A DNA stretch of 63,903 nucleotides from an uncultured Candidatus Saccharibacteria bacterium (GTDB lineage Bacteria; Patescibacteriota; Saccharimonadia; Saccharimonadales; Saccharimonadaceae), in assembly GCA_946406315.1 (NCBI GenBank), contig CAMJKD010000007.1, positions 1 to 63,903 of the forward strand. Reading direction: 5' to 3'. The translations under genes were made by a program, and so were the position numbers. How positions within the stretch are numbered: position 1 is the first letter of the stretch; each line of letters starts with the position of its first letter. A model generated the notes under the pieces. The model did no database searches. It was not told where the DNA came from and worked only from the letters and a program-made list of their open reading frames with translations. Of the stretch, positions 1-63,903 are shown piece by piece.

Positions 1-2
1 GA

Positions 3-55
3 GGGGTGACATTTTCATGGAACAAAAGGGGTGACATTTTTACGAAACATTGACA
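3..55. repeat. Terminal repeat remnant of an insertion sequence
   Basis: Two direct copies of GGGGTGACATTTT lie at 3-15 and 28-40, each followed by a similar tail (CATGGAACA / TACGAAACA), and the block ends in TTGACA at 50-55. Read on the minus strand it begins TGTCAATGTTTCG and carries two transposase-site-like repeats. Multiple short terminal repeats and a TGT...ACA end are typical of IS21/IS481-like elements. The transposase itself would lie to the left of the window, so family and orientation are inferred. Confidence 0.5.
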
Positions 56-82
56 GATTATAGTCGTAATCTGATATATAAT
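50..82 (+). promoter_or_regulatory. Promoter of uppS, partly built from the IS end
   Basis: TATAAT at 77-82 ends 8 nt before the uppS ATG, so the mRNA should start at or next to the start codon. A TTGACA at 50-55, inside the IS terminus, is the only -35-like box, but its spacing of 21 nt is long. No Shine-Dalgarno sequence precedes the ATG. Confidence 0.5.
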
Positions 83-90
83 AACGGCAT

Positions 91-810
91 ATGAATAGCG
101 AAGTAGATTACTCACAATTAAAGATTCCGACCCATGTAGCCATTATTGTGGACGGAAATGGGAGATGGGCAGTCGAGCGCGGACTATCACGTCTCAAGGG
201 GCATGATGCAGGTTTTGACAACCTACGCAACCTTGTACGCTATATTATGTCGCGCGGCGTCAAGGTTCTTAGTCTATATGTATTTTCAACCGAGAACTTT
301 AAACGCGCTAAAGAAGAAGTTGGTCATTTGATGGACCTCTTTGTTCTAATGTATCGAAGGGATTTACAAATATTTATGGAAGATAATATAAAGGTAGTTT
401 TTTCTGGTCGCGATGCTCCTCTTCCGAAATCCGTTATTAAAGCGCGCGATGAAATGGCCGAAGCAACAAAAAATAATACTGGCGGTATCGTCAACTTTTG
501 CCTGAATTACGGTGGTCGCGCCGAAATTATGGACGCCGTAAAGAAAATTGTCCATGCTAGCGTAGATGTTGACAAATTAACTGATGATGATTTTCGCCAC
601 TATCTCTACCAAGATTTACCAGATATCGATCTCATGATTCGTACCAGCGGGGAATTACGGTTAAGTAATTTCTTATTGTGGCAAAACTCTTATGCGGAAT
701 TTTATTTTCCAAAAACAAAATTTCCCGATTTTGGCGCCGCAGAATTTGATCAGGCCATTATTGAATACACCTCTCGCGATCGTCGTTTTGGCGGTAATAC
801 GAAGGCTTAA
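91..810 (+). CDS. uppS: Isoprenyl transferase (undecaprenyl diphosphate synthase)
   Basis: Cis-prenyltransferase of 239 residues that condenses isopentenyl diphosphate onto farnesyl diphosphate to make the C55 lipid carrier for peptidoglycan. The family signatures are visible: the N-terminal IVDGNGRWA segment with the catalytic Asp (about residue 21), the FSTENF loop (about residues 66-71), the NYGGR motif, and the C-terminal DLMIRTSGELRLSNFLLWQ region followed by AEFYFP. Length matches the family (about 230-260). The ATG at 91 is chosen because a TATAAT box lies just upstream and no ribosome-binding site does. It stands alone between an IS end and the pilus operon, so its usual neighbour cdsA is not here. 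Cytoplasmic, membrane-associated. Confidence 0.95.
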   Translation: MNSEVDYSQLKIPTHVAIIVDGNGRWAVERGLSRLKGHDAGFDNLRNLVRYIMSRGVKVLSLYVFSTENFKRAKEEVGHLMDLFVLMYRRDLQIFMEDNIKVVFSGRDAPLPKSVIKARDEMAEATKNNTGGIVNFCLNYGGRAEIMDAVKKIVHASVDVDKLTDDDFRHYLYQDLPDIDLMIRTSGELRLSNFLLWQNSYAEFYFPKTKFPDFGAAEFDQAIIEYTSRDRRFGGNTKA

Positions 811-827
811 TTTTAAGTATATTATTC

Positions 828-867
828 CAGAAAAACCGTAATATTATAAGCGTTTTTCTGATATAAT
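828..867 (+). promoter_or_regulatory. Pilus-operon promoter with an adjoining inverted repeat
   Basis: TATAAT at 862-867 is the likely -10 box of the pilus operon. Directly upstream are perfect 9-bp arms, CAGAAAAAC (828-836) and GTTTTTCTG (852-860), separated by 15 nt. They cover the place where a -35 box would sit, so they could be a repressor site; they could also be the terminator hairpin of uppS. From about 874 to the adhesin ATG at 1005 runs an untranslated leader of about 130 nt, unlike the leaderless genes elsewhere in the window. I recognise no known riboswitch in it. Confidence 0.45.
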
Positions 868-1004
868 AAGCTTAAGCGTAGGTAGGCTGTAGCTTAGAAA
901 GCGCGCGTAGCTCAAAAATGAGAATGTACGGGCTAAAAATATTTTTGTATTCGCTACATTTAATGCCCACATCGAGTAGCATACCTATCGTAAAGAGGAA
1001 ATTG

Positions 1005-4000
1005 ATGACAATAAAGCGTAATAGGAGACGTATTATCAATTGCAGGCGAAGAGTGTTTTTTGCATTCTTAGTACTCCTTGTATCCTCCGCTATTATTAAA
1101 AATGCCCAGTCGCTTTCTCCGCAACAGCTTATAGACAAGCAAGAAACATATACCGTTACACTAACTTATAGTAGTGACGCTCGACTTCCAGAAGACACTT
1201 CGTTGTCGGTGCGAGAAATCGCTCAAAACGACAAAGAATACCTCGATTATAAAGAACAGACCGCAAAGTATCTAGAAATTAAAGATGATGAAATCGCAAA
1301 TGCGCACTTTTTTGATATTAAACTATTAAAAGACAATACCGAGATTCAGCCACAAGCCGCCATAGATGTTAGTATCGAGTTTAATGGTGCGCTAACTAGC
1401 GATGTTAAGACCGTTCATTTTGGTGACAAAATTGAATCAGTAGAGCCAAAGCTTAATAATACAAAAGATTCAATGCAAAACTCGACCATTTCCTTTGAAG
1501 CAAAAAGTTTTTCAGTTTATGGCATCGTTGAATTACCGCCAGCAAACAGTGACTACGCTCAAGGGTGGCATACGGTCTCCGACCTCGAAACCTTTGACGC
1601 CCTCGTGTCAAAAAACATAGGATTCTATATTGCTCAGCGTTTAGGTTACTACTTCATGGATGAACCGGTCGACATTAATAATAACGGTACTCGCTATGGT
1701 ATTAAAAAGACTAAACCGAAAACATCATATGTCGATACCGCTATTACTCGGGGAGCTGTTCCATATTACTTTGAAAAAGTTGACGGTAGCCATTATCGAG
1801 CCTATTTCTTTGACACGAATCAAACAAAACGATACGTCAAGCAATCGGCCGACAGTCTACTAATTGTATCTAATCAATCGGACGCCACGGCCTTTGAAAT
1901 AGTTCCGTCTACTACGCACGAAAATAACTTTATCGTCGTCGGTTCTGGCGACTATTGCTGGAATATGCAACGCGGCGAAAATGGTGCATCTTTTGCCGCA
2001 TATCCGAACCGAACGGACGAGAACGCCATGTTGAGATTCGAATATAATATCAATAAAACCGAGGAGATTATCGAAATAAATGATAAAAGCTTTGGCATTG
2101 TGCGCTACGACAAAAATAAAACATCAAATTATTACGGCGCCGCATTAACGGCAGCTACTCATGGAACAAATAATAACAATCTCGACACAAAACAGGTCGA
2201 AGGTAAAGTTGAGCATCTTAACTTTTTCGAGGATTATTTTGTAGTTCAAGGTTCAGATATGGATTTATGGAAGTTTGAATATGTCGACGGTCAACCCGGA
2301 GGCTACTACGTTAGCTCTATGGTGGGTGGTACGAAGAAATATCTAAGTTACATCAATAATGGCTCGAATTCTTATAGTCTCGTATTGGTCGATGAACCTA
2401 ATGTAAACTCTTTAATTAGCGTTAATCTCGGTTCTGGCAATCATGCTGGTATGTTTAATCTGCAATTTATCGGTACTTCGTTGTACGTAAACCTGCAAAA
2501 CGACGTCTACTCGAATGGTTTTAGGTGTTCTTCTGGTGGACCTTCGGAAAGCGCCTGGTTTTATCTAGCTAATCCTATCGATGGGAATGATGATATGTTT
2601 GATATCTTCTCGGCTAGAAAAGTCGGAGTAACCGAAATTCGGAACGGTCAGAACGTCGTAATATATACGCGCCTATGGAACAATACGGATAAAAAATATG
2701 ATTTCTATGCTATCGACCACAATGGTGGTCTTATGCGTGTCTATGATAATGGCGATGATATAAGTTATGTTAGCATAAATGAAAATACAGCAACCTGGAA
2801 GTTTACTGAGTATTATTATGACGACTCAACGCCAAACTATTATTATGACTTTCAAAATAACTATTCCGGTAAATACCTTGCGCCTCAACTCGAAAACGGA
2901 CAAATACTTGCCGATAGTCCAATCGGTGTTATTATGAATGGTCGTCGTTATGGCGATTATTATTCGCAGATTATTGCCTGGGACTATGCCTATTATGACT
3001 ATGCTGGTTTTTTGGTAGATAGGTCTGATGGTTTAACTCCAGTCCGAATGTCACTTTCGGACGACTTCTATTTTGCGGTTGTCGAAGAAGAAAGTGCGAG
3101 CGGTCTAACCGTAGCGGAAACGGTCGATAATAGCCTCTTTGGCGTCACAATGCGTATGATAGATTACAATAATACGAAGATCGATAATCGCGATTCGCTT
3201 CAAATGGCAGTTATGGGCGGAGCTGAATCGAATCAACCTAAACAAAACCTTCTATATCGTAATCTTGCCGGAAATGGCTATCCAGTCGCGACTCTAACCG
3301 ACCGCTCTCTTTCGGAGCTTTTTGGCAACGCCACGGTAGTTAATCACTTATTGACGAAAAATACCTATGAAGAAAGCGGTTATTTTGAATTCGATAGTAC
3401 GCAAAGCTATGCATATCTGGAAGACGGAACAAACTTTAAAGTCTACAATCAAATCGGCACCTATCAACCGCTCGGCAATCCAAGTAACTCTTTGAAGCAC
3501 GGACAATTCTATCCGTATAACGATCTGCAAGAAGGTTTTTTTGCGACCTTCACTAATACTTATGATGTCCATTCTAGCCCGCTTAGTGACCGCAATCCAC
3601 GCAAGGGTGAAAAACTGTATGCTGTTTCTGCGCAAGATATTGACTTTCATTTTGGCATGGAGGTCGAGGCCTCTTTCATGCAGAATGAGAGCGGTAAGGA
3701 CCTTTGGGGGAATGATATTTCCTTTGAATTCTCTGGCGACGATGATATGTGGTTGTACGTTGATGGAATTCTCGTGATAGATCTCGGCGGTGTTCATAGC
3801 GCACAAGATGCTAGCGTAAACTTCGCAACGGGCGAAGTGAAGAATATTGATACTCAGACTAACCTGAGAGAATTATATAGGCTTGCTTACCTGGAGCGAT
3901 ATCCGTCGGCATCTGATGCGGAGGTTACGGAATGGCTTGACGATATCTTTAAAGATGGTGGTACAATTTTTAAAGATTATACTACGCATACAATGAAGAT

Positions 4001-5909
4001 GTTCTATATGGAGCGCGGTGGTAATGCCTCGAACCTGCATATGCGTTTTAATTTAGCGCCAGTCGCAAAGGGGCGCATCGAGATGGAAAAATTACTAGAC
4101 GGTACCGATAAGCAAGATTATGCTAGTAGTACGTTCCCATTCCAGATCTTCTATAAAAACCCAGGCGATAGCGGCTTCTCCCAGGTTCAAGCCTCGGATT
4201 TGATGGTATTTTACAAGGAGAGTGGACAGCAAGTTACTTCGTCTAATTTGTCGGGGTACGGTGACGTCTTCTGGCTTAAGCCAGGTCAGCATATATATAT
4301 TAATTTCGATAGCGATGACACTGAATACTATGTTCGCGAATGTGGCGTGAACACTCAGCTCTACGATCAAGCAATTGTAAACGGCACAAGCCTCTCTGGA
4401 ATTAGCGTTGGCAATCATTTAGCTGATTACCAAAGCAGTCAGGCGACTGTTTTTGACCGTAGATTAGTATCTTTCGTTAATCACGTTGACTCTAATGCGC
4501 TACGAACGTTGACGTTTACAAAGCGCCTATATGCTAGTGATGGTACGACCGAACTTCAAAGCGAAGATGCAACAAATGTTAGTACGTACGATGATTCGCT
4601 TTTTAATTTCCGTCTCTATTTAGGCGAGGGGCTGGACTACTATCGACTTGGGCAATATCACGTCAAAGATCCGAATGGTAACTATTGTGTATATGACAGT
4701 ACGACACATCGTTTTGTCAGTACTGGCATAAGTGATTTCGACACTTTCACGGATGAACAAAAGATACTCGTCACATTTACAACATCTCCGTCAGGTGCAG
4801 TATCGAATATTCCAGCTCAATATAGCATTGAAATTCGTGACCTTTTACCAGAAACCGAATTTAAAGTCATCGAAAGGGATTATGAAATACCCGAAGGCTA
4901 CGTTCGTATGAACTATGAAAGAGTGAACGGTTCGTATGTTATCAACGATCCAAACAATCCAAATGCTGGAGTTATTAAATATGAGCAAAGCGCAGTAATG
5001 AACGTCAAAAACAAAGTTAGTCACACCTTAAAAGTTCAAAAAATCTGGACGGACGATGCTTTTATGAAATCTCACGGTGATATTTATTTTGCAGTTTTCA
5101 ATGGTTCAAATGTTACGCCAATCGCCGTAAGACGAATAGCAACTTCTGAACGCTCAATCCGGTTTGAGCTTGATACTATCAGTGGAGATTTCTCGAACTA
5201 TCACATTAAAGAAGTTGCGTTGACGAATCCCGTCGTTGATAATGATGGAATTGTTACATCATATGATACTATTACTATTCTTGGTAGCAATAATACCCTG
5301 GCTGTTAGCGGTGTCTATAAGGGCGAAACAGCATCCAGAGCATATGATTATAGCGTTTCGTACAATGAAGGTGGAGTCGAGGGGCGCTGGCAGAATAGCA
5401 AGACGAGCACTGTGACTAATGATCGGATTGACGGTATTAATCTCTACAAAACAGACAAAGGCGGAACTCCTCTTGAAAATGCGGTTTTCAAGGTTACTGA
5501 CAACTCTGGCAATACAGTTGGCGAAGAATCATATACCTCGGATGCCAATGGTTTTATTGGTAAGTTATACCTGAAAGAGAATACCACTTATCATATTCAA
5601 GAATTGACGCCTCCTGCGGGATATGTAATCTTACCGTCTAATATTGATATCGTTACAAACGCAACGGGTAGTGGAATTGCGCTAAGCGGCGGTAGCGCCG
5701 CAATGGAAATTGCGTCCGTAAGTACTACGACTAATACAGACGACACTCTCACTATTATTAATACAGAGTTCCATCTACCAGAAACCGGCGGTAGTGGAGT
5801 GACTAAGATTAATCTTCTTGCCACCTTGTTTATTGTCCTACCTTTGATGTATCTCGGTCGTTACTATATGCATGAGAGAAAGAGGAGAAGACTAATGACG
5901 TACAAGTAA
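1005..5909 (+). CDS. Large LPXTG surface protein, probable pilus tip adhesin (fibro-slime and SpaA-type domains)
   Basis: Secreted wall-anchored protein of 1634 residues. The open frame begins at 918, but the ATG at 1005 follows AAGAGG at a good distance and gives a basic N-terminus plus one hydrophobic signal segment (about residues 15-32). In order: a beta-rich N-terminal region; a long middle with several beta-trefoil-like segments; a fibro-slime/PA14-like domain around residues 835-940 with the FSGDDDMWLYVDG and LVIDLGGVH signatures; Cna-B/SpaA-like domains, the last (about residues 1480-1550) with the E-box-like YHIQELTPPAGY; then LPETG, a membrane helix and a basic tail, a complete sortase signal. 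First gene of a pilus operon, before the major pilin and sortase C, the usual place for a tip adhesin. The target it binds is unknown. Confidence 0.85.
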   Translation: MTIKRNRRRIINCRRRVFFAFLVLLVSSAIIKNAQSLSPQQLIDKQETYTVTLTYSSDARLPEDTSLSVREIAQNDKEYLDYKEQTAKYLEIKDDEIANAHFFDIKLLKDNTEIQPQAAIDVSIEFNGALTSDVKTVHFGDKIESVEPKLNNTKDSMQNSTISFEAKSFSVYGIVELPPANSDYAQGWHTVSDLETFDALVSKNIGFYIAQRLGYYFMDEPVDINNNGTRYGIKKTKPKTSYVDTAITRGAVPYYFEKVDGSHYRAYFFDTNQTKRYVKQSADSLLIVSNQSDATAFEIVPSTTHENNFIVVGSGDYCWNMQRGENGASFAAYPNRTDENAMLRFEYNINKTEEIIEINDKSFGIVRYDKNKTSNYYGAALTAATHGTNNNNLDTKQVEGKVEHLNFFEDYFVVQGSDMDLWKFEYVDGQPGGYYVSSMVGGTKKYLSYINNGSNSYSLVLVDEPNVNSLISVNLGSGNHAGMFNLQFIGTSLYVNLQNDVYSNGFRCSSGGPSESAWFYLANPIDGNDDMFDIFSARKVGVTEIRNGQNVVIYTRLWNNTDKKYDFYAIDHNGGLMRVYDNGDDISYVSINENTATWKFTEYYYDDSTPNYYYDFQNNYSGKYLAPQLENGQILADSPIGVIMNGRRYGDYYSQIIAWDYAYYDYAGFLVDRSDGLTPVRMSLSDDFYFAVVEEESASGLTVAETVDNSLFGVTMRMIDYNNTKIDNRDSLQMAVMGGAESNQPKQNLLYRNLAGNGYPVATLTDRSLSELFGNATVVNHLLTKNTYEESGYFEFDSTQSYAYLEDGTNFKVYNQIGTYQPLGNPSNSLKHGQFYPYNDLQEGFFATFTNTYDVHSSPLSDRNPRKGEKLYAVSAQDIDFHFGMEVEASFMQNESGKDLWGNDISFEFSGDDDMWLYVDGILVIDLGGVHSAQDASVNFATGEVKNIDTQTNLRELYRLAYLERYPSASDAEVTEWLDDIFKDGGTIFKDYTTHTMKMFYMERGGNASNLHMRFNLAPVAKGRIEMEKLLDGTDKQDYASSTFPFQIFYKNPGDSGFSQVQASDLMVFYKESGQQVTSSNLSGYGDVFWLKPGQHIYINFDSDDTEYYVRECGVNTQLYDQAIVNGTSLSGISVGNHLADYQSSQATVFDRRLVSFVNHVDSNALRTLTFTKRLYASDGTTELQSEDATNVSTYDDSLFNFRLYLGEGLDYYRLGQYHVKDPNGNYCVYDSTTHRFVSTGISDFDTFTDEQKILVTFTTSPSGAVSNIPAQYSIEIRDLLPETEFKVIERDYEIPEGYVRMNYERVNGSYVINDPNNPNAGVIKYEQSAVMNVKNKVSHTLKVQKIWTDDAFMKSHGDIYFAVFNGSNVTPIAVRRIATSERSIRFELDTISGDFSNYHIKEVALTNPVVDNDGIVTSYDTITILGSNNTLAVSGVYKGETASRAYDYSVSYNEGGVEGRWQNSKTSTVTNDRIDGINLYKTDKGGTPLENAVFKVTDNSGNTVGEESYTSDANGFIGKLYLKENTTYHIQELTPPAGYVILPSNIDIVTNATGSGIALSGGSAAMEIASVSTTTNTDDTLTIINTEFHLPETGGSGVTKINLLATLFIVLPLMYLGRYYMHERKRRRLMTYK

Positions 5910-5958
5910 TCGTAATAATTAATCTAGTTTTAAAAAATAACAAGTAAATAGGAGAAAT

Positions 5959-7407
5959 ATGAAAAAAATATTAAAACTAATGTTAGCGCTTGCGTTGACG
6001 TCTATGCTGACGGTCGGCAACATAGACGTATTCGCCGCGGGCACTCATAGTATTACTATCAACAATAGTACCCCTGGTCACACTTACGAGGCATATCAGA
6101 TTTTTACTGGCGACCTCTCGCAAGACAAAACAACCCTATCGAATATTCAATGGGGCTCTAATATGTCCTCATCCTACACTTCCGGCAAAACCGCTAAGAC
6201 GATTGCTGATTATATGGAAAAAGGAAAGGCCGAGGATGGCACCACGGCTAGAACTGCTGCCGAGTGGGCGACGGTTATTGAGGGCGCATTGAATAATAAT
6301 AGCCCAGCCGGGACGGCTAATTCAGTGGTTAATAATGCCTACACGATTACTGGTCTAGCTGAAGGTTATTACCTCATTAAGGATAGGGACAATACGCTTG
6401 GCGGCGAGAACGATGCCTATACCGAATTCATCCTTATGCTCGTCGGTGATGCTCAGGTAAATCCAAAATCCGGCATCCCCACCGCTACGAAGATGATTGA
6501 CGAATCAACCGATACGGCATATTCCGCTCAATATCGTGTCGGCGATACGGTCAACTTCATTCTTACAGGTACTATGCCGTCAAACTATAATAGTTACGCT
6601 TCTTACAAATATACTTTGCACGATAAATCGGCCGCTGGCTTCACTGTTGATACAAGCTCAATCAAGGTTTATGTTGGTAGTACGCAAATTACGACTGGCT
6701 TTACTATTAATACTAGCCCATCAGATAATGATACTTTCGACATAGTCTTTACTGACACGAAAGCTATTCAGTCTATTAATTCAAACAGTGAGATTATTGT
6801 TAAATATGCAGCCACTGTTAATAGCAATGCCGTAATTGGTAGCGCGGGCAACAGTAACGAATTAAAAATTGATTTCTCAAACAATCCGAACGACCCTACC
6901 GAGACTGGCACTACAACTACCTCCTCTGTGAAAGTTTATCTCTACAATATTATTATCAATAAGCTAGACGAAAACGATGCGGCTCTCAACGGCGCAAAGT
7001 TCAAACTCGAACGATTGATCGATGCAACAAATGATACTTGGGAAACTGTTGATGAAATCAACGGCACAAGTAGCAATACATTCGCATTTACCGGTCTCGG
7101 ACTTGGTACTTATAAGTTAACGGAGACTACAACGCCTGATGGCTACAATACAATCGACCCCGTTACAATCGTCGTAACTGGTACGGTGGATAACACTGGC
7201 TTCACGGCCTTAAGTGCGACAGGTCTCTCGTTTACCGCTAATCTAACCAATGGTACTTTGACTGCCAATATTCAAAATATCCCCGGCTCCGCTCTGCCAT
7301 TTACGGGCGGCATTGGTGCTACAATCTTTACCGTTCTCGGTATCGCCTTTATTGCGGTAGGTGTAACAATTGCAGTACGTAGGACTAGCAAAAAAGAAAG
7401 CAAATAA
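5959..7407 (+). CDS. Major pilin subunit, isopeptide-forming SpaA/Fim type
   Basis: Pilus shaft protein of 482 residues. It has a Sec signal peptide ending near FAAG (about residue 27), a VNPKSG segment (about residues 170-175) that corresponds to the pilin-motif lysine used for polymerisation, a middle isopeptide domain, a C-terminal Cna-B domain with the E-box-like KLTETTTPDGY (about residues 391-401), and an LPFTG sorting signal followed by a membrane helix and RRTSKKESK. Start at 5959 follows AGGAG at 7 nt. It lies 49 bp after the adhesin and 12 bp before the sortase C gene, which would join its threonine to the pilin lysine of the next subunit. Family assignment is firm; the exact lysine is inferred. 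Confidence 0.88.
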   Translation: MKKILKLMLALALTSMLTVGNIDVFAAGTHSITINNSTPGHTYEAYQIFTGDLSQDKTTLSNIQWGSNMSSSYTSGKTAKTIADYMEKGKAEDGTTARTAAEWATVIEGALNNNSPAGTANSVVNNAYTITGLAEGYYLIKDRDNTLGGENDAYTEFILMLVGDAQVNPKSGIPTATKMIDESTDTAYSAQYRVGDTVNFILTGTMPSNYNSYASYKYTLHDKSAAGFTVDTSSIKVYVGSTQITTGFTINTSPSDNDTFDIVFTDTKAIQSINSNSEIIVKYAATVNSNAVIGSAGNSNELKIDFSNNPNDPTETGTTTTSSVKVYLYNIIINKLDENDAALNGAKFKLERLIDATNDTWETVDEINGTSSNTFAFTGLGLGTYKLTETTTPDGYNTIDPVTIVVTGTVDNTGFTALSATGLSFTANLTNGTLTANIQNIPGSALPFTGGIGATIFTVLGIAFIAVGVTIAVRRTSKKESK

Positions 7408-7419
7408 TTAGTAGTTGAG

Positions 7420-8253
7420 ATGCCTATGGAAAAAAGGACGAAAATCCTCATCATATTAATGATTACGATAGGCGTCTTACTCCTACTATATCCACATGTA
7501 AGCAATTTTATAGCAGAATATCAGCAGTGTAATTTAATAAATAACTACCTTGAGACATTAGAGAATCTCAATGAAGAACGTTATACGGATTTGTACCAAA
7601 AAGCTTTAGCTTATAATGAAGAATTATATAAGCTACAGCAAGAAAACGTCCTCAATGAGAAAGGTCTCGACAATTACGCAGACACCTTAAAAATTGACGG
7701 TACGGACATAATGGGTTTTATTGAAATTCCAAGCGTAGACATTCGAATTCCGATTTATCATGGCACCGATGAAAACGTTCTTCAAGTTGGCATTGGTCAT
7801 TATAGCTATACGTCGTTACCGATTGGTGGAAACAATACGCACGCGGTGCTCTTCGGACACAGTGCGCTACCTCACGCCAAGCTATTTACAGACCTCGAGA
7901 AGCTTAATTTGGGTGATCTTTTCGACATTGGCGTCTTGAATCAGAAGCTATATTACCGCATATCTAATATCGAAGTTGTCGAGCCAGACGCATTAACCAG
8001 CCAAATCCCAGTCATAAAAGACAAGGATTTAGTAACTCTTGTCACCTGTACGCCGTATGGGGTTAATTCTCATCGTCTTATTATTACCGGAGAACGCATC
8101 GGTATCGTTGATGATGTCGAAGGCGATCGGGCGACGGAGAAGAAAAAAGCCCAAGTTCTAGTCACTTGTATTATAACTTCAATTTTCTTTGTGGGTGTAA
8201 TTGCAGTAATTATGATAATGATTCGAAGAAAGAAGCAAAAGAAGCATGCCTAA
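7420..8253 (+). CDS. Class C (pilus-polymerising) sortase
   Basis: Transpeptidase of 277 residues. Two membrane segments, at residues 6-24 and about 245-268, flank the catalytic domain, the class C topology. The catalytic triad is visible: His in LFGHSALPH (about residue 147), Cys in TLVTCTPYG (about 210) and Arg in SHRLII (about 219). It should cut the major pilin at LPFTG and polymerise it at the outer face of the membrane. I do not see the DPF/W lid motif common in class C enzymes. Start is either ATG at 7420 or ATG at 7426. The 3' end overlaps the next gene by 8 bp, pointing to translational coupling. Confidence 0.9.
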   Translation: MPMEKRTKILIILMITIGVLLLLYPHVSNFIAEYQQCNLINNYLETLENLNEERYTDLYQKALAYNEELYKLQQENVLNEKGLDNYADTLKIDGTDIMGFIEIPSVDIRIPIYHGTDENVLQVGIGHYSYTSLPIGGNNTHAVLFGHSALPHAKLFTDLEKLNLGDLFDIGVLNQKLYYRISNIEVVEPDALTSQIPVIKDKDLVTLVTCTPYGVNSHRLIITGERIGIVDDVEGDRATEKKKAQVLVTCIITSIFFVGVIAVIMIMIRRKKQKKHA

Positions 8254-8866
8254 AATAAATCTCAAAAAAATGATTTATATTATCGCGTCATTTTTCGTGA
8301 TTTGCCTTTTTGATACTTCCGCTTTCGCGAAAGAAATTGACCCGAATCATAAGGGTAAGGCTATTATCTATACGGAAAGCGTGGATACTAGTGAGCCGCT
8401 TAATGATGTTGTTGTTAACTTCTATCAAATCGCCATGCTGGATAGATCGCTTAATTTTGTTCCAGTGAGTTCAGAAATTGACCTTTCTGCGACGAGTAAA
8501 CAAATACTAGAAAAAATTAAAACATTAAATATTTCTCCTCAAAAACTTGTTAGCAAAAATGGGATCGCTACCTTTGGCAACCTCAATCTGGGTATCTATT
8601 TGGTAGAGATCCCTAATCAAGAAATTGATAAAAAGACATACGGCGCTGAGCCTTTTATTGTTAATATGCCCGTAAGTTATGCCGACAACTATAGTTATTT
8701 GGTTGAGGCTACGCCAAAAATTAGTATCCAAAAGGATCCTAACGTTAAGCCCGTACCATATACTTCATCTCAAAGTTATCTTGATGCCTGGGTTCTCCTA
8801 ACTATTGGTTTTATCATGATTGTTGTGGGGGTTGGAATCAGAAAGCATGAGCACCGTCGCGCATAA
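8246..8866 (+). CDS. Small pilin-like surface protein with an atypical sorting signal
   Basis: Protein of 206 residues with a signal peptide (hydrophobic about 8-26, cleavage near SAFA), one Cna-B/SpaA-like beta domain (FGNLNLGIYLVEIPNQE resembles the end of such domains), and a C-terminal helix with the basic tail RKHEHRR. The layout is that of a wall-anchored minor or basal pilin, but there is no LPXTG. The segment just before the helix reads KPVPYTSSQSY, so VPYTS may be a diverged sorting signal. The next gene encodes a second sortase that overlaps it by 20 bp and may be its partner. Function as basal pilin is inferred from position. Confidence 0.7.
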   Translation: MPKINLKKMIYIIASFFVICLFDTSAFAKEIDPNHKGKAIIYTESVDTSEPLNDVVVNFYQIAMLDRSLNFVPVSSEIDLSATSKQILEKIKTLNISPQKLVSKNGIATFGNLNLGIYLVEIPNQEIDKKTYGAEPFIVNMPVSYADNYSYLVEATPKISIQKDPNVKPVPYTSSQSYLDAWVLLTIGFIMIVVGVGIRKHEHRRA

Positions 8867-9416
8867 TAAATTAAGAAAACGCCACTTCGTCAGCACGGCT
8901 CTGACAGCTATAGGCATTGCCATAGCGTTAATAGGGTTAGGAGTGTATATATGCAGGCGCCTCGAAAATTTTTTCGAACTACAAGCAAGTAGTCGTGTCG
9001 TTGGTCTTCTAACGGAAGCTATATCGAGCACACCGGACGCGGACGGTAGTCTAACGATCGATAATAAAGAATATATAGGAATTATTGAATTGCCGAGTCT
9101 AAATCTAACTCTCCCAGTACTCGCATCTTGCGAGGGCGATAACTTAGAAAAGGGAATTTGCCTTTATTCTAGTAATGGCAACTATGTGATTGGCGGACAT
9201 AATCGAGATAGTCAATTTGGACCAATTTATGACCTTAAAATCAACGATAAACTTATTTTCTACGATATTCATTCAAACAAAAAAGAATATACGCTCGCGA
9301 AAACCGAGATATTATTGCCAGAGGATGTCGAAAAATTCACCACTAATGAATATGGCATTACACTATTTACTTGCTATTGGGATAATCATCAACGATACGT
9401 TTTAAGATTCAACTAG
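8847..9416 (+). CDS. Second sortase of the pilus locus
   Basis: Sortase of 189 residues from the ATG at 8847; the frame is open from a TTG at 8820, but the ATG gives a normal short basic N-terminus before the single membrane helix (about residues 15-37). Catalytic residues: His in VIGGHNRD (about 117), Cys in LFTCYWD (about 176) and Arg in QRYVLRFN near the C-terminus. It has only an N-terminal anchor, unlike the class C enzyme upstream, so it fits a housekeeping-like class (A, D or E) that would attach the finished pilus or the small pilin-like protein to the wall. It overlaps the preceding gene by 20 bp and ends the operon. Confidence 0.85.
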   Translation: MSTVAHNKLRKRHFVSTALTAIGIAIALIGLGVYICRRLENFFELQASSRVVGLLTEAISSTPDADGSLTIDNKEYIGIIELPSLNLTLPVLASCEGDNLEKGICLYSSNGNYVIGGHNRDSQFGPIYDLKINDKLIFYDIHSNKKEYTLAKTEILLPEDVEKFTTNEYGITLFTCYWDNHQRYVLRFN

Positions 9417-9417
9417 C

Positions 9418-9442
9418 TTAGCATTATTATGCTTAAGTTTTT
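9418..9442 (+). terminator. Probable terminator of the pilus operon
   Basis: Directly after the sortase stop, AGCAT-TATT-ATGCT forms a short stem followed by TAAGTTTTTC. Stem is weak, but the placement fits. Confidence 0.4.
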
Positions 9443-9478
9443 CGTCGTTCTGGGCGCGCATGTAGAGCCAAATATCTA

Positions 9479-9742
9479 TCACGCCACAAATAATAACGCG
9501 GCTACAATAAGAGTAATGCAAATCTGCCGTAATATACTCCAGACCGTGCGTCGATGTCTAATGGTGTCAAAAACCATTCGATTGCGAAAGAGAAAAATAA
9601 TCACAACGCTCAGTATTACAAAGATTGAAAAAGCCCCTAGGCGAACATAGTACAGATCCTCTCCAGGATGAGGAAAATGCCAAAAAATAAGTCGTTTTTG
9701 CCGACGACTTTCAGGACTAAAATAATACCGTCAATAATCTTA
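9479..9742 (-). other. Possible decayed small membrane-protein gene
   Basis: The minus strand from about 9742 to a TGA at 9479 stays open and encodes two hydrophobic segments (one around GAFSIFVILSVVIIF, the second around ICITLIVAALLFVA) joined by a basic loop. It has no usable start codon, and the region just upstream reads as more hydrophobic sequence in another frame. It looks more protein-like than the opposite-strand frame 9429-9650, but it may be a remnant. The tRNA terminator lies inside it. Confidence 0.2.
9682..9710 (-). terminator. Terminator of the tRNA-Cys/tRNA-Leu transcript
   Basis: On the minus strand AAGTCGT-CGGCAAAA-ACGACTT forms a 7-bp stem directly followed by ATTTTTT, about 85 nt past the 3' end of tRNA-Leu. 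Confidence 0.6.
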
Positions 9743-9794
9743 TCTATTTTTCTGTTCTTTTTGTCATGTACTATTGATAGGATCGCTACAAACT

Positions 9795-9881
9795 TGGTGC
9801 CCGAGATGAGACTCGAACTCATAATCCGGTAAAGGAAGCGGATTTTAAGTCCGCCGCGTATACCAATTCCGCCACTCGGGC
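9795..9881 (-). tRNA. tRNA-Leu(UAA)
   Basis: An 87-nt tRNA with acceptor GCCCGAG/CTCGGGC, a long variable arm as expected for leucine tRNA, T-arm GTTCGAGTC, and anticodon loop CTTAAAA giving anticodon UAA. The 3' CCA is encoded (9795-9797). It lies 14 nt downstream of tRNA-Cys in the same direction. Confidence 0.95.
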
Positions 9882-9895
9882 AAGGCACTTGTTAA

Positions 9896-9969
9896 TGGAG
9901 GTGCGTACCAGAGTTGCACTGGTCTACGCGGTTTTGCAGACCGCTGCGTAACTGCTCCGCCAACGCACC
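9896..9969 (-). tRNA. tRNA-Cys(GCA)
   Basis: A 74-nt tRNA with acceptor GGTGCGT paired to ACGCACC, anticodon stem GCGGT/ACCGC around loop CTGCAAA giving anticodon GCA, the discriminator U typical of tRNA-Cys, and an encoded CCA (9896-9898). Confidence 0.95.
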
Positions 9970-9977
9970 ATACGTTT

Positions 9978-9983
9978 ATTATA
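9978..9983 (-). promoter_or_regulatory. -10 box of the tRNA operon
   Basis: TATAAT on the minus strand ends 8 nt before the first base of tRNA-Cys, so the primary transcript would begin almost at the mature 5' end. The -35 position falls inside the terminator hairpin of the upstream MFS gene, and no good -35 box is visible. Confidence 0.5.
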
Positions 9984-9989
9984 TCACAG

Positions 9990-10023
9990 AAAAGGCCCCG
10001 ACCGCACTGGTCGAGGTCCTTTT
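9990..10023 (-). terminator. Terminator of the MFS exporter gene
   Basis: Minus strand: GGACCTCGACC-AGTGC-GGTCGGGGCC followed by TTTTCT, immediately after the stop codon. The plus strand also ends in a T run, so the hairpin could work both ways. Confidence 0.8.
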
Positions 10024-11190
10024 TTAATCTTTGCGCAACTTCAAGGCAATCGGTATGGCAAGCGGTACAAAAATAGCTATCGTCGTTAGCAGGGCATACT
10101 GCAGTTCTATATCGGCTGCACGGTTGATTACCCAGACTGCGCCAATATAAAGCAGCTGCGCAACTACGCGTGCGAAAGATTCAACCGAGCTTTGTTCGGA
10201 GGCGCGTACCTGTTCTTTTACGAGTGGCATCATTGTGGCTGCGCTCCAGCCTTGTGCCATTCCGAATAGCGCATACAGGCAGACTGTCACGATATTTAAT
10301 TCGAAGAACATAACCGTGCTGGCTAGGCTAACTAGAACGATCGGCACTATAAATAGCTGCCAATCTTTCATTTTTGGCGCAAAACGACGTGCTAATTTTG
10401 TACCAAAGTAGGCGGCAATGTAATTTACTACCCACCCCATCGATACAACTGCCAGTGGTATACCTACGTAGAGCATCAAAGGCGTGAAAACCCAAATGAT
10501 ACCATGTGTTATTTCGCGTGCTACCGCATAAGCGATGATGCGAATACGTAATTTGCGGTTGCTCAGATTGCGCGCCACTAAGGCCACCATTTCCGACAAC
10601 GGATTGCCTGCAGCTTCCAGTCTTTCGCTGTCGTCATTAATCAATAAGCTGATAAATGCGCCAGTAAAATGCGTAAGGCACGATACGGCTATCGCTAAAC
10701 GGAAGCTTATGGCGCCAATTGGTCCACCGAGTAACATGACGATGAGCGTAGCGATTTGTCGATAAGATGCCATTTTGGCGTACTTATCTCTAAACAACTT
10801 GCCAGAATCGTCGATCTTTTCTGCGAAATGCTTTAATAATGTAGAATCTACGCCTTGCGATAAGGCGCAGCCTATTCCGCAAAGGGTTTCACAGAGTACA
10901 ACAAACCAGAAGCTTTGGGCAGTAGAGTAGAGCAGTAACGAAATTGCCACTAACGAATCTCCTATGACGTTTGCCCATTTACGACTGAAACGATCTGCCA
11001 ACCAGCCCAGGGGCAAGTTGAGCAACATTGCGACAACTGTAAAGGCCATCTGTGACATTGCAATTTGTTCTTGATTCAGGCCGATACTCAGGTAAAACGG
11101 AGTCATGATCGGTACGGCGAGGATGCCTGCCGTAACTGCCGACTCCAGAATCACCAAGCGTAAATTACGCAGAGGACTATTATTACGCAT
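10024..11190 (-). CDS. MFS-family efflux transporter
   Basis: Major facilitator superfamily protein of 388 residues with about 12 membrane helices. The loop between helices 2 and 3 carries the MFS motif A in the form GWLADRFSRKW (about residues 58-68). The family exports small molecules using the proton gradient; the substrate cannot be told from sequence, but the size and motif fit drug-type exporters. The ATG at 11190 follows GGGAGGGATGTTCG, a good ribosome-binding site. A 250-nt leader with a short upstream reading frame and competing stem-loops precedes it, which suggests induction by translation stalling or attenuation. It is the only multidrug-type MFS gene in the window and is followed by its own terminator. 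Confidence 0.85.
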   Translation of the reverse strand: MRNNSPLRNLRLVILESAVTAGILAVPIMTPFYLSIGLNQEQIAMSQMAFTVVAMLLNLPLGWLADRFSRKWANVIGDSLVAISLLLYSTAQSFWFVVLCETLCGIGCALSQGVDSTLLKHFAEKIDDSGKLFRDKYAKMASYRQIATLIVMLLGGPIGAISFRLAIAVSCLTHFTGAFISLLINDDSERLEAAGNPLSEMVALVARNLSNRKLRIRIIAYAVAREITHGIIWVFTPLMLYVGIPLAVVSMGWVVNYIAAYFGTKLARRFAPKMKDWQLFIVPIVLVSLASTVMFFELNIVTVCLYALFGMAQGWSAATMMPLVKEQVRASEQSSVESFARVVAQLLYIGAVWVINRAADIELQYALLTTIAIFVPLAIPIALKLRKD

Positions 11191-11235
11191 CGAACATCCC
11201 TCCCTTCGATAAGTTGCGTAAAGTGTAAAAGTGCC

Positions 11236-11329
11236 AGCCGTCTTTTTTTATACGGCTAGACAAATTTCAAAAGGCGAGTTTTTGTGATTATTTAGCTAGA
11301 TAAGTCGCTTTTGAAACTTATCTAGATTT
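11236..11329 (-). promoter_or_regulatory. Candidate attenuator: competing stem-loops in the MFS leader
   Basis: On the minus-strand RNA, segment A (about 11326-11306) can pair with B (11305-11296) as CTAGATAAGT/ACTTATCTAG, a 10-bp hairpin. The same A segment can instead pair over about 20 bp with segment C (11278-11256), using two G-U pairs and one bulge. C is followed by a further stem AGCCGT/ACGGCT (11257-11236). A:B and A:C exclude each other. The region lies between the leader-peptide stop and the MFS ribosome-binding site. A further ACTTATC sits next to that binding site (around 11205-11212) and could also pair with segment A. Confidence 0.6.
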
Positions 11330-11336
11330 ACAAGAA

Positions 11337-11438
11337 TTAGACAGTTTCCGCGATAATGGCTTTTGGCATAACGACTAGGCCACCTAGATGTGTGACCATT
11401 GCGACCATAAACCAGTATGCGAAATTATTACTGTGCAT
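11337..11438 (-). CDS. Leader peptide upstream of the MFS exporter (33 codons)
   Basis: Short frame too small for routine gene calling: ATG at 11438, TAA at 11337, 33 residues beginning MHSNNFAYWFM and rich in Val, Met, Ala and Ile. It has no Shine-Dalgarno site; its ATG lies 6 nt after a perfect TATAAT, so it would be translated as a leaderless message. It ends 8 nt before segment A of the competing stem-loops that precede the MFS gene. That is the layout of leader peptides that sense ribosome stalling in front of antibiotic-resistance genes. The role is inferred; an independent small membrane peptide is the main alternative. Confidence 0.55.
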   Translation of the reverse strand: MHSNNFAYWFMVAMVTHLGGLVVMPKAIIAETV

Positions 11439-11444
11439 AAGCTA

Positions 11445-11473
11445 ATTATAGCACAGAAAATTCAAAAAGTCAA
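11445..11473 (-). promoter_or_regulatory. Strong promoter of the leader peptide-MFS transcript
   Basis: Minus strand: TTGACT (11473-11468), 17-nt spacer, TATAAT (11450-11445) preceded by TGC (extended -10). Near-consensus for the housekeeping sigma factor. The start point would fall at the leader ATG. Confidence 0.75.
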
Positions 11474-11489
11474 TGCTTATCCGAACTAC

Positions 11490-11544
11490 TTGAAATTACT
11501 GCAAAGTATGTTATATTTATAAATGCGAAAAAGCGATTTTTCGC
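11490..11544 (+). promoter_or_regulatory. Promoter and 5'-terminal RNA hairpin of the gene at 11581
   Basis: TTGAAA (11490-11495), 16-nt spacer, TATATT (11512-11517). The transcript would start near 11524, where GCGAAAAA-GCGA-TTTTTCGC (11525-11544) forms a perfect 8-bp stem. A hairpin at the very 5' end often protects an mRNA from decay. It is divergent from the MFS leader promoter, the two -35 boxes being 16 nt apart. Confidence 0.5.
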
Positions 11545-11580
11545 GTACTTTTTGGCTACATATTCTAGGAGGTGTAATTA

Positions 11581-12174
11581 ATGACTAGAACGGACAAAGT
11601 ATTCAATGGTTTAGCTGGAAGCGTGTTTCTGGACGTCGCAAAGAAGGTTGCCGACCGTATTGGCATCGATGACACTGCGATAGCAGTGGCGGTCAATGCT
11701 TTTCCGGAAGATGAAGATGACAATCCCGCACCGTATATCGCGACGACCATTTACGGTAACGACTGTGAACTCAGCAAAGAGCGAGAAGAGCAGATGTTCA
11801 AGCGCATCGGCGGCATCATGGAAGAAATAACTCAGTGGGGAAATATCGAGCCCTTCTGTGTTACGAAGCATCCAGGTTTAGCCTTAACGGTTGAATCGGA
11901 CTATTGTAACTATGCCTACATGATCATCGTTATCGATCTCCCGCCGGAGGCAAAGGCGAAAGTCGACGAAGTCGGGTTAATTGCCGAGATAATCGAAATG
12001 ATTAATCAGGAAATGCCGGTTTTTACGGATGAGGATCTTGATGAAGATCCGCTCTTATATGACATTCAGGCGGAAAACGAGTCGGATCCCTCCGTCAGCA
12101 GGATATACGGTATTCTGACCGATCCGGAAATGGTCCATTCATATTTCGTGGAAGACATTAATGATGAAGAATAA
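11581..12174 (+). CDS. Hypothetical acidic protein of unknown function
   Basis: I do not recognise this 197-residue protein. It is acidic, has no signal peptide or membrane segment, and contains alternating hydrophobic stretches (AIAVAVNAF, YMIIVIDLPP) that suggest a folded alpha/beta cytoplasmic domain, with an Asp/Glu-rich C-terminal half. Start at 11581 follows a strong TAGGAGGTG site. It has its own promoter, a 5' hairpin and a strong terminator, and faces another unknown gene (12284-12718) across a double terminator. Strong Shine-Dalgarno use, in contrast to many leaderless neighbours, hints at acquisition, but this is inference. Confidence 0.75.
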   Translation: MTRTDKVFNGLAGSVFLDVAKKVADRIGIDDTAIAVAVNAFPEDEDDNPAPYIATTIYGNDCELSKEREEQMFKRIGGIMEEITQWGNIEPFCVTKHPGLALTVESDYCNYAYMIIVIDLPPEAKAKVDEVGLIAEIIEMINQEMPVFTDEDLDEDPLLYDIQAENESDPSVSRIYGILTDPEMVHSYFVEDINDEE

Positions 12175-12197
12175 GAGTCACGTGTTAATCACAGCAA

Positions 12198-12230
12198 CCC
12201 GGCCGTATGAAACGGCCGGGGATTTTTTGT
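12198..12230 (+). terminator. Terminator of the gene at 11581
   Basis: CCCGGCCGT-ATGAA-ACGGCCGGG followed by GATTTTTTG, a strong rho-independent terminator. Confidence 0.9.
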
Positions 12231-12233
12231 GCT

Positions 12234-12271
12234 AAAAAAGATGGCTGGATCCTACGCGGGGAACCAGCCAT
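12234..12271 (-). terminator. Terminator of the gene at 12284
   Basis: Minus strand: ATGGCTGG, 15-nt loop, CCAGCCAT, then CTTTTTT. It lies back to back with the plus-strand terminator at 12198-12230. Confidence 0.8.
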
Positions 12272-12283
12272 GCGAGTCGGCGT

Positions 12284-12718
12284 TTAGCCGATTTCGGAGA
12301 TGTCGTGCAGAATTGCGTTTACAATAGTAGTGTTTTCTTCTCTTGTTCCGCCCAACGCGGCGACAGCGATCGAATATTTCAGCTCGTCCGGGTCATAGTT
12401 GCGCTCGATGTGCTTCATGACAATCGGTGAACCTTCCCAGCCAGTTTCGGGAATCGATTCCTGCGACAGCATGCTACTGTGGCCAGAGCGCAGATGGTCT
12501 TCTAAGAATCTGCGATAGACCTCATCCGATTCGGCTTCGCCGGTTGCGATTGTAGTAGCATAACAAAAACCGCACTTCATTCGATTATTGTCGTCTCGTT
12601 TTATGCCGCGGACTTCTGCGCAAGCTATCATACGTGAGAGGTTCATTTCCTGCTCGACGTGGAAACGCGTTTCTTCCATTGCGGCATTCACGGCATCAAT
12701 TAAGGTACTTCCCAGCAT
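12284..12718 (-). CDS. Hypothetical protein with a possible C2H2 zinc site
   Basis: Unrecognised 144-residue cytoplasmic protein. Two Cys in KCGFCYA (about residues 49-52) and two His in EDHLRSGH (about 75-80) are spaced like a C-x2-C/H-x4-H zinc site. The rest is helical and charged. The ATG at 12718 follows GGGAGGTGATGATAT, nearly the full anti-Shine-Dalgarno complement. A TATAAT on the minus strand (12771-12766) overlaps a plus-strand TATAAT (12768-12773) in the palindrome ATTATAAT. Convergent with the unknown gene at 11581. Function unknown. Confidence 0.7.
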   Translation of the reverse strand: MLGSTLIDAVNAAMEETRFHVEQEMNLSRMIACAEVRGIKRDDNNRMKCGFCYATTIATGEAESDEVYRRFLEDHLRSGHSSMLSQESIPETGWEGSPIVMKHIERNYDPDELKYSIAVAALGGTREENTTIVNAILHDISEIG

Positions 12719-12819
12719 ATATCATCACCTCCCATCTAGGCACGTAATCACCTGAGTACTATCATTATAATACTTTTAATATGCTGATGCTTTTTTATTA
12801 TTAAAAATATTTATATTTT

Positions 12820-15168
12820 ATGGTTATGCGTGCAAAGTATTATCAGCTTATAGGACTATTGCGTCGTTTATTCAGCGGCGATCGTTTCGTTTCTTTTTTA
12901 GACATGTCTATGCTTTGCGCGCCGTTCCTGGGTTGTAAATTTAATTGGCTACAGAGGGCGCGCATTAGATGTATTCTGCGTCATCGCGATAAATATAATC
13001 GCCGTTATTTAAAACGTGTAACGCGCCAAAAAATGACTTGCGGCGATTGTGAATTGGACGCGCAACAAATCGAGGCGGTGGCGGCTTGTGAAGATGCGCA
13101 GCTAGTCTTGGCTTCGGCTGGCAGTGGTAAAACTATGAGCTTACTCGCTAAAATTGAATATCTCAATCAGCAACTCGAAATTCCAGCTGAGCAAATTTTA
13201 GTGATATCTTTTACCCAAAAAACCGTTCTCGAGCTGGAAGAACGTTGTAGTGTAAAAAATGTTGAAATTCGTACTTTTCATGGTCTTGGAAATAATATTT
13301 TGCGATTCGTGACGGACGATTCACTTGATTCGAAACAGCTAATCGGCAAGAATGATACTTCACGTTTTTTGCGCCGTTTTTGCGAATACTTAGTTAAGCA
13401 TGATGCGGATTTTGCACGTGATGTAGTGGATTTTATTCTATTCTTTTATTCGGCGCCGCTTAGCCCTGCGCAACCGTCAAGCCACTCGGCAAGAATTAGT
13501 TATAATCGACTCTATCTTCGTCGAGCACTATGTTCATCTCCAGACGAATCGATTCGCTCTAAAGATGAGCAATTGATCGCTAATTGGTTATTTTTATATA
13601 ATATTCCATATAGCTATCAACGCGAAATATTGAACACTGGATATAAACCGAGTTTTACTTTAGAGTTGCCGCAAAAAATCTATCTCGATTATTTTTACGT
13701 TAACCAAAAGGGGCATAGTATGTATGGAACACAGTATTTGCGAGATATGAAATGGCGAATTAATTACCATCGACGAAACAATACACCCCTTATTAGTCTG
13801 CCATCCTGGCGCTGAAACGATTGCTCGATTTTTGAATATTTAGCCGCAGAATTATCGAAACATCACATCAAACCGCAACGTCAGGACGATTGCGAATTCT
13901 ATTATCGGCTATTGCATAACTCAGATTATTGTCGGGAAATAGATGGCTTTTATCAGCTCTTGCATAGCTTCCTACTGCTGCATAAAAACAATCTTTATAA
14001 TTTTGCCGAGGTGAAAGAGCGTTTAAAAACAGAAGATAAATATTCCGCACGCCGTAATCAATTATTTTTAAATATTTATCAACGTCTCCAATACGGTTAT
14101 GAGCGTTATTTGCAGCAGACGCGCCAGTTTGATTTTGCCGACATGATTAATCATGCAACGCAATGCGTCAAAGAAATTACTGAATGTGCGCGTGGTTACA
14201 AATATATTTTGCTCGACGAAGTTCAAGATTTATCACGTAATCGATTTTTGTTAGTGCAGGCTATTTTGCGGAAAAATCCAGGCTGTAAATTATTTGCCGT
14301 TGGCGATGATTGGCAGTCAATTTATCGTTTTGCTGGAAGTGATTTATCTTTAATTCAAAAGTTCGAACAGTTTTTCAAGCTAAAAACGCGCCGCAGCTTT
14401 ATTGAGTCGACGCACCGTTTCGGTCAGCCGACTATCAAGATTAGTTGCAATTTCATTCAGCAAAATCCAAAACAATCTCACAAAAAAGTCCATAACATTC
14501 AAGATGCAAAAACGCCAATTTATATCATTTTGAATCGAGATCGAAACATGAAAAAGGGGCAAGATGCAGAATCGTTGGAAATCATACTGCAGTCACTCAT
14601 TGCTGAGCATGGGTACGACGCTCTCCGTCGTAAGACTCTCCAAGTTATTGCACGCTATAATCACGATATCGGACGCATCGAGTCCGAGCGTTTTAGTGTT
14701 GAAGCTCGGGGCGATGGGCAAATTTACGATATTTCATGGCAGAATCCAAATGACATTAAACAGAAACTTCATTTAGAATTCTGCTCTATGCATAAATCGA
14801 AAGGCATTACGCGCGATATTGTTATCGTCCTCAATATGAATTCGGATTTAATGGGCATGCCAGCTACGCGCGAATCGGACCCGATTCTCGATGCAATGCT
14901 AGCGCAAGGCGAGTCGTTTCCGTTTGCGGAAGAACGCCGTCTATTTTATGTAGCTATTACTAGGGCGCGTGAAGCCACATATTTAATTGCAAATCGCAAA
15001 AACCCATCACCGTTTTTATTTGAAATCTCCAACGAAATCAAGACCGCTTACGGTAAACTTTGTCCAAGATGTCAAACCGGCGAACTAATCCGAAAACATG
15101 GCAAACATGGCGATTTTTATTACTGTTCTAATTACGCCTACGGCTGTAACTATCTTAAAAAAGCCTAA
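12820..15168 (+). pseudogene. UvrD/Rep-type (helicase IV-like) helicase interrupted by an in-frame TGA
   Basis: Two consecutive open frames (12820-13815 and to 15168) lie in the same reading frame, separated only by one TGA at 13813-13815; the sequence after it continues as open coding sequence (NDCSIFEYLAAEL...). Together they make one superfamily 1 helicase of about 782 residues: Walker A ASAGSGKT (about 100), FTQKTVLELEER, TFHGL, then after the stop DEVQDL, VGDDWQSIYRFAG, the late THRF and MHKSKG motifs, FYVAITRAR, and a C-terminal zinc ribbon of topoisomerase type (CPRCQTG...CSNYAYGC). All helicase motifs are intact, so the stop is recent, an assembly error, or read through. The first part alone keeps ATP binding but lacks domain 2. 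Confidence 0.8.
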
Positions 15169-15173
15169 GGTGT

Positions 15174-15179
15174 TATAAT
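15174..15179 (+). promoter_or_regulatory. -10 box of htpX (leaderless)
   Basis: TGTTATAATC: an extended -10 box (TGT then TATAAT) whose last base is 6 nt before the htpX ATG; no ribosome-binding site. Confidence 0.65.
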
Positions 15180-15185
15180 CATTAC

Positions 15186-16053
15186 ATGACAACGGCATTG
15201 CGCAAGCAAATCACACGCAACAAAATGAACACTATCCTCGCAATGGTAGTATTTATAGCAATTATTAGCCTGGTTGGCTGGTTATTCGCGTGGCTATTTA
15301 ACAATCCCAAACTCCTAATTATCTGTATGGTCATCTCTACCGCATATGCACTATTTCAGTATTTCTTTTCTGATAAAATTGCCATAGCCAGTGCGGGAGC
15401 TAAGGATGCGGATCCAGATGAGCATTCACGCTATTTTCGCATAGTAAAAAAACTTGCCGAAGACGCCAAAATACCAATGCCGCGACTTTATATTATCAAT
15501 GATTCTGCTCCGAATGCCTTTGCGACCGGTCGCGACCCCAATCATTCTGCTGTTGCGGTTACTACTGGGTTGCTAGACATTATGGACGATAAAGAACTAC
15601 GCGCCGTACTTGCACACGAGCTATCACATATTCGTAATTTTGATATTCGTGTTAGCATGATTACTTTTGGTCTCATCTCCGTAGTAGGGCTCTTGTCAGA
15701 CTTTGGCTTGCGCGTTTTATGGTATAGTGATCGCGATACGGAAGATAATTCTCCGGTCGGAATGCTTTTTGTCTTATTTGTGCTAGTACTTTCACCAATT
15801 GTTTCACTTATCGTGCAGTTAGCCATTTCGCGTCAACGCGAATATCTCGCCGACGCGTCATCGGTTTCATTGACCGGCGATGCCGATAGTATGATTAGCG
15901 CCTTGCGTAAGCTCGATGTTCATAATCGTCCGATGCATCAGCAGAATGTCGCAACAGAGGCGATGTATATATCTAACCCGCTAAAAAAATCTGTTTTGAG
16001 CCGATTTTTCTCGACTCATCCGCCAATTGAAGCACGCGTAGAAAGGCTTGAAA

Positions 16054-16067
<14 letters not shown>
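15186..16067 (+). CDS. htpX: Membrane zinc metalloprotease HtpX (M48)
   Basis: M48 peptidase of 293 residues that degrades misfolded membrane proteins. Two membrane helices near residues 20-58, then the zinc motif HELSH in LAHELSHIRNFD (about residues 142-146), two further hydrophobic helices (about 158-215), and the third-ligand region REYLADASS (about 218-226). Length is normal for HtpX. The start at 15186 is directly preceded by a -10 box. It begins an operon: the next gene starts inside its last codons and ligA overlaps that one in turn. Confidence 0.93.
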
Positions 16068-19162
<3,095 letters not shown>

Positions 19163-19240
19163 TGAATAAAAAATGTTGTAAAAAATAAAAAGCTCCAGTC
19201 ACATCATTATCTTTCGTAAAAAAGCCACAAAAAAGTTATA

Positions 19241-19278
19241 TTAGCACTCTTGACTTGCGAGTGCTAAGCCGTTACAAT
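19241..19278 (+). promoter_or_regulatory. CIRCE operator overlapping the clpC promoter
   Basis: TTAGCACTC (19241-19249), 9-nt spacer, GAGTGCTAA (19259-19267): a perfect CIRCE element, the binding site of the heat-shock repressor HrcA. The spacer itself begins with the -35 box TTGACT (19250-19255), and 17 nt later lies the -10 box TACAAT (19273-19278). A bound repressor would therefore cover the -35 box. Confidence 0.95.
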
Positions 19279-19289
19279 AGATAGCACAT

Positions 19290-21764
19290 ATGGTAGATGA
19301 ATTCAGTGAGATTATGAACCACCTTAGCGAAAACGCTCGTTTTGCGCTCCAAAAGGCGGATTACTATAGTAAAAGATATAATCAGGGCTATATGGGCACT
19401 GAGCATCTCTTGATGGGAATTCTTGCTCAAGATACTAGCACTGGCGCGAAACTTCTCCGTGAAAACGGTGTCGATATTGACCAAGTCGAACGCGCGCAGG
19501 GTAAAGTTGCCGTTGATGTGCCAGCTGCGCCAATGGCAATGATGTCTCTTTCGGAAGCGACCGTCTTAACCTTAAGGATGTCTTTGAACTTCGCGAAAGA
19601 AAATGGCCTCGATATTGTTGGCACCGAGCATATCATTTATGCCTTAGTGCGCCAGCCAAACTCGCGCGCTTCCGTATTGCTTGATCAATTAAATGTTGAT
19701 TTGCAAGCTTTGGCTGAGAATATTGAAGAATTAGTTGAACAACAGGCGAGTGAAGCAAAAATTGAGGAGCAGAAACGTAAAGCTGGCAAGCGCACAAATT
19801 ATCGTTTCTTAAGTAAATATGGTATCGATTTAACTACCGAGGCTAAAGAAGGTAAGCTTGATACGGTTATTGGTCGCGAACAAGAAATTGAGCGCGTCGT
19901 TACGGTACTTTGTCGTCGTACTAAATCAAACCCAGTTCTCATCGGTGAGGCCGGTGTCGGCAAGACTGCTATTGTCGAAGGGCTCGCGATGCGCATTGCG
20001 AAGAATGATGTGCCAGACAAATTGATTGGCAAACGTATTTTTCAAGTCGACCTCAGCTCCGTTGTGGCTGGTACTAAATTCCGCGGCGAATTTGAAGAAC
20101 GTATTAAAGGTATTATTGATGAAGCCGTCGGTGATGAGGCTGTAATTCTGTTTATCGACGAATTACATTTACTTTCCGGTGCTGGTTCGGCCGAAGGGAG
20201 CATGGATGCAGCAAATATCTTAAAACCAGCTCTTGCGCGCAATCAGCTAAAACTAATTGGTGCTACGACTCTAGATGAATATCGCAAAAATATCGAGAAA
20301 GATAAGGCACTTGCGCGTCGTTTTCAGACCGTCATAGTAAATGAACCGTCGTCAACGATTACTCTCCGCATTCTCAAGGGTATCAAGGCACACTATGAAA
20401 AATATCATCAGGTTTCTATTTCAGATGAAATTCTCGAAGAAGCCATCACGCTTTCCGAACGCTACATTTCTGACCGTTTTATGCCGGACAAAGTTATAGA
20501 CGTAATCGATGAGGCTAGTGCTATTGCGCGTGTTTCGCTCGATAAAAAAGGCGGCAGCGCCTACAAGAAAAATAAGATCGAGTTATCGGATTTAGAGGCG
20601 AAAATTGAGGCCGCAGCTGAAAAAGAAGACTACGAAAAGGCCGCCATGTATAAAACCCGCGCAGCTCAACTCGAAGAAGAAATTAAGAAACTTGAAAAAG
20701 CTAATAAGAAACTCGATGATATTCCAGCTGTTAGCTCGGATGATTTAGCTACAGCAATTAGTCTCAAGACTGGTATTCCTGTTAGTCGCGTACATGGTTC
20801 TGAACAGGAAATTTTAGTTAACCTCGAAAAACACCTTAATAAAGAAATCATTGGGCAAGACGATGCCGTCAAGGCAGTTAGTAAAGCAATTCGCCGCGGT
20901 CGCTCTGGTATCGCGGATCTTCACCGCCCAATTGGTTCATTCATCTTTATGGGACCAACTGGCGTTGGCAAAACTGAACTTGCCAAAGTAATTGCGCGCG
21001 AAGTGTTTGGCGGTGACGACTCCCTAATTAAAATCGATATGTCGGAATTTGGCGAAAAGCACAACGTGAGCCGTCTGGTTGGCGCACCTGCTGGGTATAT
21101 TGGCTACGACGACGGCGGCAAACTTACTGAGCAAATTCGACGCCATCCGTATTCTGTCGTTTTATTTGACGAAATCGAAAAGGCTCACCCAGACGTTTTC
21201 AATATTCTGCTCCAAATTCTCGAAGACAGTACCTTAACGGACGGTCATGGCACAAAAGTTAAATTCAATAACTCTATTGTGATTTTAACCAGCAACCTTG
21301 GTGCCGAAGAAATGTATCGCGAGAGTGAAATGGGATTTGCGGCTAAAACCAAGAAAGACGAAAAGGCTCTCGAGGCTGAACATACCGCCAATGAGGCTGC
21401 CGCCATGAAGGCTCTACGTAAATTAATGCGCCCAGAGCTAGTTAACCGCTTCGACTCCATCGTGACTTTTAATGCCTTGAGCGAGAAAAATGTCGAAAAA
21501 ATCTTTGACAATATGATCGAAGATCTCAAAAAACGCCTCGCAGCTAAATCCGTTGGTCTACAATTAACGTCTGCCGCTAAAAAGGAATTAATTAATCGAG
21601 GTTACGACGCTAAGAACGGTGCCCGTCCGCTTCGCCGCGTAATTGAAGATGAAATCGAGAGCCTTTTGGCAGATAACCTCCTTGCGGAAAAGCTAAATAA
21701 AGGCGACATTGCTAAAATTGACTACAAAAAATCAAAATTTACCCTTTCTATTGCTAAAGAATAA
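19290..21764 (+). CDS. clpC: ATP-dependent Clp protease ATPase subunit ClpC
   Basis: Class I Hsp100 unfoldase of 824 residues. N-terminal Clp repeat domain (residues 1-150), first AAA+ module with Walker A GEAGVGKT (about 219) and FIDELH, a UVR/coiled-coil middle region (about 430-470), second AAA+ module with Walker A GPTGVGKT (about 554), and the C-terminal D2-small domain. It feeds substrates to ClpP, whose gene lies downstream with the same CIRCE control. The ATG at 19290 is 11 nt after the -10 box, so the leader is only a few nucleotides. No mcsA, mcsB or ctsR gene is nearby, in contrast to Firmicutes. Confidence 0.95.
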
Positions 21765-21814
21765 GCGTAATAGTGTATAATATTACTCAAGAACTAGCTG
21801 GGAGTAATATTTGA

Positions 21815-23905
21815 ATGGGAATTGAGAATACGTTACGTAAAATCGATGGAACCGATAGTCACTGGAACTCAGTCCAAGAAGTTGCTAAACTCAAGACGTT
21901 TAACTCTGATACGGACAAAAAAATACCTCGAAAGCGCAGTCCTTTTAAGTGGCCTTTTGGTCACAGAGGAGAAAAAAAGACTAAAGGTACCGCCGAACAG
22001 GGTGATTTGACTCCTAAAAAAGAATCAGCCCCAGAAGCTACCGTCGATAATCCCGACGTTACTGAAGATGAAGATTTTGAATCAGAGGTTATTTTAAATA
22101 AAGAAAACTACGGTTTCGACGAAGGTCATCAAGAGGGGGAACTAGACTATCAGACTTCCACGCTAGAGTATCAAATCTTACATTATGCACTAAGACCAGA
22201 AGATAGAAAAGATCTAATGGAACAATTGCCAAACGATAATCGCGAGCGTGTTGATTTTGTCGACAAATACATTAATCTTTTTCAAGAATGTCCTAGCTCT
22301 GGTCGCTCTTTCTCGCAGGCGGAAGCTTTTGCTCTCTTTCGAGATTATAAAGAACATATTTCTGACCTTAGTCCAGATCAAGTTCCAAGCTCCAAAGTGG
22401 GCGTTCTGCTTGAGCTCGAGGCGATGTTAGAGGAAAAAATGGAGGCCACAAAGGCCGCAGGCGACGAAGAAGCTTATAAATCATGCGAAAAAGCCTTCCT
22501 TATGATATCCGATCTTGAAACTTCCGAGGCAATTGAAGAATATTATAATATCGCCAAAACCAATCAGGATCGCGGCAGCGCAATTGCTATGCGCTCATAT
22601 ATTAAGAACCTCATTGATCGGGAAGGCTATTGCGGTACGGCAAAAATGCGCAATCACAAACCTCCGATTGAGGGCGGTGCACTTCGCCTAGAGCGCAATC
22701 TAAAAATCCTCGAACTACTCCAGCCACGCACGATGTCGCCAGGCGAAACCACCGAAGATGGGCGCACCACTACCGAAGAAAATCCGATCCTTGCCGATTA
22801 TCCAATTGCCGACTTGGCTCGCGAAATCAATCGCACTGATTTCTCTACTGAAGATTGGTACTTCATTGAGCAATTTTCGCATCGCGGCAAAGAACTGCAT
22901 GACTATATTCGCGCTTTTAATGAAGCAAAGAAAGATCTCGAGAATCGCGACGATTATAGAAAACGCGCTAGCGAATATGACAAATCAATCCAATGGCTGC
23001 GTTCTGATACTCCGACCGAGAAATTGCCGACTCAAATTCAAGAAATGCTCAAGCGCGAAAAGCTCACTAATCGCGAAATTGCTGGGCGTTTCTATGAAGC
23101 TGAAACTAGCACGCGAAAACGTATTGAGATGTTGCGCGGCGACGGTGAACTACCAGAGGTAGTCCAGCGAGCGCTCGATGCGTCCGGTCAAAGCCGTTCT
23201 GAATATGCCAACACGCTTGAGGTAAAAGTTAATGAATTGCATCAAAAAGCTATGGATGCATATAATGGCAATATTACCGATGAGCAGCGCGAAAAGGCAA
23301 ATAAAATTCCGATTCGTCGTGAAGAATTAGCGCGTCGTCAAGAACATTCGCGTGATGCTTTGTTGAAAAGTGCCAAAATTGCCAATAATCAATATCGTGC
23401 AGTAGAAACGATGGTTAAGCGTACGCCAGAGGATTTTGCACGACAAGTACTCCTATCGGAGATTAAAGATATGCCACAAGTACCTAAGGATGCCCAGGAA
23501 TACCTTTTCCGCAACTATGGAAAGAGTATGACTGCTCTTAAAGTTCTGTCAGGTAATCCGAGCTCTAAGTCTTTCTATGCTGATCGTCTAATCCAATTAC
23601 GTAAAACCGTACGCGCAGACGCGGTTTATTATGGAAAAATTGCACGTTCTCAAGAGTCGAAGTATGGCACTTCCATTGCCTTCGATTATGAAACCGGTAC
23701 ATCCGAAGAAAATCCATCTAGTGCTATGCGCAAAGAAGAAAGCCTTATTAATGAAAAGATATTGCCAGCCCTTGATCGGATAATTGCCAGAATTGGCGGT
23801 AAAGTACCTTACGACGATGAAGAGAAGGAGGCTAAAAAATCCGCTATACAGGAGTCTGACAAAGATGATGAGGTAACGAGCGATGGAGAACGTGTTGCCG
23901 CCTAA
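21815..23905 (+). CDS. Large charged, helical cytoplasmic protein of unknown function
   Basis: A 696-residue protein without signal peptide or membrane segment, rich in Glu, Lys, Arg and Asp, with long predicted helical and coiled-coil stretches (about residues 370-560) and an acidic N-terminal region (about 60-110). I recognise no known domain. A TATAAT near 21772 and GGGAG about 10 nt before the ATG give it its own transcription and translation signals. The 3' end overlaps the next gene, a membrane HExxH protein, by 23 bp, so the two are probably made together; both lie between clpC and clpP. A scaffold or adaptor role would be a guess. Confidence 0.7.
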   Translation: MGIENTLRKIDGTDSHWNSVQEVAKLKTFNSDTDKKIPRKRSPFKWPFGHRGEKKTKGTAEQGDLTPKKESAPEATVDNPDVTEDEDFESEVILNKENYGFDEGHQEGELDYQTSTLEYQILHYALRPEDRKDLMEQLPNDNRERVDFVDKYINLFQECPSSGRSFSQAEAFALFRDYKEHISDLSPDQVPSSKVGVLLELEAMLEEKMEATKAAGDEEAYKSCEKAFLMISDLETSEAIEEYYNIAKTNQDRGSAIAMRSYIKNLIDREGYCGTAKMRNHKPPIEGGALRLERNLKILELLQPRTMSPGETTEDGRTTTEENPILADYPIADLAREINRTDFSTEDWYFIEQFSHRGKELHDYIRAFNEAKKDLENRDDYRKRASEYDKSIQWLRSDTPTEKLPTQIQEMLKREKLTNREIAGRFYEAETSTRKRIEMLRGDGELPEVVQRALDASGQSRSEYANTLEVKVNELHQKAMDAYNGNITDEQREKANKIPIRREELARRQEHSRDALLKSAKIANNQYRAVETMVKRTPEDFARQVLLSEIKDMPQVPKDAQEYLFRNYGKSMTALKVLSGNPSSKSFYADRLIQLRKTVRADAVYYGKIARSQESKYGTSIAFDYETGTSEENPSSAMRKEESLINEKILPALDRIIARIGGKVPYDDEEKEAKKSAIQESDKDDEVTSDGERVAA

Positions 23906-24980
23906 TCTAAACTCAGCGCCAACCGCGCCTACTATGTTGACACCTGCGCAAGATTCCTTGGAGCTCAATTCTTCTGCGCTAAAATCGCAAAAACCCAAAA
24001 AATCACGCCTCAAATATTTTCTAGTTTTAATTCTTTTTCTAGTTATTGGCGCTGCGGTTGTCTTTCTTTTTGATTTTTATCTAATCACGGATACGATTGC
24101 TAGTTTTTCTTATCAACCAAGTAGCGAAATTGCCGCAATCGCTGAGCGTATTAATCTAACTGGAAAAGGCAAACGCATCCTGAAGGCGTCTCATGCCGAA
24201 TTACAAAATGCGGACGATTTTAATACTAATTGCCCAAACGATACTAAGGAAACGTCAGTATTGGGCTGTTATTATGATTGGCATATCTATGTCTATGACA
24301 TAGATAATCAGGAATTAGATGGCATCAAAGAGGCGGTTTTGTCGCACGAGCTCTTGCATGCCGTGTGGCAACGCGAAAAAAATTGGACCAAAGAGGAGTT
24401 GACTCCGCTATTGCAAAGTACTTACGAGAAGCATAAGGGTGACCTGGAAGAACATATGAAGACCTATGACGACAGTTATTTTGTTGACGAGCTACATTCG
24501 ATTATTGGCACACAAATTACGCCCTCAGCTTTACCGATGGAATTACGAGAACATTATGCGGAGATTTTTAAGAATCATACTCAAATCGTTACCTATTTTA
24601 ACCAGTACAATAGCAAATTCATCTCTTTACGCAAAGAGCTCGCAGAGACTGGCGAAATAATTGAACAGATGAAGAAGGAAATTGAGGTAAAAACGGAGGC
24701 TTATCGTCAAAAAACAGAAATACTCAGTAAAGACATTGACATTTTTAATCAGAATGCCGCTAATGGTTTTTATGGCAATAATTCTGCTCAATTTGAAACT
24801 GACCGCACTCAGCTCGTCTCACGTCAAGAAACTCTTAATAAAGAATATCAGACCATAGTCGACTTAGTTGACGAAACAAATAAGCTAGTCGAAGAATACA
24901 ATAATAACGTAGCTCGCTCTAGTAGTCTTTACGGTAGTATTAATAGTAATATTAAGAAACCAGATTCAATCGAAAAATAG
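23883..24980 (+). CDS. Membrane-anchored protein with an HExxH zinc-protease motif and coiled coil
   Basis: Protein of 365 residues: a cytoplasmic Pro-rich N-terminus, one membrane helix (about residues 45-68), then an extracellular domain with HELLH in LSHELLHAVWQ (about residues 157-161) and a glutamate in VDELHSIIG (about 203) that could be the third zinc ligand of a gluzincin. From about 235 on it is a long coiled coil. Two Cys flank the fold (NCPND, LGCYYDWH) and may form a disulfide. The motif and topology suggest a surface metallopeptidase, but I cannot assign a family. It overlaps the preceding gene by 23 bp and ends just before the clpP CIRCE site. Confidence 0.7.
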   Translation: MENVLPPNLNSAPTAPTMLTPAQDSLELNSSALKSQKPKKSRLKYFLVLILFLVIGAAVVFLFDFYLITDTIASFSYQPSSEIAAIAERINLTGKGKRILKASHAELQNADDFNTNCPNDTKETSVLGCYYDWHIYVYDIDNQELDGIKEAVLSHELLHAVWQREKNWTKEELTPLLQSTYEKHKGDLEEHMKTYDDSYFVDELHSIIGTQITPSALPMELREHYAEIFKNHTQIVTYFNQYNSKFISLRKELAETGEIIEQMKKEIEVKTEAYRQKTEILSKDIDIFNQNAANGFYGNNSAQFETDRTQLVSRQETLNKEYQTIVDLVDETNKLVEEYNNNVARSSSLYGSINSNIKKPDSIEK

Positions 24981-24984
24981 ATAT

Positions 24985-25022
24985 TTAGCACTCTTGACTT
25001 GTGAGTGCTAATATCATATCAT
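24985..25022 (+). promoter_or_regulatory. CIRCE operator overlapping the clpP promoter
   Basis: TTAGCACTC (24985-24993), 9-nt spacer, GAGTGCTAA (25003-25011). The -35 box TTGACT (24994-24999) is the start of the spacer and the -10 box TATCAT (25017-25022) follows at 17 nt. The architecture is the same as at clpC, and the -10 box ends 6 nt before the clpP ATG. Confidence 0.95.
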
Positions 25023-25028
25023 AAAGAT

Positions 25029-25619
25029 ATGAAACAAGCCAAAGATTATTTAGTTCCAACCGTCGTCGAGGAAACTAACCGCGGCGAACGTGCGTATGAT
25101 ATTTATTCACGCCTCCTAAAAGAGCGCGTCGTATTTCTAGGCGATCAGGTCACTTCTGATACTGCGAATATTGTTATAGCGCAATTATTGCATTTAGCGT
25201 ACGAGGATTCCAAAAAAGACATTAAACTCTACATCAACTCTCCTGGCGGGAGTGTCTACGATGGTCTCGCTATTATTGATACGATGAACTATATCGAACC
25301 AGACGTTCAGACAATAGGTATTGGTCTGCAGGCATCAATGGGCGCAATGTTGCTTTCTGCTGGCGCAAAGGGAAAACGTTTTTGTCTGCCAAACGCTCGC
25401 ATTATGATTCATCAGCCAAGTTCCGGAACTGAAGGCAAGATTACCGATCAGGAAATTGCTCTCAAGGAAGGTATTTATCTAAAGAAAGTCCTTATTGATA
25501 TTATGGCTAAAAATACCGGCAAAGACGTCAAAACTATCGAAAAAGATATGGATCGTGATAATTGGATGTCGGCCGAAGAGGCGCAAAAATATGGCATCAT
25601 TGACGAAGTGATTCGATAA
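25029..25619 (+). CDS. clpP: ATP-dependent Clp protease proteolytic subunit
   Basis: Serine peptidase of 196 residues forming the tetradecameric ClpP chamber. The catalytic Ser is in [12 protein letters not shown] (about residue 99), His in MIHQPSSGT (about 124) and Asp in the later [12 protein letters not shown] region. The open frame extends to a GTG at 25005 inside the CIRCE site, but the ATG at 25029 gives the usual N-terminus and lies 6 nt after the -10 box, so the message is leaderless. It is the partner of ClpC encoded upstream, and both are under CIRCE. Followed by a terminator shared with the convergent lipoprotein gene. Confidence 0.97.
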
Positions 25620-25639
25620 AAACCACAATACATCAAAAA

Positions 25640-25672
25640 GCCTCGTACCATCACCGGTGCGAGGCCTATTTT
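25640..25672. terminator. Terminator between clpP and the convergent lipoprotein gene
   Basis: GCCTCGTACC-ATCACC-GGTGCGAGGC followed by CTATTTTG on the plus strand; the minus strand has TTTTTGATG after the stem, so it can serve both genes. Confidence 0.75.
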
Positions 25673-25678
25673 GACATT

Positions 25679-26290
25679 CTAGCAGTCGATATCCTCTTGA
25701 GACCCCTCAGTGAGCGTCATCATAGTTACGATGGTTGCATTAATCTCGAAGAACACATTATCTGCCAGATAAAATTCTTCTCCATCGATGTCTAATATAT
25801 AGTACTGCGTCGTCTCGGTCGGCGAGCTGTATTCGGAGAAGGAATGGCACCATTCGTCATGGTTACTATTCCTATGCATAAACTCGCAGGCGTATTGCCA
25901 GCAGACATAGGCATCTATTTCCGTAACCGGTGCGCACGAGAGCGTAAATTGGAACATGATTGGTCCCAACTCGTTCTTGGGCCTTATGACGATAGTATCT
26001 TCGTCTCGGTCATAAGTGACGTTGATTTCGATACTCTTCATCGCCCTGCGATATTCAATGTGCTGCATCCCGTTCTTTTCATAAGTGAAATCATCATAGA
26101 ATACATCACGAATGAAAATCGGAGCGTTTCGCTCTTGCCACCGCAGACCAACCTCAGGAATTGCGTAATCATCTTCCATGAGCGTGCCATCTGCAGTCTC
26201 GGAAAGATCTTCGGTAATCGTTCCGGAAGCGAGGTTGCCGCATCCAGTTAAAAATATAATTGTAACGAAAAGAACAATCAGTTTCTTCAT
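25679..26290 (-). CDS. Lipoprotein of unknown function
   Basis: A 203-residue protein with a clear lipoprotein signal: MKK, a hydrophobic stretch, and the lipobox LTGC with Cys at residue 17. The mature part is acidic, mixed alpha/beta, with several aromatic residues and four more Cys (CAPVTEIDAYVCWQYAC and the final one), which could form disulfides outside the cell. No known domain recognised. GGGGG precedes the ATG at 26290. Neighbours are clpP (convergent) and an IS30 element, so this may be an accessory gene. Confidence 0.8.
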   Translation of the reverse strand: MKKLIVLFVTIIFLTGCGNLASGTITEDLSETADGTLMEDDYAIPEVGLRWQERNAPIFIRDVFYDDFTYEKNGMQHIEYRRAMKSIEINVTYDRDEDTIVIRPKNELGPIMFQFTLSCAPVTEIDAYVCWQYACEFMHRNSNHDEWCHSFSEYSSPTETTQYYILDIDGEEFYLADNVFFEINATIVTMMTLTEGSQEDIDC

Positions 26291-26387
26291 GTTAATCCCC
26301 CTTTTGCTAAAAACTCTAAAAGAACGCCAATAGATAAAGGTATTATATCATAAAAACATTATTTTTGCAAGCATAACCCTAAGTTAA

Positions 26388-27575
26388 CCTCTCAAGTGCA
26401 ACACTTAGTAACAAAAAAGAGACATCTTTGCGTCTACCCTGTTAGAATTAAATTTGCATAAACTAAAAAGGAGTAAACAGATGTCTCAAGGTAAGTATAC
26501 ACATATTTCGTTTGAAGAGCGAGTAGTAATTGAGAATAGATTAAAATCTGGAGAAAGTTTAAGAAGAATTGCTAGATGTTTAGATCGTACAGTCTCATCG
26601 CTTTCTCGAGAATTAATAAGGAACGGCATAAAGGTAAAGAGAACTAGAGTAAATAAGCCTAAAGAACTCAATTTAGATAGTAGACACTATAGAGGCAAAA
26701 GCTATGTAGATACGATTCGTCTGAAGAAGGATAATTACCATAAAAGACTAAAAGAATTTAATAAGCCTAGATATGTTGCTAAAGATGCTAATAAGAAGGC
26801 TTCTAATCGTACTAAGGCGCAAGGATTACGTCTCGATACGCCAAAGTATACGAAAACCAAAGAATATGTACTAGAAAAATTGAAGTTACGTTGGTCTCCA
26901 GAACAAATCTCTGGGAGGCTAAAGATTGAAGGTAAAATACCATATGTCTCGCATAAGGCAATCTACCATCTTATCTACTATGAACATCTAGAGAAGTATC
27001 TTAGGCGTAGAGGTAAAAAGAAGTGTCCATACAAATATATGAAATTTAATAGAACCAACAGGGATAAACATAATATCTCAGAAAGACCAAAAGAAATAGA
27101 CGGACTAAAGAGATATGGCGATCTCGAAGGTGATACGATCTCCGGACGAGATACTAAAGATAGAATCCTCACTCATGTAGATAGAAAATCTGGCGTCTTA
27201 TCTGCTAGTCTAGTGCGCAACTTCGATGCAGACAAGATAGCAAAACAAACTACCAAAGACATCGAAAACATCTTTGGAAAAGTTAGAACCATCACTTACG
27301 ACAACGGCGTAGAATTCTCGCTCTGGAAAGAAACAGAAAAGAATCTAGGTATTACCATATATTTCGCCAATCCATACCACTCTTGGGAGCGAGGACGAAA
27401 CGAAAATACTAATGGATTGATTAGAGATTTCTTTCCCAAAGGAACAGACTTTAAAAGACTGACTCAAAAAGATATACTCAGAGTTACAGATTTAATTAAC
27501 AATAGACCAAGAAAACGACTTCAATGGCTTACGCCATTGGAAATCTATGAGTCTCAAAGTGTTGCACTTGAGGGG
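26388..27575 (+). mobile_element. IS30-family insertion sequence, complete (1188 bp)
   Basis: Bounded by near-perfect inverted repeats of about 20 bp: left CCTCTCAAGTGCAACACTT (26388-26406), right the complement of AAGTGTTGCACTTGAGGGG (27557-27575), one mismatch. The element is flanked by TAA on both sides (26385-26387 and 27576-27578), a 3-bp target duplication as expected for IS30. It encodes one intact transposase and lies between a lipoprotein gene and radA without breaking a recognisable gene. Intact ends and frame suggest it is recent and possibly active. Confidence 0.9.
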
Positions 27576-27578
27576 TAA
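26481..27578 (+). CDS. IS30-family transposase
   Basis: DDE transposase of 365 residues. N-terminal helix-turn-helix region (about residues 8-48: HISFEERVVIENRL...SLSRELIRNG) that binds the inverted repeats; catalytic core with Asp in GDLEGDTISGRD, Asp in RTITYDNGVEF and Glu within the hallmark WERGRNENTNGLIRDFFPKG. Start at 26481 follows AAGGAG at 7 nt, whereas the upstream in-frame codon at 26454 has no such site. The frame runs right through the right inverted repeat, and its stop codon TAA (27576-27578) is the target-site duplication rather than part of the element. Confidence 0.95.
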   Translation: MSQGKYTHISFEERVVIENRLKSGESLRRIARCLDRTVSSLSRELIRNGIKVKRTRVNKPKELNLDSRHYRGKSYVDTIRLKKDNYHKRLKEFNKPRYVAKDANKKASNRTKAQGLRLDTPKYTKTKEYVLEKLKLRWSPEQISGRLKIEGKIPYVSHKAIYHLIYYEHLEKYLRRRGKKKCPYKYMKFNRTNRDKHNISERPKEIDGLKRYGDLEGDTISGRDTKDRILTHVDRKSGVLSASLVRNFDADKIAKQTTKDIENIFGKVRTITYDNGVEFSLWKETEKNLGITIYFANPYHSWERGRNENTNGLIRDFFPKGTDFKRLTQKDILRVTDLINNRPRKRLQWLTPLEIYESQSVALEG

Positions 27579-27661
27579 ATGTAGCAACGTATTAACTCAG
27601 CGTCGCATCGACTCCAACAAAGAATAATACACTCATGCTTATCTCCGTAAGTGACGCATGC

Positions 27662-27667
27662 TAAACT
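27662..27667 (+). promoter_or_regulatory. Possible -10 box of radA (leaderless)
   Basis: TAAACT ends 6 nt before the radA ATG; there is no ribosome-binding site. Weak match, supported by the same spacing at other genes. Confidence 0.35.
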
Positions 27668-27673
27668 ATAAAT

Positions 27674-29035
27674 ATGGTTAAACAAAAGTCGAGGTATGTT
27701 TGTCAAAAATGCGGCTTCAGCTTCGCGAAATGGGCTGGTCGTTGCGAGAATTGTGGCGAATGGAATACTCTTCTGGAACAAATCGTTCCTACTGATGCAG
27801 AGGTAAAAACCGCTTTAGCTAAAGGAGCCGTATCTGGCAAAAAATTGGATGCAGTTTCCATTAATACGATTGAGCCGTCCGACGCGGGTTCGCGTCTCCT
27901 AACAGGCTTTCAGGATTTCGATATTGTCCTCGGAGGTGGGATTTTACTTGGCTCGGTTAATCTCTTGGCTGGCCAACCAGGTATGGGTAAATCTACTATT
28001 TTGATGCAGGTATGTTCGAATGTTGCCAATAGCGGGCGTAATGTTCTATATGTTTCTGGCGAGGAATCGGCTGGGCAGGTTAAACTCCGCGCGCTTCGGC
28101 TTGGCGCAAGCTCGGACAAGCTGCATTTTGCCAGCTCTGCTTCTGGCAATGATATTGCAAAAACGATTGAGGAAGGCAATTACGACCTTGTTATCGTCGA
28201 TTCAATTCAGACTTTAAGTATGGCCGAAATTAGTTCAGCGCCAGGCACAGTCAGCCAAGTTAGTAACTGTGGCAATCTGATTATTCGTGCTGCAAAGTCT
28301 AGCGATACGGCAGTAATAATTGTTGGGCACGTAACGAAAGATGGTACATTGGCGGGACCAAAGGTACTCGAGCACCTTGTGGATGTGGTACTGAATTTTG
28401 AAGGCGATCGTTACGGTGGATTTAAAACAATTCGTGCCGTTAAAAATCGTTTTGGGTCTACTACGGAAGTAGCAATTTTTGAGATGGCCGACAAAGGTCT
28501 TAAGGAGGTTAAAAATCCATCTGAGGTTTTATTAGCTGAACGCCAAAACACCGACGGTAGCATTATTATGGCTACTATTGAGGGGGCGAGGCCGCTATTG
28601 GTAGAGATACAGGCGCTTGTTAATTCGACTAATTTCGGCTATCCAAAAAGAACGGCGTCTGGTTTTGATCTTAATCGCTTAAATCTCTTAATTGCTGTCC
28701 TCGAAAAGCGCACCAAGCTTAAACTCCAAGACAAAGACATTTTTATTAATGTCGTAGGTGGACTGCGTTTGAATGATTCTGCCGCCGATCTTGCTATTTG
28801 TATGGCCATCGCCAGCGCTGCGGCCGGTCGCAAACTGAACGACAAAATTGTGGTATTCGGCGAAGTTGGGCTGGGTGGGGAAATACGCAGTGTAGCTTCC
28901 GCCGATCGTCGGATTGCCGAAGCGAAAAAACTTGGTTTCAAGAACGCTATTGCGCCGGCAACGATTAAAGATAAGTTTGTATTACCAGTCAAAGATCTTC
29001 GCGCCGCGCTAGTGAAATATATGAATAATAAGTAA
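27674..29035 (+). CDS. radA: DNA repair protein RadA
   Basis: RecA-like branch-migration ATPase of 453 residues involved in recombination and in transformation. N-terminal zinc finger CQKCGFSFAKWAGRCENCGEW (spans residues 9-29, four Cys present), Walker A GQPGMGKST (about 94-102), the RadA-specific KNRFGST motif (about 256), and a C-terminal Lon-like domain with the GEVGLGGEIR signature. Length and domain order are standard. Start ATG at 27674. It lies between an IS30 element and rpsO. With dprA elsewhere in the window it fits natural competence. Confidence 0.96.
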   Translation: MVKQKSRYVCQKCGFSFAKWAGRCENCGEWNTLLEQIVPTDAEVKTALAKGAVSGKKLDAVSINTIEPSDAGSRLLTGFQDFDIVLGGGILLGSVNLLAGQPGMGKSTILMQVCSNVANSGRNVLYVSGEESAGQVKLRALRLGASSDKLHFASSASGNDIAKTIEEGNYDLVIVDSIQTLSMAEISSAPGTVSQVSNCGNLIIRAAKSSDTAVIIVGHVTKDGTLAGPKVLEHLVDVVLNFEGDRYGGFKTIRAVKNRFGSTTEVAIFEMADKGLKEVKNPSEVLLAERQNTDGSIIMATIEGARPLLVEIQALVNSTNFGYPKRTASGFDLNRLNLLIAVLEKRTKLKLQDKDIFINVVGGLRLNDSAADLAICMAIASAAAGRKLNDKIVVFGEVGLGGEIRSVASADRRIAEAKKLGFKNAIAPATIKDKFVLPVKDLRAALVKYMNNK

Positions 29036-29077
29036 CTCCTTGCGCTATACCCGTTTCTGTGTTAAAATTACCCCAAT

Positions 29078-29344
29078 ATGATTACAAAAGATAACAAGGC
29101 TAAGGCGATTAAGAAACTCGCTCGTAGTGATAAGGACGTCGGTTCCCCAGAGGTGCAGGTTGCGATTTTGACTGAGCGAATCAAAGAAGTTACCGAGCAC
29201 GTCAAGACCAACAAGCACGACTTTATGGCTAAGCGTGGTCTTATTCAAATGGTTGGTCAACGCAAGAAACTTCTCAAGTATCTTGAGCGTACCGATTTCG
29301 AGACCTACAAAGCTACCGTTGCAAAACTCGGTCTCCGTAAGTAA
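29078..29344 (+). CDS. rpsO: 30S ribosomal protein uS15
   Basis: 88 residues, full length for S15, which binds 16S rRNA and bridges the subunits. Signature segments visible: SDKDVGSPEVQVAILTERI and the C-terminal KRGLIQMVGQRKKLLKYL. The start has no Shine-Dalgarno site; TAAAAT ends 9 nt upstream. Its usual partner pnp lies about 1 kb further on, separated here by an unrelated minus-strand gene (29451-30161), so the rpsO-pnp pair appears to have been opened by an insertion. Confidence 0.97.
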   Translation: MITKDNKAKAIKKLARSDKDVGSPEVQVAILTERIKEVTEHVKTNKHDFMAKRGLIQMVGQRKKLLKYLERTDFETYKATVAKLGLRK

Positions 29345-29359
29345 TTACAATCGCTATTC

Positions 29360-29388
29360 AAATCTGACCTTAACGGGTCAGATTTTTT
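29360..29388 (+). terminator. Terminator of rpsO
   Basis: AATCTGACC-TTAAC-GGGTCAGATT followed by TTTT. Confidence 0.9.
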
Positions 29389-29394
29389 ATGACA

Positions 29395-29440
29395 AGAAAA
29401 ACCCAGCCTAGTGCAGAAACGCACAATCGACCGGGCTTTG
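29395..29440 (-). terminator. Terminator of the gene at 29451
   Basis: Minus strand: AAAGCCCGG ... CTGGGTTTT with an inner GTGC-GTTTCT-GCAC hairpin, followed by T-rich sequence. Stem contains G-U pairs. Confidence 0.55.
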
Positions 29441-29450
29441 GTTAGTAGTT

Positions 29451-30161
29451 TTAGAGAACCTCGGCGAGGATATTCGCAAAATTTACTGACAGATCATTCA
29501 TCATTGCTGCTGCTATCAGGATTTGCGAATCAGCTGTTTCGATAATCTGACGCAGAGACTCGGCCAGCAAACTCGCCGCAACATCCAGCATATGAACGAC
29601 GCGCTCATCTGGTGTCATGCCTTCGACCTCGCGGTAGATTCGCTGATCAACGCAAAACTCCATCTCGGTCATCTTGCAATCGTCGTCCACTGCCGTACAG
29701 TCAGCATCCCTACTGGCCTTGATATACATCACAATTCGACTAAGGTCACTACGTTCTGCTTCGGTCAGTTCGCGCCATTGACCCTTCAGCGTCAGTATGC
29801 GCATACTGCCGCGCGCCTTACGGATTGGTTTCCAGTAGTCTTCGACGATATCTTTCGGCGTCGGATAATACCTTCCTTCCGAGCTTTTCGGAGGGAACTG
29901 CCCAGGCATACTGAGCCTACGAATCCAGCTGACGTTTGTTTTTACCGGAATCGGCACCTTTTTGTCATACTCGTAGTCCACTTCGTAATTCTTGAAGGGG
30001 TAGAGTAACAGATGAACGCCGTCCTTCTCGTACGCAATACGCATGGTGGCGATGTTTTCGCCGCAGGCTTCCTTCCAGGCTTCTCGGACTACCATTTCAT
30101 CGAAGCTGTCTGGATCAATAACAATCTCTGTTCTACTTACTTTTCTTAAAGAACTTTTCAT
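29451..30161 (-). CDS. Hypothetical protein of unknown function
   Basis: A 236-residue cytoplasmic protein with no motif I recognise. It is charged, with several Trp and Cys in its middle and a long helical C-terminus (about residues 165-236). The frame extends upstream to 30194, but the ATG at 30161 follows GGAGGG at a good distance and is chosen. It has its own terminator and sits between rpsO and pnp, genes that are adjacent in most bacteria. With the unknown genes at 11581, 12284 and 25679 it forms a set of Shine-Dalgarno-led single genes placed between housekeeping genes, probably accessory. Confidence 0.7.
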   Translation of the reverse strand: MKSSLRKVSRTEIVIDPDSFDEMVVREAWKEACGENIATMRIAYEKDGVHLLLYPFKNYEVDYEYDKKVPIPVKTNVSWIRRLSMPGQFPPKSSEGRYYPTPKDIVEDYWKPIRKARGSMRILTLKGQWRELTEAERSDLSRIVMYIKASRDADCTAVDDDCKMTEMEFCVDQRIYREVEGMTPDERVVHMLDVAASLLAESLRQIIETADSQILIAAAMMNDLSVNFANILAEVL

Positions 30162-30252
30162 AGAATCCCTCCATTTCCAAGGAATGCTAATCAATGGTAA
30201 CTATAGCAATCCTTATATTGTAGCACAAAACGCGCATTCTGTCAATCTATGA

Positions 30253-30359
30253 TATAATAACCAAAGTATCAAATATCGAGAAAATGATAGATACCCATCG
30301 CGGTAGCGTCTTGCTACGGCTGCGGATACTTATTATTTTCTCGAAGAAAGGAAAATATC
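30253..30359 (+). promoter_or_regulatory. pnp promoter -10 box and structured leader
   Basis: TATAAT at 30253-30258, then an untranslated leader of about 95 nt. Arms CGAGAAAAT (30277-30285) and ATTTTCTCG (30335-30343) form a 9-bp outer stem enclosing a second hairpin GTAGC-GTCTT-GCTAC (around 30303-30317). The closed stem ends just before GAAAGGA, the pnp ribosome-binding site. In E. coli a long leader hairpin of pnp is cut by RNase III and used by PNPase for autoregulation; this could be an analogous structure. Confidence 0.6.
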
Positions 30360-32546
30360 ATGGATATTATTAATCCCAGCGGGAAGAAGACTTTCAAGGT
30401 GGAGGCGGATTTTTGCGGTCGTCCTCTTACGCTCGAAGTAAACCGTGTTGGTTTTCGCACTACTTCGTCTGTCCTTGTTAGCTATGGCGATACCGTCGTG
30501 CTTGGCTCTGTTGTAGTTGGCACCAAGCCAGTCGTACAAGATTTCTTTCCACTGTCTATTGATTACGAAGAGAAATATTATGCTTCTGGTAAAATCAGTA
30601 GCAGCAAATTTATCAAACGCGAAGGTAAACCGTCTGACAATGCCGTTTTAATCGGTCGTCTTATCGATCGTCCAATCCGCCCACTGTTTCCAAAGGGGTA
30701 TCGCCAAGAAGTTCAGGTCGTAGCTACGGTTCTTTCGATGGATCCAAACTTCCGCCCAGATGTAATCGCCATGATTGCGGCGTCCAGCGCCTTAATGCTC
30801 GCTGGTATTCCGTTTGATGGTCCAATTGCCGGTCTCCGCATTGGTCGCGTCGATGGCGAATATAAAGCTTTCCTCACCCCTGAGGAACGCGAAGCGTCTG
30901 ATCTCGACCTCGTTGTGGCTGGCAAAGATACTGGCATCACTATGGTCGAGGCGGGTGCTAATGAGGTTTCGGAAGAGGTTATCATTGGCGGTCTCGAATG
31001 GGGTCTCAAGATGATTCAGCCAGCTATTAAGCTTCAAAACGAATTACGCGAAAAAGTCGGTGTCGAAGAAAAAGAATATACTCTCGCACTGCCAAGCGAA
31101 GAGGTTCAAGCTAAAGTCGACAAGTGGATGATTGGTAAACTCGGCGACGAACTTCGTACTCAAAATACCGTCGAGCGCAATCAATTAATCGATGAAATTA
31201 AGTGGCAAATGCATGATGAATTTGCGCAGGAAATTACCGACGAAGAAGCTGGCGTCACCGATAGGATGTCCGATGAAGAGAAGATGACTACTAAGACCGA
31301 ATATTATGATGAGCACTTCCGCGCCGATTACTCTGAAGCTTTCGAACTAGCTGTTAAGAAAGATGTTCGCAAACATATTATCGAAGACGGCGTACGTCCA
31401 GACGGTCGCAAGCTTGACGAAGTACGTCCACTCAGTTCGCAAGTTGGTATTTTACCACGCACGCACGGTTCCAGCCTCTTTACGCGCGGCGTAACTCAGG
31501 CTATGAATATTGTCACTTTGGCTCCTCTTAGCTACGCTCAGCTTGTTGATACAATGGAAGTTACTGATGGCACCCGTCGTTATATGCACCATTACAATGC
31601 GCCAAGTTATACGGTTGGCGAAGTCGGTCGCATGGGCAGCCCAGGTCGCCGCGAAATTGGTCACGGCTACCTCGCTGAGCGTGCGCTTATGCCAGTTCTT
31701 CCGAGCGAAGAAGATTTTCCATATGCAATTCGCAGTGTCACGGAAATCATGTCTCAGAACGGCTCAACCTCTATGGCTGCCACCTGTAGTTCCTGTCTTG
31801 CTTTGATGGACGCAGGCGTCCCACTTAAGCGTCCAGTTGCTGGCGTTGCTATGGGTCTTATGATGGATGGCGATAAACCATATGTTTTAACTGACTTAAT
31901 GGATGCAGAGGACTTTGCTGGCGATATGGACTTCAAGGTTACTGGCACCACTGAAGGTATCACGGCTCTTCAGATGGATATGAAAGTCCATGGTCTTCCG
32001 ATAAGTGTTCTTTCTGAGGCGATCAAGAAGGCACACGATGGCCGAATGTTTATCATGAAGCATATGCTTTCAGTGCTTGATGGTCCACGCAATCATCTCA
32101 GTCCGTATGCCCCGCGCATCGAAAAGCTTATGATTAATCCAGATAAAATCGGTACAATCATCGGTAAAGGTGGCGAAACTATCAATAAGATTACGACCGA
32201 AACTGGCGCAGAAATCAACATTGAAGAGAATGGCCTCGTCACCGTTGCTGCAGCCGATAATGAAAAAATCGAAAAAGCCCTCAACTGGATTAAGTCACTC
32301 GTGGAAGAGCCAGAACCGGGTAAGATTTATAACGGCAAAGTCGTCTCAATTAAGGAATTTGGCGCATTCGTTAATATCTTACCGGGTATTGACGGTATGC
32401 TTCATATTTCGCAAATTAGCGAAAAGCGCCTCGCCAAAGTTACCGATGCGCTCCAGGTTGGTGACGAAATTAAGGTGCGTCTTGATGCTATTGATGATAA
32501 GGGACGTCTTAGCTTATCTATGAGAGGCGTCGATCAGAAAGCCTGA
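30360..32546 (+). CDS. pnp: Polyribonucleotide nucleotidyltransferase (PNPase)
   Basis: Phosphorolytic 3'-5' exoribonuclease of 728 residues acting in mRNA decay. Two RNase PH-like domains (about residues 10-215 and 320-545, with RPIRPLFPKGY and the second-core VTDGTRR...GRREIGHG region), a KH domain with IGTIIGKGGETI (about 600-612) and a C-terminal S1 domain (about 655-722, GAFVNILPGIDGMLHISQI). Length is normal. The ATG at 30360 follows AAAGGA. The stop is TGA, showing TGA is a normal stop codon here. Leader structure suggests autoregulation; rnc, the possible processing enzyme, is also in the window. Confidence 0.97.
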   Translation: MDIINPSGKKTFKVEADFCGRPLTLEVNRVGFRTTSSVLVSYGDTVVLGSVVVGTKPVVQDFFPLSIDYEEKYYASGKISSSKFIKREGKPSDNAVLIGRLIDRPIRPLFPKGYRQEVQVVATVLSMDPNFRPDVIAMIAASSALMLAGIPFDGPIAGLRIGRVDGEYKAFLTPEEREASDLDLVVAGKDTGITMVEAGANEVSEEVIIGGLEWGLKMIQPAIKLQNELREKVGVEEKEYTLALPSEEVQAKVDKWMIGKLGDELRTQNTVERNQLIDEIKWQMHDEFAQEITDEEAGVTDRMSDEEKMTTKTEYYDEHFRADYSEAFELAVKKDVRKHIIEDGVRPDGRKLDEVRPLSSQVGILPRTHGSSLFTRGVTQAMNIVTLAPLSYAQLVDTMEVTDGTRRYMHHYNAPSYTVGEVGRMGSPGRREIGHGYLAERALMPVLPSEEDFPYAIRSVTEIMSQNGSTSMAATCSSCLALMDAGVPLKRPVAGVAMGLMMDGDKPYVLTDLMDAEDFAGDMDFKVTGTTEGITALQMDMKVHGLPISVLSEAIKKAHDGRMFIMKHMLSVLDGPRNHLSPYAPRIEKLMINPDKIGTIIGKGGETINKITTETGAEINIEENGLVTVAAADNEKIEKALNWIKSLVEEPEPGKIYNGKVVSIKEFGAFVNILPGIDGMLHISQISEKRLAKVTDALQVGDEIKVRLDAIDDKGRLSLSMRGVDQKA

Positions 32547-32565
32547 TGTGAAAAAATCAAAAATA

Positions 32566-32590
32566 TCCAGTTTCGGCTGGATTTTTTGGT
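32566..32590 (+). terminator. Terminator of pnp
   Basis: ATCCAG-TTTCGG-CTGGAT followed by TTTTTT. Confidence 0.85.
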
Positions 32591-32632
32591 ATATAATTAA
32601 AGCATAGGTATAATCTAAATGGAGTAGAGAAA

Positions 32633-33331
32633 ATGGCGGAATTGAATCAAAAACCGGTTGTGGAGCCAGTTAAAATGCCAAAAATAAAAATTGAACACAA
32701 AAAACTAGCAACCATCAACGCGTTTGCAATTGCATTAGCAATGTTCCTTGGCTATTGTGCTATCTTTGCTGCGATATCTGGCTTTACTAAAAAATGGAAC
32801 TTCGCAATTCCGTTCTTCGGTCGTTTTATGGGTACGAACGCTGGCGTTCCGATATCGCTTTTGACGGCGCTGTTTGCGGTAATATTTGCAATATTCGGCT
32901 TTGTTAGTCTTGGCAAAGTTACGGACGCTGAAGCGACCAAGAAATCTTGGAGTCTCGTTTCAAAGGTGTTCTTCGGTTTCGTGATCGTCTACGTTGTAGA
33001 TATGGTTGCGATTGTTATCTATTCGCTATTATCAATCGGTCGTGGCAAATCCTTCGATCAGGGCGATTTCTGGCTCGATAGTTTCCTTTCTACTGTTATT
33101 TGCTGCGCTGGCGCTGGCGTCATGGCTTATATGGGCAAGCAAATTGCGGCCGGCAAGACGTCATTATTGCGCATCGCTAGCCTTATAGCTACTGCACTTG
33201 CGATTATTGGCTTCATTATTGTATTCATTCAGATCTTAGTAGATTTCTATGGCGACAAGGGTAAAGGTAGCTACGATTCGTACCGTGAAGCAACGGATAG
33301 TCTTTACGATATTTTTAATCCCGGGCGATAG
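32633..33331 (+). CDS. Integral membrane protein of unknown function
   Basis: 232 residues with five likely membrane helices (about 28-52, 78-100, 112-140, 150-170, 180-205) after a short hydrophilic N-terminus, and a charged C-terminal tail of about 25 residues. No catalytic motif recognised. A TATAAT at about 32592 and GGAGTAGAGAAA before the ATG provide normal expression signals. Monocistronic between terminators of pnp and its own. Confidence 0.7.
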   Translation: MAELNQKPVVEPVKMPKIKIEHKKLATINAFAIALAMFLGYCAIFAAISGFTKKWNFAIPFFGRFMGTNAGVPISLLTALFAVIFAIFGFVSLGKVTDAEATKKSWSLVSKVFFGFVIVYVVDMVAIVIYSLLSIGRGKSFDQGDFWLDSFLSTVICCAGAGVMAYMGKQIAAGKTSLLRIASLIATALAIIGFIIVFIQILVDFYGDKGKGSYDSYREATDSLYDIFNPGR

Positions 33332-33341
33332 TTGAAATGTA

Positions 33342-33376
33342 ACGGGGAGAAGGCTTATGCTTTCTCCCTATTTTTT
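33342..33376 (+). terminator. Terminator before ftsK
   Basis: GGGAGAA-AGGCTTATGC-TTTCTCCC followed by TATTTTTT. Confidence 0.85.
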
Positions 33377-33380
33377 ATGC

Positions 33381-33386
33381 TATAAT
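33381..33386 (+). promoter_or_regulatory. -10 box of ftsK (leaderless)
   Basis: TGCTATAAT, an extended -10 box, ends 7 nt before the ftsK ATG; it follows the T run of the upstream terminator. No ribosome-binding site. Confidence 0.65.
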
Positions 33387-33393
33387 ATTTCAT

Positions 33394-35637
33394 ATGGCAA
33401 CAAGAAAACGTGGAAGAAGAAAAAAGACCGAAGAAGTAACAAACTCGCATGAGTTGCCTGGAGGTTTTTGGCGCCAAATCATGGCTCTTTTGATGATTTG
33501 TATAGCAATTGTTTTTGTCGTGACATGGATGGGGAGGGGTGGTGTTGCATTGCAGAATGTTAATGATGCGTCTTTGCGCGTCTTTGGCTACACGACTTAT
33601 TTATTTCCAGTTCTTCTGACATACTTGGCTGTAATGATTTTTCGCGCACAAAATAACCGTCTTGACGCAAGCGTATGGATTGCTTCTGCGTTAATGATTT
33701 TTTGGTTCTCTGGTATATTCGGCGTTCCGACTTATGGTCAAGAAAACCCGACCGGTGGCGTCGTTGGGGAGGGGTTAAATAGTGTTGCCGTAAAGACTCT
33801 TGGTAGCGGCGTTGCTATCTTTGCGTATATTATCTTAATTTTAATTACGGCCTTATTTATGTATGCTGAAACCCCAGCAGCTCTGTTTCGCAAGATTGGT
33901 GCTATTTTTAAAACCAGCAAAAATGAAGAAGATGTTAAGAACGCTAAGGTTATGCGTCGTGCTGGCGCTGGTCGCGGTATAGATTCAGGTAATGAAGATG
34001 ATGGTTTGAAGAATTTTAAAGTTAATTCTAATGTCGAGATTGCAGATAGCAAGAAAAAACGTGGCCTGCTTATTAAGAAGCCTGATAATACCGAAAAAGC
34101 CGTCGCAGAAGAGTCTACTGCCTTGATGTCGGTTAGTGATCCGAACTGGGAAATGCCATCGATGGACTTGCTAAACAAGAAACGCTCTCCAGCCGATCCT
34201 GGCGATACGCATAATAACGCCGCGATTATTAAAGATACGCTTGAGCAGTTTGGTATTAATGTCGAAGTAGAAGGCGCTAATGTTGGTCCACGCATTACCC
34301 AATATACGTTGCGTCCGCCCGCAGGGGTGAAGGTTAGTAAAATTGCTACCCTCGACCGAGATTTAGCTTTGAATCTTGCAAAAGATAAAATCCGTATCGA
34401 AGCACCAATTCCAGGCACGCGCACGGTAGGTATTGAAATTCCGAATAATAAAGCCGCTAGTGTTGGCTTGCATGAACTTTTAAAATCGAACGAATGGCAT
34501 AAGATGATAGCTGATAAACCACTCACTTTTGCAGTAGGCAAGGATATTTCCGGTAAGCCAATTATGGGTAATCTTGCTAAGATGCCACACTTACTTATTG
34601 CGGGTACTACGGGTTCTGGTAAGTCTGTTATGACAAATACGCTTATTACGTCTATGCTCTACCATAATTCGCCAGCCGATTTGCGCCTCATCATTATTGA
34701 CCCGAAGCAAGTGGAAATGGCAGCCTATGATGCAATTCCGCATCTTCTCGCTCCAGTTATCACGAGTGTTTCCGAAGCGCTTAGTGCGATGCAGTGGGCT
34801 GTAAAAGAAATGGAACAACGCTATACTGTCATGAAAGATGCGCGCGTTAAAAATATTGTCGACTATAACGAGAAGATGGCAAAAGAAGGTGTGCCAGCTA
34901 TAATTGCCGACGAAGATGGCAATCAGCAGAAACACGATAATGGTAAAATGCCCTATATTGTCGTAATTGTCGACGAGATGGCTGACCTTATGATGATGGC
35001 CGGCAAAGAGCTTGAAACACTGATTGTGCGCATCGCACAGAAAGGCCGTGCTGCTGGTATTCATCTCGTACTTGCTACGCAGCGTCCAGAGGTTAAGGTT
35101 GTTACTGGCCTTATTAAAGCGAATATTCCAGGACGCATCGCATTTGCGGTTAATAATAATACTGACTCACGCGTTATGCTCGATATGGGAGGCGCCGAAA
35201 AACTCCTCGGTTCTGGTGATATGTTGTTTCTAACTACCGAAATGATGGGTAAGCCATTGCGAGTTCAGGGCGCTTTCGTGAGTGATCCGGAAATTAGTAA
35301 GGTTACCGATTTCTTACGTCAGCAAGCTCCAGCCGACTACAATAGCGAAGTCACTTCGCAGCAAGTCGTACTTGGCGGTAAGGGCTCCGCTGGAGTTGGT
35401 GTCGATATGGGCGGTAGCGCCGGTGGTGATATTAAACGTCAGGCCGTAGAAGTGGCTATTCGTGAAGGCAAGATTTCAACCTCTCTCTTACAGCGCCGTT
35501 TACGTATTGGCTATGGCCGCGCCGCATCTATCATTGATGAGCTGGCCGATATGGGTATCGTGGGAGATTCGTCTGGTGGCAATAAGGGGCGCGAACTTCT
35601 CATTACTTCCATGGACGAATACGATAATCTCGCCTAG
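33394..35637 (+). CDS. ftsK: DNA translocase FtsK/SpoIIIE
   Basis: DNA-pumping ATPase of 747 residues that clears chromosome ends through the closing septum. N-terminal membrane domain with about four helices (residues 25-160), a short linker, the alpha/beta motor with Walker A GTTGSGKS (about 405), IIIDPKQVEM and Walker B VIVDEMADLMM (about 525-535), ATQRPEVKVVTG, and a C-terminal winged-helix gamma domain (about 680-745) that reads DNA polarity sequences. Short linker compared with E. coli, as usual in small genomes. Starts at an ATG 7 nt after an extended -10 box. Confidence 0.96.
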   Translation: MATRKRGRRKKTEEVTNSHELPGGFWRQIMALLMICIAIVFVVTWMGRGGVALQNVNDASLRVFGYTTYLFPVLLTYLAVMIFRAQNNRLDASVWIASALMIFWFSGIFGVPTYGQENPTGGVVGEGLNSVAVKTLGSGVAIFAYIILILITALFMYAETPAALFRKIGAIFKTSKNEEDVKNAKVMRRAGAGRGIDSGNEDDGLKNFKVNSNVEIADSKKKRGLLIKKPDNTEKAVAEESTALMSVSDPNWEMPSMDLLNKKRSPADPGDTHNNAAIIKDTLEQFGINVEVEGANVGPRITQYTLRPPAGVKVSKIATLDRDLALNLAKDKIRIEAPIPGTRTVGIEIPNNKAASVGLHELLKSNEWHKMIADKPLTFAVGKDISGKPIMGNLAKMPHLLIAGTTGSGKSVMTNTLITSMLYHNSPADLRLIIIDPKQVEMAAYDAIPHLLAPVITSVSEALSAMQWAVKEMEQRYTVMKDARVKNIVDYNEKMAKEGVPAIIADEDGNQQKHDNGKMPYIVVIVDEMADLMMMAGKELETLIVRIAQKGRAAGIHLVLATQRPEVKVVTGLIKANIPGRIAFAVNNNTDSRVMLDMGGAEKLLGSGDMLFLTTEMMGKPLRVQGAFVSDPEISKVTDFLRQQAPADYNSEVTSQQVVLGGKGSAGVGVDMGGSAGGDIKRQAVEVAIREGKISTSLLQRRLRIGYGRAASIIDELADMGIVGDSSGGNKGRELLITSMDEYDNLA

Positions 35638-35670
35638 AACGAAAATATAGTAGATAATAATCAAAATTTT

Positions 35671-35698
35671 TTGTAAAGTTTACAATTTGTGATAGGAT
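35671..35698 (+). promoter_or_regulatory. proS promoter with a palindromic operator candidate
   Basis: TTGTAAA-G-TTTACAA (35671-35685) is a perfect palindrome whose left arm TTGTAA also serves as -35 box, with TAGGAT (35693-35698) as -10 box 16 nt downstream. The -10 box ends 7 nt before the proS ATG. A protein bound to the palindrome would block the promoter. Confidence 0.45.
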
Positions 35699-35705
35699 AA
35701 TAATT

Positions 35706-36941
35706 ATGAAGTTAAGTCAATCATTTACTAAAACCATGAAAACTACGCCAGCTGACGAAGTCAGTCGAAGTGCAAAATACCTTTTGCGTGCTGGCTATAT
35801 TTATAAAGAAATGGCCGGAGTTTATGATTACTTACCTCTAGGAATGCGCACGCTTGAGAAGATTATTCAGATTATCCGCGAGGAAATGAATGCGATTGGC
35901 GGTGAAGAGTTGCGCATGACTAGCTTGCAACCGAAAAACGTTTGGGAGGCCAGTAGCCGTTGGGACGATAAGGTTATGGACGTCTGGTTTAAAACGAAGC
36001 TTAATGCTGGTGGCGAGCTTGGTCTTGCACCAACGCACGAAGAGCCACTTACGCATGTAATGAAGTCGTACATTTCCAGCTACAAAGATCTTCCGGTTTA
36101 CGTCTATCAGTTTCAGACGAAGTTCCGCAATGAGCTACGCGCGAAGTCAGGTATCATGCGTACACGTGAGTTTATGATGAAAGATTTATATAGCTTCAGT
36201 AAGAATCGCGAAGAGCATAATGAGTTCTACGAAAAATGTGCCGAAAGCTATAAGAAAATCTTCGACCGTCTCGGTATCGGCGATTGTACTTTCCGCACCT
36301 TTGCTAGCGGCGGCTCATTTAGTAAGTTTAGCGACGAATTTCAGACTATTTGCGATGCCGGTGAGGATATTATTTATCTTGACCGCGATAGAAATATCGC
36401 AGTTAACGAAGAAGTCTATACGGATGACGTATTGAACGACCTCGGTCTCGACAAGAGCAAACTTGAAAAATGTAAAGCTGCCGAAGTTGGCAATATCTTC
36501 ACGCTTGGTTATAAGTATTCGGATGCACTTGACCTTTGCTATAACGACGAAGATGGTAAACGTCAAAAAGTCTTTATGGGTAGCTACGGTATCGGTCCAA
36601 GCCGCGTAATGGGTGTTATTGCCGAGAAACTTAGTGACGACAAAGGTTTAGTCTGGCCAGAAGAAATTGCACCATATAAGTATTACTTAGTCGGTATTGG
36701 TAAAGAAGGCGAAAAGAAAGCCGCCGAGCTGCACGGTATGGCTCCAGAAGATATTATCCTAGACGACCGCGCAAGTGCACGTACTGGTGAAAAATTCGCT
36801 GACGCAGAATTGATGGGGATTCCATATCGCGTCGTCGTAAGTGATAAAACTTTAGCTGAAAATAAAGTTGAAGTAAAAGAACGCCAAAATGGCGAAACAA
36901 AACTCTTGACCTTAGACGAGTTCGTTAGTAAACTATCTTAG
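35706..36941 (+). CDS. proS: Proline-tRNA ligase, short form without the editing insert
   Basis: Class II synthetase of 411 residues charging tRNA-Pro. Motif 1 region LPLGMRTLEKIIQIIREEMN, motif 2 with KFRNELRAKSGIMRTREFMMKD (spans about residues 138-159), motif 3 GSYGIGPSRVMG (about 297-308), and a C-terminal anticodon-binding domain (about 320-411). Bacterial ProRS is usually near 570 residues because of an INS editing domain between motifs 2 and 3; only a short loop is present here, so misacylated Ala-tRNA-Pro could not be cleared in cis. Preceded by a leaderless-type promoter with a palindrome. Confidence 0.93.
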   Translation: MKLSQSFTKTMKTTPADEVSRSAKYLLRAGYIYKEMAGVYDYLPLGMRTLEKIIQIIREEMNAIGGEELRMTSLQPKNVWEASSRWDDKVMDVWFKTKLNAGGELGLAPTHEEPLTHVMKSYISSYKDLPVYVYQFQTKFRNELRAKSGIMRTREFMMKDLYSFSKNREEHNEFYEKCAESYKKIFDRLGIGDCTFRTFASGGSFSKFSDEFQTICDAGEDIIYLDRDRNIAVNEEVYTDDVLNDLGLDKSKLEKCKAAEVGNIFTLGYKYSDALDLCYNDEDGKRQKVFMGSYGIGPSRVMGVIAEKLSDDKGLVWPEEIAPYKYYLVGIGKEGEKKAAELHGMAPEDIILDDRASARTGEKFADAELMGIPYRVVVSDKTLAENKVEVKERQNGETKLLTLDEFVSKLS

Positions 36942-36985
36942 ATACAAATACCAATTCCTGATTTTGTTAAGGGGAAGGAGGGCAT

Positions 36986-37432
36986 ATGGCTAAGACAGTT
37001 AGTATTACTGCAGAAGGCCGTAAAGATTTAGAAAAAGAATTAGAACAACTTATCGCACGTCGCCCAGAAATCGCCGAGAAAATCGCTCTCGCGCGATCCT
37101 ATGGGGATCTTAGCGAAAACGAAGACTACAGCGCTGCTCGCGGTGAGCAAAAAGTAGTCGAAGGACGCATTTTAGAAATTCAAGATATTCTGCTCCATGC
37201 CAAAATTATTAAAGGCGGCAAGAAGCAGAGAGTTGCAATGGGCAGTATAGTCTCGCTCGAGTCTGCCGGTAAAACTAGCCAATATACGCTAGTCGGCGCT
37301 GTCGAGGCGAACCCACTTGAAGGCAAAATTAGTGATGAATCGCCAATTGGTAAAGCCATTCTTGGCAAAAAAGTTGGCGAAGAAGCAGTCTTGCCAAACG
37401 GCAAAGTGTTCAAAGTTACCGCTATTGAATAA
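36986..37432 (+). CDS. greA: Transcription elongation factor GreA
   Basis: 148 residues. N-terminal coiled coil with the acidic tip GDLSENEDYSAARGEQ (about residues 37-52) that enters the polymerase secondary channel and stimulates transcript cleavage, and a C-terminal FKBP-like domain (about 75-148, ISDESPIGKAILGKKVGEE). Start at 36986 follows GGAAGGAGGG, one of the strongest ribosome-binding sites in the window. Lies 44 bp after proS and before its own terminator. Confidence 0.96.
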   Translation: MAKTVSITAEGRKDLEKELEQLIARRPEIAEKIALARSYGDLSENEDYSAARGEQKVVEGRILEIQDILLHAKIIKGGKKQRVAMGSIVSLESAGKTSQYTLVGAVEANPLEGKISDESPIGKAILGKKVGEEAVLPNGKVFKVTAIE

Positions 37433-37450
37433 TTGAACAAAGAATTTCTA

Positions 37451-37487
37451 AAAACGCGTCGCAAATTAAAAAACGGCGCGTTTTTAT
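37451..37487 (+). terminator. Terminator of greA
   Basis: AAAACGCGTCG ... CGGCGCGTTTTTA, stem with one mismatch and a T run. Confidence 0.8.
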
Positions 37488-37518
37488 GTGCGCAAATAAA
37501 CATTAATCATAAAAGGAA

Positions 37519-37524
37519 TATAAT
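37519..37524 (+). promoter_or_regulatory. -10 box of the ABC exporter gene (leaderless)
   Basis: TATAAT ends 6 nt before the ATG at 37531; AAAAGG upstream is too far away to serve as a ribosome-binding site. Confidence 0.6.
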
Positions 37525-37530
37525 CTCAAT

Positions 37531-39333
37531 ATGACAAAGCAACAAAATAGCAAGCGGCGCGCGTCGGTTGCGAAGCGCACGCTGTACTACTATTGGCATT
37601 GTTCCAAAAAGTACAAATGGTACGCTATTGGTACGATTATATCGACGCCAATCGTCGTGCTAATTCGCACAACTTTAATACCATTAATCTTTGCCAACAT
37701 GATCGACGCGATTTCAGCAGGAATCCCGAACGATCAAGTTGTGCCAACACTACTCCCGCAAGGCCTCGCCTTAATCGGTCTTTATCTAGGCGGTAGCGCC
37801 ATCTTGGGTTGGCTTCGCGTTTATTGGTGTTGGAAGTATGAGCTAAAAGTTCTATACGACCTGGCAACAGTTTGTTTTAATGCAGTCAGTTCGCAGTCGA
37901 TGCAATTTCATAGCGACCGTTTTTCTGGCTCGCTCGTTTCGCAAACAAACAAGTTTGTCGGCTCATTTGAACGCTTCTTTGACCTCATGATTTTTGACAT
38001 CATCTATCTCATATCGATGATAGCCTTCATCATGATTATTCTCGTACCGCGCGCACCGCTCTTTGCGCTCGGATTGACCATATTTATAGCGCTCTATGTG
38101 ACATGTTCAGCATTAACCTTTAAGCGTATCTCGCATCTTAGTAAGGAACGCGCTGAGGCTGAAAACAAACAGACTGGTCAGCTCGCAGACTCCGTATCGA
38201 ACATTCTATCGGTCAAATCGTATGGTCGCGAGTCCCACGAACGCCACCGTTATGCTAACTTCAACCGCGCTAGCTATAACGCCGGTTTAGCGCAAATGAA
38301 CGCTACCATGAAACGTGATCTAGCCTTTAACTTTGTTAATATCGGCATCATTGCGATCTTGGTAGTCTTCATGATGGCTGGTACGCCAATCTTTGGTCTG
38401 TCTATTTCGACTCTCATCTTGATCGTTAACTACTCGATGAGCATTATGGGAGAGTTATGGAATGTTAACAATATTTTTAAGCACATGAATCGCGTATTCG
38501 GCGACGCATACGAGATGACGCAAATTCTCGACACCGAAGATCAAGTTCAGGACCTAGAAGATGCTGAGCCGCTAATTGCACGCAAGGGCGACATTGATTT
38601 TAATAACATCACCTTCCGACATGCTGACGCTAAGAACGCTATCTTTGAAGGCTTCTCTCTTCATATCAAGCCAGGCGAGCGTGTTGGCTTAGTGGGGGTC
38701 TCGGGTTCAGGTAAAACTACTCTCACAAAACTACTGTTACGTTTCGCCGACGTTCAAGGGGGTGAAATTCTGATTGATAATCAAAACATTAGCAAGATTC
38801 AGCAAGTTAGTCTCCGTGAAGCTATCGCATATGTTCCGCAGGAAACTTCGCTTTTCCATCGCAGCATTGCGGATAACATTGCCTATGCTCGCCCAGAAGC
38901 GTCGCGTAAAGAGATTATACGCGCCGCAAAACTCGCCAATGCACACGAGTTTATTAAAGACTTACCGGATGGTTACGATACTTTAGTAGGCGAACGCGGC
39001 ATCAAACTTTCCGGTGGTCAACGCCAACGCGTCGCTATTGCACGGGCAATCTTGAAAGATGCACCAATTCTCGTTCTCGACGAGGCGACATCTGCACTCG
39101 ACTCGGAATCAGAAGCGCTCATTCAGGATGCGCTCGTTAAGCTCATGAAGGGGCGTACGAGCATCGTAGTGGCACATCGTCTCTCAACCATAGCAAGTCT
39201 TGATCGTATTATCGTGCTTGATGATGGTAAAATAAAAGAGCAAGGCACGCATCAACAATTACTAAAAAAGCATGGCGCATACTACCATTTATGGTCGCGC
39301 CAATCTGGTGCTTTCCTTGATAGCAGAGATTAA
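37531..39333 (+). CDS. ABC exporter, fused membrane and ATPase domains
   Basis: Half-transporter of 600 residues that works as a dimer. Six membrane helices (about residues 28-325) followed by a nucleotide-binding domain: Walker A GVSGSGKTT (about 388-396), Q-loop YVPQETSLF, signature LSGGQRQR (about 493-500), Walker B ILVLDEATSALD (about 511-522) and the H-loop VAHRL. Fits the MsbA/LmrA-like exporter group for lipids, peptides or drugs; the substrate cannot be told. Single gene with its own leaderless promoter, ending 17 bp before nagZ. Confidence 0.92.
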   Translation: MTKQQNSKRRASVAKRTLYYYWHCSKKYKWYAIGTIISTPIVVLIRTTLIPLIFANMIDAISAGIPNDQVVPTLLPQGLALIGLYLGGSAILGWLRVYWCWKYELKVLYDLATVCFNAVSSQSMQFHSDRFSGSLVSQTNKFVGSFERFFDLMIFDIIYLISMIAFIMIILVPRAPLFALGLTIFIALYVTCSALTFKRISHLSKERAEAENKQTGQLADSVSNILSVKSYGRESHERHRYANFNRASYNAGLAQMNATMKRDLAFNFVNIGIIAILVVFMMAGTPIFGLSISTLILIVNYSMSIMGELWNVNNIFKHMNRVFGDAYEMTQILDTEDQVQDLEDAEPLIARKGDIDFNNITFRHADAKNAIFEGFSLHIKPGERVGLVGVSGSGKTTLTKLLLRFADVQGGEILIDNQNISKIQQVSLREAIAYVPQETSLFHRSIADNIAYARPEASRKEIIRAAKLANAHEFIKDLPDGYDTLVGERGIKLSGGQRQRVAIARAILKDAPILVLDEATSALDSESEALIQDALVKLMKGRTSIVVAHRLSTIASLDRIIVLDDGKIKEQGTHQQLLKKHGAYYHLWSRQSGAFLDSRD

Positions 39334-39350
39334 TTAAGAAAGAAGGGCGT

Positions 39351-40591
39351 ATGAGAAAAAAGTTATTATTCTATGCGCCCTTTTTCTGCTTTCTTCTATT
39401 GTTACAGCAATAGTGATTGCGCCAAATGTCTTACGTAACGATGAAGCTAAAAATGAGTCGGAGAACGCAACAATGAAGCCAGAAGAGAAAAATATACCAG
39501 AGCCAGAACCAGAGCCAATTGATCTTATCAAGGAAAAGCTCGACGCTATGACTTTAGACGAGAAAATCGCTCAGTTACTTATTGTCGAAAACAAAGGTAT
39601 TGCGGTTTCGGAAGCCGAAATCGAGCAGCTTAAAACGGTTCCGTATGGCGGCTATATTCTAATGGAGGGGAATTATAGCACCCTTTCTAATACTCGAAAA
39701 CTGGTTGAGAATTTACAGAAGAATGCGAAGACGCAGTTAATTATCGCGACCGACCAAGAAGGTGGTCTAGTGCAGCGAATAGCTAGAGTTACCGATAGGA
39801 CAGCTACGAATATCCCAAATATGTATCGACTTGGTGCAACGGGAAATAAGGCGCTTGCTCAAGATGTTGGGCGCGTAATGGCGGAAGAAATGCGTGCGAT
39901 TGGTATTAATGTTGATTTTGCGCCAGATGCTGACGTATATTCGGATCCGAATAATGTCGTTATTGGACCGCGTAGTTTTTCGAAAGACCCTCAGGTTGTT
40001 GCAGAGATGTCCGTAGCGCTTGCGCAGGGATTAGAGAAGAATGGCGTAATTGCGACATATAAACATTTTCCTGGACACGGCAATACTTCAACGGATTCGC
40101 ATTACAGTCTACCGATTATTCAACGTACGCGTGCCGAGTTAGATAAGAGCGATTTAGTGCCGTTTAGGTACGCTATTCGAAACGGGGCAAAAGTCATTAT
40201 GATTGGACATATAGCGCTGCCAAAAATAACTGGCGACAATACACCGGCAACGTTATCGTCGAAAATCAATACAGATATCTTACGTAAAGAGTTCAAATAT
40301 GAAGGTCTAATCGTATCCGATGGTATGAATATGGGCGCTTTAGCGAATAACTATCCAGAAACGGAAATCTATTATCGTGCCATTAATGCAGGCATTGATA
40401 TGGTTGTTCTACCAAGCAATCCAGAAATAGCAATGAAGAGCATTAAAGAGCACGTCTCCAAAGAACGCATTGATAAATCGGTTTACCGCATCCTTAAATT
40501 TAAAGACGATTATCTCAAAAATTATCAATATCTCGATGAATCATACTTCGGTAGCGCCGAGCATGCGCGCGTGATACAGCAGATTCCATAA
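39351..40591 (+). CDS. nagZ: Glycoside hydrolase family 3 beta-N-acetylhexosaminidase (NagZ-like); start in another frame
   Basis: Secreted or membrane-anchored GH3 enzyme that cuts terminal GlcNAc from peptidoglycan fragments. Family marks: ATDQEGGLVQRI, KHFPGHGNTSTDSH (the NagZ His/Asp loop), and the nucleophile Asp in VSDGMNMGA. The main frame is open from about 39338 but has no ordinary start before a GTG at 39413, which would cut into the signal peptide. An ATG at 39351 with AGAAGG upstream begins a signal peptide in the neighbouring frame: MRKK then, after a -1 shift on A AAA AAG (39355-39361), VIILCALFLLSSIVTAIVIAP in the main frame (about 414 residues in all). Without the shift a 20-residue peptide results. 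Programmed shift, mutation or a base lost in the A run are all possible. Confidence 0.8.
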
Positions 40592-40617
40592 TACTCGACC
40601 AATCTGTAAAAAGATGT

Positions 40618-40623
40618 TATGAT
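40618..40623 (+). promoter_or_regulatory. -10 box of lysS (leaderless)
   Basis: TATGAT ends 7 nt before the lysS ATG; TATAAA also overlaps the gap. No ribosome-binding site. Confidence 0.5.
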
Positions 40624-40630
40624 ATAAAAT

Positions 40631-42070
40631 ATGGCAACTCTTAAAGATTTTCGCGATGAAAGAATTCGCAAACTAAATGAACTCCGAGCGGAGGGTATCG
40701 ATCCGTATCCAGCACATTCCAACCGTAACACTAAAATCGGAGATATTCTTAAGAGTTTTGACAAGTATGCCGACAAGGACGTTTGTGTTGCCGGCCGAAT
40801 TGTAAGCATACGTAGTTTTGGTAAATTGGCTTTTGTAGTCATCGCTGATGATTCTGGTCGAATCCAGATTTTCCTCAAAGACGCCGCCGCGAAGTTTACG
40901 AAGAAACTTGATACTGGCGATTTTTTAGAAGCTTCTGGTAAAGTTGGTAAGACGAAGACTGAAGAGATTTCTGTATTCTGCGATATGCCTCGTATCTTGA
41001 CGAAGGCTCTACGCCCACTTCCTGGTCGTGATGGTTTTACGAACAAGGAAGAACGTTTACGTCGTCGTTATGTCGATATGGCAGTTAACCCAGAAGTTCG
41101 CGAGCGCTTCATTCGTCGTTCGAAATTCTGGACCGCTACGCGCCAATTTCTAAATGACCACGGTTTTATTGAAATTAATATTCCAGTCCTCGAAGTTACG
41201 ACTGGTGGCGCTGACGCTAATCCGTTTGTTACTCATATGAATGCGCTTGACCAAGATTTCTATCTCCGTATTTCACATGAGCTCCCGTTGAAGCGACTAA
41301 TCGGCGGCGGTTACGAGCGCGTTTATGATATTGGCCCACGCTTCCGTAACGAAGGTATGGATGAAGAGCACCTCCCGGAACACGTAGCCATGGAGTCTTA
41401 TGCGGCTTATCAAGATTACGAAGAGGGTATGGCACTCTATGAAGAAATGATTAAATACGTTTGTAAAGAAACCTGGGGTACGCTTCAGTTTGAACATGAA
41501 GGCATGAAAGTTAATCTTGATTGTGAATGGCCAAAAGTTACCTTTGCGGACATTATTAAAGAAAACTTTGATATCGATGTTTTTAATCCGGACATTGAGA
41601 AGATTCATGACATCTTGCGTCAAAATAACGTTAAGTTTGATGAAAAAGCCGAAGCTTCACGCTTATTGGATTATCTTTGGAAGATTATTCGTAAGAAATC
41701 TGCTGGTCCGTTCTGGCTTATCCATGAACCAGTCGAGCTGTCACCTTTAGCGAAGAAACACGCCGAAGATCCACGCGTGACTGAGCGTTTTCATCCAGTT
41801 ATCTTTGGTACTGAGATGGGTAACGGCTTTTCTGAATTAAATGACCCGCTTGATCAGCTTGAACGCTTCCAGCGCCAACAGGCTATGCGCGATGCTGGCG
41901 ACGACGAAGCGCAAATGCTTGACATGGATTTTGTTGAGATGCTCGAATACGGTATGCCGCCAACTTGTGGCTGGGGCAATTCTGAACGTAATTTTTGGCT
42001 CTTTGAAGGCGTCTCTGCTCGTGAAGGTGTGCCATTTCCGCCAATGCGTCGTGACGATTCTGAAAAATAA
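40631..42070 (+). CDS. lysS: Lysine-tRNA ligase (class II)
   Basis: 479 residues. N-terminal OB-fold anticodon-binding domain (about residues 50-150), motif 1 around FLNDHGFIEINIPVLE, motif 2 in RVYDIGPRFRNEGMDEEHLPE (spans about 235-255), and motif 3 GWGNSERNFWLFEG near the C-terminus, where the usual Gly-Gly-Arg-Ile pattern is replaced by a diverged sequence (CGWGNSERN). Length is slightly short of the usual 500. Start has a -10 box 7 nt upstream. It lies between nagZ and dprA, same direction. Confidence 0.92.
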   Translation: MATLKDFRDERIRKLNELRAEGIDPYPAHSNRNTKIGDILKSFDKYADKDVCVAGRIVSIRSFGKLAFVVIADDSGRIQIFLKDAAAKFTKKLDTGDFLEASGKVGKTKTEEISVFCDMPRILTKALRPLPGRDGFTNKEERLRRRYVDMAVNPEVRERFIRRSKFWTATRQFLNDHGFIEINIPVLEVTTGGADANPFVTHMNALDQDFYLRISHELPLKRLIGGGYERVYDIGPRFRNEGMDEEHLPEHVAMESYAAYQDYEEGMALYEEMIKYVCKETWGTLQFEHEGMKVNLDCEWPKVTFADIIKENFDIDVFNPDIEKIHDILRQNNVKFDEKAEASRLLDYLWKIIRKKSAGPFWLIHEPVELSPLAKKHAEDPRVTERFHPVIFGTEMGNGFSELNDPLDQLERFQRQQAMRDAGDDEAQMLDMDFVEMLEYGMPPTCGWGNSERNFWLFEGVSAREGVPFPPMRRDDSEK

Positions 42071-42117
42071 CACACTTATGCTTCCCTTAGGCTATACTAA
42101 GCAACTATCATATCTTC

Positions 42118-42970
42118 ATGAAATATGAAGAATGTAATTTTGAACACGATTTTATTCAACCGTTGGCTAATATTCCTGAACCGCCAAGCCATTTGTGGTA
42201 TCGAGGCAAAATACCGAAACGACCAAAAGGTCAGAAGGTCGTTAGTATTGTTGGCGCACGGCGCTGCACGCCCTATGGTGAGAATATTGCCTATAAGCTA
42301 GCTTATGATTTGGCAAGAATGGGAATAATAATTGTGAGCGGCTTAGCGTACGGTATCGACTCGTGTGCGCATCGTGGGTGTCTTTGATGCAGGAGGGGTA
42401 ACTGTCGCCATATTAGGCACGCCAATCGATAAAATATATCCCCAAAGTAATCTTGGGCTCGCTCAACGCATCTTGGAAAAGGGAGCTATCATATCGGAAT
42501 ACCCTACTGGCACTAAAACAAAGCCGAGCCACTTTCTTGATCGGAATCGAATAGTATCTGGCGTAGCGGATGTTGTGGTTATCGTAGAGGCTTCTAGGCA
42601 GTCTGGAACCATGCATACGGCAGCGCGCGCCGTTGATCAGGGCAAAGGGTTATATGTCGTTCCTGGCGATATTACGCGTCCAATGTCAATGGGTTGTAAT
42701 AAGATGTTAAACAAATCGGCTAATTGTTATGTTGATTTTGACAGTTTTGTTCGAGAGGCGTTAAATATGAATCCTAAGATTCGAAGACAAATACGACTTT
42801 CAAGTGCTGAAAACGATATCATAAAACAAATAAAACAAGGTGTTTTGTTGGGCGACGAGATTGCTCGGAACTTAAATCTTGAAATTTCGGAATTTAATCA
42901 CCTTATTACCGTGTTAGAGATGAAAGGGATTGTTAATCCTCTTGGCTGCAATAACTGGGGTCTTGCTTAA
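42118..42970 (+). CDS. dprA: DNA-processing protein DprA, split by a +1 frameshift at CTT TGA
   Basis: DprA loads RecA onto incoming DNA in natural transformation. The first frame (42118-42387) encodes the Rossmann-fold start with SIVGARRCTPYG and VSGLAYGIDSCAHRGCL, then stops at TGA (42385-42387). The rest continues in the +1 frame: DAGGVTVAILGTPIDKIYP, LDRNRIVSGVADVVVIVEA and a C-terminal winged helix (about residues 230-283). Skipping one T at 42385 restores one continuous protein of 283 residues with all DprA motifs. The site GGGTGTCTTTGA resembles the RF2 (prfB) recoding site GGGGGTATCTTTGA. Either programmed +1 frameshifting or a single-base insertion. A TATCAT (42106-42111) ends 6 nt before the ATG. 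Confidence 0.85.
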
Positions 42971-43023
42971 GATTATGCTTATGGTAAAATATAAATATAA
43001 TTCAAAAGGGCATCAATCTAAAA

Positions 43024-43935
43024 ATGGCAAATAAAGTAATGATTGTTGGTACTGGCAATGTCGGCATGAGCTTTGGCTATGCTCTAGTTCACCAACGCAC
43101 GAGCGTAAACGAGCTTATATTAGTAGATATTAATACCGAAGATGCGGAGGGTGAAGCGATTGATTTGCGTGACACTCTCGCCGTATCTCCTAGCTACCTA
43201 AAAATCCGTAGTGGCTCCTATGCTGATGCTGGCGATTGCGACTTAATCGTAATTACTGCTGGCGTTCCGCAAAAACCAGGAGAAACTCGCATGGACTTAC
43301 TGAAGAAAAATGCCGCCATCTTTAAAGACATGATTGGTCAAATTATGGATGCCGGTTTCGATGGTATCTTTGTTGTCGTAAGCAATCCGATGGATGTTCT
43401 TACTTATCTAACTTGGCGCTACTCTGGTCTTCCAGCCGAACGTGTCATCGGCTCTGGCACTGTACTAGATTCTGCACGTCTTCGCTTCCGTCTCAGTCAG
43501 CGCTTACATGTGCATCCAAAGAATATCCACGCTTATCAAGTTGGCGAACATGGTGATACGGAATTTGCTATTTGGAGTAGCGCGAACGTGGGCTGTCAGC
43601 CTATTACTGATCTCCTCAGTAAGGAAGAACTAAATGAGATTGAAGATTACGCCCGTAAAGAAGCCTATACGATTATTGAAAAGAAAGGCGCAACTTATTA
43701 TGGTATTGGTAGTTGTTTGGCGTCGATTACGAACTGTATTATGAACGACGAACAGCGCGTTATGTCCGTTAGTACCTATGATGAGATGAGTAACACTTAC
43801 AACGGTTTTCCAGCCGTTATTGGACGCTACGGCGTCATTCGTCGTCTTGGTCTCAAGCTTAATCGTGAAGAGCAGGAGAAGCTAAATAAGAGCATTAAGA
43901 CGCTCCAGGAAGCCATTAAGGAAGTGGAATCCTAA
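43024..43935 (+). CDS. ldh: L-lactate dehydrogenase
   Basis: NAD-dependent enzyme of 303 residues reducing pyruvate to lactate, the last step of homolactic fermentation. Rossmann motif VGTGNVGMSFGYA (residues 8-20), substrate loop AGVPQKPGETRMDL with the Gln that favours pyruvate over oxaloacetate (malate dehydrogenase has Arg there), VVSNPMDVLTY, and the catalytic His in GEHGDTEFAIW (about 178). Start follows AAAAGGGCATC. Followed by its own terminator. The only central-metabolism gene in the window; supports a fermentative life. Confidence 0.94.
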   Translation: MANKVMIVGTGNVGMSFGYALVHQRTSVNELILVDINTEDAEGEAIDLRDTLAVSPSYLKIRSGSYADAGDCDLIVITAGVPQKPGETRMDLLKKNAAIFKDMIGQIMDAGFDGIFVVVSNPMDVLTYLTWRYSGLPAERVIGSGTVLDSARLRFRLSQRLHVHPKNIHAYQVGEHGDTEFAIWSSANVGCQPITDLLSKEELNEIEDYARKEAYTIIEKKGATYYGIGSCLASITNCIMNDEQRVMSVSTYDEMSNTYNGFPAVIGRYGVIRRLGLKLNREEQEKLNKSIKTLQEAIKEVES

Positions 43936-43947
43936 CATAAATGAAGG

Positions 43948-43979
43948 ATAGCACCTCGATATTGAAAGGTGCTATTTTG
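43948..43979 (+). terminator. Terminator of ldh
   Basis: ATAGCACCT ... AGGTGCTAT followed by TTTGA. Confidence 0.8.
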
Positions 43980-44007
43980 ATTCACTTGTAAAAAATCAGA
44001 AAAATTA

Positions 44008-44013
44008 TATAAT
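44008..44013 (+). promoter_or_regulatory. -10 box of the PIN-TRAM gene (leaderless)
   Basis: TATAAT ends 7 nt before the ATG at 44021; no ribosome-binding site. Confidence 0.6.
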
Positions 44014-44020
44014 ATATAGT

Positions 44021-44791
44021 ATGGACTTATTATTAATTATTATTTTGGTGGCAATTTTTATTGAAACCACCGTAATCGCCGTTAAATTATTTAAAAACGG
44101 TAATTCACGCATAAGTAGTAACGCGCGCCGCAAAGTATTCGTCGACACTTCAACCTTGATGGATGGTCGTATCCTTTCTGTTGCCAAAGCAGGGTTCTTG
44201 GGTGACGACGTCTTAGTTCCGCGCTCCGTCATTCGTGAATTACAACTTTTAGCAGACGGTTCCGATACCGACAAGCGTGCTCGTGCTCGCTTTGGGCTAG
44301 ATATCGTTAACGAGCTCGAGCGCACCGAGCTATCGCACGTTGAAATATATGCAGATAGCCTAGAGCGTACTAAAGTAGACGAACGTCTTATCGAATTGGC
44401 TAAAGAGTATCACGGTATTATTTTGACTAACGATTTTAATCTCATGAAAGTCGCTGCTACCGAAAAAGTTGATGCAATCAATATTAATGACCTTGCGCAA
44501 GGTCTGCGCAGCGAATATCTTCCTGGAGATAAGCTTCAAGTTAAGATTATTAGCGTGGGTAGCAATCCACATCAAGGGGTAGCGTATTTACCGGACGGGA
44601 CAATGGTAGTAGTAGATAATGCCGAACGTTTTGCTGGCAAAAACCAGCAAATTGAAATTGAATTCGTACGTTATTTGCAGACTAGCGCTGGAAAAATGAT
44701 GTTTGCAAAAATTGCTGAACGTCCGAGTAAACAAACTAAAACAACTAGAAAGAAACTCGGTAATAAGCGAAAAGTTCAGAAAAAACATTAA
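44021..44791 (+). CDS. Membrane-anchored PIN and TRAM domain protein (YacL-like)
   Basis: 256 residues: one N-terminal membrane helix (3-24), a PIN nuclease-fold domain (about 38-165) with conserved acidic residues in VFVDTSTLMDGR and ILTNDFNLM, then a TRAM RNA-binding domain (about 165-230, LPGDKLQVKIISVG...QGVAYLPDGTMVVV) and a basic Lys/Arg tail. The combination is known from the YacL family of Gram-positive bacteria, thought to act on RNA at the membrane; the substrate is unknown. Starts 7 nt after a TATAAT. Its stop codon is part of a terminator shared with the convergent PBP gene. Confidence 0.88.
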   Translation: MDLLLIIILVAIFIETTVIAVKLFKNGNSRISSNARRKVFVDTSTLMDGRILSVAKAGFLGDDVLVPRSVIRELQLLADGSDTDKRARARFGLDIVNELERTELSHVEIYADSLERTKVDERLIELAKEYHGIILTNDFNLMKVAATEKVDAININDLAQGLRSEYLPGDKLQVKIISVGSNPHQGVAYLPDGTMVVVDNAERFAGKNQQIEIEFVRYLQTSAGKMMFAKIAERPSKQTKTTRKKLGNKRKVQKKH

Positions 44792-44820
44792 TGAAACCCC
44801 CTGTGAAGGGGGTTTCATTA
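44789..44820. terminator. Bidirectional terminator made from two stop codons
   Basis: Perfect 13-bp inverted repeat: arms 44789-44801 and 44808-44820 around a TGTGAA loop. The first three bases are the TAA stop of the PIN-TRAM gene and the last three the TAA stop of the convergent PBP gene. Neither strand has a long T run, so strength rests on the stem. Confidence 0.8.
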
Positions 44821-47544
44821 GTCGGCTGCGCCAGTTGCGGTAGTAGTATATCCTGCTTTGTCTACTACTTTGAAACTGATGCTCGTCGGTTTCGTGCTAG
44901 TAATATACTCCGTCGTTCCACTAGATGCGCCCAGACCGCCACTCTTTACGGTCTGACCATTTACTACTAAAGTATAGCTTTCAAGCTCGAAGGTTCCGAA
45001 GTTTGCAGTTGCAGATACGGTCCAACTCTCGTCCTCTCCTTCGCCAGAACTCGATACGCTAATTGATGCGCTTGGGCGCTTGTCGTTACAGCTATGTACG
45101 TCATCCTTAGCGTTTGGATTATATTCACCAGCGTTAAAAGTCTCTTTCTTCGTCATTGGGTCAATGACTTTTGTGACATCCGCTGTAACTTTTGTTTCTT
45201 CAGGAGTGCAGCTTGTAGCTAATTTCTTGCTGATCCTGTCGAATGTCTTTTTCTCTGAGGAAATTCCGGAGCTCTTTTGGGTATACCAGCTTGGCCAGTA
45301 ATCGTATACGCCATTGATGGTCGTATGCTTTATGCCGCTCGGTACATCAAACTGCTGCCCTTTCTTCCATTTACCGTCTTTAGCGTAAACCTGATTGTGT
45401 ACTGGGCTAATATAGGCGGAGCTAATTGCAAAGACGATATCGTGCGTATCATTCGTAAGAACTCTACCGTCATGGTTACCGCTCCAAATCGCCGTAGCCA
45501 ACACGGGCGATACGGTAAGAATCCAAGAGTCTTTTGCGCGACCGTTACCATTTTCTGAAGTACCTGTTTTTGCGCCGAATACAACATCCCCTGAATTCGA
45601 GCAGAAGCCTGGGTTATGGGCTAGGTAATAACCGAAAGTGAAGTTGCGTGAATCGCAATCGGTTAAGATGCTCGTTGTCATATAGGCAACTTCCTCATCG
45701 ACTACTCGTGTGCCCTTAGTGTCTTCCCATGCATCAATTATATCGCCAGTGGAATTCTTAATTTCAAGCCAATAGACTAAATCTTTATATACACCGCCGC
45801 GCGCTAAGCTTGCGTAAGCGTTAGCGTGTTCGACTGGCTTAACGGAACAACCGCCGCCAATTGCCATTGAGAGACCGGCCGTTTCACCATTCGCGCAGTA
45901 AGATTTATCGCCTAAATCATGTGCAACCTTTAAGCTATTATCGATTCCGTTAATGTATAGAGCTTTAATAGCTGCAATATTCAACGATCCAGCCAATGAG
46001 CGACGAATTGTAATATTGCCATAGAATCTACCATCATAGTTCTTAACGCTACAATTACCTACTGTACCTGCACAGTAAATCGAGTTAATGTTTTCGTCGC
46101 GCAGAATACTGCCTGGAGCGTAGTTTACGCCTGTACGTTTCATGAATAGTGGCGTGTAGTCAATAATTGGCTTAATCGAAGATGCCGGCTCTAGTAGTGC
46201 GGTCGTAGCATTAACTTGACCATATCCCTGCTTGTTCCAGTCGACGCTGCCGACCATTGTGATTACTTGACCAGTTTCTACGTCTACTGATACAAGCGAA
46301 GCATTATCGGCACCATTAATATAGAAGACCTTTTGACCAGCTTTTACGGCGGCTTCGCCGATTTGTTGTGCGCGATAGTCAAGTGTAGTTTTAATCACGA
46401 AACCACCCTCGCGCATAGTCTTAATACCGAACTTCTTTTCTAGCTGGTCTTTAACTTCAAGCACGAACCAAGGCGCCTTCATGCCAGCATATTGATTTTG
46501 CTCTGGCTGGATTTTTTCAAGAATATCAATTTCTCGAGCTTTTTTAGCCTGCTCTTTAGTAATGTAGCCCATATCGACCATAGCATTTAACACGAGATGC
46601 TGGCGATTGATAAGTGCTTCATTTCCGGCCGTGTTATATGGATTTAATACGCCCGGGTTATTAGGAATAGCGGCCAACAAAGCAGACTCGGCTAAATCGA
46701 GGTCTTTAGCACTCTTATTGAAGTAGGTTTGGGCCGCCGATTCGACGCCGTTACGACGACCGCCATAAGGAGATTCGTTTAGGTATAGTGTAATAATCTG
46801 TTCCTTACTGTACATTTTTTCGACTTCAATAGCGAGAATCATTTCCTTAATCTTACGTGGAATACCTGAAAAAGAACGATCTTTAGCTTCGTCGGAAAAG
46901 TAGACTTGCTTAATCAATTGCTGCGTAAGAGTAGAGCCACCTTGTACGTCTCCGCGTTTTAATAAAGTGACATAAGCCGCACGCGCAATACCGCCTAAAT
47001 CAATACCGGAGTGATTGTAGAAATTTTTATCCTCAATCGCTACCGTCGCTTGGCGCATATAGGTTGAAATATCGCTTCCATCAACTACGAGACGATAGTC
47101 GCCGCTACCTCGATCCTCCCAAAGTAATTCGCCATTACGGTCATAGTAAGTATTGACGGTGTTTTGGACGCGACTAGCGAGCTCTTCTGGATCAATGGCT
47201 GCAAGATCTTTCTTAAAGTATAGGAATAAGCCGCCGATAGCTATTATTAATAATAATATACAGGCGGCAAAGAATTTGAGAATTCTAATTAAGCCCTCTC
47301 TGGAAAAGATAGCTTTAAAAACACGATCCGGTCTAAGTCGCGCAAAAAAGCGCAAAATAGGGTTTTTTGGTAATTTAGCCAATTCCTCAGCCTTCTTACG
47401 CGCACGCATATCTTCCTTAACGCGACGTTTATATGCCAAGTTTGAATACAGGCTCATTCCGTTCTTTTTAGTCGATTTTTTAACCGACCTTTTTGCTTCG
47501 GATTTGGCCCTTTTCTTATTTCTCGCAGTTCTAAGTTTTGCCAT
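44818..47544 (-). CDS. Bifunctional class A penicillin-binding protein
   Basis: Peptidoglycan glycosyltransferase-transpeptidase of 908 residues. Basic cytoplasmic tail of about 90 residues, one membrane helix (about 92-116), a GT51 domain with VAIEDKNFYNHSGID (catalytic Glu about 169) and GGSTLTQQLIKQ, and a transpeptidase domain with the Ser of SSIK (about 455) and KTGTSENGN (about 660). The C-terminus adds a Ser/Thr-rich linker and an Ig-like beta domain (about 820-908). The frame opens at 47559, but the ATG at 47544 lies 6 nt after a TATAAT and begins MAKLRTARNKK, so it is chosen. With UppS, NagZ and sortases it implies a real peptidoglycan wall. Confidence 0.94.
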   Translation of the reverse strand: MAKLRTARNKKRAKSEAKRSVKKSTKKNGMSLYSNLAYKRRVKEDMRARKKAEELAKLPKNPILRFFARLRPDRVFKAIFSREGLIRILKFFAACILLLIIAIGGLFLYFKKDLAAIDPEELASRVQNTVNTYYDRNGELLWEDRGSGDYRLVVDGSDISTYMRQATVAIEDKNFYNHSGIDLGGIARAAYVTLLKRGDVQGGSTLTQQLIKQVYFSDEAKDRSFSGIPRKIKEMILAIEVEKMYSKEQIITLYLNESPYGGRRNGVESAAQTYFNKSAKDLDLAESALLAAIPNNPGVLNPYNTAGNEALINRQHLVLNAMVDMGYITKEQAKKAREIDILEKIQPEQNQYAGMKAPWFVLEVKDQLEKKFGIKTMREGGFVIKTTLDYRAQQIGEAAVKAGQKVFYINGADNASLVSVDVETGQVITMVGSVDWNKQGYGQVNATTALLEPASSIKPIIDYTPLFMKRTGVNYAPGSILRDENINSIYCAGTVGNCSVKNYDGRFYGNITIRRSLAGSLNIAAIKALYINGIDNSLKVAHDLGDKSYCANGETAGLSMAIGGGCSVKPVEHANAYASLARGGVYKDLVYWLEIKNSTGDIIDAWEDTKGTRVVDEEVAYMTTSILTDCDSRNFTFGYYLAHNPGFCSNSGDVVFGAKTGTSENGNGRAKDSWILTVSPVLATAIWSGNHDGRVLTNDTHDIVFAISSAYISPVHNQVYAKDGKWKKGQQFDVPSGIKHTTINGVYDYWPSWYTQKSSGISSEKKTFDRISKKLATSCTPEETKVTADVTKVIDPMTKKETFNAGEYNPNAKDDVHSCNDKRPSASISVSSSGEGEDESWTVSATANFGTFELESYTLVVNGQTVKSGGLGASSGTTEYITSTKPTSISFKVVDKAGYTTTATGAAD

Positions 47545-47550
47545 TACTAT

Positions 47551-47556
47551 ATTATA
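47551..47556 (-). promoter_or_regulatory. -10 box of the PBP gene (leaderless)
   Basis: TATAAT on the minus strand, 6 nt before the ATG at 47544; no ribosome-binding site. It decides the start codon. Confidence 0.6.
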
Positions 47557-47630
47557 CACTATGAAATTCGTTTTGTGTTAAATCATAAGCATTTTACACC
47601 TCTTATAAAATAGGTTAAAATATATAAATT

Positions 47631-50015
47631 ATGAGCCACTATGATCCACTAAAAATAGAAGAGAAATGGCAGAAGCGTTGGGAAGAAGAAAAACCTTTTG
47701 CCGCTAAAGACAACGATAAGCGTCCGAAGATGTTTCTAGCGGAAATGTTTCCGTATCCATCTGGTGCCGGTCTTCATGTCGGTCACGTCCGTAACTTCTC
47801 TATCGTCGACTGTTTAGCGCGTTTTTATACCCAACAGGAAATGAACGTTCTACGTCCTTTCGGCTATGATACTTTCGGTCTTCCTGCGGAGAATTATGCT
47901 ATTAAGACTGGTATTTCACCGCAAGAAGTAACTAAAACTAATATCGATAATTTCCGTAAGCAAGCCAAACGCCTTGGTTATGCAATTGATTGGTCGCGCG
48001 AAATCAATACCTCCAATCCGGATTATTATAAGTGGACTCAATGGTGCTTCCTTCAGCTTTTCAAGAAAGGGTTAGCCTACCAGGCCGAAAGCTATCAATG
48101 GTGGTGCCCTGTCGATCAAACTGTTTTGGCGAATGAGCAAGTTGAAAATGGTTGCTGCTGGCGCTGCGGTCACGAAGTCGAAAAGAAAAAGATGAAACAG
48201 TGGTTCTTCAAGATTACTGCCTATGCGGACGAATTACTCGATGAAATTGATGCCCTCGATTGGCCGGATAAAATTAAGACTATGCAGAAAAACTGGATTG
48301 GGCGCAGTGAAGGCGCTGAGGTCGAATTTCGAATCACCGACAGTGGTGGTAAAATCACAGTTTTCACTACACGCCCAGACACCCTCTTCGGCGTAACCTT
48401 CATGGTGCTTGCGCCAGAAAATGAGCTTATTAAGGATTTAGTTACCGACGATACGCGCGAGGCAGTTGAAGCCTATTGTAAAGCGGCACTGAAGAAATCT
48501 GAAATTGAACGTCAAGAAAATAAAGAAAAAACAGGCGTATTTACTGGTTCGTATGCTATTAATCCGGCCACTGGCAAAGAGATTCCAATTTGGGTTGCCG
48601 ATTACGTTTTGGCTGGTTATGGTACTGGTGCTGTTATGGGTGTTCCAGCGCATGATGAGCGCGACAATGAATTTGCAACTAAATTCAATTTACCAATCGT
48701 CAAAGTAATTGAAAAACCAGAAGATTCTACTGATAATTCGAAATGCTATGCCGGCGAGGGTGAAGTAGTCAATTCTGGTCCATTCAATGGCAAGCAGAGC
48801 AGTGAAATGCGCGAAGAAATCAATGATTGGCTTGAACAACAGGGTATTGGTCACAAAAAAGTTACATACCGTATGCGAGACTGGCTAATATCTCGTCAGC
48901 GCTATTGGGGATGCCCAATTCCGATTGCTTACGACAAAAAAGGTAATCCGCATGCAATTCCGGAAGATCAGCTTCCAGTCTTACTGCCAAAAATCGACGA
49001 TTATAAACCAGACAAATCTGGTCGCAGTGCCCTTGCTAAATCAAAAGAATTTATGGAAGTCACTATTAATGGCGAAAAAATGACACGCGAGACCGATACA
49101 CTTGATGGCTATGCTTGTTCCAGCTGGTATCTCTGGCGCTATACGGATCCGCACAATAAAAAGAAAGCTTGGGACCCGGAGAAAGTTAACTTCTGGGCGC
49201 CAACTGATATTTATTGTGGCGGCGATCATGCTGTAGCACACCTGCTTTATGTGCGTTTCTGGTGTAAATTCTTTGCCGACGAAGGTTATTTAGATTTCCG
49301 CGAGCCGATTAAAAAACTTCTTTACAATGGCTACATTAATGCGCCAGATGGTAAGAAAATGTCGAAGTCGAAAGGTAATGTGATTGATCCGCTGGATGTT
49401 ATTAATCAGGGATACGGCGCCGACACTCTTCGTACGTACGAATTGTTCATTGGTCCATACAATATGGATGCGGCATGGAGTACTGAAGCAATTGGTGGCG
49501 TTTATCGCTTCTTAAATCGTTGTTGGACTTTGGTTTTCGATAAGAAGTTTAATAAAACCGATAAGAATCTCGCATATCGTCATAAGACTATCAAAAAAGT
49601 TACTGATGATATATATCGAAGCAACTTCAATACCGCCGTCGCGGCCTTGATGGAATATGTGAATGAGCTCTATAAGAACGGCGCTAATAAAGAAGATTTA
49701 GTTACACTCGCTAAGCTTCTTAAGCCATTTGCGCCACATCTTGCTTCTGAAATGCTCGAAGAACTTAAGTCGGATGATATTTGGCCAAAATGGGACGAAA
49801 AGCATCTTATCGCCGATGAAGTGGAAATGGTCGTACAGGTAAACGGCAAGCTACGCGCCCGTATTCAAATTCCAGCTAAGGACGCTGTAGATAACGAGAA
49901 GCTTGAAAAATATGCGCGCGCCGACAAGAAAGTTAAAACTTTCACGGACGGTAAAGAAATTATCAAAGTAATCGTGATTCCAGCAACCCACCTCGTAAAT
50001 ATTGTCGTCAAATAA
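47631..50015 (+). CDS. leuS: Leucine-tRNA ligase
   Basis: Class I synthetase of 794 residues. HIGH motif in the form HVGH in SGAGLHVGHVRN (about residues 46-49), a Cys cluster (WWCPVDQTVLAN and CCWRCG, about 160-183) that keeps its zinc ligands, a CP1 editing domain with TTRPDTLFGVTFM (about 245), the KMSKS motif in KKMSKSKGNVIDP (about 575), and an anticodon-binding helical domain at the C-terminus. TAAAAT ends 9 nt before the ATG at 47631. Followed by a symmetric terminator shared with the convergent sortase gene. Confidence 0.96.
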   Translation: MSHYDPLKIEEKWQKRWEEEKPFAAKDNDKRPKMFLAEMFPYPSGAGLHVGHVRNFSIVDCLARFYTQQEMNVLRPFGYDTFGLPAENYAIKTGISPQEVTKTNIDNFRKQAKRLGYAIDWSREINTSNPDYYKWTQWCFLQLFKKGLAYQAESYQWWCPVDQTVLANEQVENGCCWRCGHEVEKKKMKQWFFKITAYADELLDEIDALDWPDKIKTMQKNWIGRSEGAEVEFRITDSGGKITVFTTRPDTLFGVTFMVLAPENELIKDLVTDDTREAVEAYCKAALKKSEIERQENKEKTGVFTGSYAINPATGKEIPIWVADYVLAGYGTGAVMGVPAHDERDNEFATKFNLPIVKVIEKPEDSTDNSKCYAGEGEVVNSGPFNGKQSSEMREEINDWLEQQGIGHKKVTYRMRDWLISRQRYWGCPIPIAYDKKGNPHAIPEDQLPVLLPKIDDYKPDKSGRSALAKSKEFMEVTINGEKMTRETDTLDGYACSSWYLWRYTDPHNKKKAWDPEKVNFWAPTDIYCGGDHAVAHLLYVRFWCKFFADEGYLDFREPIKKLLYNGYINAPDGKKMSKSKGNVIDPLDVINQGYGADTLRTYELFIGPYNMDAAWSTEAIGGVYRFLNRCWTLVFDKKFNKTDKNLAYRHKTIKKVTDDIYRSNFNTAVAALMEYVNELYKNGANKEDLVTLAKLLKPFAPHLASEMLEELKSDDIWPKWDEKHLIADEVEMVVQVNGKLRARIQIPAKDAVDNEKLEKYARADKKVKTFTDGKEIIKVIVIPATHLVNIVVK

Positions 50016-50041
50016 ATAAGCCCACCGAGCGTGGGCTTATT
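50015..50041. terminator. Bidirectional terminator between leuS and the sortase gene
   Basis: AATAAGCCCAC-CGAGC-GTGGGCTTATT, a perfect 11-bp stem lying between two convergent genes. Confidence 0.8.
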
Positions 50042-50052
50042 CAGCGACGAAA

Positions 50053-50886
50053 CTATTCCTTAACTGAACGTTTAATTAGTTTTGCATGTAAGACAACACG
50101 TTCGGTGTTACTATAGCAAGTCGATAAAGTTAGAATATGATCCGTGCCAGTTACGTTAGTATGAAAATTGAATGCACTTCTATTTATAAGCATATTAGTA
50201 AAACTTTGAAAGTCTTGGTCGTCATTGAATCCTGTTTTGATATAGTCGGTAGTTGTCTCAATATGATAAACACTAAACACTTGCCAAAGTGCGTTTTCTC
50301 GGGCGTTAGAAGTGCGCACTGTAAAATTGTCCGGATTATTTAACCAGCCGTTCGTTAGCACATTTCGTAAAGTGCCAAACATCGTACCATCTACCCGTCC
50401 GTGCGCGTAGAAAATCATATTTTTGTCGTTACCGTCAACCGAGTTGCGATAATCTGCAAATACCCAACCCGCCTGATTATAGCTACGATCGAAGGTGTGG
50501 TTAAGATAGAAATCATTATTCGTTGTTTGTACTACTGGGTAATTAATATTTGTGCCACTTAGGGAAATCCAACCTACAGTATCGGGGTTTTTCTTTATCA
50601 ACTCTGAGAAATCGACATCAATCAGTTTCATTTTGATGTAATCCCAATATGGACCAGTCTTCGGGTCTGGCTCTTTTTGCTGAACTACTTCAGTAGTATT
50701 GTCGTCATCTTTCTCCTTTGCGTCAGCAATATCGGAAATTTCTTGTTCCTGACCTTTTGTACGGCTCGAATCGATTGCCCATTCGATTATTTTATAAGTC
50801 GATATAGCAATTCCGACCACACACACTAGTGCTAAAGCACAGCTCAAATATAACCTAATGCGCAATTTTGCCTTCCGTATTTTCAT
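50053..50886 (-). CDS. Class B-like sortase
   Basis: 277 residues: basic N-terminus, one membrane helix (about residues 11-31), an acidic linker, then a sortase domain of class B type. Motifs: SGTNINYPVVQTTNNDFYL, catalytic His in IFYAHGRVDGTMFG (about 165), Cys in LTLSTCYSN (about 255) and Arg in TERVVLHAK (about 262). The frame opens at 50895, but the ATG at 50886 lies 7 nt after an extended -10 box. No substrate gene is adjacent. It is the third sortase of the window and the most likely housekeeping or haem/other-cargo enzyme; the real substrate is unknown. Confidence 0.9.
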   Translation of the reverse strand: MKIRKAKLRIRLYLSCALALVCVVGIAISTYKIIEWAIDSSRTKGQEQEISDIADAKEKDDDNTTEVVQQKEPDPKTGPYWDYIKMKLIDVDFSELIKKNPDTVGWISLSGTNINYPVVQTTNNDFYLNHTFDRSYNQAGWVFADYRNSVDGNDKNMIFYAHGRVDGTMFGTLRNVLTNGWLNNPDNFTVRTSNARENALWQVFSVYHIETTTDYIKTGFNDDQDFQSFTNMLINRSAFNFHTNVTGTDHILTLSTCYSNTERVVLHAKLIKRSVKE

Positions 50887-50893
50887 AAGCATC

Positions 50894-50899
50894 ATTATA
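50894..50899 (-). promoter_or_regulatory. -10 box of the class B-like sortase gene (leaderless)
   Basis: Minus strand TGCTATAAT, extended -10 box, ending 7 nt before the ATG at 50886. Confidence 0.6.
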
Positions 50900-50990
50900 G
50901 CACATACCCTATCACGCGCCCCCCTTGTAAAAAGTACAAAAATATAGTAAACTTAACCAAAGTAATCTATCAAAGAAGGAGCATTTTTAC

Positions 50991-51212
50991 ATGCCTGAAC
51001 CAAAAAAACAGAGTAGCCCTCGCAAGACCGGCCTTCGCCGTAGTCATTTGCGCTTGAAGCTTGCTCGTAGTGTGAACAAATATTCACCAGTTAAAGCTTT
51101 TGAAACTGCCAAAAAAACGCCAAATCTTAAGCTTAAGACTTGTGCTAAATGTGGCAAGAAGAACTGTAGCTGCAAAGAATGTAAGTGTAAAAAAGACAGC
51201 AAGAAAAAATAA
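50991..51212 (+). CDS. rpmF: 50S ribosomal protein bL32, Cys-rich C-terminus
   Basis: 73 residues. The middle segment RKTGLRRSHLRLKLARS matches bL32. The C-terminus carries CAKCGKKNCSCKECKC, six Cys in 16 residues, more than the usual four of zinc-type bL32. AAGGAG precedes the ATG at 50991. It starts a run of same-strand genes for RNA and ribosome function (nusB, Nudix, rnc, rpsP, khpA), 19 bp before nusB. The assignment rests on the core motif, so it is less certain than for the other ribosomal proteins. Confidence 0.75.
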   Translation: MPEPKKQSSPRKTGLRRSHLRLKLARSVNKYSPVKAFETAKKTPNLKLKTCAKCGKKNCSCKECKCKKDSKKK

Positions 51213-51231
51213 AAAGGGAGGCAGGTAAAAC

Positions 51232-51759
51232 GTGGCAAGCAATCGACATCTCGGCAGAATAATCTCGCTACAGAGTTTGTATGAATACGAATTTCGTAGT
51301 AAAGCGGGCGACGCTTCAGCCGACATCGATAGTATAGTTGCAAAAAATATCGAGCCATATGCGAAAGCCCTGGGTGACGTGGATTTTGTTCATGATCTCA
51401 CGCATGGTGTTTTCGATGAAGCAGAACAGCTCGATAAAGAATTACAGCCAATGGCGCCAGAATGGCCAATTTCAAGTATTTCCTCAATTGACCGTAATGT
51501 TTTGAGGATTGGTCTTTTTGAACTAACGCGCCGCAAAGACCAAGTGCCTCCAAAGGTCGCGATTAATGAAGCCGTTGAGCTGGCAAAAGCTTTCGGATCA
51601 GATAACTCATCAAAGTTCATTAATGGCGTTCTAGGCACTGCTTATCGTAATATTTGGGGAGAGGATAATAAAAAGCATGCAGAACAAGAAAAGTCCAAAG
51701 AAGAAGCAGCTGCAGCACAAACCGAATCAAAAGAAGGCAGCGAAAAAACCGAGGACTAA
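51232..51759 (+). CDS. nusB: Transcription antitermination factor NusB
   Basis: All-helical RNA-binding protein of 175 residues that acts with NusE in rRNA antitermination. The fold is recognisable from RHLGRIISLQSLYEYEF at the N-terminus and PPKVAINEAVELAKAFGSDNSSKFINGVLG (split as residues about 103-132). The last 35 residues are an acidic, Lys/Glu/Gln-rich tail not present in typical NusB. GTG start at 51232 follows AAAGGGAGG. The tail-coding part overlaps the next gene by 83 bp in another frame. Confidence 0.93.
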   Translation: MASNRHLGRIISLQSLYEYEFRSKAGDASADIDSIVAKNIEPYAKALGDVDFVHDLTHGVFDEAEQLDKELQPMAPEWPISSISSIDRNVLRIGLFELTRRKDQVPPKVAINEAVELAKAFGSDNSSKFINGVLGTAYRNIWGEDNKKHAEQEKSKEEAAAAQTESKEGSEKTED

Positions 51760-52351
51760 AACCGCCGCTACTAAAACGGCGCCTAGAAAAAATACAAATC
51801 AGAAGAGTCATCGCAATGGATTAAAGATTCCAGAGGCTCTTCCTACAGAACTCTATAAAGAACCGAAATTAGAAAAGTTACGCCAAGTCGTTTTACGTAA
51901 AAAGCCTGAAATCAAGGAAATTGTGCGTGAGCCAACTGCTGGCGGTATCGTTTTTCGTATAACCCAAGATCAGAAAGACATTGAAATCCTTTTGATTCAA
52001 GATAGTAAAAATCGTTGGACGATTCCGAAAGGACATATCGAGCCAGGCGAAACCGCAAAGCAGACAGCCGTGCGTGAAATTGGTGAAGAGTCCGGCCTTA
52101 AACGTGTTGACGTGTTGGCTTGGCTAGGCAAAATTCATTTTAAATATCGTCGCCTAGAAAAACTTGTTTTAATGACAACGCAAGTCTATCTCGTGCAGTC
52201 TCTTGATAAAAATGAGCATCCTACCAAAGAAAAATGGATGAATGGTATTCGTTGGTTTAAATTTGCTGATGCACTGGATGCAATCGAATACGCAGATATT
52301 GAAAAACTTATGTTAATTGCAAAACGTAAAATTCGTAGTGGGGAATACTGA
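51677..52351 (+). CDS. Nudix hydrolase with a basic N-terminal tail
   Basis: 224 residues. A Lys-rich tail of about 50 residues precedes the Nudix fold; the Nudix box GHIEPGETAKQTAVREIGEE (about residues 122-141, GX5EX7REUXEE) is complete. Family members hydrolyse nucleoside diphosphates linked to other groups, including dinucleoside polyphosphates; this one resembles small Ap4A-type enzymes, but substrate is not fixed. The ATG at 51677 lies inside nusB (83-bp overlap). If the tail is not translated, the domain itself begins around residue 85. The stop TGA is 1-2 codons before the rnc start. Confidence 0.88.
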   Translation: MQNKKSPKKKQLQHKPNQKKAAKKPRTKTAATKTAPRKNTNQKSHRNGLKIPEALPTELYKEPKLEKLRQVVLRKKPEIKEIVREPTAGGIVFRITQDQKDIEILLIQDSKNRWTIPKGHIEPGETAKQTAVREIGEESGLKRVDVLAWLGKIHFKYRRLEKLVLMTTQVYLVQSLDKNEHPTKEKWMNGIRWFKFADALDAIEYADIEKLMLIAKRKIRSGEY

Positions 52352-52354
52352 TTA

Positions 52355-53101
52355 ATGAATAAAGAACAAATTGACGCATACCGTGAGTTCGCAAAAAAAC
52401 AGCTTGAAATTGAATTCACGAATATTAATTTGCTTATTACCGCCCTGACGCATCGTTCATATGTGAATGAGCATAAGAAGACTGCCGTTGAGCATAATGA
52501 GCGCCTCGAATTTTTAGGCGACGCCGTTCTTGAATTGGTGACGTCGGATTTTCTATTCAAAAATTACGATGAGCCAGAAGGTATTATGACGAGCTGGCGT
52601 GCCGCCTTAGTTAATACTGAATCGAATGCTGCTAGTGGCGAGAAACTTGGCTATAGTCCGCTCGTTCGTTTAAGCAAGGGTGAGAAACACGGTTCGGAAC
52701 GTGCGCACCACGTCATTATGGCCGACTGCTACGAAGCGATTATTGGCGCCATCTATCTAGATAAAGGCTATAAAGCAGCAGAGAAATTTATTTATAAGAA
52801 CACCCTCACTAAGATTGATGACATTCTCGAAAGCGAATCCTGGCGCGATTCCAAATCGTATCTTCAGGAGCTTGCGCAGCGCATAGATGGTGTTACGCCG
52901 GTCTATCGAGTTATGAAGGAGGAGGGGCCAGATCACGATAAGACTTTTACGCTCGGCGTTTATATTAATAATCACCTCAAAGCTACGGCTATCGGTCACA
53001 GTAAACAAGAAGCGCAAGTTAAAGCGGCTAGCGAGGCAATTCGTAAATATAAAAAAGAACACCAAAACGAAACAAAACCGCAAGAAGTAAAACGGAAATA
53101 A
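52355..53101 (+). CDS. rnc: Ribonuclease III
   Basis: Double-strand RNA endonuclease of 248 residues, for rRNA processing and mRNA control. Catalytic signature ERLEFLGDAVLELV (about residues 48-61), second acidic cluster in YEAIIGAIYLDKG (about 128-140), and a C-terminal dsRNA-binding domain (about 160-235, SYLQELAQ...GHSKQEAQVKAASEA). The ATG at 52355 is 4 nt after the Nudix stop, indicating coupled translation. A candidate partner is the pnp leader hairpin earlier in the window. Confidence 0.96.
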   Translation: MNKEQIDAYREFAKKQLEIEFTNINLLITALTHRSYVNEHKKTAVEHNERLEFLGDAVLELVTSDFLFKNYDEPEGIMTSWRAALVNTESNAASGEKLGYSPLVRLSKGEKHGSERAHHVIMADCYEAIIGAIYLDKGYKAAEKFIYKNTLTKIDDILESESWRDSKSYLQELAQRIDGVTPVYRVMKEEGPDHDKTFTLGVYINNHLKATAIGHSKQEAQVKAASEAIRKYKKEHQNETKPQEVKRK

Positions 53102-53170
53102 AAAAGTCTTCTTCCGACCAACGAAAAGCTGTTGCAGCATCTTCGCCTTGCGGAAAGGCTCAGAATAATG

Positions 53171-53176
53171 TATAAT
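53171..53176 (+). promoter_or_regulatory. -10 box of rpsP
   Basis: TATAAT with TG upstream (ATGTATAAT); the transcript would have about 25 nt before AAGGAG and the rpsP ATG. The 70 bases before it hold two small hairpins (GCTG-TTG-CAGC, GCCTT-GCGGA-AAGGC) but no clear terminator for rnc. Confidence 0.55.
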
Positions 53177-53205
53177 AATCAACATTAAATTAATTAAGGA
53201 GTATT

Positions 53206-53559
53206 ATGCTTGCGATTCGCTTACAGCGTAATGGCCGAAAAGGTTTACCCCTTTATCGGATAGTCGTCCAAGAAGCGCAACGTCACCCTCTTTCGGGTCG
53301 TATCGTCGCTCAGGTCGGCAACTACAACCCACATACCAAGGAAACTAACCTTGATAAAAAAGAATTAGAAAAATATCTCAGTAATGGCGCTCAGCCGAGC
53401 ACTCGCGTAATCCGCATTTTGGTCAAAGAAGGCATCAAGATGCCGAAATGGGTCAAGATGCCACACGAGAAGCACGCTAACGCTAAGCATGCAGACAAAC
53501 TTCGTAAGAATCAGCCAAAAGAAGAAGCTCCAGCTGAAGCAACTCCAGCCGAAGCTTAA
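53206..53559 (+). CDS. rpsP: 30S ribosomal protein bS16
   Basis: 117 residues; the first 80 are canonical S16 (MLAIRLQRNGRKGLPLYRIV, then VGNYNPHTKE), the rest is a charged, Lys-, Ala- and Pro-rich extension ending in repeats of PAEA. Start at 53206 follows AAGGAG. Own promoter and terminator; khpA follows, a pairing also seen in other bacteria (rpsP with a KH-domain gene). Confidence 0.96.
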   Translation: MLAIRLQRNGRKGLPLYRIVVQEAQRHPLSGRIVAQVGNYNPHTKETNLDKKELEKYLSNGAQPSTRVIRILVKEGIKMPKWVKMPHEKHANAKHADKLRKNQPKEEAPAEATPAEA

Positions 53560-53570
53560 TGCTTGCATCA

Positions 53571-53607
53571 AAAAAGTCCTAACCTAAAAGATGGTGGGAC
53601 TTTTTAA
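53571..53607 (+). terminator. Terminator of rpsP
   Basis: AAAAAGTCC ... GGGACTTTTTAA, 9-bp stem with T run. Confidence 0.75.
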
Positions 53608-53669
53608 TGCTTAAATCGACAAACTATTATATAATAAAAGCATAAAGAATTAACAAAAATGGAGAACCT

Positions 53670-54083
53670 ATGGCTACTATAGATCAGCAATTCGTAGAAT
53701 ATATTGTAAAGACTCTAGTAAATAATCCGGATAAAGTCAGTATTGATCGCACTATCGACGAAAAAGGCGTCCTTCTTAGCCTTGAAGTTGACCCAGAAGA
53801 TGTTGGTCGCATTATTGGTCGTCGCGGCGCGACGGCTCAAAGTATCCGCACCCTCTTACGTGCGCTTGGTACCAAAAATGATGCCCGTTACAATCTCAAG
53901 ATTGTAAACAATGACGATTATGAACCAGCTAAGCACGACGAAGAAGCTCCCGCAAAAGAAGTCGCCGAAGAAGATGACGAAGACGAGATTGACGACAATA
54001 ATGAATCTACCGTCGAAGAAGGTAGTGAACTTGCAAAAAAGACTCGCCAAGAACTTGCAGATTTAGACGATTTGGATATATAA
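53670..54083 (+). CDS. khpA: KH-domain RNA-binding protein KhpA, with acidic tail
   Basis: 137 residues. One KH domain fills the first 80 (VEYIVKTLVNNPDKV, GXXG loop as GRRG in RIIGRRGATAQSIRTLL, about residues 51-67). The last 50 residues are a strongly acidic tail (runs of Asp and Glu), absent in typical KhpA, which ends near residue 80. KhpA binds small and messenger RNAs, often with KhpB, and influences cell-wall growth. GGAGAACC precedes the ATG. Followed by a strong terminator. Confidence 0.9.
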   Translation: MATIDQQFVEYIVKTLVNNPDKVSIDRTIDEKGVLLSLEVDPEDVGRIIGRRGATAQSIRTLLRALGTKNDARYNLKIVNNDDYEPAKHDEEAPAKEVAEEDDEDEIDDNNESTVEEGSELAKKTRQELADLDDLDI

Positions 54084-54162
54084 TTATTCTAATGCTTTTA
54101 CACGGCATTAAGCTAACTGCGAGTCGGCTTTGAAAAACATAAAAGTTGAGAGCTTATATGCT

Positions 54163-54198
54163 AAAAAACCACCCCTATTGGTAGAAGGGTGGTTTTTT
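54163..54198 (+). terminator. Terminator of khpA
   Basis: AAAAAACCACCC ... GGGTGGTTTTTT, 12-bp stem; also usable on the minus strand for the convergent membrane-protein gene. Confidence 0.9.
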
Positions 54199-54213
54199 GG
54201 ATGCTTTTTGCAA

Positions 54214-56304
54214 CTATGATTTCTTTGGCGGATTTATTTGCCCATTCTTGTTAGCCTTACTTAGTTGCCAAATTACAAAGGCAATTAAGCCTATGCCGAT
54301 AATGCCCAGCCATAGGAAATACAAACCACTCGTGAGGCGGAATGCAATCAGAAAAATCTCAATTGAACTAAACCAGATTAGCCAGTTCTCTCTCTTTGCA
54401 ACACTGTAAAGTAAGGCAACTACTTGCTCGATAAGGAACAATAGCGCCCAGCCGATATCTGATGTATTAGTGAGCGATATACAGGCGACGGTCATTGATA
54501 CGGAGAAAATAGAATAGCCAATTATAAAACGAATCTTATCGCCTTTTTTATACAAATATTTCGATAACAATTGTGTACCGAATAGCGCTATACCGATAAT
54601 ATGCGCATCGATAATTTGTTTAATTACTGCGACAGTATTACTTCTGGAATAAGAGTTATATGTCGAGGGGTCTAGCATCACCTCGCTTGTCAGCGATATA
54701 AGCCCTACCGCGCATGTATATACCGCCACTTCATAAAATACATTCATCTCCACGACGAAAGCATAACCCGCCAGTATTGCCGCCGAGGCTAAATAGCCAA
54801 CACAGGCGATATTTATATTCGACGCTGCGACCGTAATCGCTAAACAAGACGAAATAACACTGATTGCTCCGATAACTTGAGTTTCTTTCTTCTGGACCTT
54901 CTGTAGTAGATAGGAGCCGATAAGGAACAGAAGTGCGACAACGATATAACATGGGAGGTAAACGCTACCATTCCATTTTGGCGTTGCTATATAGTTCCCG
55001 AAGATAAGAGGCGCAATCATGATACTTGCCGCCGTAGCAATGCTCCAGCTGACATTTTTGTAATGGATAGCATGAATAATACCTAGCAACGCAATAATTA
55101 AGCAAAGTGTTAGCCATACAGCTGCATAGCCAGCTGCGGAAAAACCGCTACAGAATATAGGAGTAGTAAGGATACATACTATCGATATAATGCTAACAGC
55201 GCGCTCTAAATCTTCATCTTCTTTGGTAGTTTTCTTGCAGTAAAGAGAATAGATTATCTGCGCCATAAATGTTAGTAACCAAGCAATGATGCAACATAGG
55301 GCTTTTCCAGTTTCTTGATTTGGTGCAAAATTAATCGTGATTGAATATTGAAGTAGGTCTACAAGTAGCGCCATTATAAGGGACTGCACGGCGAAACGTA
55401 ATAGGACGAGAACGCCTCGCTTCTTTGTTTTAGACCAGTAAATGCAGGCGTGAGCCACGAAGAAAAACGCGCAGGCTGTACGTAGTAGGGGCGCCGTCAT
55501 AGCGATATCAGGCACTAGAAAGAGCATCGCGGCGAAACAATAAACAATCGGTATTGTAAAATAACCAAGATTCTTTGCTGCTAGCTTAAAGGTTTTGGGG
55601 ATTATATTATCACCCATCAGGTGAAGCATCGTTGCGATTAGACCAGTCAACATTGGCGCTAAATAAATAATGTAATAACATAAACCTTTATTAGTTTCAG
55701 TTTCTAATAGAGGACAGAATGACCAAATAAAAGTAGTGATACTTAAAAAAGCAAAATGAGCCATCACCTTATCTTCAACTAGATAAGCCCCAATAAAGCT
55801 CGCCGCTGTGAATACAGTAGCCGCAACTAACGGTACGTCGTTAGCTGAAAAACCTAAGGACGTCAAAGCGATAATCCACAGCGGAATCATACAGAGGGCA
55901 GAATAGACAAAAGCTTTAGCCACGGGGCGCAAATAATTAATTTTCTTATGCATTATTATGCCGGTAGCATAGATTGCTAAAGTCATAATAATCGTACTTG
56001 GCGCAACGTAAGAATCATTAATTGTGTTAATGAAATAGAACATGGCTAGTACTATCAAAAAGCTACCAATATACAATAACCAATTCCACTTCGTCATAGG
56101 GTTCGGCGGTTTCGGCGGTTTCGGTGCCGGAATTGGTCTTTCGACCTCATTTGCGCCAGATTGAATCTGAGCAGCTTTTGTTTTATTTTTTCCACCCGTC
56201 TTTTTTACGAGAAGAATAACGGCAATTACAATAATCCATGTGATTGGATTAAAGACAACGGCAACGATCACCGCTAATAATAGTAATAATAAATAACCTC
56301 CCAT
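54214..56304 (-). CDS. Large polytopic membrane protein of unknown function
   Basis: About 696 residues with some 18-20 membrane helices covering nearly the whole chain, preceded by a helix near the N-terminus and a short basic, Pro-rich cytoplasmic loop (about residues 38-72, RPIPAPKPPKPP). No transporter signature is recognised. The layout recalls DUF2157/DUF2339-like predicted membrane proteins, but this is by topology only. The ATG at 56304 is preferred to the TTG at 56313; TAGAAT ends 9 nt before it. Stands alone between khpA and rpoB. A role in lipid or cell-envelope export is possible but not shown. Confidence 0.75.
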   Translation of the reverse strand: MGGYLLLLLLAVIVAVVFNPITWIIVIAVILLVKKTGGKNKTKAAQIQSGANEVERPIPAPKPPKPPNPMTKWNWLLYIGSFLIVLAMFYFINTINDSYVAPSTIIMTLAIYATGIIMHKKINYLRPVAKAFVYSALCMIPLWIIALTSLGFSANDVPLVAATVFTAASFIGAYLVEDKVMAHFAFLSITTFIWSFCPLLETETNKGLCYYIIYLAPMLTGLIATMLHLMGDNIIPKTFKLAAKNLGYFTIPIVYCFAAMLFLVPDIAMTAPLLRTACAFFFVAHACIYWSKTKKRGVLVLLRFAVQSLIMALLVDLLQYSITINFAPNQETGKALCCIIAWLLTFMAQIIYSLYCKKTTKEDEDLERAVSIISIVCILTTPIFCSGFSAAGYAAVWLTLCLIIALLGIIHAIHYKNVSWSIATAASIMIAPLIFGNYIATPKWNGSVYLPCYIVVALLFLIGSYLLQKVQKKETQVIGAISVISSCLAITVAASNINIACVGYLASAAILAGYAFVVEMNVFYEVAVYTCAVGLISLTSEVMLDPSTYNSYSRSNTVAVIKQIIDAHIIGIALFGTQLLSKYLYKKGDKIRFIIGYSIFSVSMTVACISLTNTSDIGWALLFLIEQVVALLYSVAKRENWLIWFSSIEIFLIAFRLTSGLYFLWLGIIGIGLIAFVIWQLSKANKNGQINPPKKS

Positions 56305-56377
56305 ATAATTCAAATTCTAAACGCTCGTGTTATTATTTTCAACTATCTTTTAATCTACATATTATTCAAAAAACCTC

Positions 56378-56406
56378 TTGATAAAATTGTAAAATTGCGC
56401 TATAAT
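56378..56406 (+). promoter_or_regulatory. rpoBC promoter
   Basis: TTGATA (56378-56383), 17-nt spacer, TATAAT (56401-56406). Start point near 56413, about 114 nt before the rpoB GTG. Confidence 0.75.
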
Positions 56407-56426
56407 ATAGTACTAAGAAGTAGTGT

Positions 56427-56478
56427 GCTTTAACTCTTTTTGCTCGAACCGTTCCGGCAAAACGGTAGAGGTTAAAGC
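56427..56478 (+). promoter_or_regulatory. Structured RNA leader of rpoB
   Basis: Outer arms GCTTTAACTCT (56427-56437) and AGAGGTTAAAGC (56467-56478) pair with one bulge; inside them ACCGTT-CCGGCAA-AACGGT (56448-56466) forms a second stem directly stacked on the right arm. Together a 52-nt forked hairpin early in the rpoBC mRNA. No known riboswitch matches by eye; a binding site for a ribosomal or polymerase protein is possible. Confidence 0.6.
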
Positions 56479-56526
56479 GGTGATCTTCCGGCCAAAGTAT
56501 CAACACTAAATACACAGCGAGGGAAT

Positions 56527-59500
56527 GTGGCAAAATCTAAAAATACCGCAAAGAGTGGTAGCCGGGTGTCTTTTACCGAGGGCGACCAAGTTCTTCCAAT
56601 ACCAAATCTAACCGAGCACCAGACTAAATCCTGGGATGAATTTGTAAAATTCGGTCTCCAGGAGGTCTTCAATGAACTCAACCCCATTGATGACTATACT
56701 GGTCAAAAAATGAGCCTACGCTTCAAGGATTATTATTTTAAGGATCCTATAGAAGATGATCGTACGGCTAAAGAAAATCTCACAACCTATGAAGCTCCGC
56801 TTCATGTTAATGTCGAGCTTACGAACAAAGTTACTGGTGAAGTTAAAGAACAGGATATTTACTTCGGCGACTATCCTTGGATGACTGACCGTGCTAGCTT
56901 TATTATTAACGGCACTGAGCGCGTGATTGTCTCTCAGTTGATTCGTTCTGCTGGCGTTTTCTTCCAGGCTGACACCGTTGCTGGCCATAATTATTATGGC
57001 GCAAAGATTATTCCAGGTCGTGGTGCATGGCTCGAATTTGAGACCGACACTAAAGGTGTTATTTATGTCAAAATCGACCGTCGTCGCAAGGTTCCTGTAA
57101 CAACTTTACTTCGTGCACTTGGTCGTAAAAAGACCGAAATTGTCGCCGACTTCAAGGATGTCGACACTGGTGATGTTCATTACATCGAAAACACTTTTGA
57201 AAAGGACCCATCCGACAACCAGGGTAGTGCTTTGCTTGAAATTTATCGCCGCCTCCGTCCTGGCGATTTGGCGACCATTGAGAATGCACGTTCGATGATT
57301 GATCGCACTTTTAATGATTACCGTCGTTACGACTATTCTCGTGTTGGTCGTTACAAAATCAATCAGCGCCTCGGCTTCGATACGCCAAACGATGAAGCGC
57401 ATCGCACTTTGCAGATGCAAGACTTGATTGCGATTATCCGCGAAATTATTCGCCTCAACAACACGCAGGATCCAGTTGATGATATCGACTCGCTCGCAAA
57501 CCGTCGCGTCAAACTCGTTGGTGAGCTCGTGCAGCGCCAATTCCGTCTTGGCATGCTCCGTTTGCAACGTAATATTCTCGACCGTATGTCGATGAGCGAT
57601 CCTCAAACGGTTACCCCATCGCAGCTAGTTAACTCTCGTCCAGTTACGGCGGCAGTGAAGGAATTCTTCAGTAGTTCTCAGCTTAGTCAGCTCATGGACG
57701 AAACAAACCCATTCAGTGAGCTTTCGCATAAGCGCCGTCTATCCAGTATGGGTCCTGGCGGTCTTACTCGTGAGCGTGCAGGCTTTGAAGTGCGCGATAC
57801 GCACCCGACTCATTACGGCCGTATTTGTACGGTCGAGACACCAGAAGGCGGCAACGTCGGTCTCGTATTAAACCTTGCAACTTACGCACATATTAATGAT
57901 TATGGCTTCATCGAAGCGCCATATCGCGTTGTAAAAAACGGTAAAGTCACCGACGAAATCGTTTACGCCGATGCCGCAGCGGAAGAAGACATGGTCATTG
58001 CTGACACTAGCGCTAAGCTAGACAAAGACGGGAAGTTCATCGACGAATACGTATCTGCCCGTAAGGCTCTTCAGCCAACTCAGGTTATGGCCAGCGAAGT
58101 TACGCATATGGACGCAGCGCACAAAGAAATTCTCGGTGTCGCCGCTTCTATGATCCCATTTGTCGAAAAGAACCGTGTTGACCGCTCCTTGATGGCTTGC
58201 GCCATGCAGAAGCAGGCCGTTCCGCTCATTAAGCCGGAAGCGTCTATTGTTTCTACTGGCATTGATGCAGAAGTGGCTAAGAACTTGTCACAGATTGTCT
58301 ATGCCGAGGCGGATGGTGAAGTTGTTAAGGCTGATTCAAATTCCGTTGAAGTGAAATATGCTAAGGAGACTAAAACTTATAACCTCATCCACTTTATGAA
58401 GACTAACGATGACCGCTGTTATGACGAGCGTGTTGTTGTTAAGCGTGGTCAAAAAGTAAAGAAGGGTGATGTTTTAATTGAGGGCGCATCAATCGCTAAT
58501 GGCGAATTGGCACTTGGTAAAAATATGCTCGTAGCCTTCATGCCATGGCGTGGCTACAACATGGATGACGCTATTGTTATTTCCAGCCGCCTCGTCCAAG
58601 ACGATGAGCTTACTAGTATTAATATCCGCGATTTCGACGTCGAAGTTCGTGAAACTAAGCTTGGTCCAGAGCAAGTTACCCGTGATATTCCGAATGTCAG
58701 CGAAGCTGCTCTTCGTCACCTCGGTGAAGATGGTATCGTAACTGTCGGCTCCGAAGTTCATAACGGCGACGTGCTTGTTGGTAAAATTACACCAAAGGGC
58801 GAACAAGAACTCAGTTCCGAGGAGCGTCTCCTTCGCGCTATCTTCGGTGAAAAAGCTAAAGATGTTCGTGACACCTCTGTTCGCATGAACGGTTCTGACG
58901 GCGGTAAAGTTGTTGGAGTTAAAATCTTTACTCGCGAACAAGGTAATGAGCTTAAATCTGGCGTATTAATGCAGATTAAGATCTATGTAGCCGAAATGCG
59001 CAAGATTAGCGTCGGCGATAAGCTTTCTGGTCGCCACGGTAACAAGGGTGTTGTCGCGCGTATTCTTCCGGTAGAAGATATGCCATTTATGGAAGATGGT
59101 ACCCCAGTTGATGTCGTTCTTAATCCAATGGGCGTACCTTCCCGCATGAACCTCGGTCAGCTCTTCGAGACTCATCTCGGTATGGCCGCACGTGCGCTTG
59201 GCTATCATGTTACAACCCCATCCTTTAACTCCGTATCTGACGAGACGATTTCTGAAGAGCTAAAGAAGGCCGGCTTCGAGCCAGATGGTCGCGTTACACT
59301 TTACGATGGTCTCACTGGCGAGCCGTTCGAAGAACGCATTACTGTCGGCGTCATGTATATGCTCAAATTGCACCATATGGTTGCAGACAAGATTCATGCT
59401 CGTTCAACTGGTCCATACACCATGGTTACTCAGCAGCCGCTTGGCGGAAAAGCTCAAAATGGCGGTCAGCGCTTTGGTGAGATGGAGGTATGGACACTTG

Positions 59501-59934
59501 AGGCATATGGTGCCGCATCGACACTTCAAGAAATGCTCACTATTAAGTCGGATGATGTTTATGGTCGCGCCAAGGCCTACGAGTCTATTATTAAGAACGA
59601 ACCAATCGAAGGTCCAAAACTTCCAGAGGGTTTCAATGTCTTAGTAAAAGAGCTTCAAGGTCTCGGTCTTAAGGTTGACCTGCTCGATCATGGCGATGCG
59701 CGCGATGCTGATCATGTCATTGAAAAGACTACCGAAGAAGTTGAGCGTCAACGTGATGATTCTACTATTTATGCTCAGCATGACGAGGCGGTACCACCGG
59801 ACGATTTAGGCGAAAATGCCGAAGGATTCGAGTTAGAAGACAATGAGGGTAATCCGCTCGACGAGTCGGAAATCGAGGTTGAGGAAAACTTCGATGACGA
59901 AGATATAATAACAGATTTAGGGGAGGACCTATAA
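56527..59934 (+). CDS. rpoB: DNA-directed RNA polymerase subunit beta
   Basis: 1135 residues. Diagnostic stretches: the fork/rifampicin region QLSQLMDETNPFSELSHKRR (about 393-412), GLTRERAGFEVRDTHPTHYGRICTVETPEG, the Lys-containing GRHGNKGVV active-site segment (about 835), LGQLFETHLG, and the C-terminal KAQNGGQRFGEMEVWTLEAYGA. The C-terminus ends in a Glu/Asp-rich tail. In the rifampicin pocket the sequence is S/H/R type without an obvious resistance change at the main positions. GTG start at 56527 follows GAGGGAAT. Followed by rpoC after 1 bp. Confidence 0.98.
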   Translation: MAKSKNTAKSGSRVSFTEGDQVLPIPNLTEHQTKSWDEFVKFGLQEVFNELNPIDDYTGQKMSLRFKDYYFKDPIEDDRTAKENLTTYEAPLHVNVELTNKVTGEVKEQDIYFGDYPWMTDRASFIINGTERVIVSQLIRSAGVFFQADTVAGHNYYGAKIIPGRGAWLEFETDTKGVIYVKIDRRRKVPVTTLLRALGRKKTEIVADFKDVDTGDVHYIENTFEKDPSDNQGSALLEIYRRLRPGDLATIENARSMIDRTFNDYRRYDYSRVGRYKINQRLGFDTPNDEAHRTLQMQDLIAIIREIIRLNNTQDPVDDIDSLANRRVKLVGELVQRQFRLGMLRLQRNILDRMSMSDPQTVTPSQLVNSRPVTAAVKEFFSSSQLSQLMDETNPFSELSHKRRLSSMGPGGLTRERAGFEVRDTHPTHYGRICTVETPEGGNVGLVLNLATYAHINDYGFIEAPYRVVKNGKVTDEIVYADAAAEEDMVIADTSAKLDKDGKFIDEYVSARKALQPTQVMASEVTHMDAAHKEILGVAASMIPFVEKNRVDRSLMACAMQKQAVPLIKPEASIVSTGIDAEVAKNLSQIVYAEADGEVVKADSNSVEVKYAKETKTYNLIHFMKTNDDRCYDERVVVKRGQKVKKGDVLIEGASIANGELALGKNMLVAFMPWRGYNMDDAIVISSRLVQDDELTSINIRDFDVEVRETKLGPEQVTRDIPNVSEAALRHLGEDGIVTVGSEVHNGDVLVGKITPKGEQELSSEERLLRAIFGEKAKDVRDTSVRMNGSDGGKVVGVKIFTREQGNELKSGVLMQIKIYVAEMRKISVGDKLSGRHGNKGVVARILPVEDMPFMEDGTPVDVVLNPMGVPSRMNLGQLFETHLGMAARALGYHVTTPSFNSVSDETISEELKKAGFEPDGRVTLYDGLTGEPFEERITVGVMYMLKLHHMVADKIHARSTGPYTMVTQQPLGGKAQNGGQRFGEMEVWTLEAYGAASTLQEMLTIKSDDVYGRAKAYESIIKNEPIEGPKLPEGFNVLVKELQGLGLKVDLLDHGDARDADHVIEKTTEEVERQRDDSTIYAQHDEAVPPDDLGENAEGFELEDNEGNPLDESEIEVEENFDDEDIITDLGEDL

Positions 59935-59935
59935 T

Positions 59936-62900
59936 ATGGCTTGGGAAGACAATTTCATCAGCGCCAACGAGTTCGACTCTATTCGCCTAAGTGTTGCCAG
60001 CGAAGAAGATGTTCTTAACTGGAGCTATGGCGAGGTGTTGAAGCCAGAAACTATTAACTATCGTACGCAAAAGCCAGAACGTGACGGCTTGTTCTGTGAG
60101 CGTATTTTCGGACCAGTAAAAGATATTAATCCGAACGATCCGAAACTCAAGGGCGTTCGTTCGCGCGAAGCTGCCGTCGATAAAGAAGGTAATCTCGTCA
60201 CGAAGAGTATTACTCGTCGTGAGCGCATGGGGCATATTACTCTCGCGGCTCCAGTTGCGCATATCTGGTTCATGCGCGGTACGCCATCTGCATTGAGTCT
60301 CTTGCTTGATATTACCGTAAAGAATATTGAAAAAGTTGTCTACTTTGCGTCTTATATCATCATTGATACCGATCAAGCGGAAATCGATAAGCGCCTCGAA
60401 GACCTTGAGGCACAAACTGACGTTGCTCGTCAGGCGATTCAGGTTCGTTATGAAAACGAATCCAAGGCAGAGAATGCAGACGTAAAAGCACTTGCTGAAG
60501 CGCAAACTAAAGAGCTAGAAGAACTCGAAAATGATTATCGCGAGAAGAAGGCACTTCTGACTAGCTTCGTTAAAGGTGCTGTCATTAATGAGGTTGACTA
60601 TCGTAATCTCGATGAAGAGTACGAAGATCTCATCACTGTCGAGATGGGTGCTAGCGCAATTAAGAAGCTTCTTGAAGAAATTGACCTCGACAAACTTGTT
60701 GACGATCTTCATGAAGAAGCAGAGAATACTAAGGGGCAAAAGCAAAAGCGTGTTATGAAACGCTTGAAGATTCTTGAAGGCATGCAATCTGCCAGCATTA
60801 AGCCAACCGACCTCATCTTGAACGTAATTCCAGTTATTCCTCCAGATCTACGTCCAATGATCGCGCTTGCCGGTGGTCGCTTTGCAACTTCTGACTTAAA
60901 CGACCTCTACCGTCGTGTCATTAACCGCAATAACCGCCTCAAGAAACTTATTGATCTTAATGCGCCGGAAGTTATTCAACGCAACGAAAAACGTATGCTT
61001 CAGGAAGCTGTTGATGCTCTCATCGACAATAACGCTTCTCGTGGTGGCCGTACCGCCAATTCTCAGAATGGTCGCCGTAAACTTAAGAGCTTGTCTGACC
61101 TTCTCAAAGGTAAGCAGGGTCGTTTCCGCCAAAACCTTCTCGGTAAGCGTGTTGACTACTCTGGTCGTTCCGTAATTGTAGTAGGCCCAGAACTTCGTAT
61201 CAGCGAGTGTGGTCTTCCAAAACAAATGGCACTTGAACTCTTTAAGCCGTTCGTTGTCTCTTGGTTGATTAAGAATGAGTATGCTAACAATATTCGTTCC
61301 GCTTCTCGTATGATTGAGCAGGGTGAAACTGTGATTTGGGATGCTCTCGATGAGGTAATTGAAGGTAAGTATGTACTCTTGAACCGCGCTCCATCGCTTC
61401 ATCGTCTCTCTGTCCAGGCCTTCCAGCCACGCTTAGTCGATGGTAAAGCTATCAAGCTCCATCCACTCGTCGCGAATGGCTTTAACGCTGACTACGATGG
61501 TGACCAGATGGCGGTCCATCTTCCGCTTTCTGCTGAAGCTCAAGCTGAAGCTAAGGAACTCATGGCAGCCGGCAAGAACCTCTTGAAACCAGCCGATGGC
61601 GCTCCAGTACTTTCAATTACGCAGGATGTTGTACTCGGCAGTTATTATCTCACATATGAAAAACCGTCTGCTCAAACCGAGCGCAAAGCTTACACGAGTG
61701 TTTATGAAGCAGAACTAGCCTACGATATGGGTCTCATTCAACTTCAAACTCCAATTCGCGTTCACACGAAGGGTCAAAAGCGTGATACTACCCTTGGTCG
61801 CGTCTTCTTCAACGAAGTCCTACCAAAGGAATATCCATACGATAACGAAGTTCAAAACAGCAAACATCTCAAGAAGGTGATGGCGAACATTCTGAATCAA
61901 TTCGGTGCCGATGCTGCTGTCGAAGCTGCTGATGCTATTAAGGACCTCTCCTTCAAGTATGAGACCGTCGCTGGCGTTTCCACCTCTAAAGACGATTATC
62001 CATACTATCCAGAAGTTGAACCGCTGATTGCTGAAGGTGAGGGTGTAGCTGCGCAGATTAATCAACAATTCGAAGATGGTCTCATTACTGAAGATGAGCG
62101 CTATCGTCTCACTGTTGCCGCATGGCGCAAAGTTGATGATGATATTTCTAAACTCGTCAAAGATAACTTGGCTAGCCTTGATACGAACATCTCCATCATG
62201 ACCAACTCTGGTGCGCGTGGTTCTGCTGGCAACATTAAGCTTGCGTCTGCAACCATTGGTATCATGGTCGACGTCTTTAACCGTGAGATTGAGCTCCCAG
62301 TTAAGTCTAGCTATAAGAAAGGTCTTAACACGCTTGAGTCCTTCATTGCTACCCGTGGTGCACGTCAAGGTCAGGTATCTACCGCCCTTCGTACTGCCGA
62401 CTCCGGTTATCTTACTCGTCGTCTTGTTGATGTGTCTCAGGATGTCTTTACGGTAGAAACCGAAGCCGAAGATCCAGGCTTCCGCATCTATAAGAGTGAA
62501 TCCGATATTACCGGTATCGGCTTCGGTGACCGTATCTATGGTCGCTATTCCGCTGAAGCGGTAGAAAAATATGGTCTTGAAGCTAATCAACTTATCTCTC
62601 GCGAGATGGCCGATCAGCTTGATGCCGATGAAGAAATTGATAGCTTGAAGATTCAAAGCGTATTAACTACCGAATGCAATGACGGCGTTCCGCGCAGGGC
62701 TTACGGTATCGATATGTCGACTCGTCGCCCAGTCGCCTTCCATGAACCGGTCGGTGTTATTGCTGCGCAATCTGTTGGTGAGCCTGGTACCCAGCTTACG
62801 CTCGATACTAAGCACTCTTCTGGTGTTGCTGGTTCTGGTGCTATCTCTCGTGGTCTTCCACGCGTTGAGGAGCTTCTTGAAGCTCGTACGCCAAAAGGTC

Positions 62901-63778
62901 AAGCCTATATTTCGACCATCGCCGGCGTTGTGTCGACTTGGGAAGAAGGTCGCCATAATATCGTTCAAGTTACCCCAGACGCAGGCAAGAAAGAGCACTT
63001 CGCCCTTGAGGGGCGTAAGGCTAAGGTCAAAGACGGCGCCTCAGTCAAAACTGGTGCAGTTATTGCCAGCAAAGCTAAGGGTGCTGACCCTATCATTGCC
63101 CCATTTGACGGTATAGCGGAGCTTACTCAAAACGAAATCGTCTTAGTCGCTAATGCAGGCGCACCACTTAAAGTATCCGTGCCAGTCGATTTCGCATTGA
63201 CCGTAAAAGAAGGTGATCATGTCGAACCAGGCGATCGTCTCTCTGAGGGTTCTCTCAACTTGCAGGATCTCATGAAATACAAGGGCATCGAAGAAACCGA
63301 GCGTTATATTCTCAATGATATTCTCACTATTTACGCTGCTCAAGGTCATGAAATATCCGCTAAACACCTAGAAATCATCATTCGCCAGATGTTCTCTCGC
63401 GTGATGATTGACGAACCTGGTGATACTGGATTTGTGACTGGCGATATCGTTAGTAAGGCTGCGGTTATGGAAGAAAATGCTGCTGCAATTGCCGAAGGCA
63501 AAGCCCCAGCTGAATTTACTCAGATGCTACTCGGTATTTCTAAGGTATCTATCTATTCCGACTCGTTCTTGTCGGCCGCATCCTTCCAGGATACGACTCG
63601 TGTCTTGATTTCGAGCGCCATTTCTGGCCGCGTCGATCATCTCAAGGGTCTCAAGGAGAATGTGATTATTGGTCGCAAGATTCCTGTCGGCACCGGCGTC
63701 GAATCGCTCGCAGATTACACGGGTATTTCTGAAGAGCCAACCGCAGAACCAGCCGAAGGTGAATTGGACAATATTTAA
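59936..63778 (+). CDS. rpoC: DNA-directed RNA polymerase subunit beta', without the two zinc sites
   Basis: 1280 residues. The catalytic motif is NADYDGDQMAVHLPLS (about 522-537), with Tyr where nearly all bacteria have Phe; the three magnesium-binding Asp are kept. Other marks: RVDYSGRSVIVVGPEL, RAPSLHRL, EPVGVIAAQSVGEPGTQLTLDT and the trigger-loop region. The N-terminal zinc ribbon (normally four Cys between GPVKD and RRERMGHI) is replaced by about 36 residues without Cys, and the second zinc site normally following the SVLTC segment is replaced by TTECNDGVPRRAYGID with a single Cys. A coiled coil at about 140-280 is intact. GGAGG precedes the ATG at 59936, inside the end of rpoB. Confidence 0.97.
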   Translation: MAWEDNFISANEFDSIRLSVASEEDVLNWSYGEVLKPETINYRTQKPERDGLFCERIFGPVKDINPNDPKLKGVRSREAAVDKEGNLVTKSITRRERMGHITLAAPVAHIWFMRGTPSALSLLLDITVKNIEKVVYFASYIIIDTDQAEIDKRLEDLEAQTDVARQAIQVRYENESKAENADVKALAEAQTKELEELENDYREKKALLTSFVKGAVINEVDYRNLDEEYEDLITVEMGASAIKKLLEEIDLDKLVDDLHEEAENTKGQKQKRVMKRLKILEGMQSASIKPTDLILNVIPVIPPDLRPMIALAGGRFATSDLNDLYRRVINRNNRLKKLIDLNAPEVIQRNEKRMLQEAVDALIDNNASRGGRTANSQNGRRKLKSLSDLLKGKQGRFRQNLLGKRVDYSGRSVIVVGPELRISECGLPKQMALELFKPFVVSWLIKNEYANNIRSASRMIEQGETVIWDALDEVIEGKYVLLNRAPSLHRLSVQAFQPRLVDGKAIKLHPLVANGFNADYDGDQMAVHLPLSAEAQAEAKELMAAGKNLLKPADGAPVLSITQDVVLGSYYLTYEKPSAQTERKAYTSVYEAELAYDMGLIQLQTPIRVHTKGQKRDTTLGRVFFNEVLPKEYPYDNEVQNSKHLKKVMANILNQFGADAAVEAADAIKDLSFKYETVAGVSTSKDDYPYYPEVEPLIAEGEGVAAQINQQFEDGLITEDERYRLTVAAWRKVDDDISKLVKDNLASLDTNISIMTNSGARGSAGNIKLASATIGIMVDVFNREIELPVKSSYKKGLNTLESFIATRGARQGQVSTALRTADSGYLTRRLVDVSQDVFTVETEAEDPGFRIYKSESDITGIGFGDRIYGRYSAEAVEKYGLEANQLISREMADQLDADEEIDSLKIQSVLTTECNDGVPRRAYGIDMSTRRPVAFHEPVGVIAAQSVGEPGTQLTLDTKHSSGVAGSGAISRGLPRVEELLEARTPKGQAYISTIAGVVSTWEEGRHNIVQVTPDAGKKEHFALEGRKAKVKDGASVKTGAVIASKAKGADPIIAPFDGIAELTQNEIVLVANAGAPLKVSVPVDFALTVKEGDHVEPGDRLSEGSLNLQDLMKYKGIEETERYILNDILTIYAAQGHEISAKHLEIIIRQMFSRVMIDEPGDTGFVTGDIVSKAAVMEENAAAIAEGKAPAEFTQMLLGISKVSIYSDSFLSAASFQDTTRVLISSAISGRVDHLKGLKENVIIGRKIPVGTGVESLADYTGISEEPTAEPAEGELDNI

Positions 63779-63794
63779 ATCGGCCTAAAAAATA

Positions 63795-63823
63795 AAAACA
63801 CCTCCTAATAGGGGGTGTTTTTT
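63795..63823 (+). terminator. Terminator of rpoBC
   Basis: AAACACCTCC-TAATA-GGGGGTGTTTTTT, strong rho-independent terminator. Confidence 0.9.
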
Positions 63824-63835
63824 GAAACGCTTATG

Positions 63836-63903
63836 CTAAAATAGTATCAGTACTTTTGGGAGGTACTGGTATGCATATAAAGCATTTGCCGTATTAACTA
63901 ATG
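63836..63903 (+). other. Promoter and start region of the next gene, with an 8-codon upstream frame
   Basis: TAAAAT (63836-63841) could be a -10 box. GGGAGG (63858-63863) precedes ATG at 63871, which opens a frame of only eight codons (MHIKHLPY) and stops at TAA 63895-63897. The last three bases of the window are another ATG in the same frame. The short frame may be a leader peptide, or the true gene begins at 63901 beyond view. Confidence 0.35.

Follow-up and report, generated by a model that had tools for sequence, protein, structure and literature searches.

A predicted leaderless, trp-type attenuator probably controls a likely MFS exporter gene in Saccharibacteria

The leader of an MFS transporter gene in Saccharibacteria appears to form a four-segment, ribosome-controlled attenuator of the trp type that governs this likely exporter, a reading to which we assign a probability of roughly two in three. 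The window, that is, the entire stretch of DNA analyzed here (63,903 nucleotides), is contig G000:C7 of the Saccharibacteria genome G000, whose host habitat we judge, from the nearest named relatives, to be gut or rumen. In the trpL leader of E. coli, segments 1 and 2 pair when no ribosome is present, segments 2 and 3 form the antiterminator when a ribosome is stalled, and segments 3 and 4 form the terminator. In the MFS leader, the pairings X:0, 0:A, and A:B or A:C rule one another out, in keeping with the logic of the trp attenuator: there are four segments with the same exclusive pairings and, in remote genera, a U tract after the fourth. The components, from the promoter to the transporter gene, are as follows.

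11445..11473, minus strand: promoter of the sigma-70 type, TTGACT-17-TATAAT; the predicted start point is the A of the leader ATG
11337..11438, minus strand: predicted leaderless leader frame of 33 codons, MHSNNFAYWFMVAMVTHLGGLVVMPKAIIAETV, recognized by its conservation and the closure of the alternative frames
11419..11434 (approximate), minus strand: segment X (segment 1), codons ~2-7, predicted to pair with the segment 0 region when the ribosome is absent
11378..11397, minus strand: apical hairpin within the leader frame, GGTCAC..GTGGCC, the tip of the long leader hairpin
11338..11348, minus strand: segment 0 (segment 2), GAAACTGTCTA, in the final leader codons, complementary to A
11308..11325, minus strand: segment A (segment 3), CTAGATAAGTTTCAAAAG, the partner common to 0, B, and C
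11296..11305, minus strand: segment B, ACTTATCTAG, 10 bp with A, with no U tract in the window
11256..11273, minus strand: segment C, CTTTTGAAATTTGTCTAG, the second 3' partner of A
11234..11259, minus strand: hairpin D, CTAGCCGT..ACGGCTGG, which shares CTAG with C
11215..11221, minus strand: 5' arm of hairpin E, TTACGCA, which pairs with TGCGTAA of the MFS start-codon region and leaves the Shine-Dalgarno site in the loop
11195..11206, minus strand: MFS Shine-Dalgarno region, AAGGGAGGGATG
11183..11189, minus strand: 3' arm of hairpin E, TGCGTAA, overlapping the MFS start codon
10024..11190, minus strand: MFS transporter of 388 aa, likely exporter (Pfam MFS_1)

A preliminary description of this locus had noted a near-consensus promoter whose start point coincides with the ATG of the 33-codon frame, and this observation is borne out. 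The hexamers TTGACT (11473-11468) and TATAAT (11450-11445), separated by 17 nt on the minus strand, give 11 of 12 matches, with TG ahead of the -10 box, and make up the top promoter-like site in the region; the leader ATG follows the -10 box by 6 nt, and both the 17-nt spacer and the distance of exactly 6 nt recur at 23 of 23 loci of the genus. Judging from this spacing, we infer that the leader transcript is leaderless, with the A of AUG as RNA base 1. The perfect pattern TTGAC-N17-19-TATAAT-N5-7-ATG is found seven times in G000 (L118-L124) and not once in a reversed control. Leaderless starts seem to be normal in this genome because five of the six other pattern sites begin long, real-looking gene frames, among which are, as we take them to be from reading the sequences, UvrA-like, DnaJ-like, and TetR-like proteins. 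At L120, the pattern opens an 18-codon frame ahead of another gene, which may be a second leader.

The product of the downstream gene matches Pfam MFS_1 with 72.7 bits (cut-off 33.4). Its nearest named families are drug exporters, all weak matches; the TetA(P)-like drug-efflux family of NCBIfam scores 46 bits, below the cut-off of 750, and a search for solved structures related by sequence returned none. Divergent from the MFS leader, the plus strand (11581-12174) encodes a 197-aa protein that matches no Pfam or NCBIfam family; farther away on the same strand (5959-9416), beside two tRNA genes, there are sortase-like frames and, next to them, surface proteins whose sorting signal resembles LPFTG.

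The layout is not peculiar to the window. Searches with the MFS protein gathered loci from 24 of 45 genomes of the genus and from 56 of 394 genomes of the family, representing 11 genera, and the full arrangement of promoter, frame, and segments is present at 54 of the 56 readable MFS loci, across all 11 genera; thus, homologous loci keep both the short frame and the stems, the conservation on which the preliminary description had staked its claim. Wherever the upstream DNA of a genus locus could be read (23 loci), promoter and leader frame are both there, and the frame spans 31-40 codons (29-55 across the family). This frame is open at 54 of 54 loci; the +1 frame is closed at 48 of them and the +2 frame at 51. 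Because the frame, the promoter spacing, and the segments recur at 54 loci, the observation goes beyond chance, and since the design has been kept in 54 related pump genes, we regard the switch as real and ancient. It occurs once in G000 and only ahead of this MFS gene family: with the leader peptide as the query, every relative lies ahead of an orthologous MFS gene, and the sole other match (L012) is weak and unrelated. The idea that the same leader precedes genes other than MFS was rejected, given that the matches of the RNA model elsewhere are other MFS loci, antisense echoes, or chance (L069). Two MFS genes of the family, L097 in G045 and L113 (a second copy in G180, 33% identical), have no leader switch and could serve as natural controls. 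Beyond the family, only weak MFS matches were obtained; at one remote homologue with 25% identity (L116 in G094, family f35), a short frame lies by a -10-like box together with an intrinsic terminator, a layout that hints that the design predates the family.

The predicted fold of the window's leader (-62.9 kcal/mol) is far more stable than those of dinucleotide-shuffled sequences (-42.3 +/- 4.3 kcal/mol; z = -4.8), and an Rfam scan of the window at the gathering score recovered two tRNAs only, with no match to a leader RNA. The stems that had been described initially, A:B with 10 bp, A:C with about 20 bp, and the further stem D, are all present in the window and recur in its relatives; A:C comprises 18 contiguous pairs, or about 21 when a GCG:CGC extension is counted. 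Segments 0 and X and the overlap of D with C through CTAG had been missed. In folding predictions, the truncated, ribosome-free leader folds back into a single long hairpin through pairing of the first codons, X, with the region of segment 0; the apical part of this hairpin recurs in relatives with altered bases (GCCGTC..ACGGT, CGCC..GGCG). The mean probability of X:0 is 0.80, versus 0.21 with codons 2-15 shuffled; at 51 of 54 loci, the observed value is higher than in 19 or all of the 20 shuffles. Across the family, segment 0 overlaps the leader stop or lies near it (within ~25 nt at nearly all loci), and A mostly begins 13-43 nt past the stop.

The check for covariation across related genomes that the initial description had called for gave strong signals for 0:A and A:C. 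In an alignment of 45 distinct, nearly gap-free rows, the kinship among which inflates covariation counts, two-sided changes are seen at 9 of 12 pairs of 0:A, 13 of 18 of A:C, and 5 of 8 of D. Paired cells amount to 89.6% for 0:A (slid controls, 18-43%), 92.1% for A:C (24-51%), and 91.4% for D. Shuffles hardly ever equal the observed values of the three helices, except for the two-sided count of D, which is not significant (76 of 500 shuffles). Segments 0 and C were picked as the best complements of A, a choice that inflates pairing; with the same choice made on shuffled windows, the observed pairing wins at 45 of 54 loci for 0 and at 54 of 54 for C. The complementarity of 0 and A is legible by eye, for instance, GGAATTTGTCTA with TAGATAAGTTCC in G006 and GAGACTTATC with GATAAGTCTC in G052. 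At L088 and L086 (G165 and G552), A is directly preceded by CTAGATAAACTAGATAAATCCC, which repeats part of it in tandem. A TTTACA-like motif a few nucleotides past hairpin D (11224-11233 in the window, minus strand) recurs in most genera. The preliminary description also pointed to a third ACTTATC next to the MFS Shine-Dalgarno site; the motif is there (11214-11208) but is confined to the window, with no counterpart in relatives, and was rejected as a switch element for this lack of conservation.

The effect of the ribosome was modeled by equilibrium folding of truncated transcripts, that is, of RNA alone, without RNA polymerase. For transcripts ending in A, 0:A has a mean probability of 0.39 in the absence of a ribosome and of 0.01 when one occupies the stop codon; covering the first ~14 codons raises the mean to 0.84, with at least 0.5 at 54 of 54 loci. 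When the ribosome is moved codon by codon, group means of this probability are 0.65-0.94 over codons 1-12 and about 0 over the final five codons. At the decision point, where B has just emerged, the window yields, for no, early, and finishing ribosome, 0.00, 0.58, and 0.00 for 0:A and 0.85, 0.27, and 0.85 for A:B; in the remote genera, the corresponding means for A:B are 0.71, 0.39, and 0.78. At equilibrium, this response is weak for genus g2 and for some members of the window's genus, and several remote genera fold 0:A in the truncated transcript even without a ribosome. Within these models, holding the ribosome anywhere in codons 1 to ~12 would favor 0:A, and either no ribosome or a finishing one would favor A:B. 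In the complete leader at equilibrium, A:B or A:C is favored over 0:A in every ribosome state; therefore, 0:A must act kinetically, with RNA polymerase still near.

These predictions translate into the following putative mechanism. A 70S ribosome would load, as the promoter spacing makes probable, at the 5' end of the RNA without a Shine-Dalgarno site, and the leader would then adopt one of three exclusive foldings, as suggested by complementarity and covariation. Without a ribosome, the X:0 self-fold would leave A to B or C, and expression would be low; once the ribosome had reached the stop codon, 0 would be covered, A would again join B or C, and expression would likewise be low. A ribosome slowed or stalled within the first ~12 codons would cover X, so that 0 could take the emerging A, A:B would be blocked, and expression would be high. 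The assignment of high expression to the 0:A state follows from the canonical terminators of remote genera, together with the folding. As the signal, we consider it probable that ribosome-targeting compounds exported by the pump slow early elongation or initiation. The preliminary description had it that stalling on the leader opens A:B and thereby allows A:C. This now has to be recast: the key choice appears to be 0:A versus A:B or A:C, with X:0 as the ribosome-free state, and a ribosome paused at the leader stop would leave A free, only an early-held one freeing 0 for A.

What the switch acts upon seems to differ within the family. At the 11 loci of the remote genera (g3, g9, g17, g61, g66, g70, g81), A:B is mostly a canonical intrinsic terminator, with about -10 to -13 kcal/mol and a U tract behind it at most of these loci, such that the output there would be intrinsic termination of transcription. 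Because A:B is a transcription terminator in these genera, the ancestral output was, in all likelihood, transcriptional rather than erm-like. Most loci of genus g2 have A:C as a terminator-like hairpin, with CUUUUUC in G502 and G535, and the genus usually lacks B. Hairpin D was considered as an intrinsic terminator and rejected: its tail in g2 is not U-rich (TAAATTAACA), and elsewhere its run of U sits 3-4 nt out of place. In the genus of the window, a proper U tract is absent from both A:B and A:C, and there is no canonical terminator; the terminator appears to have degenerated, and the output may be weak termination or, by way of C and hairpin E, control over the translation of the MFS gene.

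The latter option shades into an alternative in which the window's genus has a translational attenuator of the erm/cat type, with the ancestral terminator lost: C pairs with the Shine-Dalgarno site, hairpin E hides the start codon, and A:C frees the site. Along with the missing canonical terminator, this alternative draws on hairpin E itself, which is significant in 17 of 23 genus members, but not in other genera, and includes compensatory variants (TTACGCA/TGCGTAA, TTCTGCA/TGCAGAA, TTTTCGCA/TGCGAAAA, GGACA/TGTCC), and on complementarity between C and the Shine-Dalgarno site, which is significant at 8 of 23 genus loci (for example, -13.9 versus about -6 kcal/mol). When A:C is forced, mean predicted access to the Shine-Dalgarno site rises in the genus from 0.45 to 0.66 and elsewhere merely from 0.48 to 0.53; at 12 of the 23 genus loci, the gain is at least 0.2, and since A:C can raise access there, the ON role at these loci would belong to A:C, not 0:A. 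In the window, however, access barely shifts (0.78, 0.78, 0.84) and the complementarity of C is borderline (p = 0.053), and in G035, G011, G014, and G003, among others, it is not significant. Moreover, a ribosome at the leader stop favors A:B while the RNA is emerging, and the strongly constrained 0:A would be left without a clear purpose. On balance, we consider this alternative doubtful. The original proposal thus holds with respect to a leaderless leader and exclusive stems before the MFS gene, but gives way to a trp-type, four-segment arrangement with respect to the erm-type switch.

The leader itself speaks to the signal. The layout matches that of biosynthetic attenuators, and most leaders contain exactly one Trp codon, as would be expected if the switch sensed a single scarce charged tRNA, such as that for Trp, and the transporter moved the respective metabolite. 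Yet this codon is absent from several leaders and wanders between codons 9 and 30, the leaders of the 54 loci contain no codon run and no stalling or arrest motif conserved across genera, and the nearest named families of the MFS protein, although weakly matched, are drug exporters; Trp sensing was accordingly rejected, and an amino-acid attenuator in general seems improbable to us. The frame could instead encode a small functional peptide, with the RNA stems a separate matter, as its integrity at 54 of 54 loci and the pN/pS of 0.44 for codons 2-12 in the genus would allow. However, codons 13-28 are almost unconstrained (pN/pS 0.83), the conserved codons coincide with X, the apical hairpin, and segment 0, and the peptide differs strongly between genera, which makes this the least probable of the explanations that we weighed. 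RNA pairing accounts for much of the constraint on the leader codons, and a conserved arrest peptide was rejected because conservation tracks RNA pairing while the amino acids drift. It is also very unlikely that the leader RNA senses a small molecule or a protein and that translation of the frame is incidental: conserved structure that is strong and extends to hairpin D and the TTTACA-like tail would be in keeping with such a sensor, but there is no Rfam match, and a switch that works without a ribosome would have no need of pairing segments in the opening and closing codons of a conserved frame. For the attenuator that we favor, a general slowing of early translation, by analogy with bmrB or toiL, fits best as the signal; antibiotics are plausible, and the amino acids of the leader are only weakly constrained.

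Compared with the E. coli trp attenuator, the MFS locus lacks a regulatory codon run, its leader is predicted to begin at RNA base 1, the gene downstream codes for a likely MFS exporter, both B and C can serve as 3' partners of A, and in the genus of the window the terminator is degenerate. For the multidrug transporter of B. subtilis encoded by bmrB-bmrCD, ribosome-mediated transcription attenuation in response to ribosome-targeting drugs has been described (PMC4191407). There, too, a leader frame precedes a transporter gene and its translation sets read-through, as our models predict here, but the transporter is of the ABC type, the terminator lies within the coding frame, and the sequences are unrelated. 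Nor is the leaderless leader, which the initial description had called an unusual version of such a switch, without precedent: in Sinorhizobium meliloti, the attenuator RNA rnTrpL/trpL begins at the ATG of the leader frame (PMC7298713), as predicted for the MFS leader, although it encodes 14 aa with Trp codons, targets trpE(G), and belongs to Alphaproteobacteria. Mycobacterial leaderless polycysteine frames, according to a secondary account, attenuate downstream genes by elongation speed (Canestrari et al. 2020, cited in PMC9031893); they are likewise leaderless short frames, but with cysteine codon runs and in another phylum. With ermC, cat-86, and toiL-topAI, the MFS leader shares an upstream frame and exclusive stems, and a ribosome held on that frame would, in our models, similarly change the downstream gene; however, those systems hide a Shine-Dalgarno site, whereas the ancestral output of the MFS family is a terminator. 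Furthermore, toiL-topAI employs Rho (PMC12121999), whereas no Rho gene was found in G000 (99.5% complete) by a search that was positive in 12 of 14 control genomes, and Rho-dependent termination was rejected for this reason. Ribosome-controlled attenuation of transporters and leaderless attenuators are, thus, already known elsewhere, and the MFS switch is a variant. In the open-access literature, we found no description of attenuation in Saccharibacteria or of leaderless leader peptides in Patescibacteria.

To our knowledge, almost nothing has been established about gene regulation in Patescibacteria. It is possible, albeit clearly short of probable, that the family possesses a class of leaderless, four-segment attenuators that sense a general slowing of early translation rather than one amino acid, and in which the output shifted from intrinsic termination in the remote genera to control of translation initiation in the window's genus while the sensor did not change. 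The loci form a natural series, with one conserved sensor joined to a canonical terminator, a merged terminator, or neither, so that a change from transcriptional to translational output would be testable. If leaderless, the sensor should be read by 70S ribosomes; hence, it would report on elongation that follows a different mode of initiation. The switch would also provide a testable hypothesis for how host-dependent bacteria respond to ribosome-targeting compounds.
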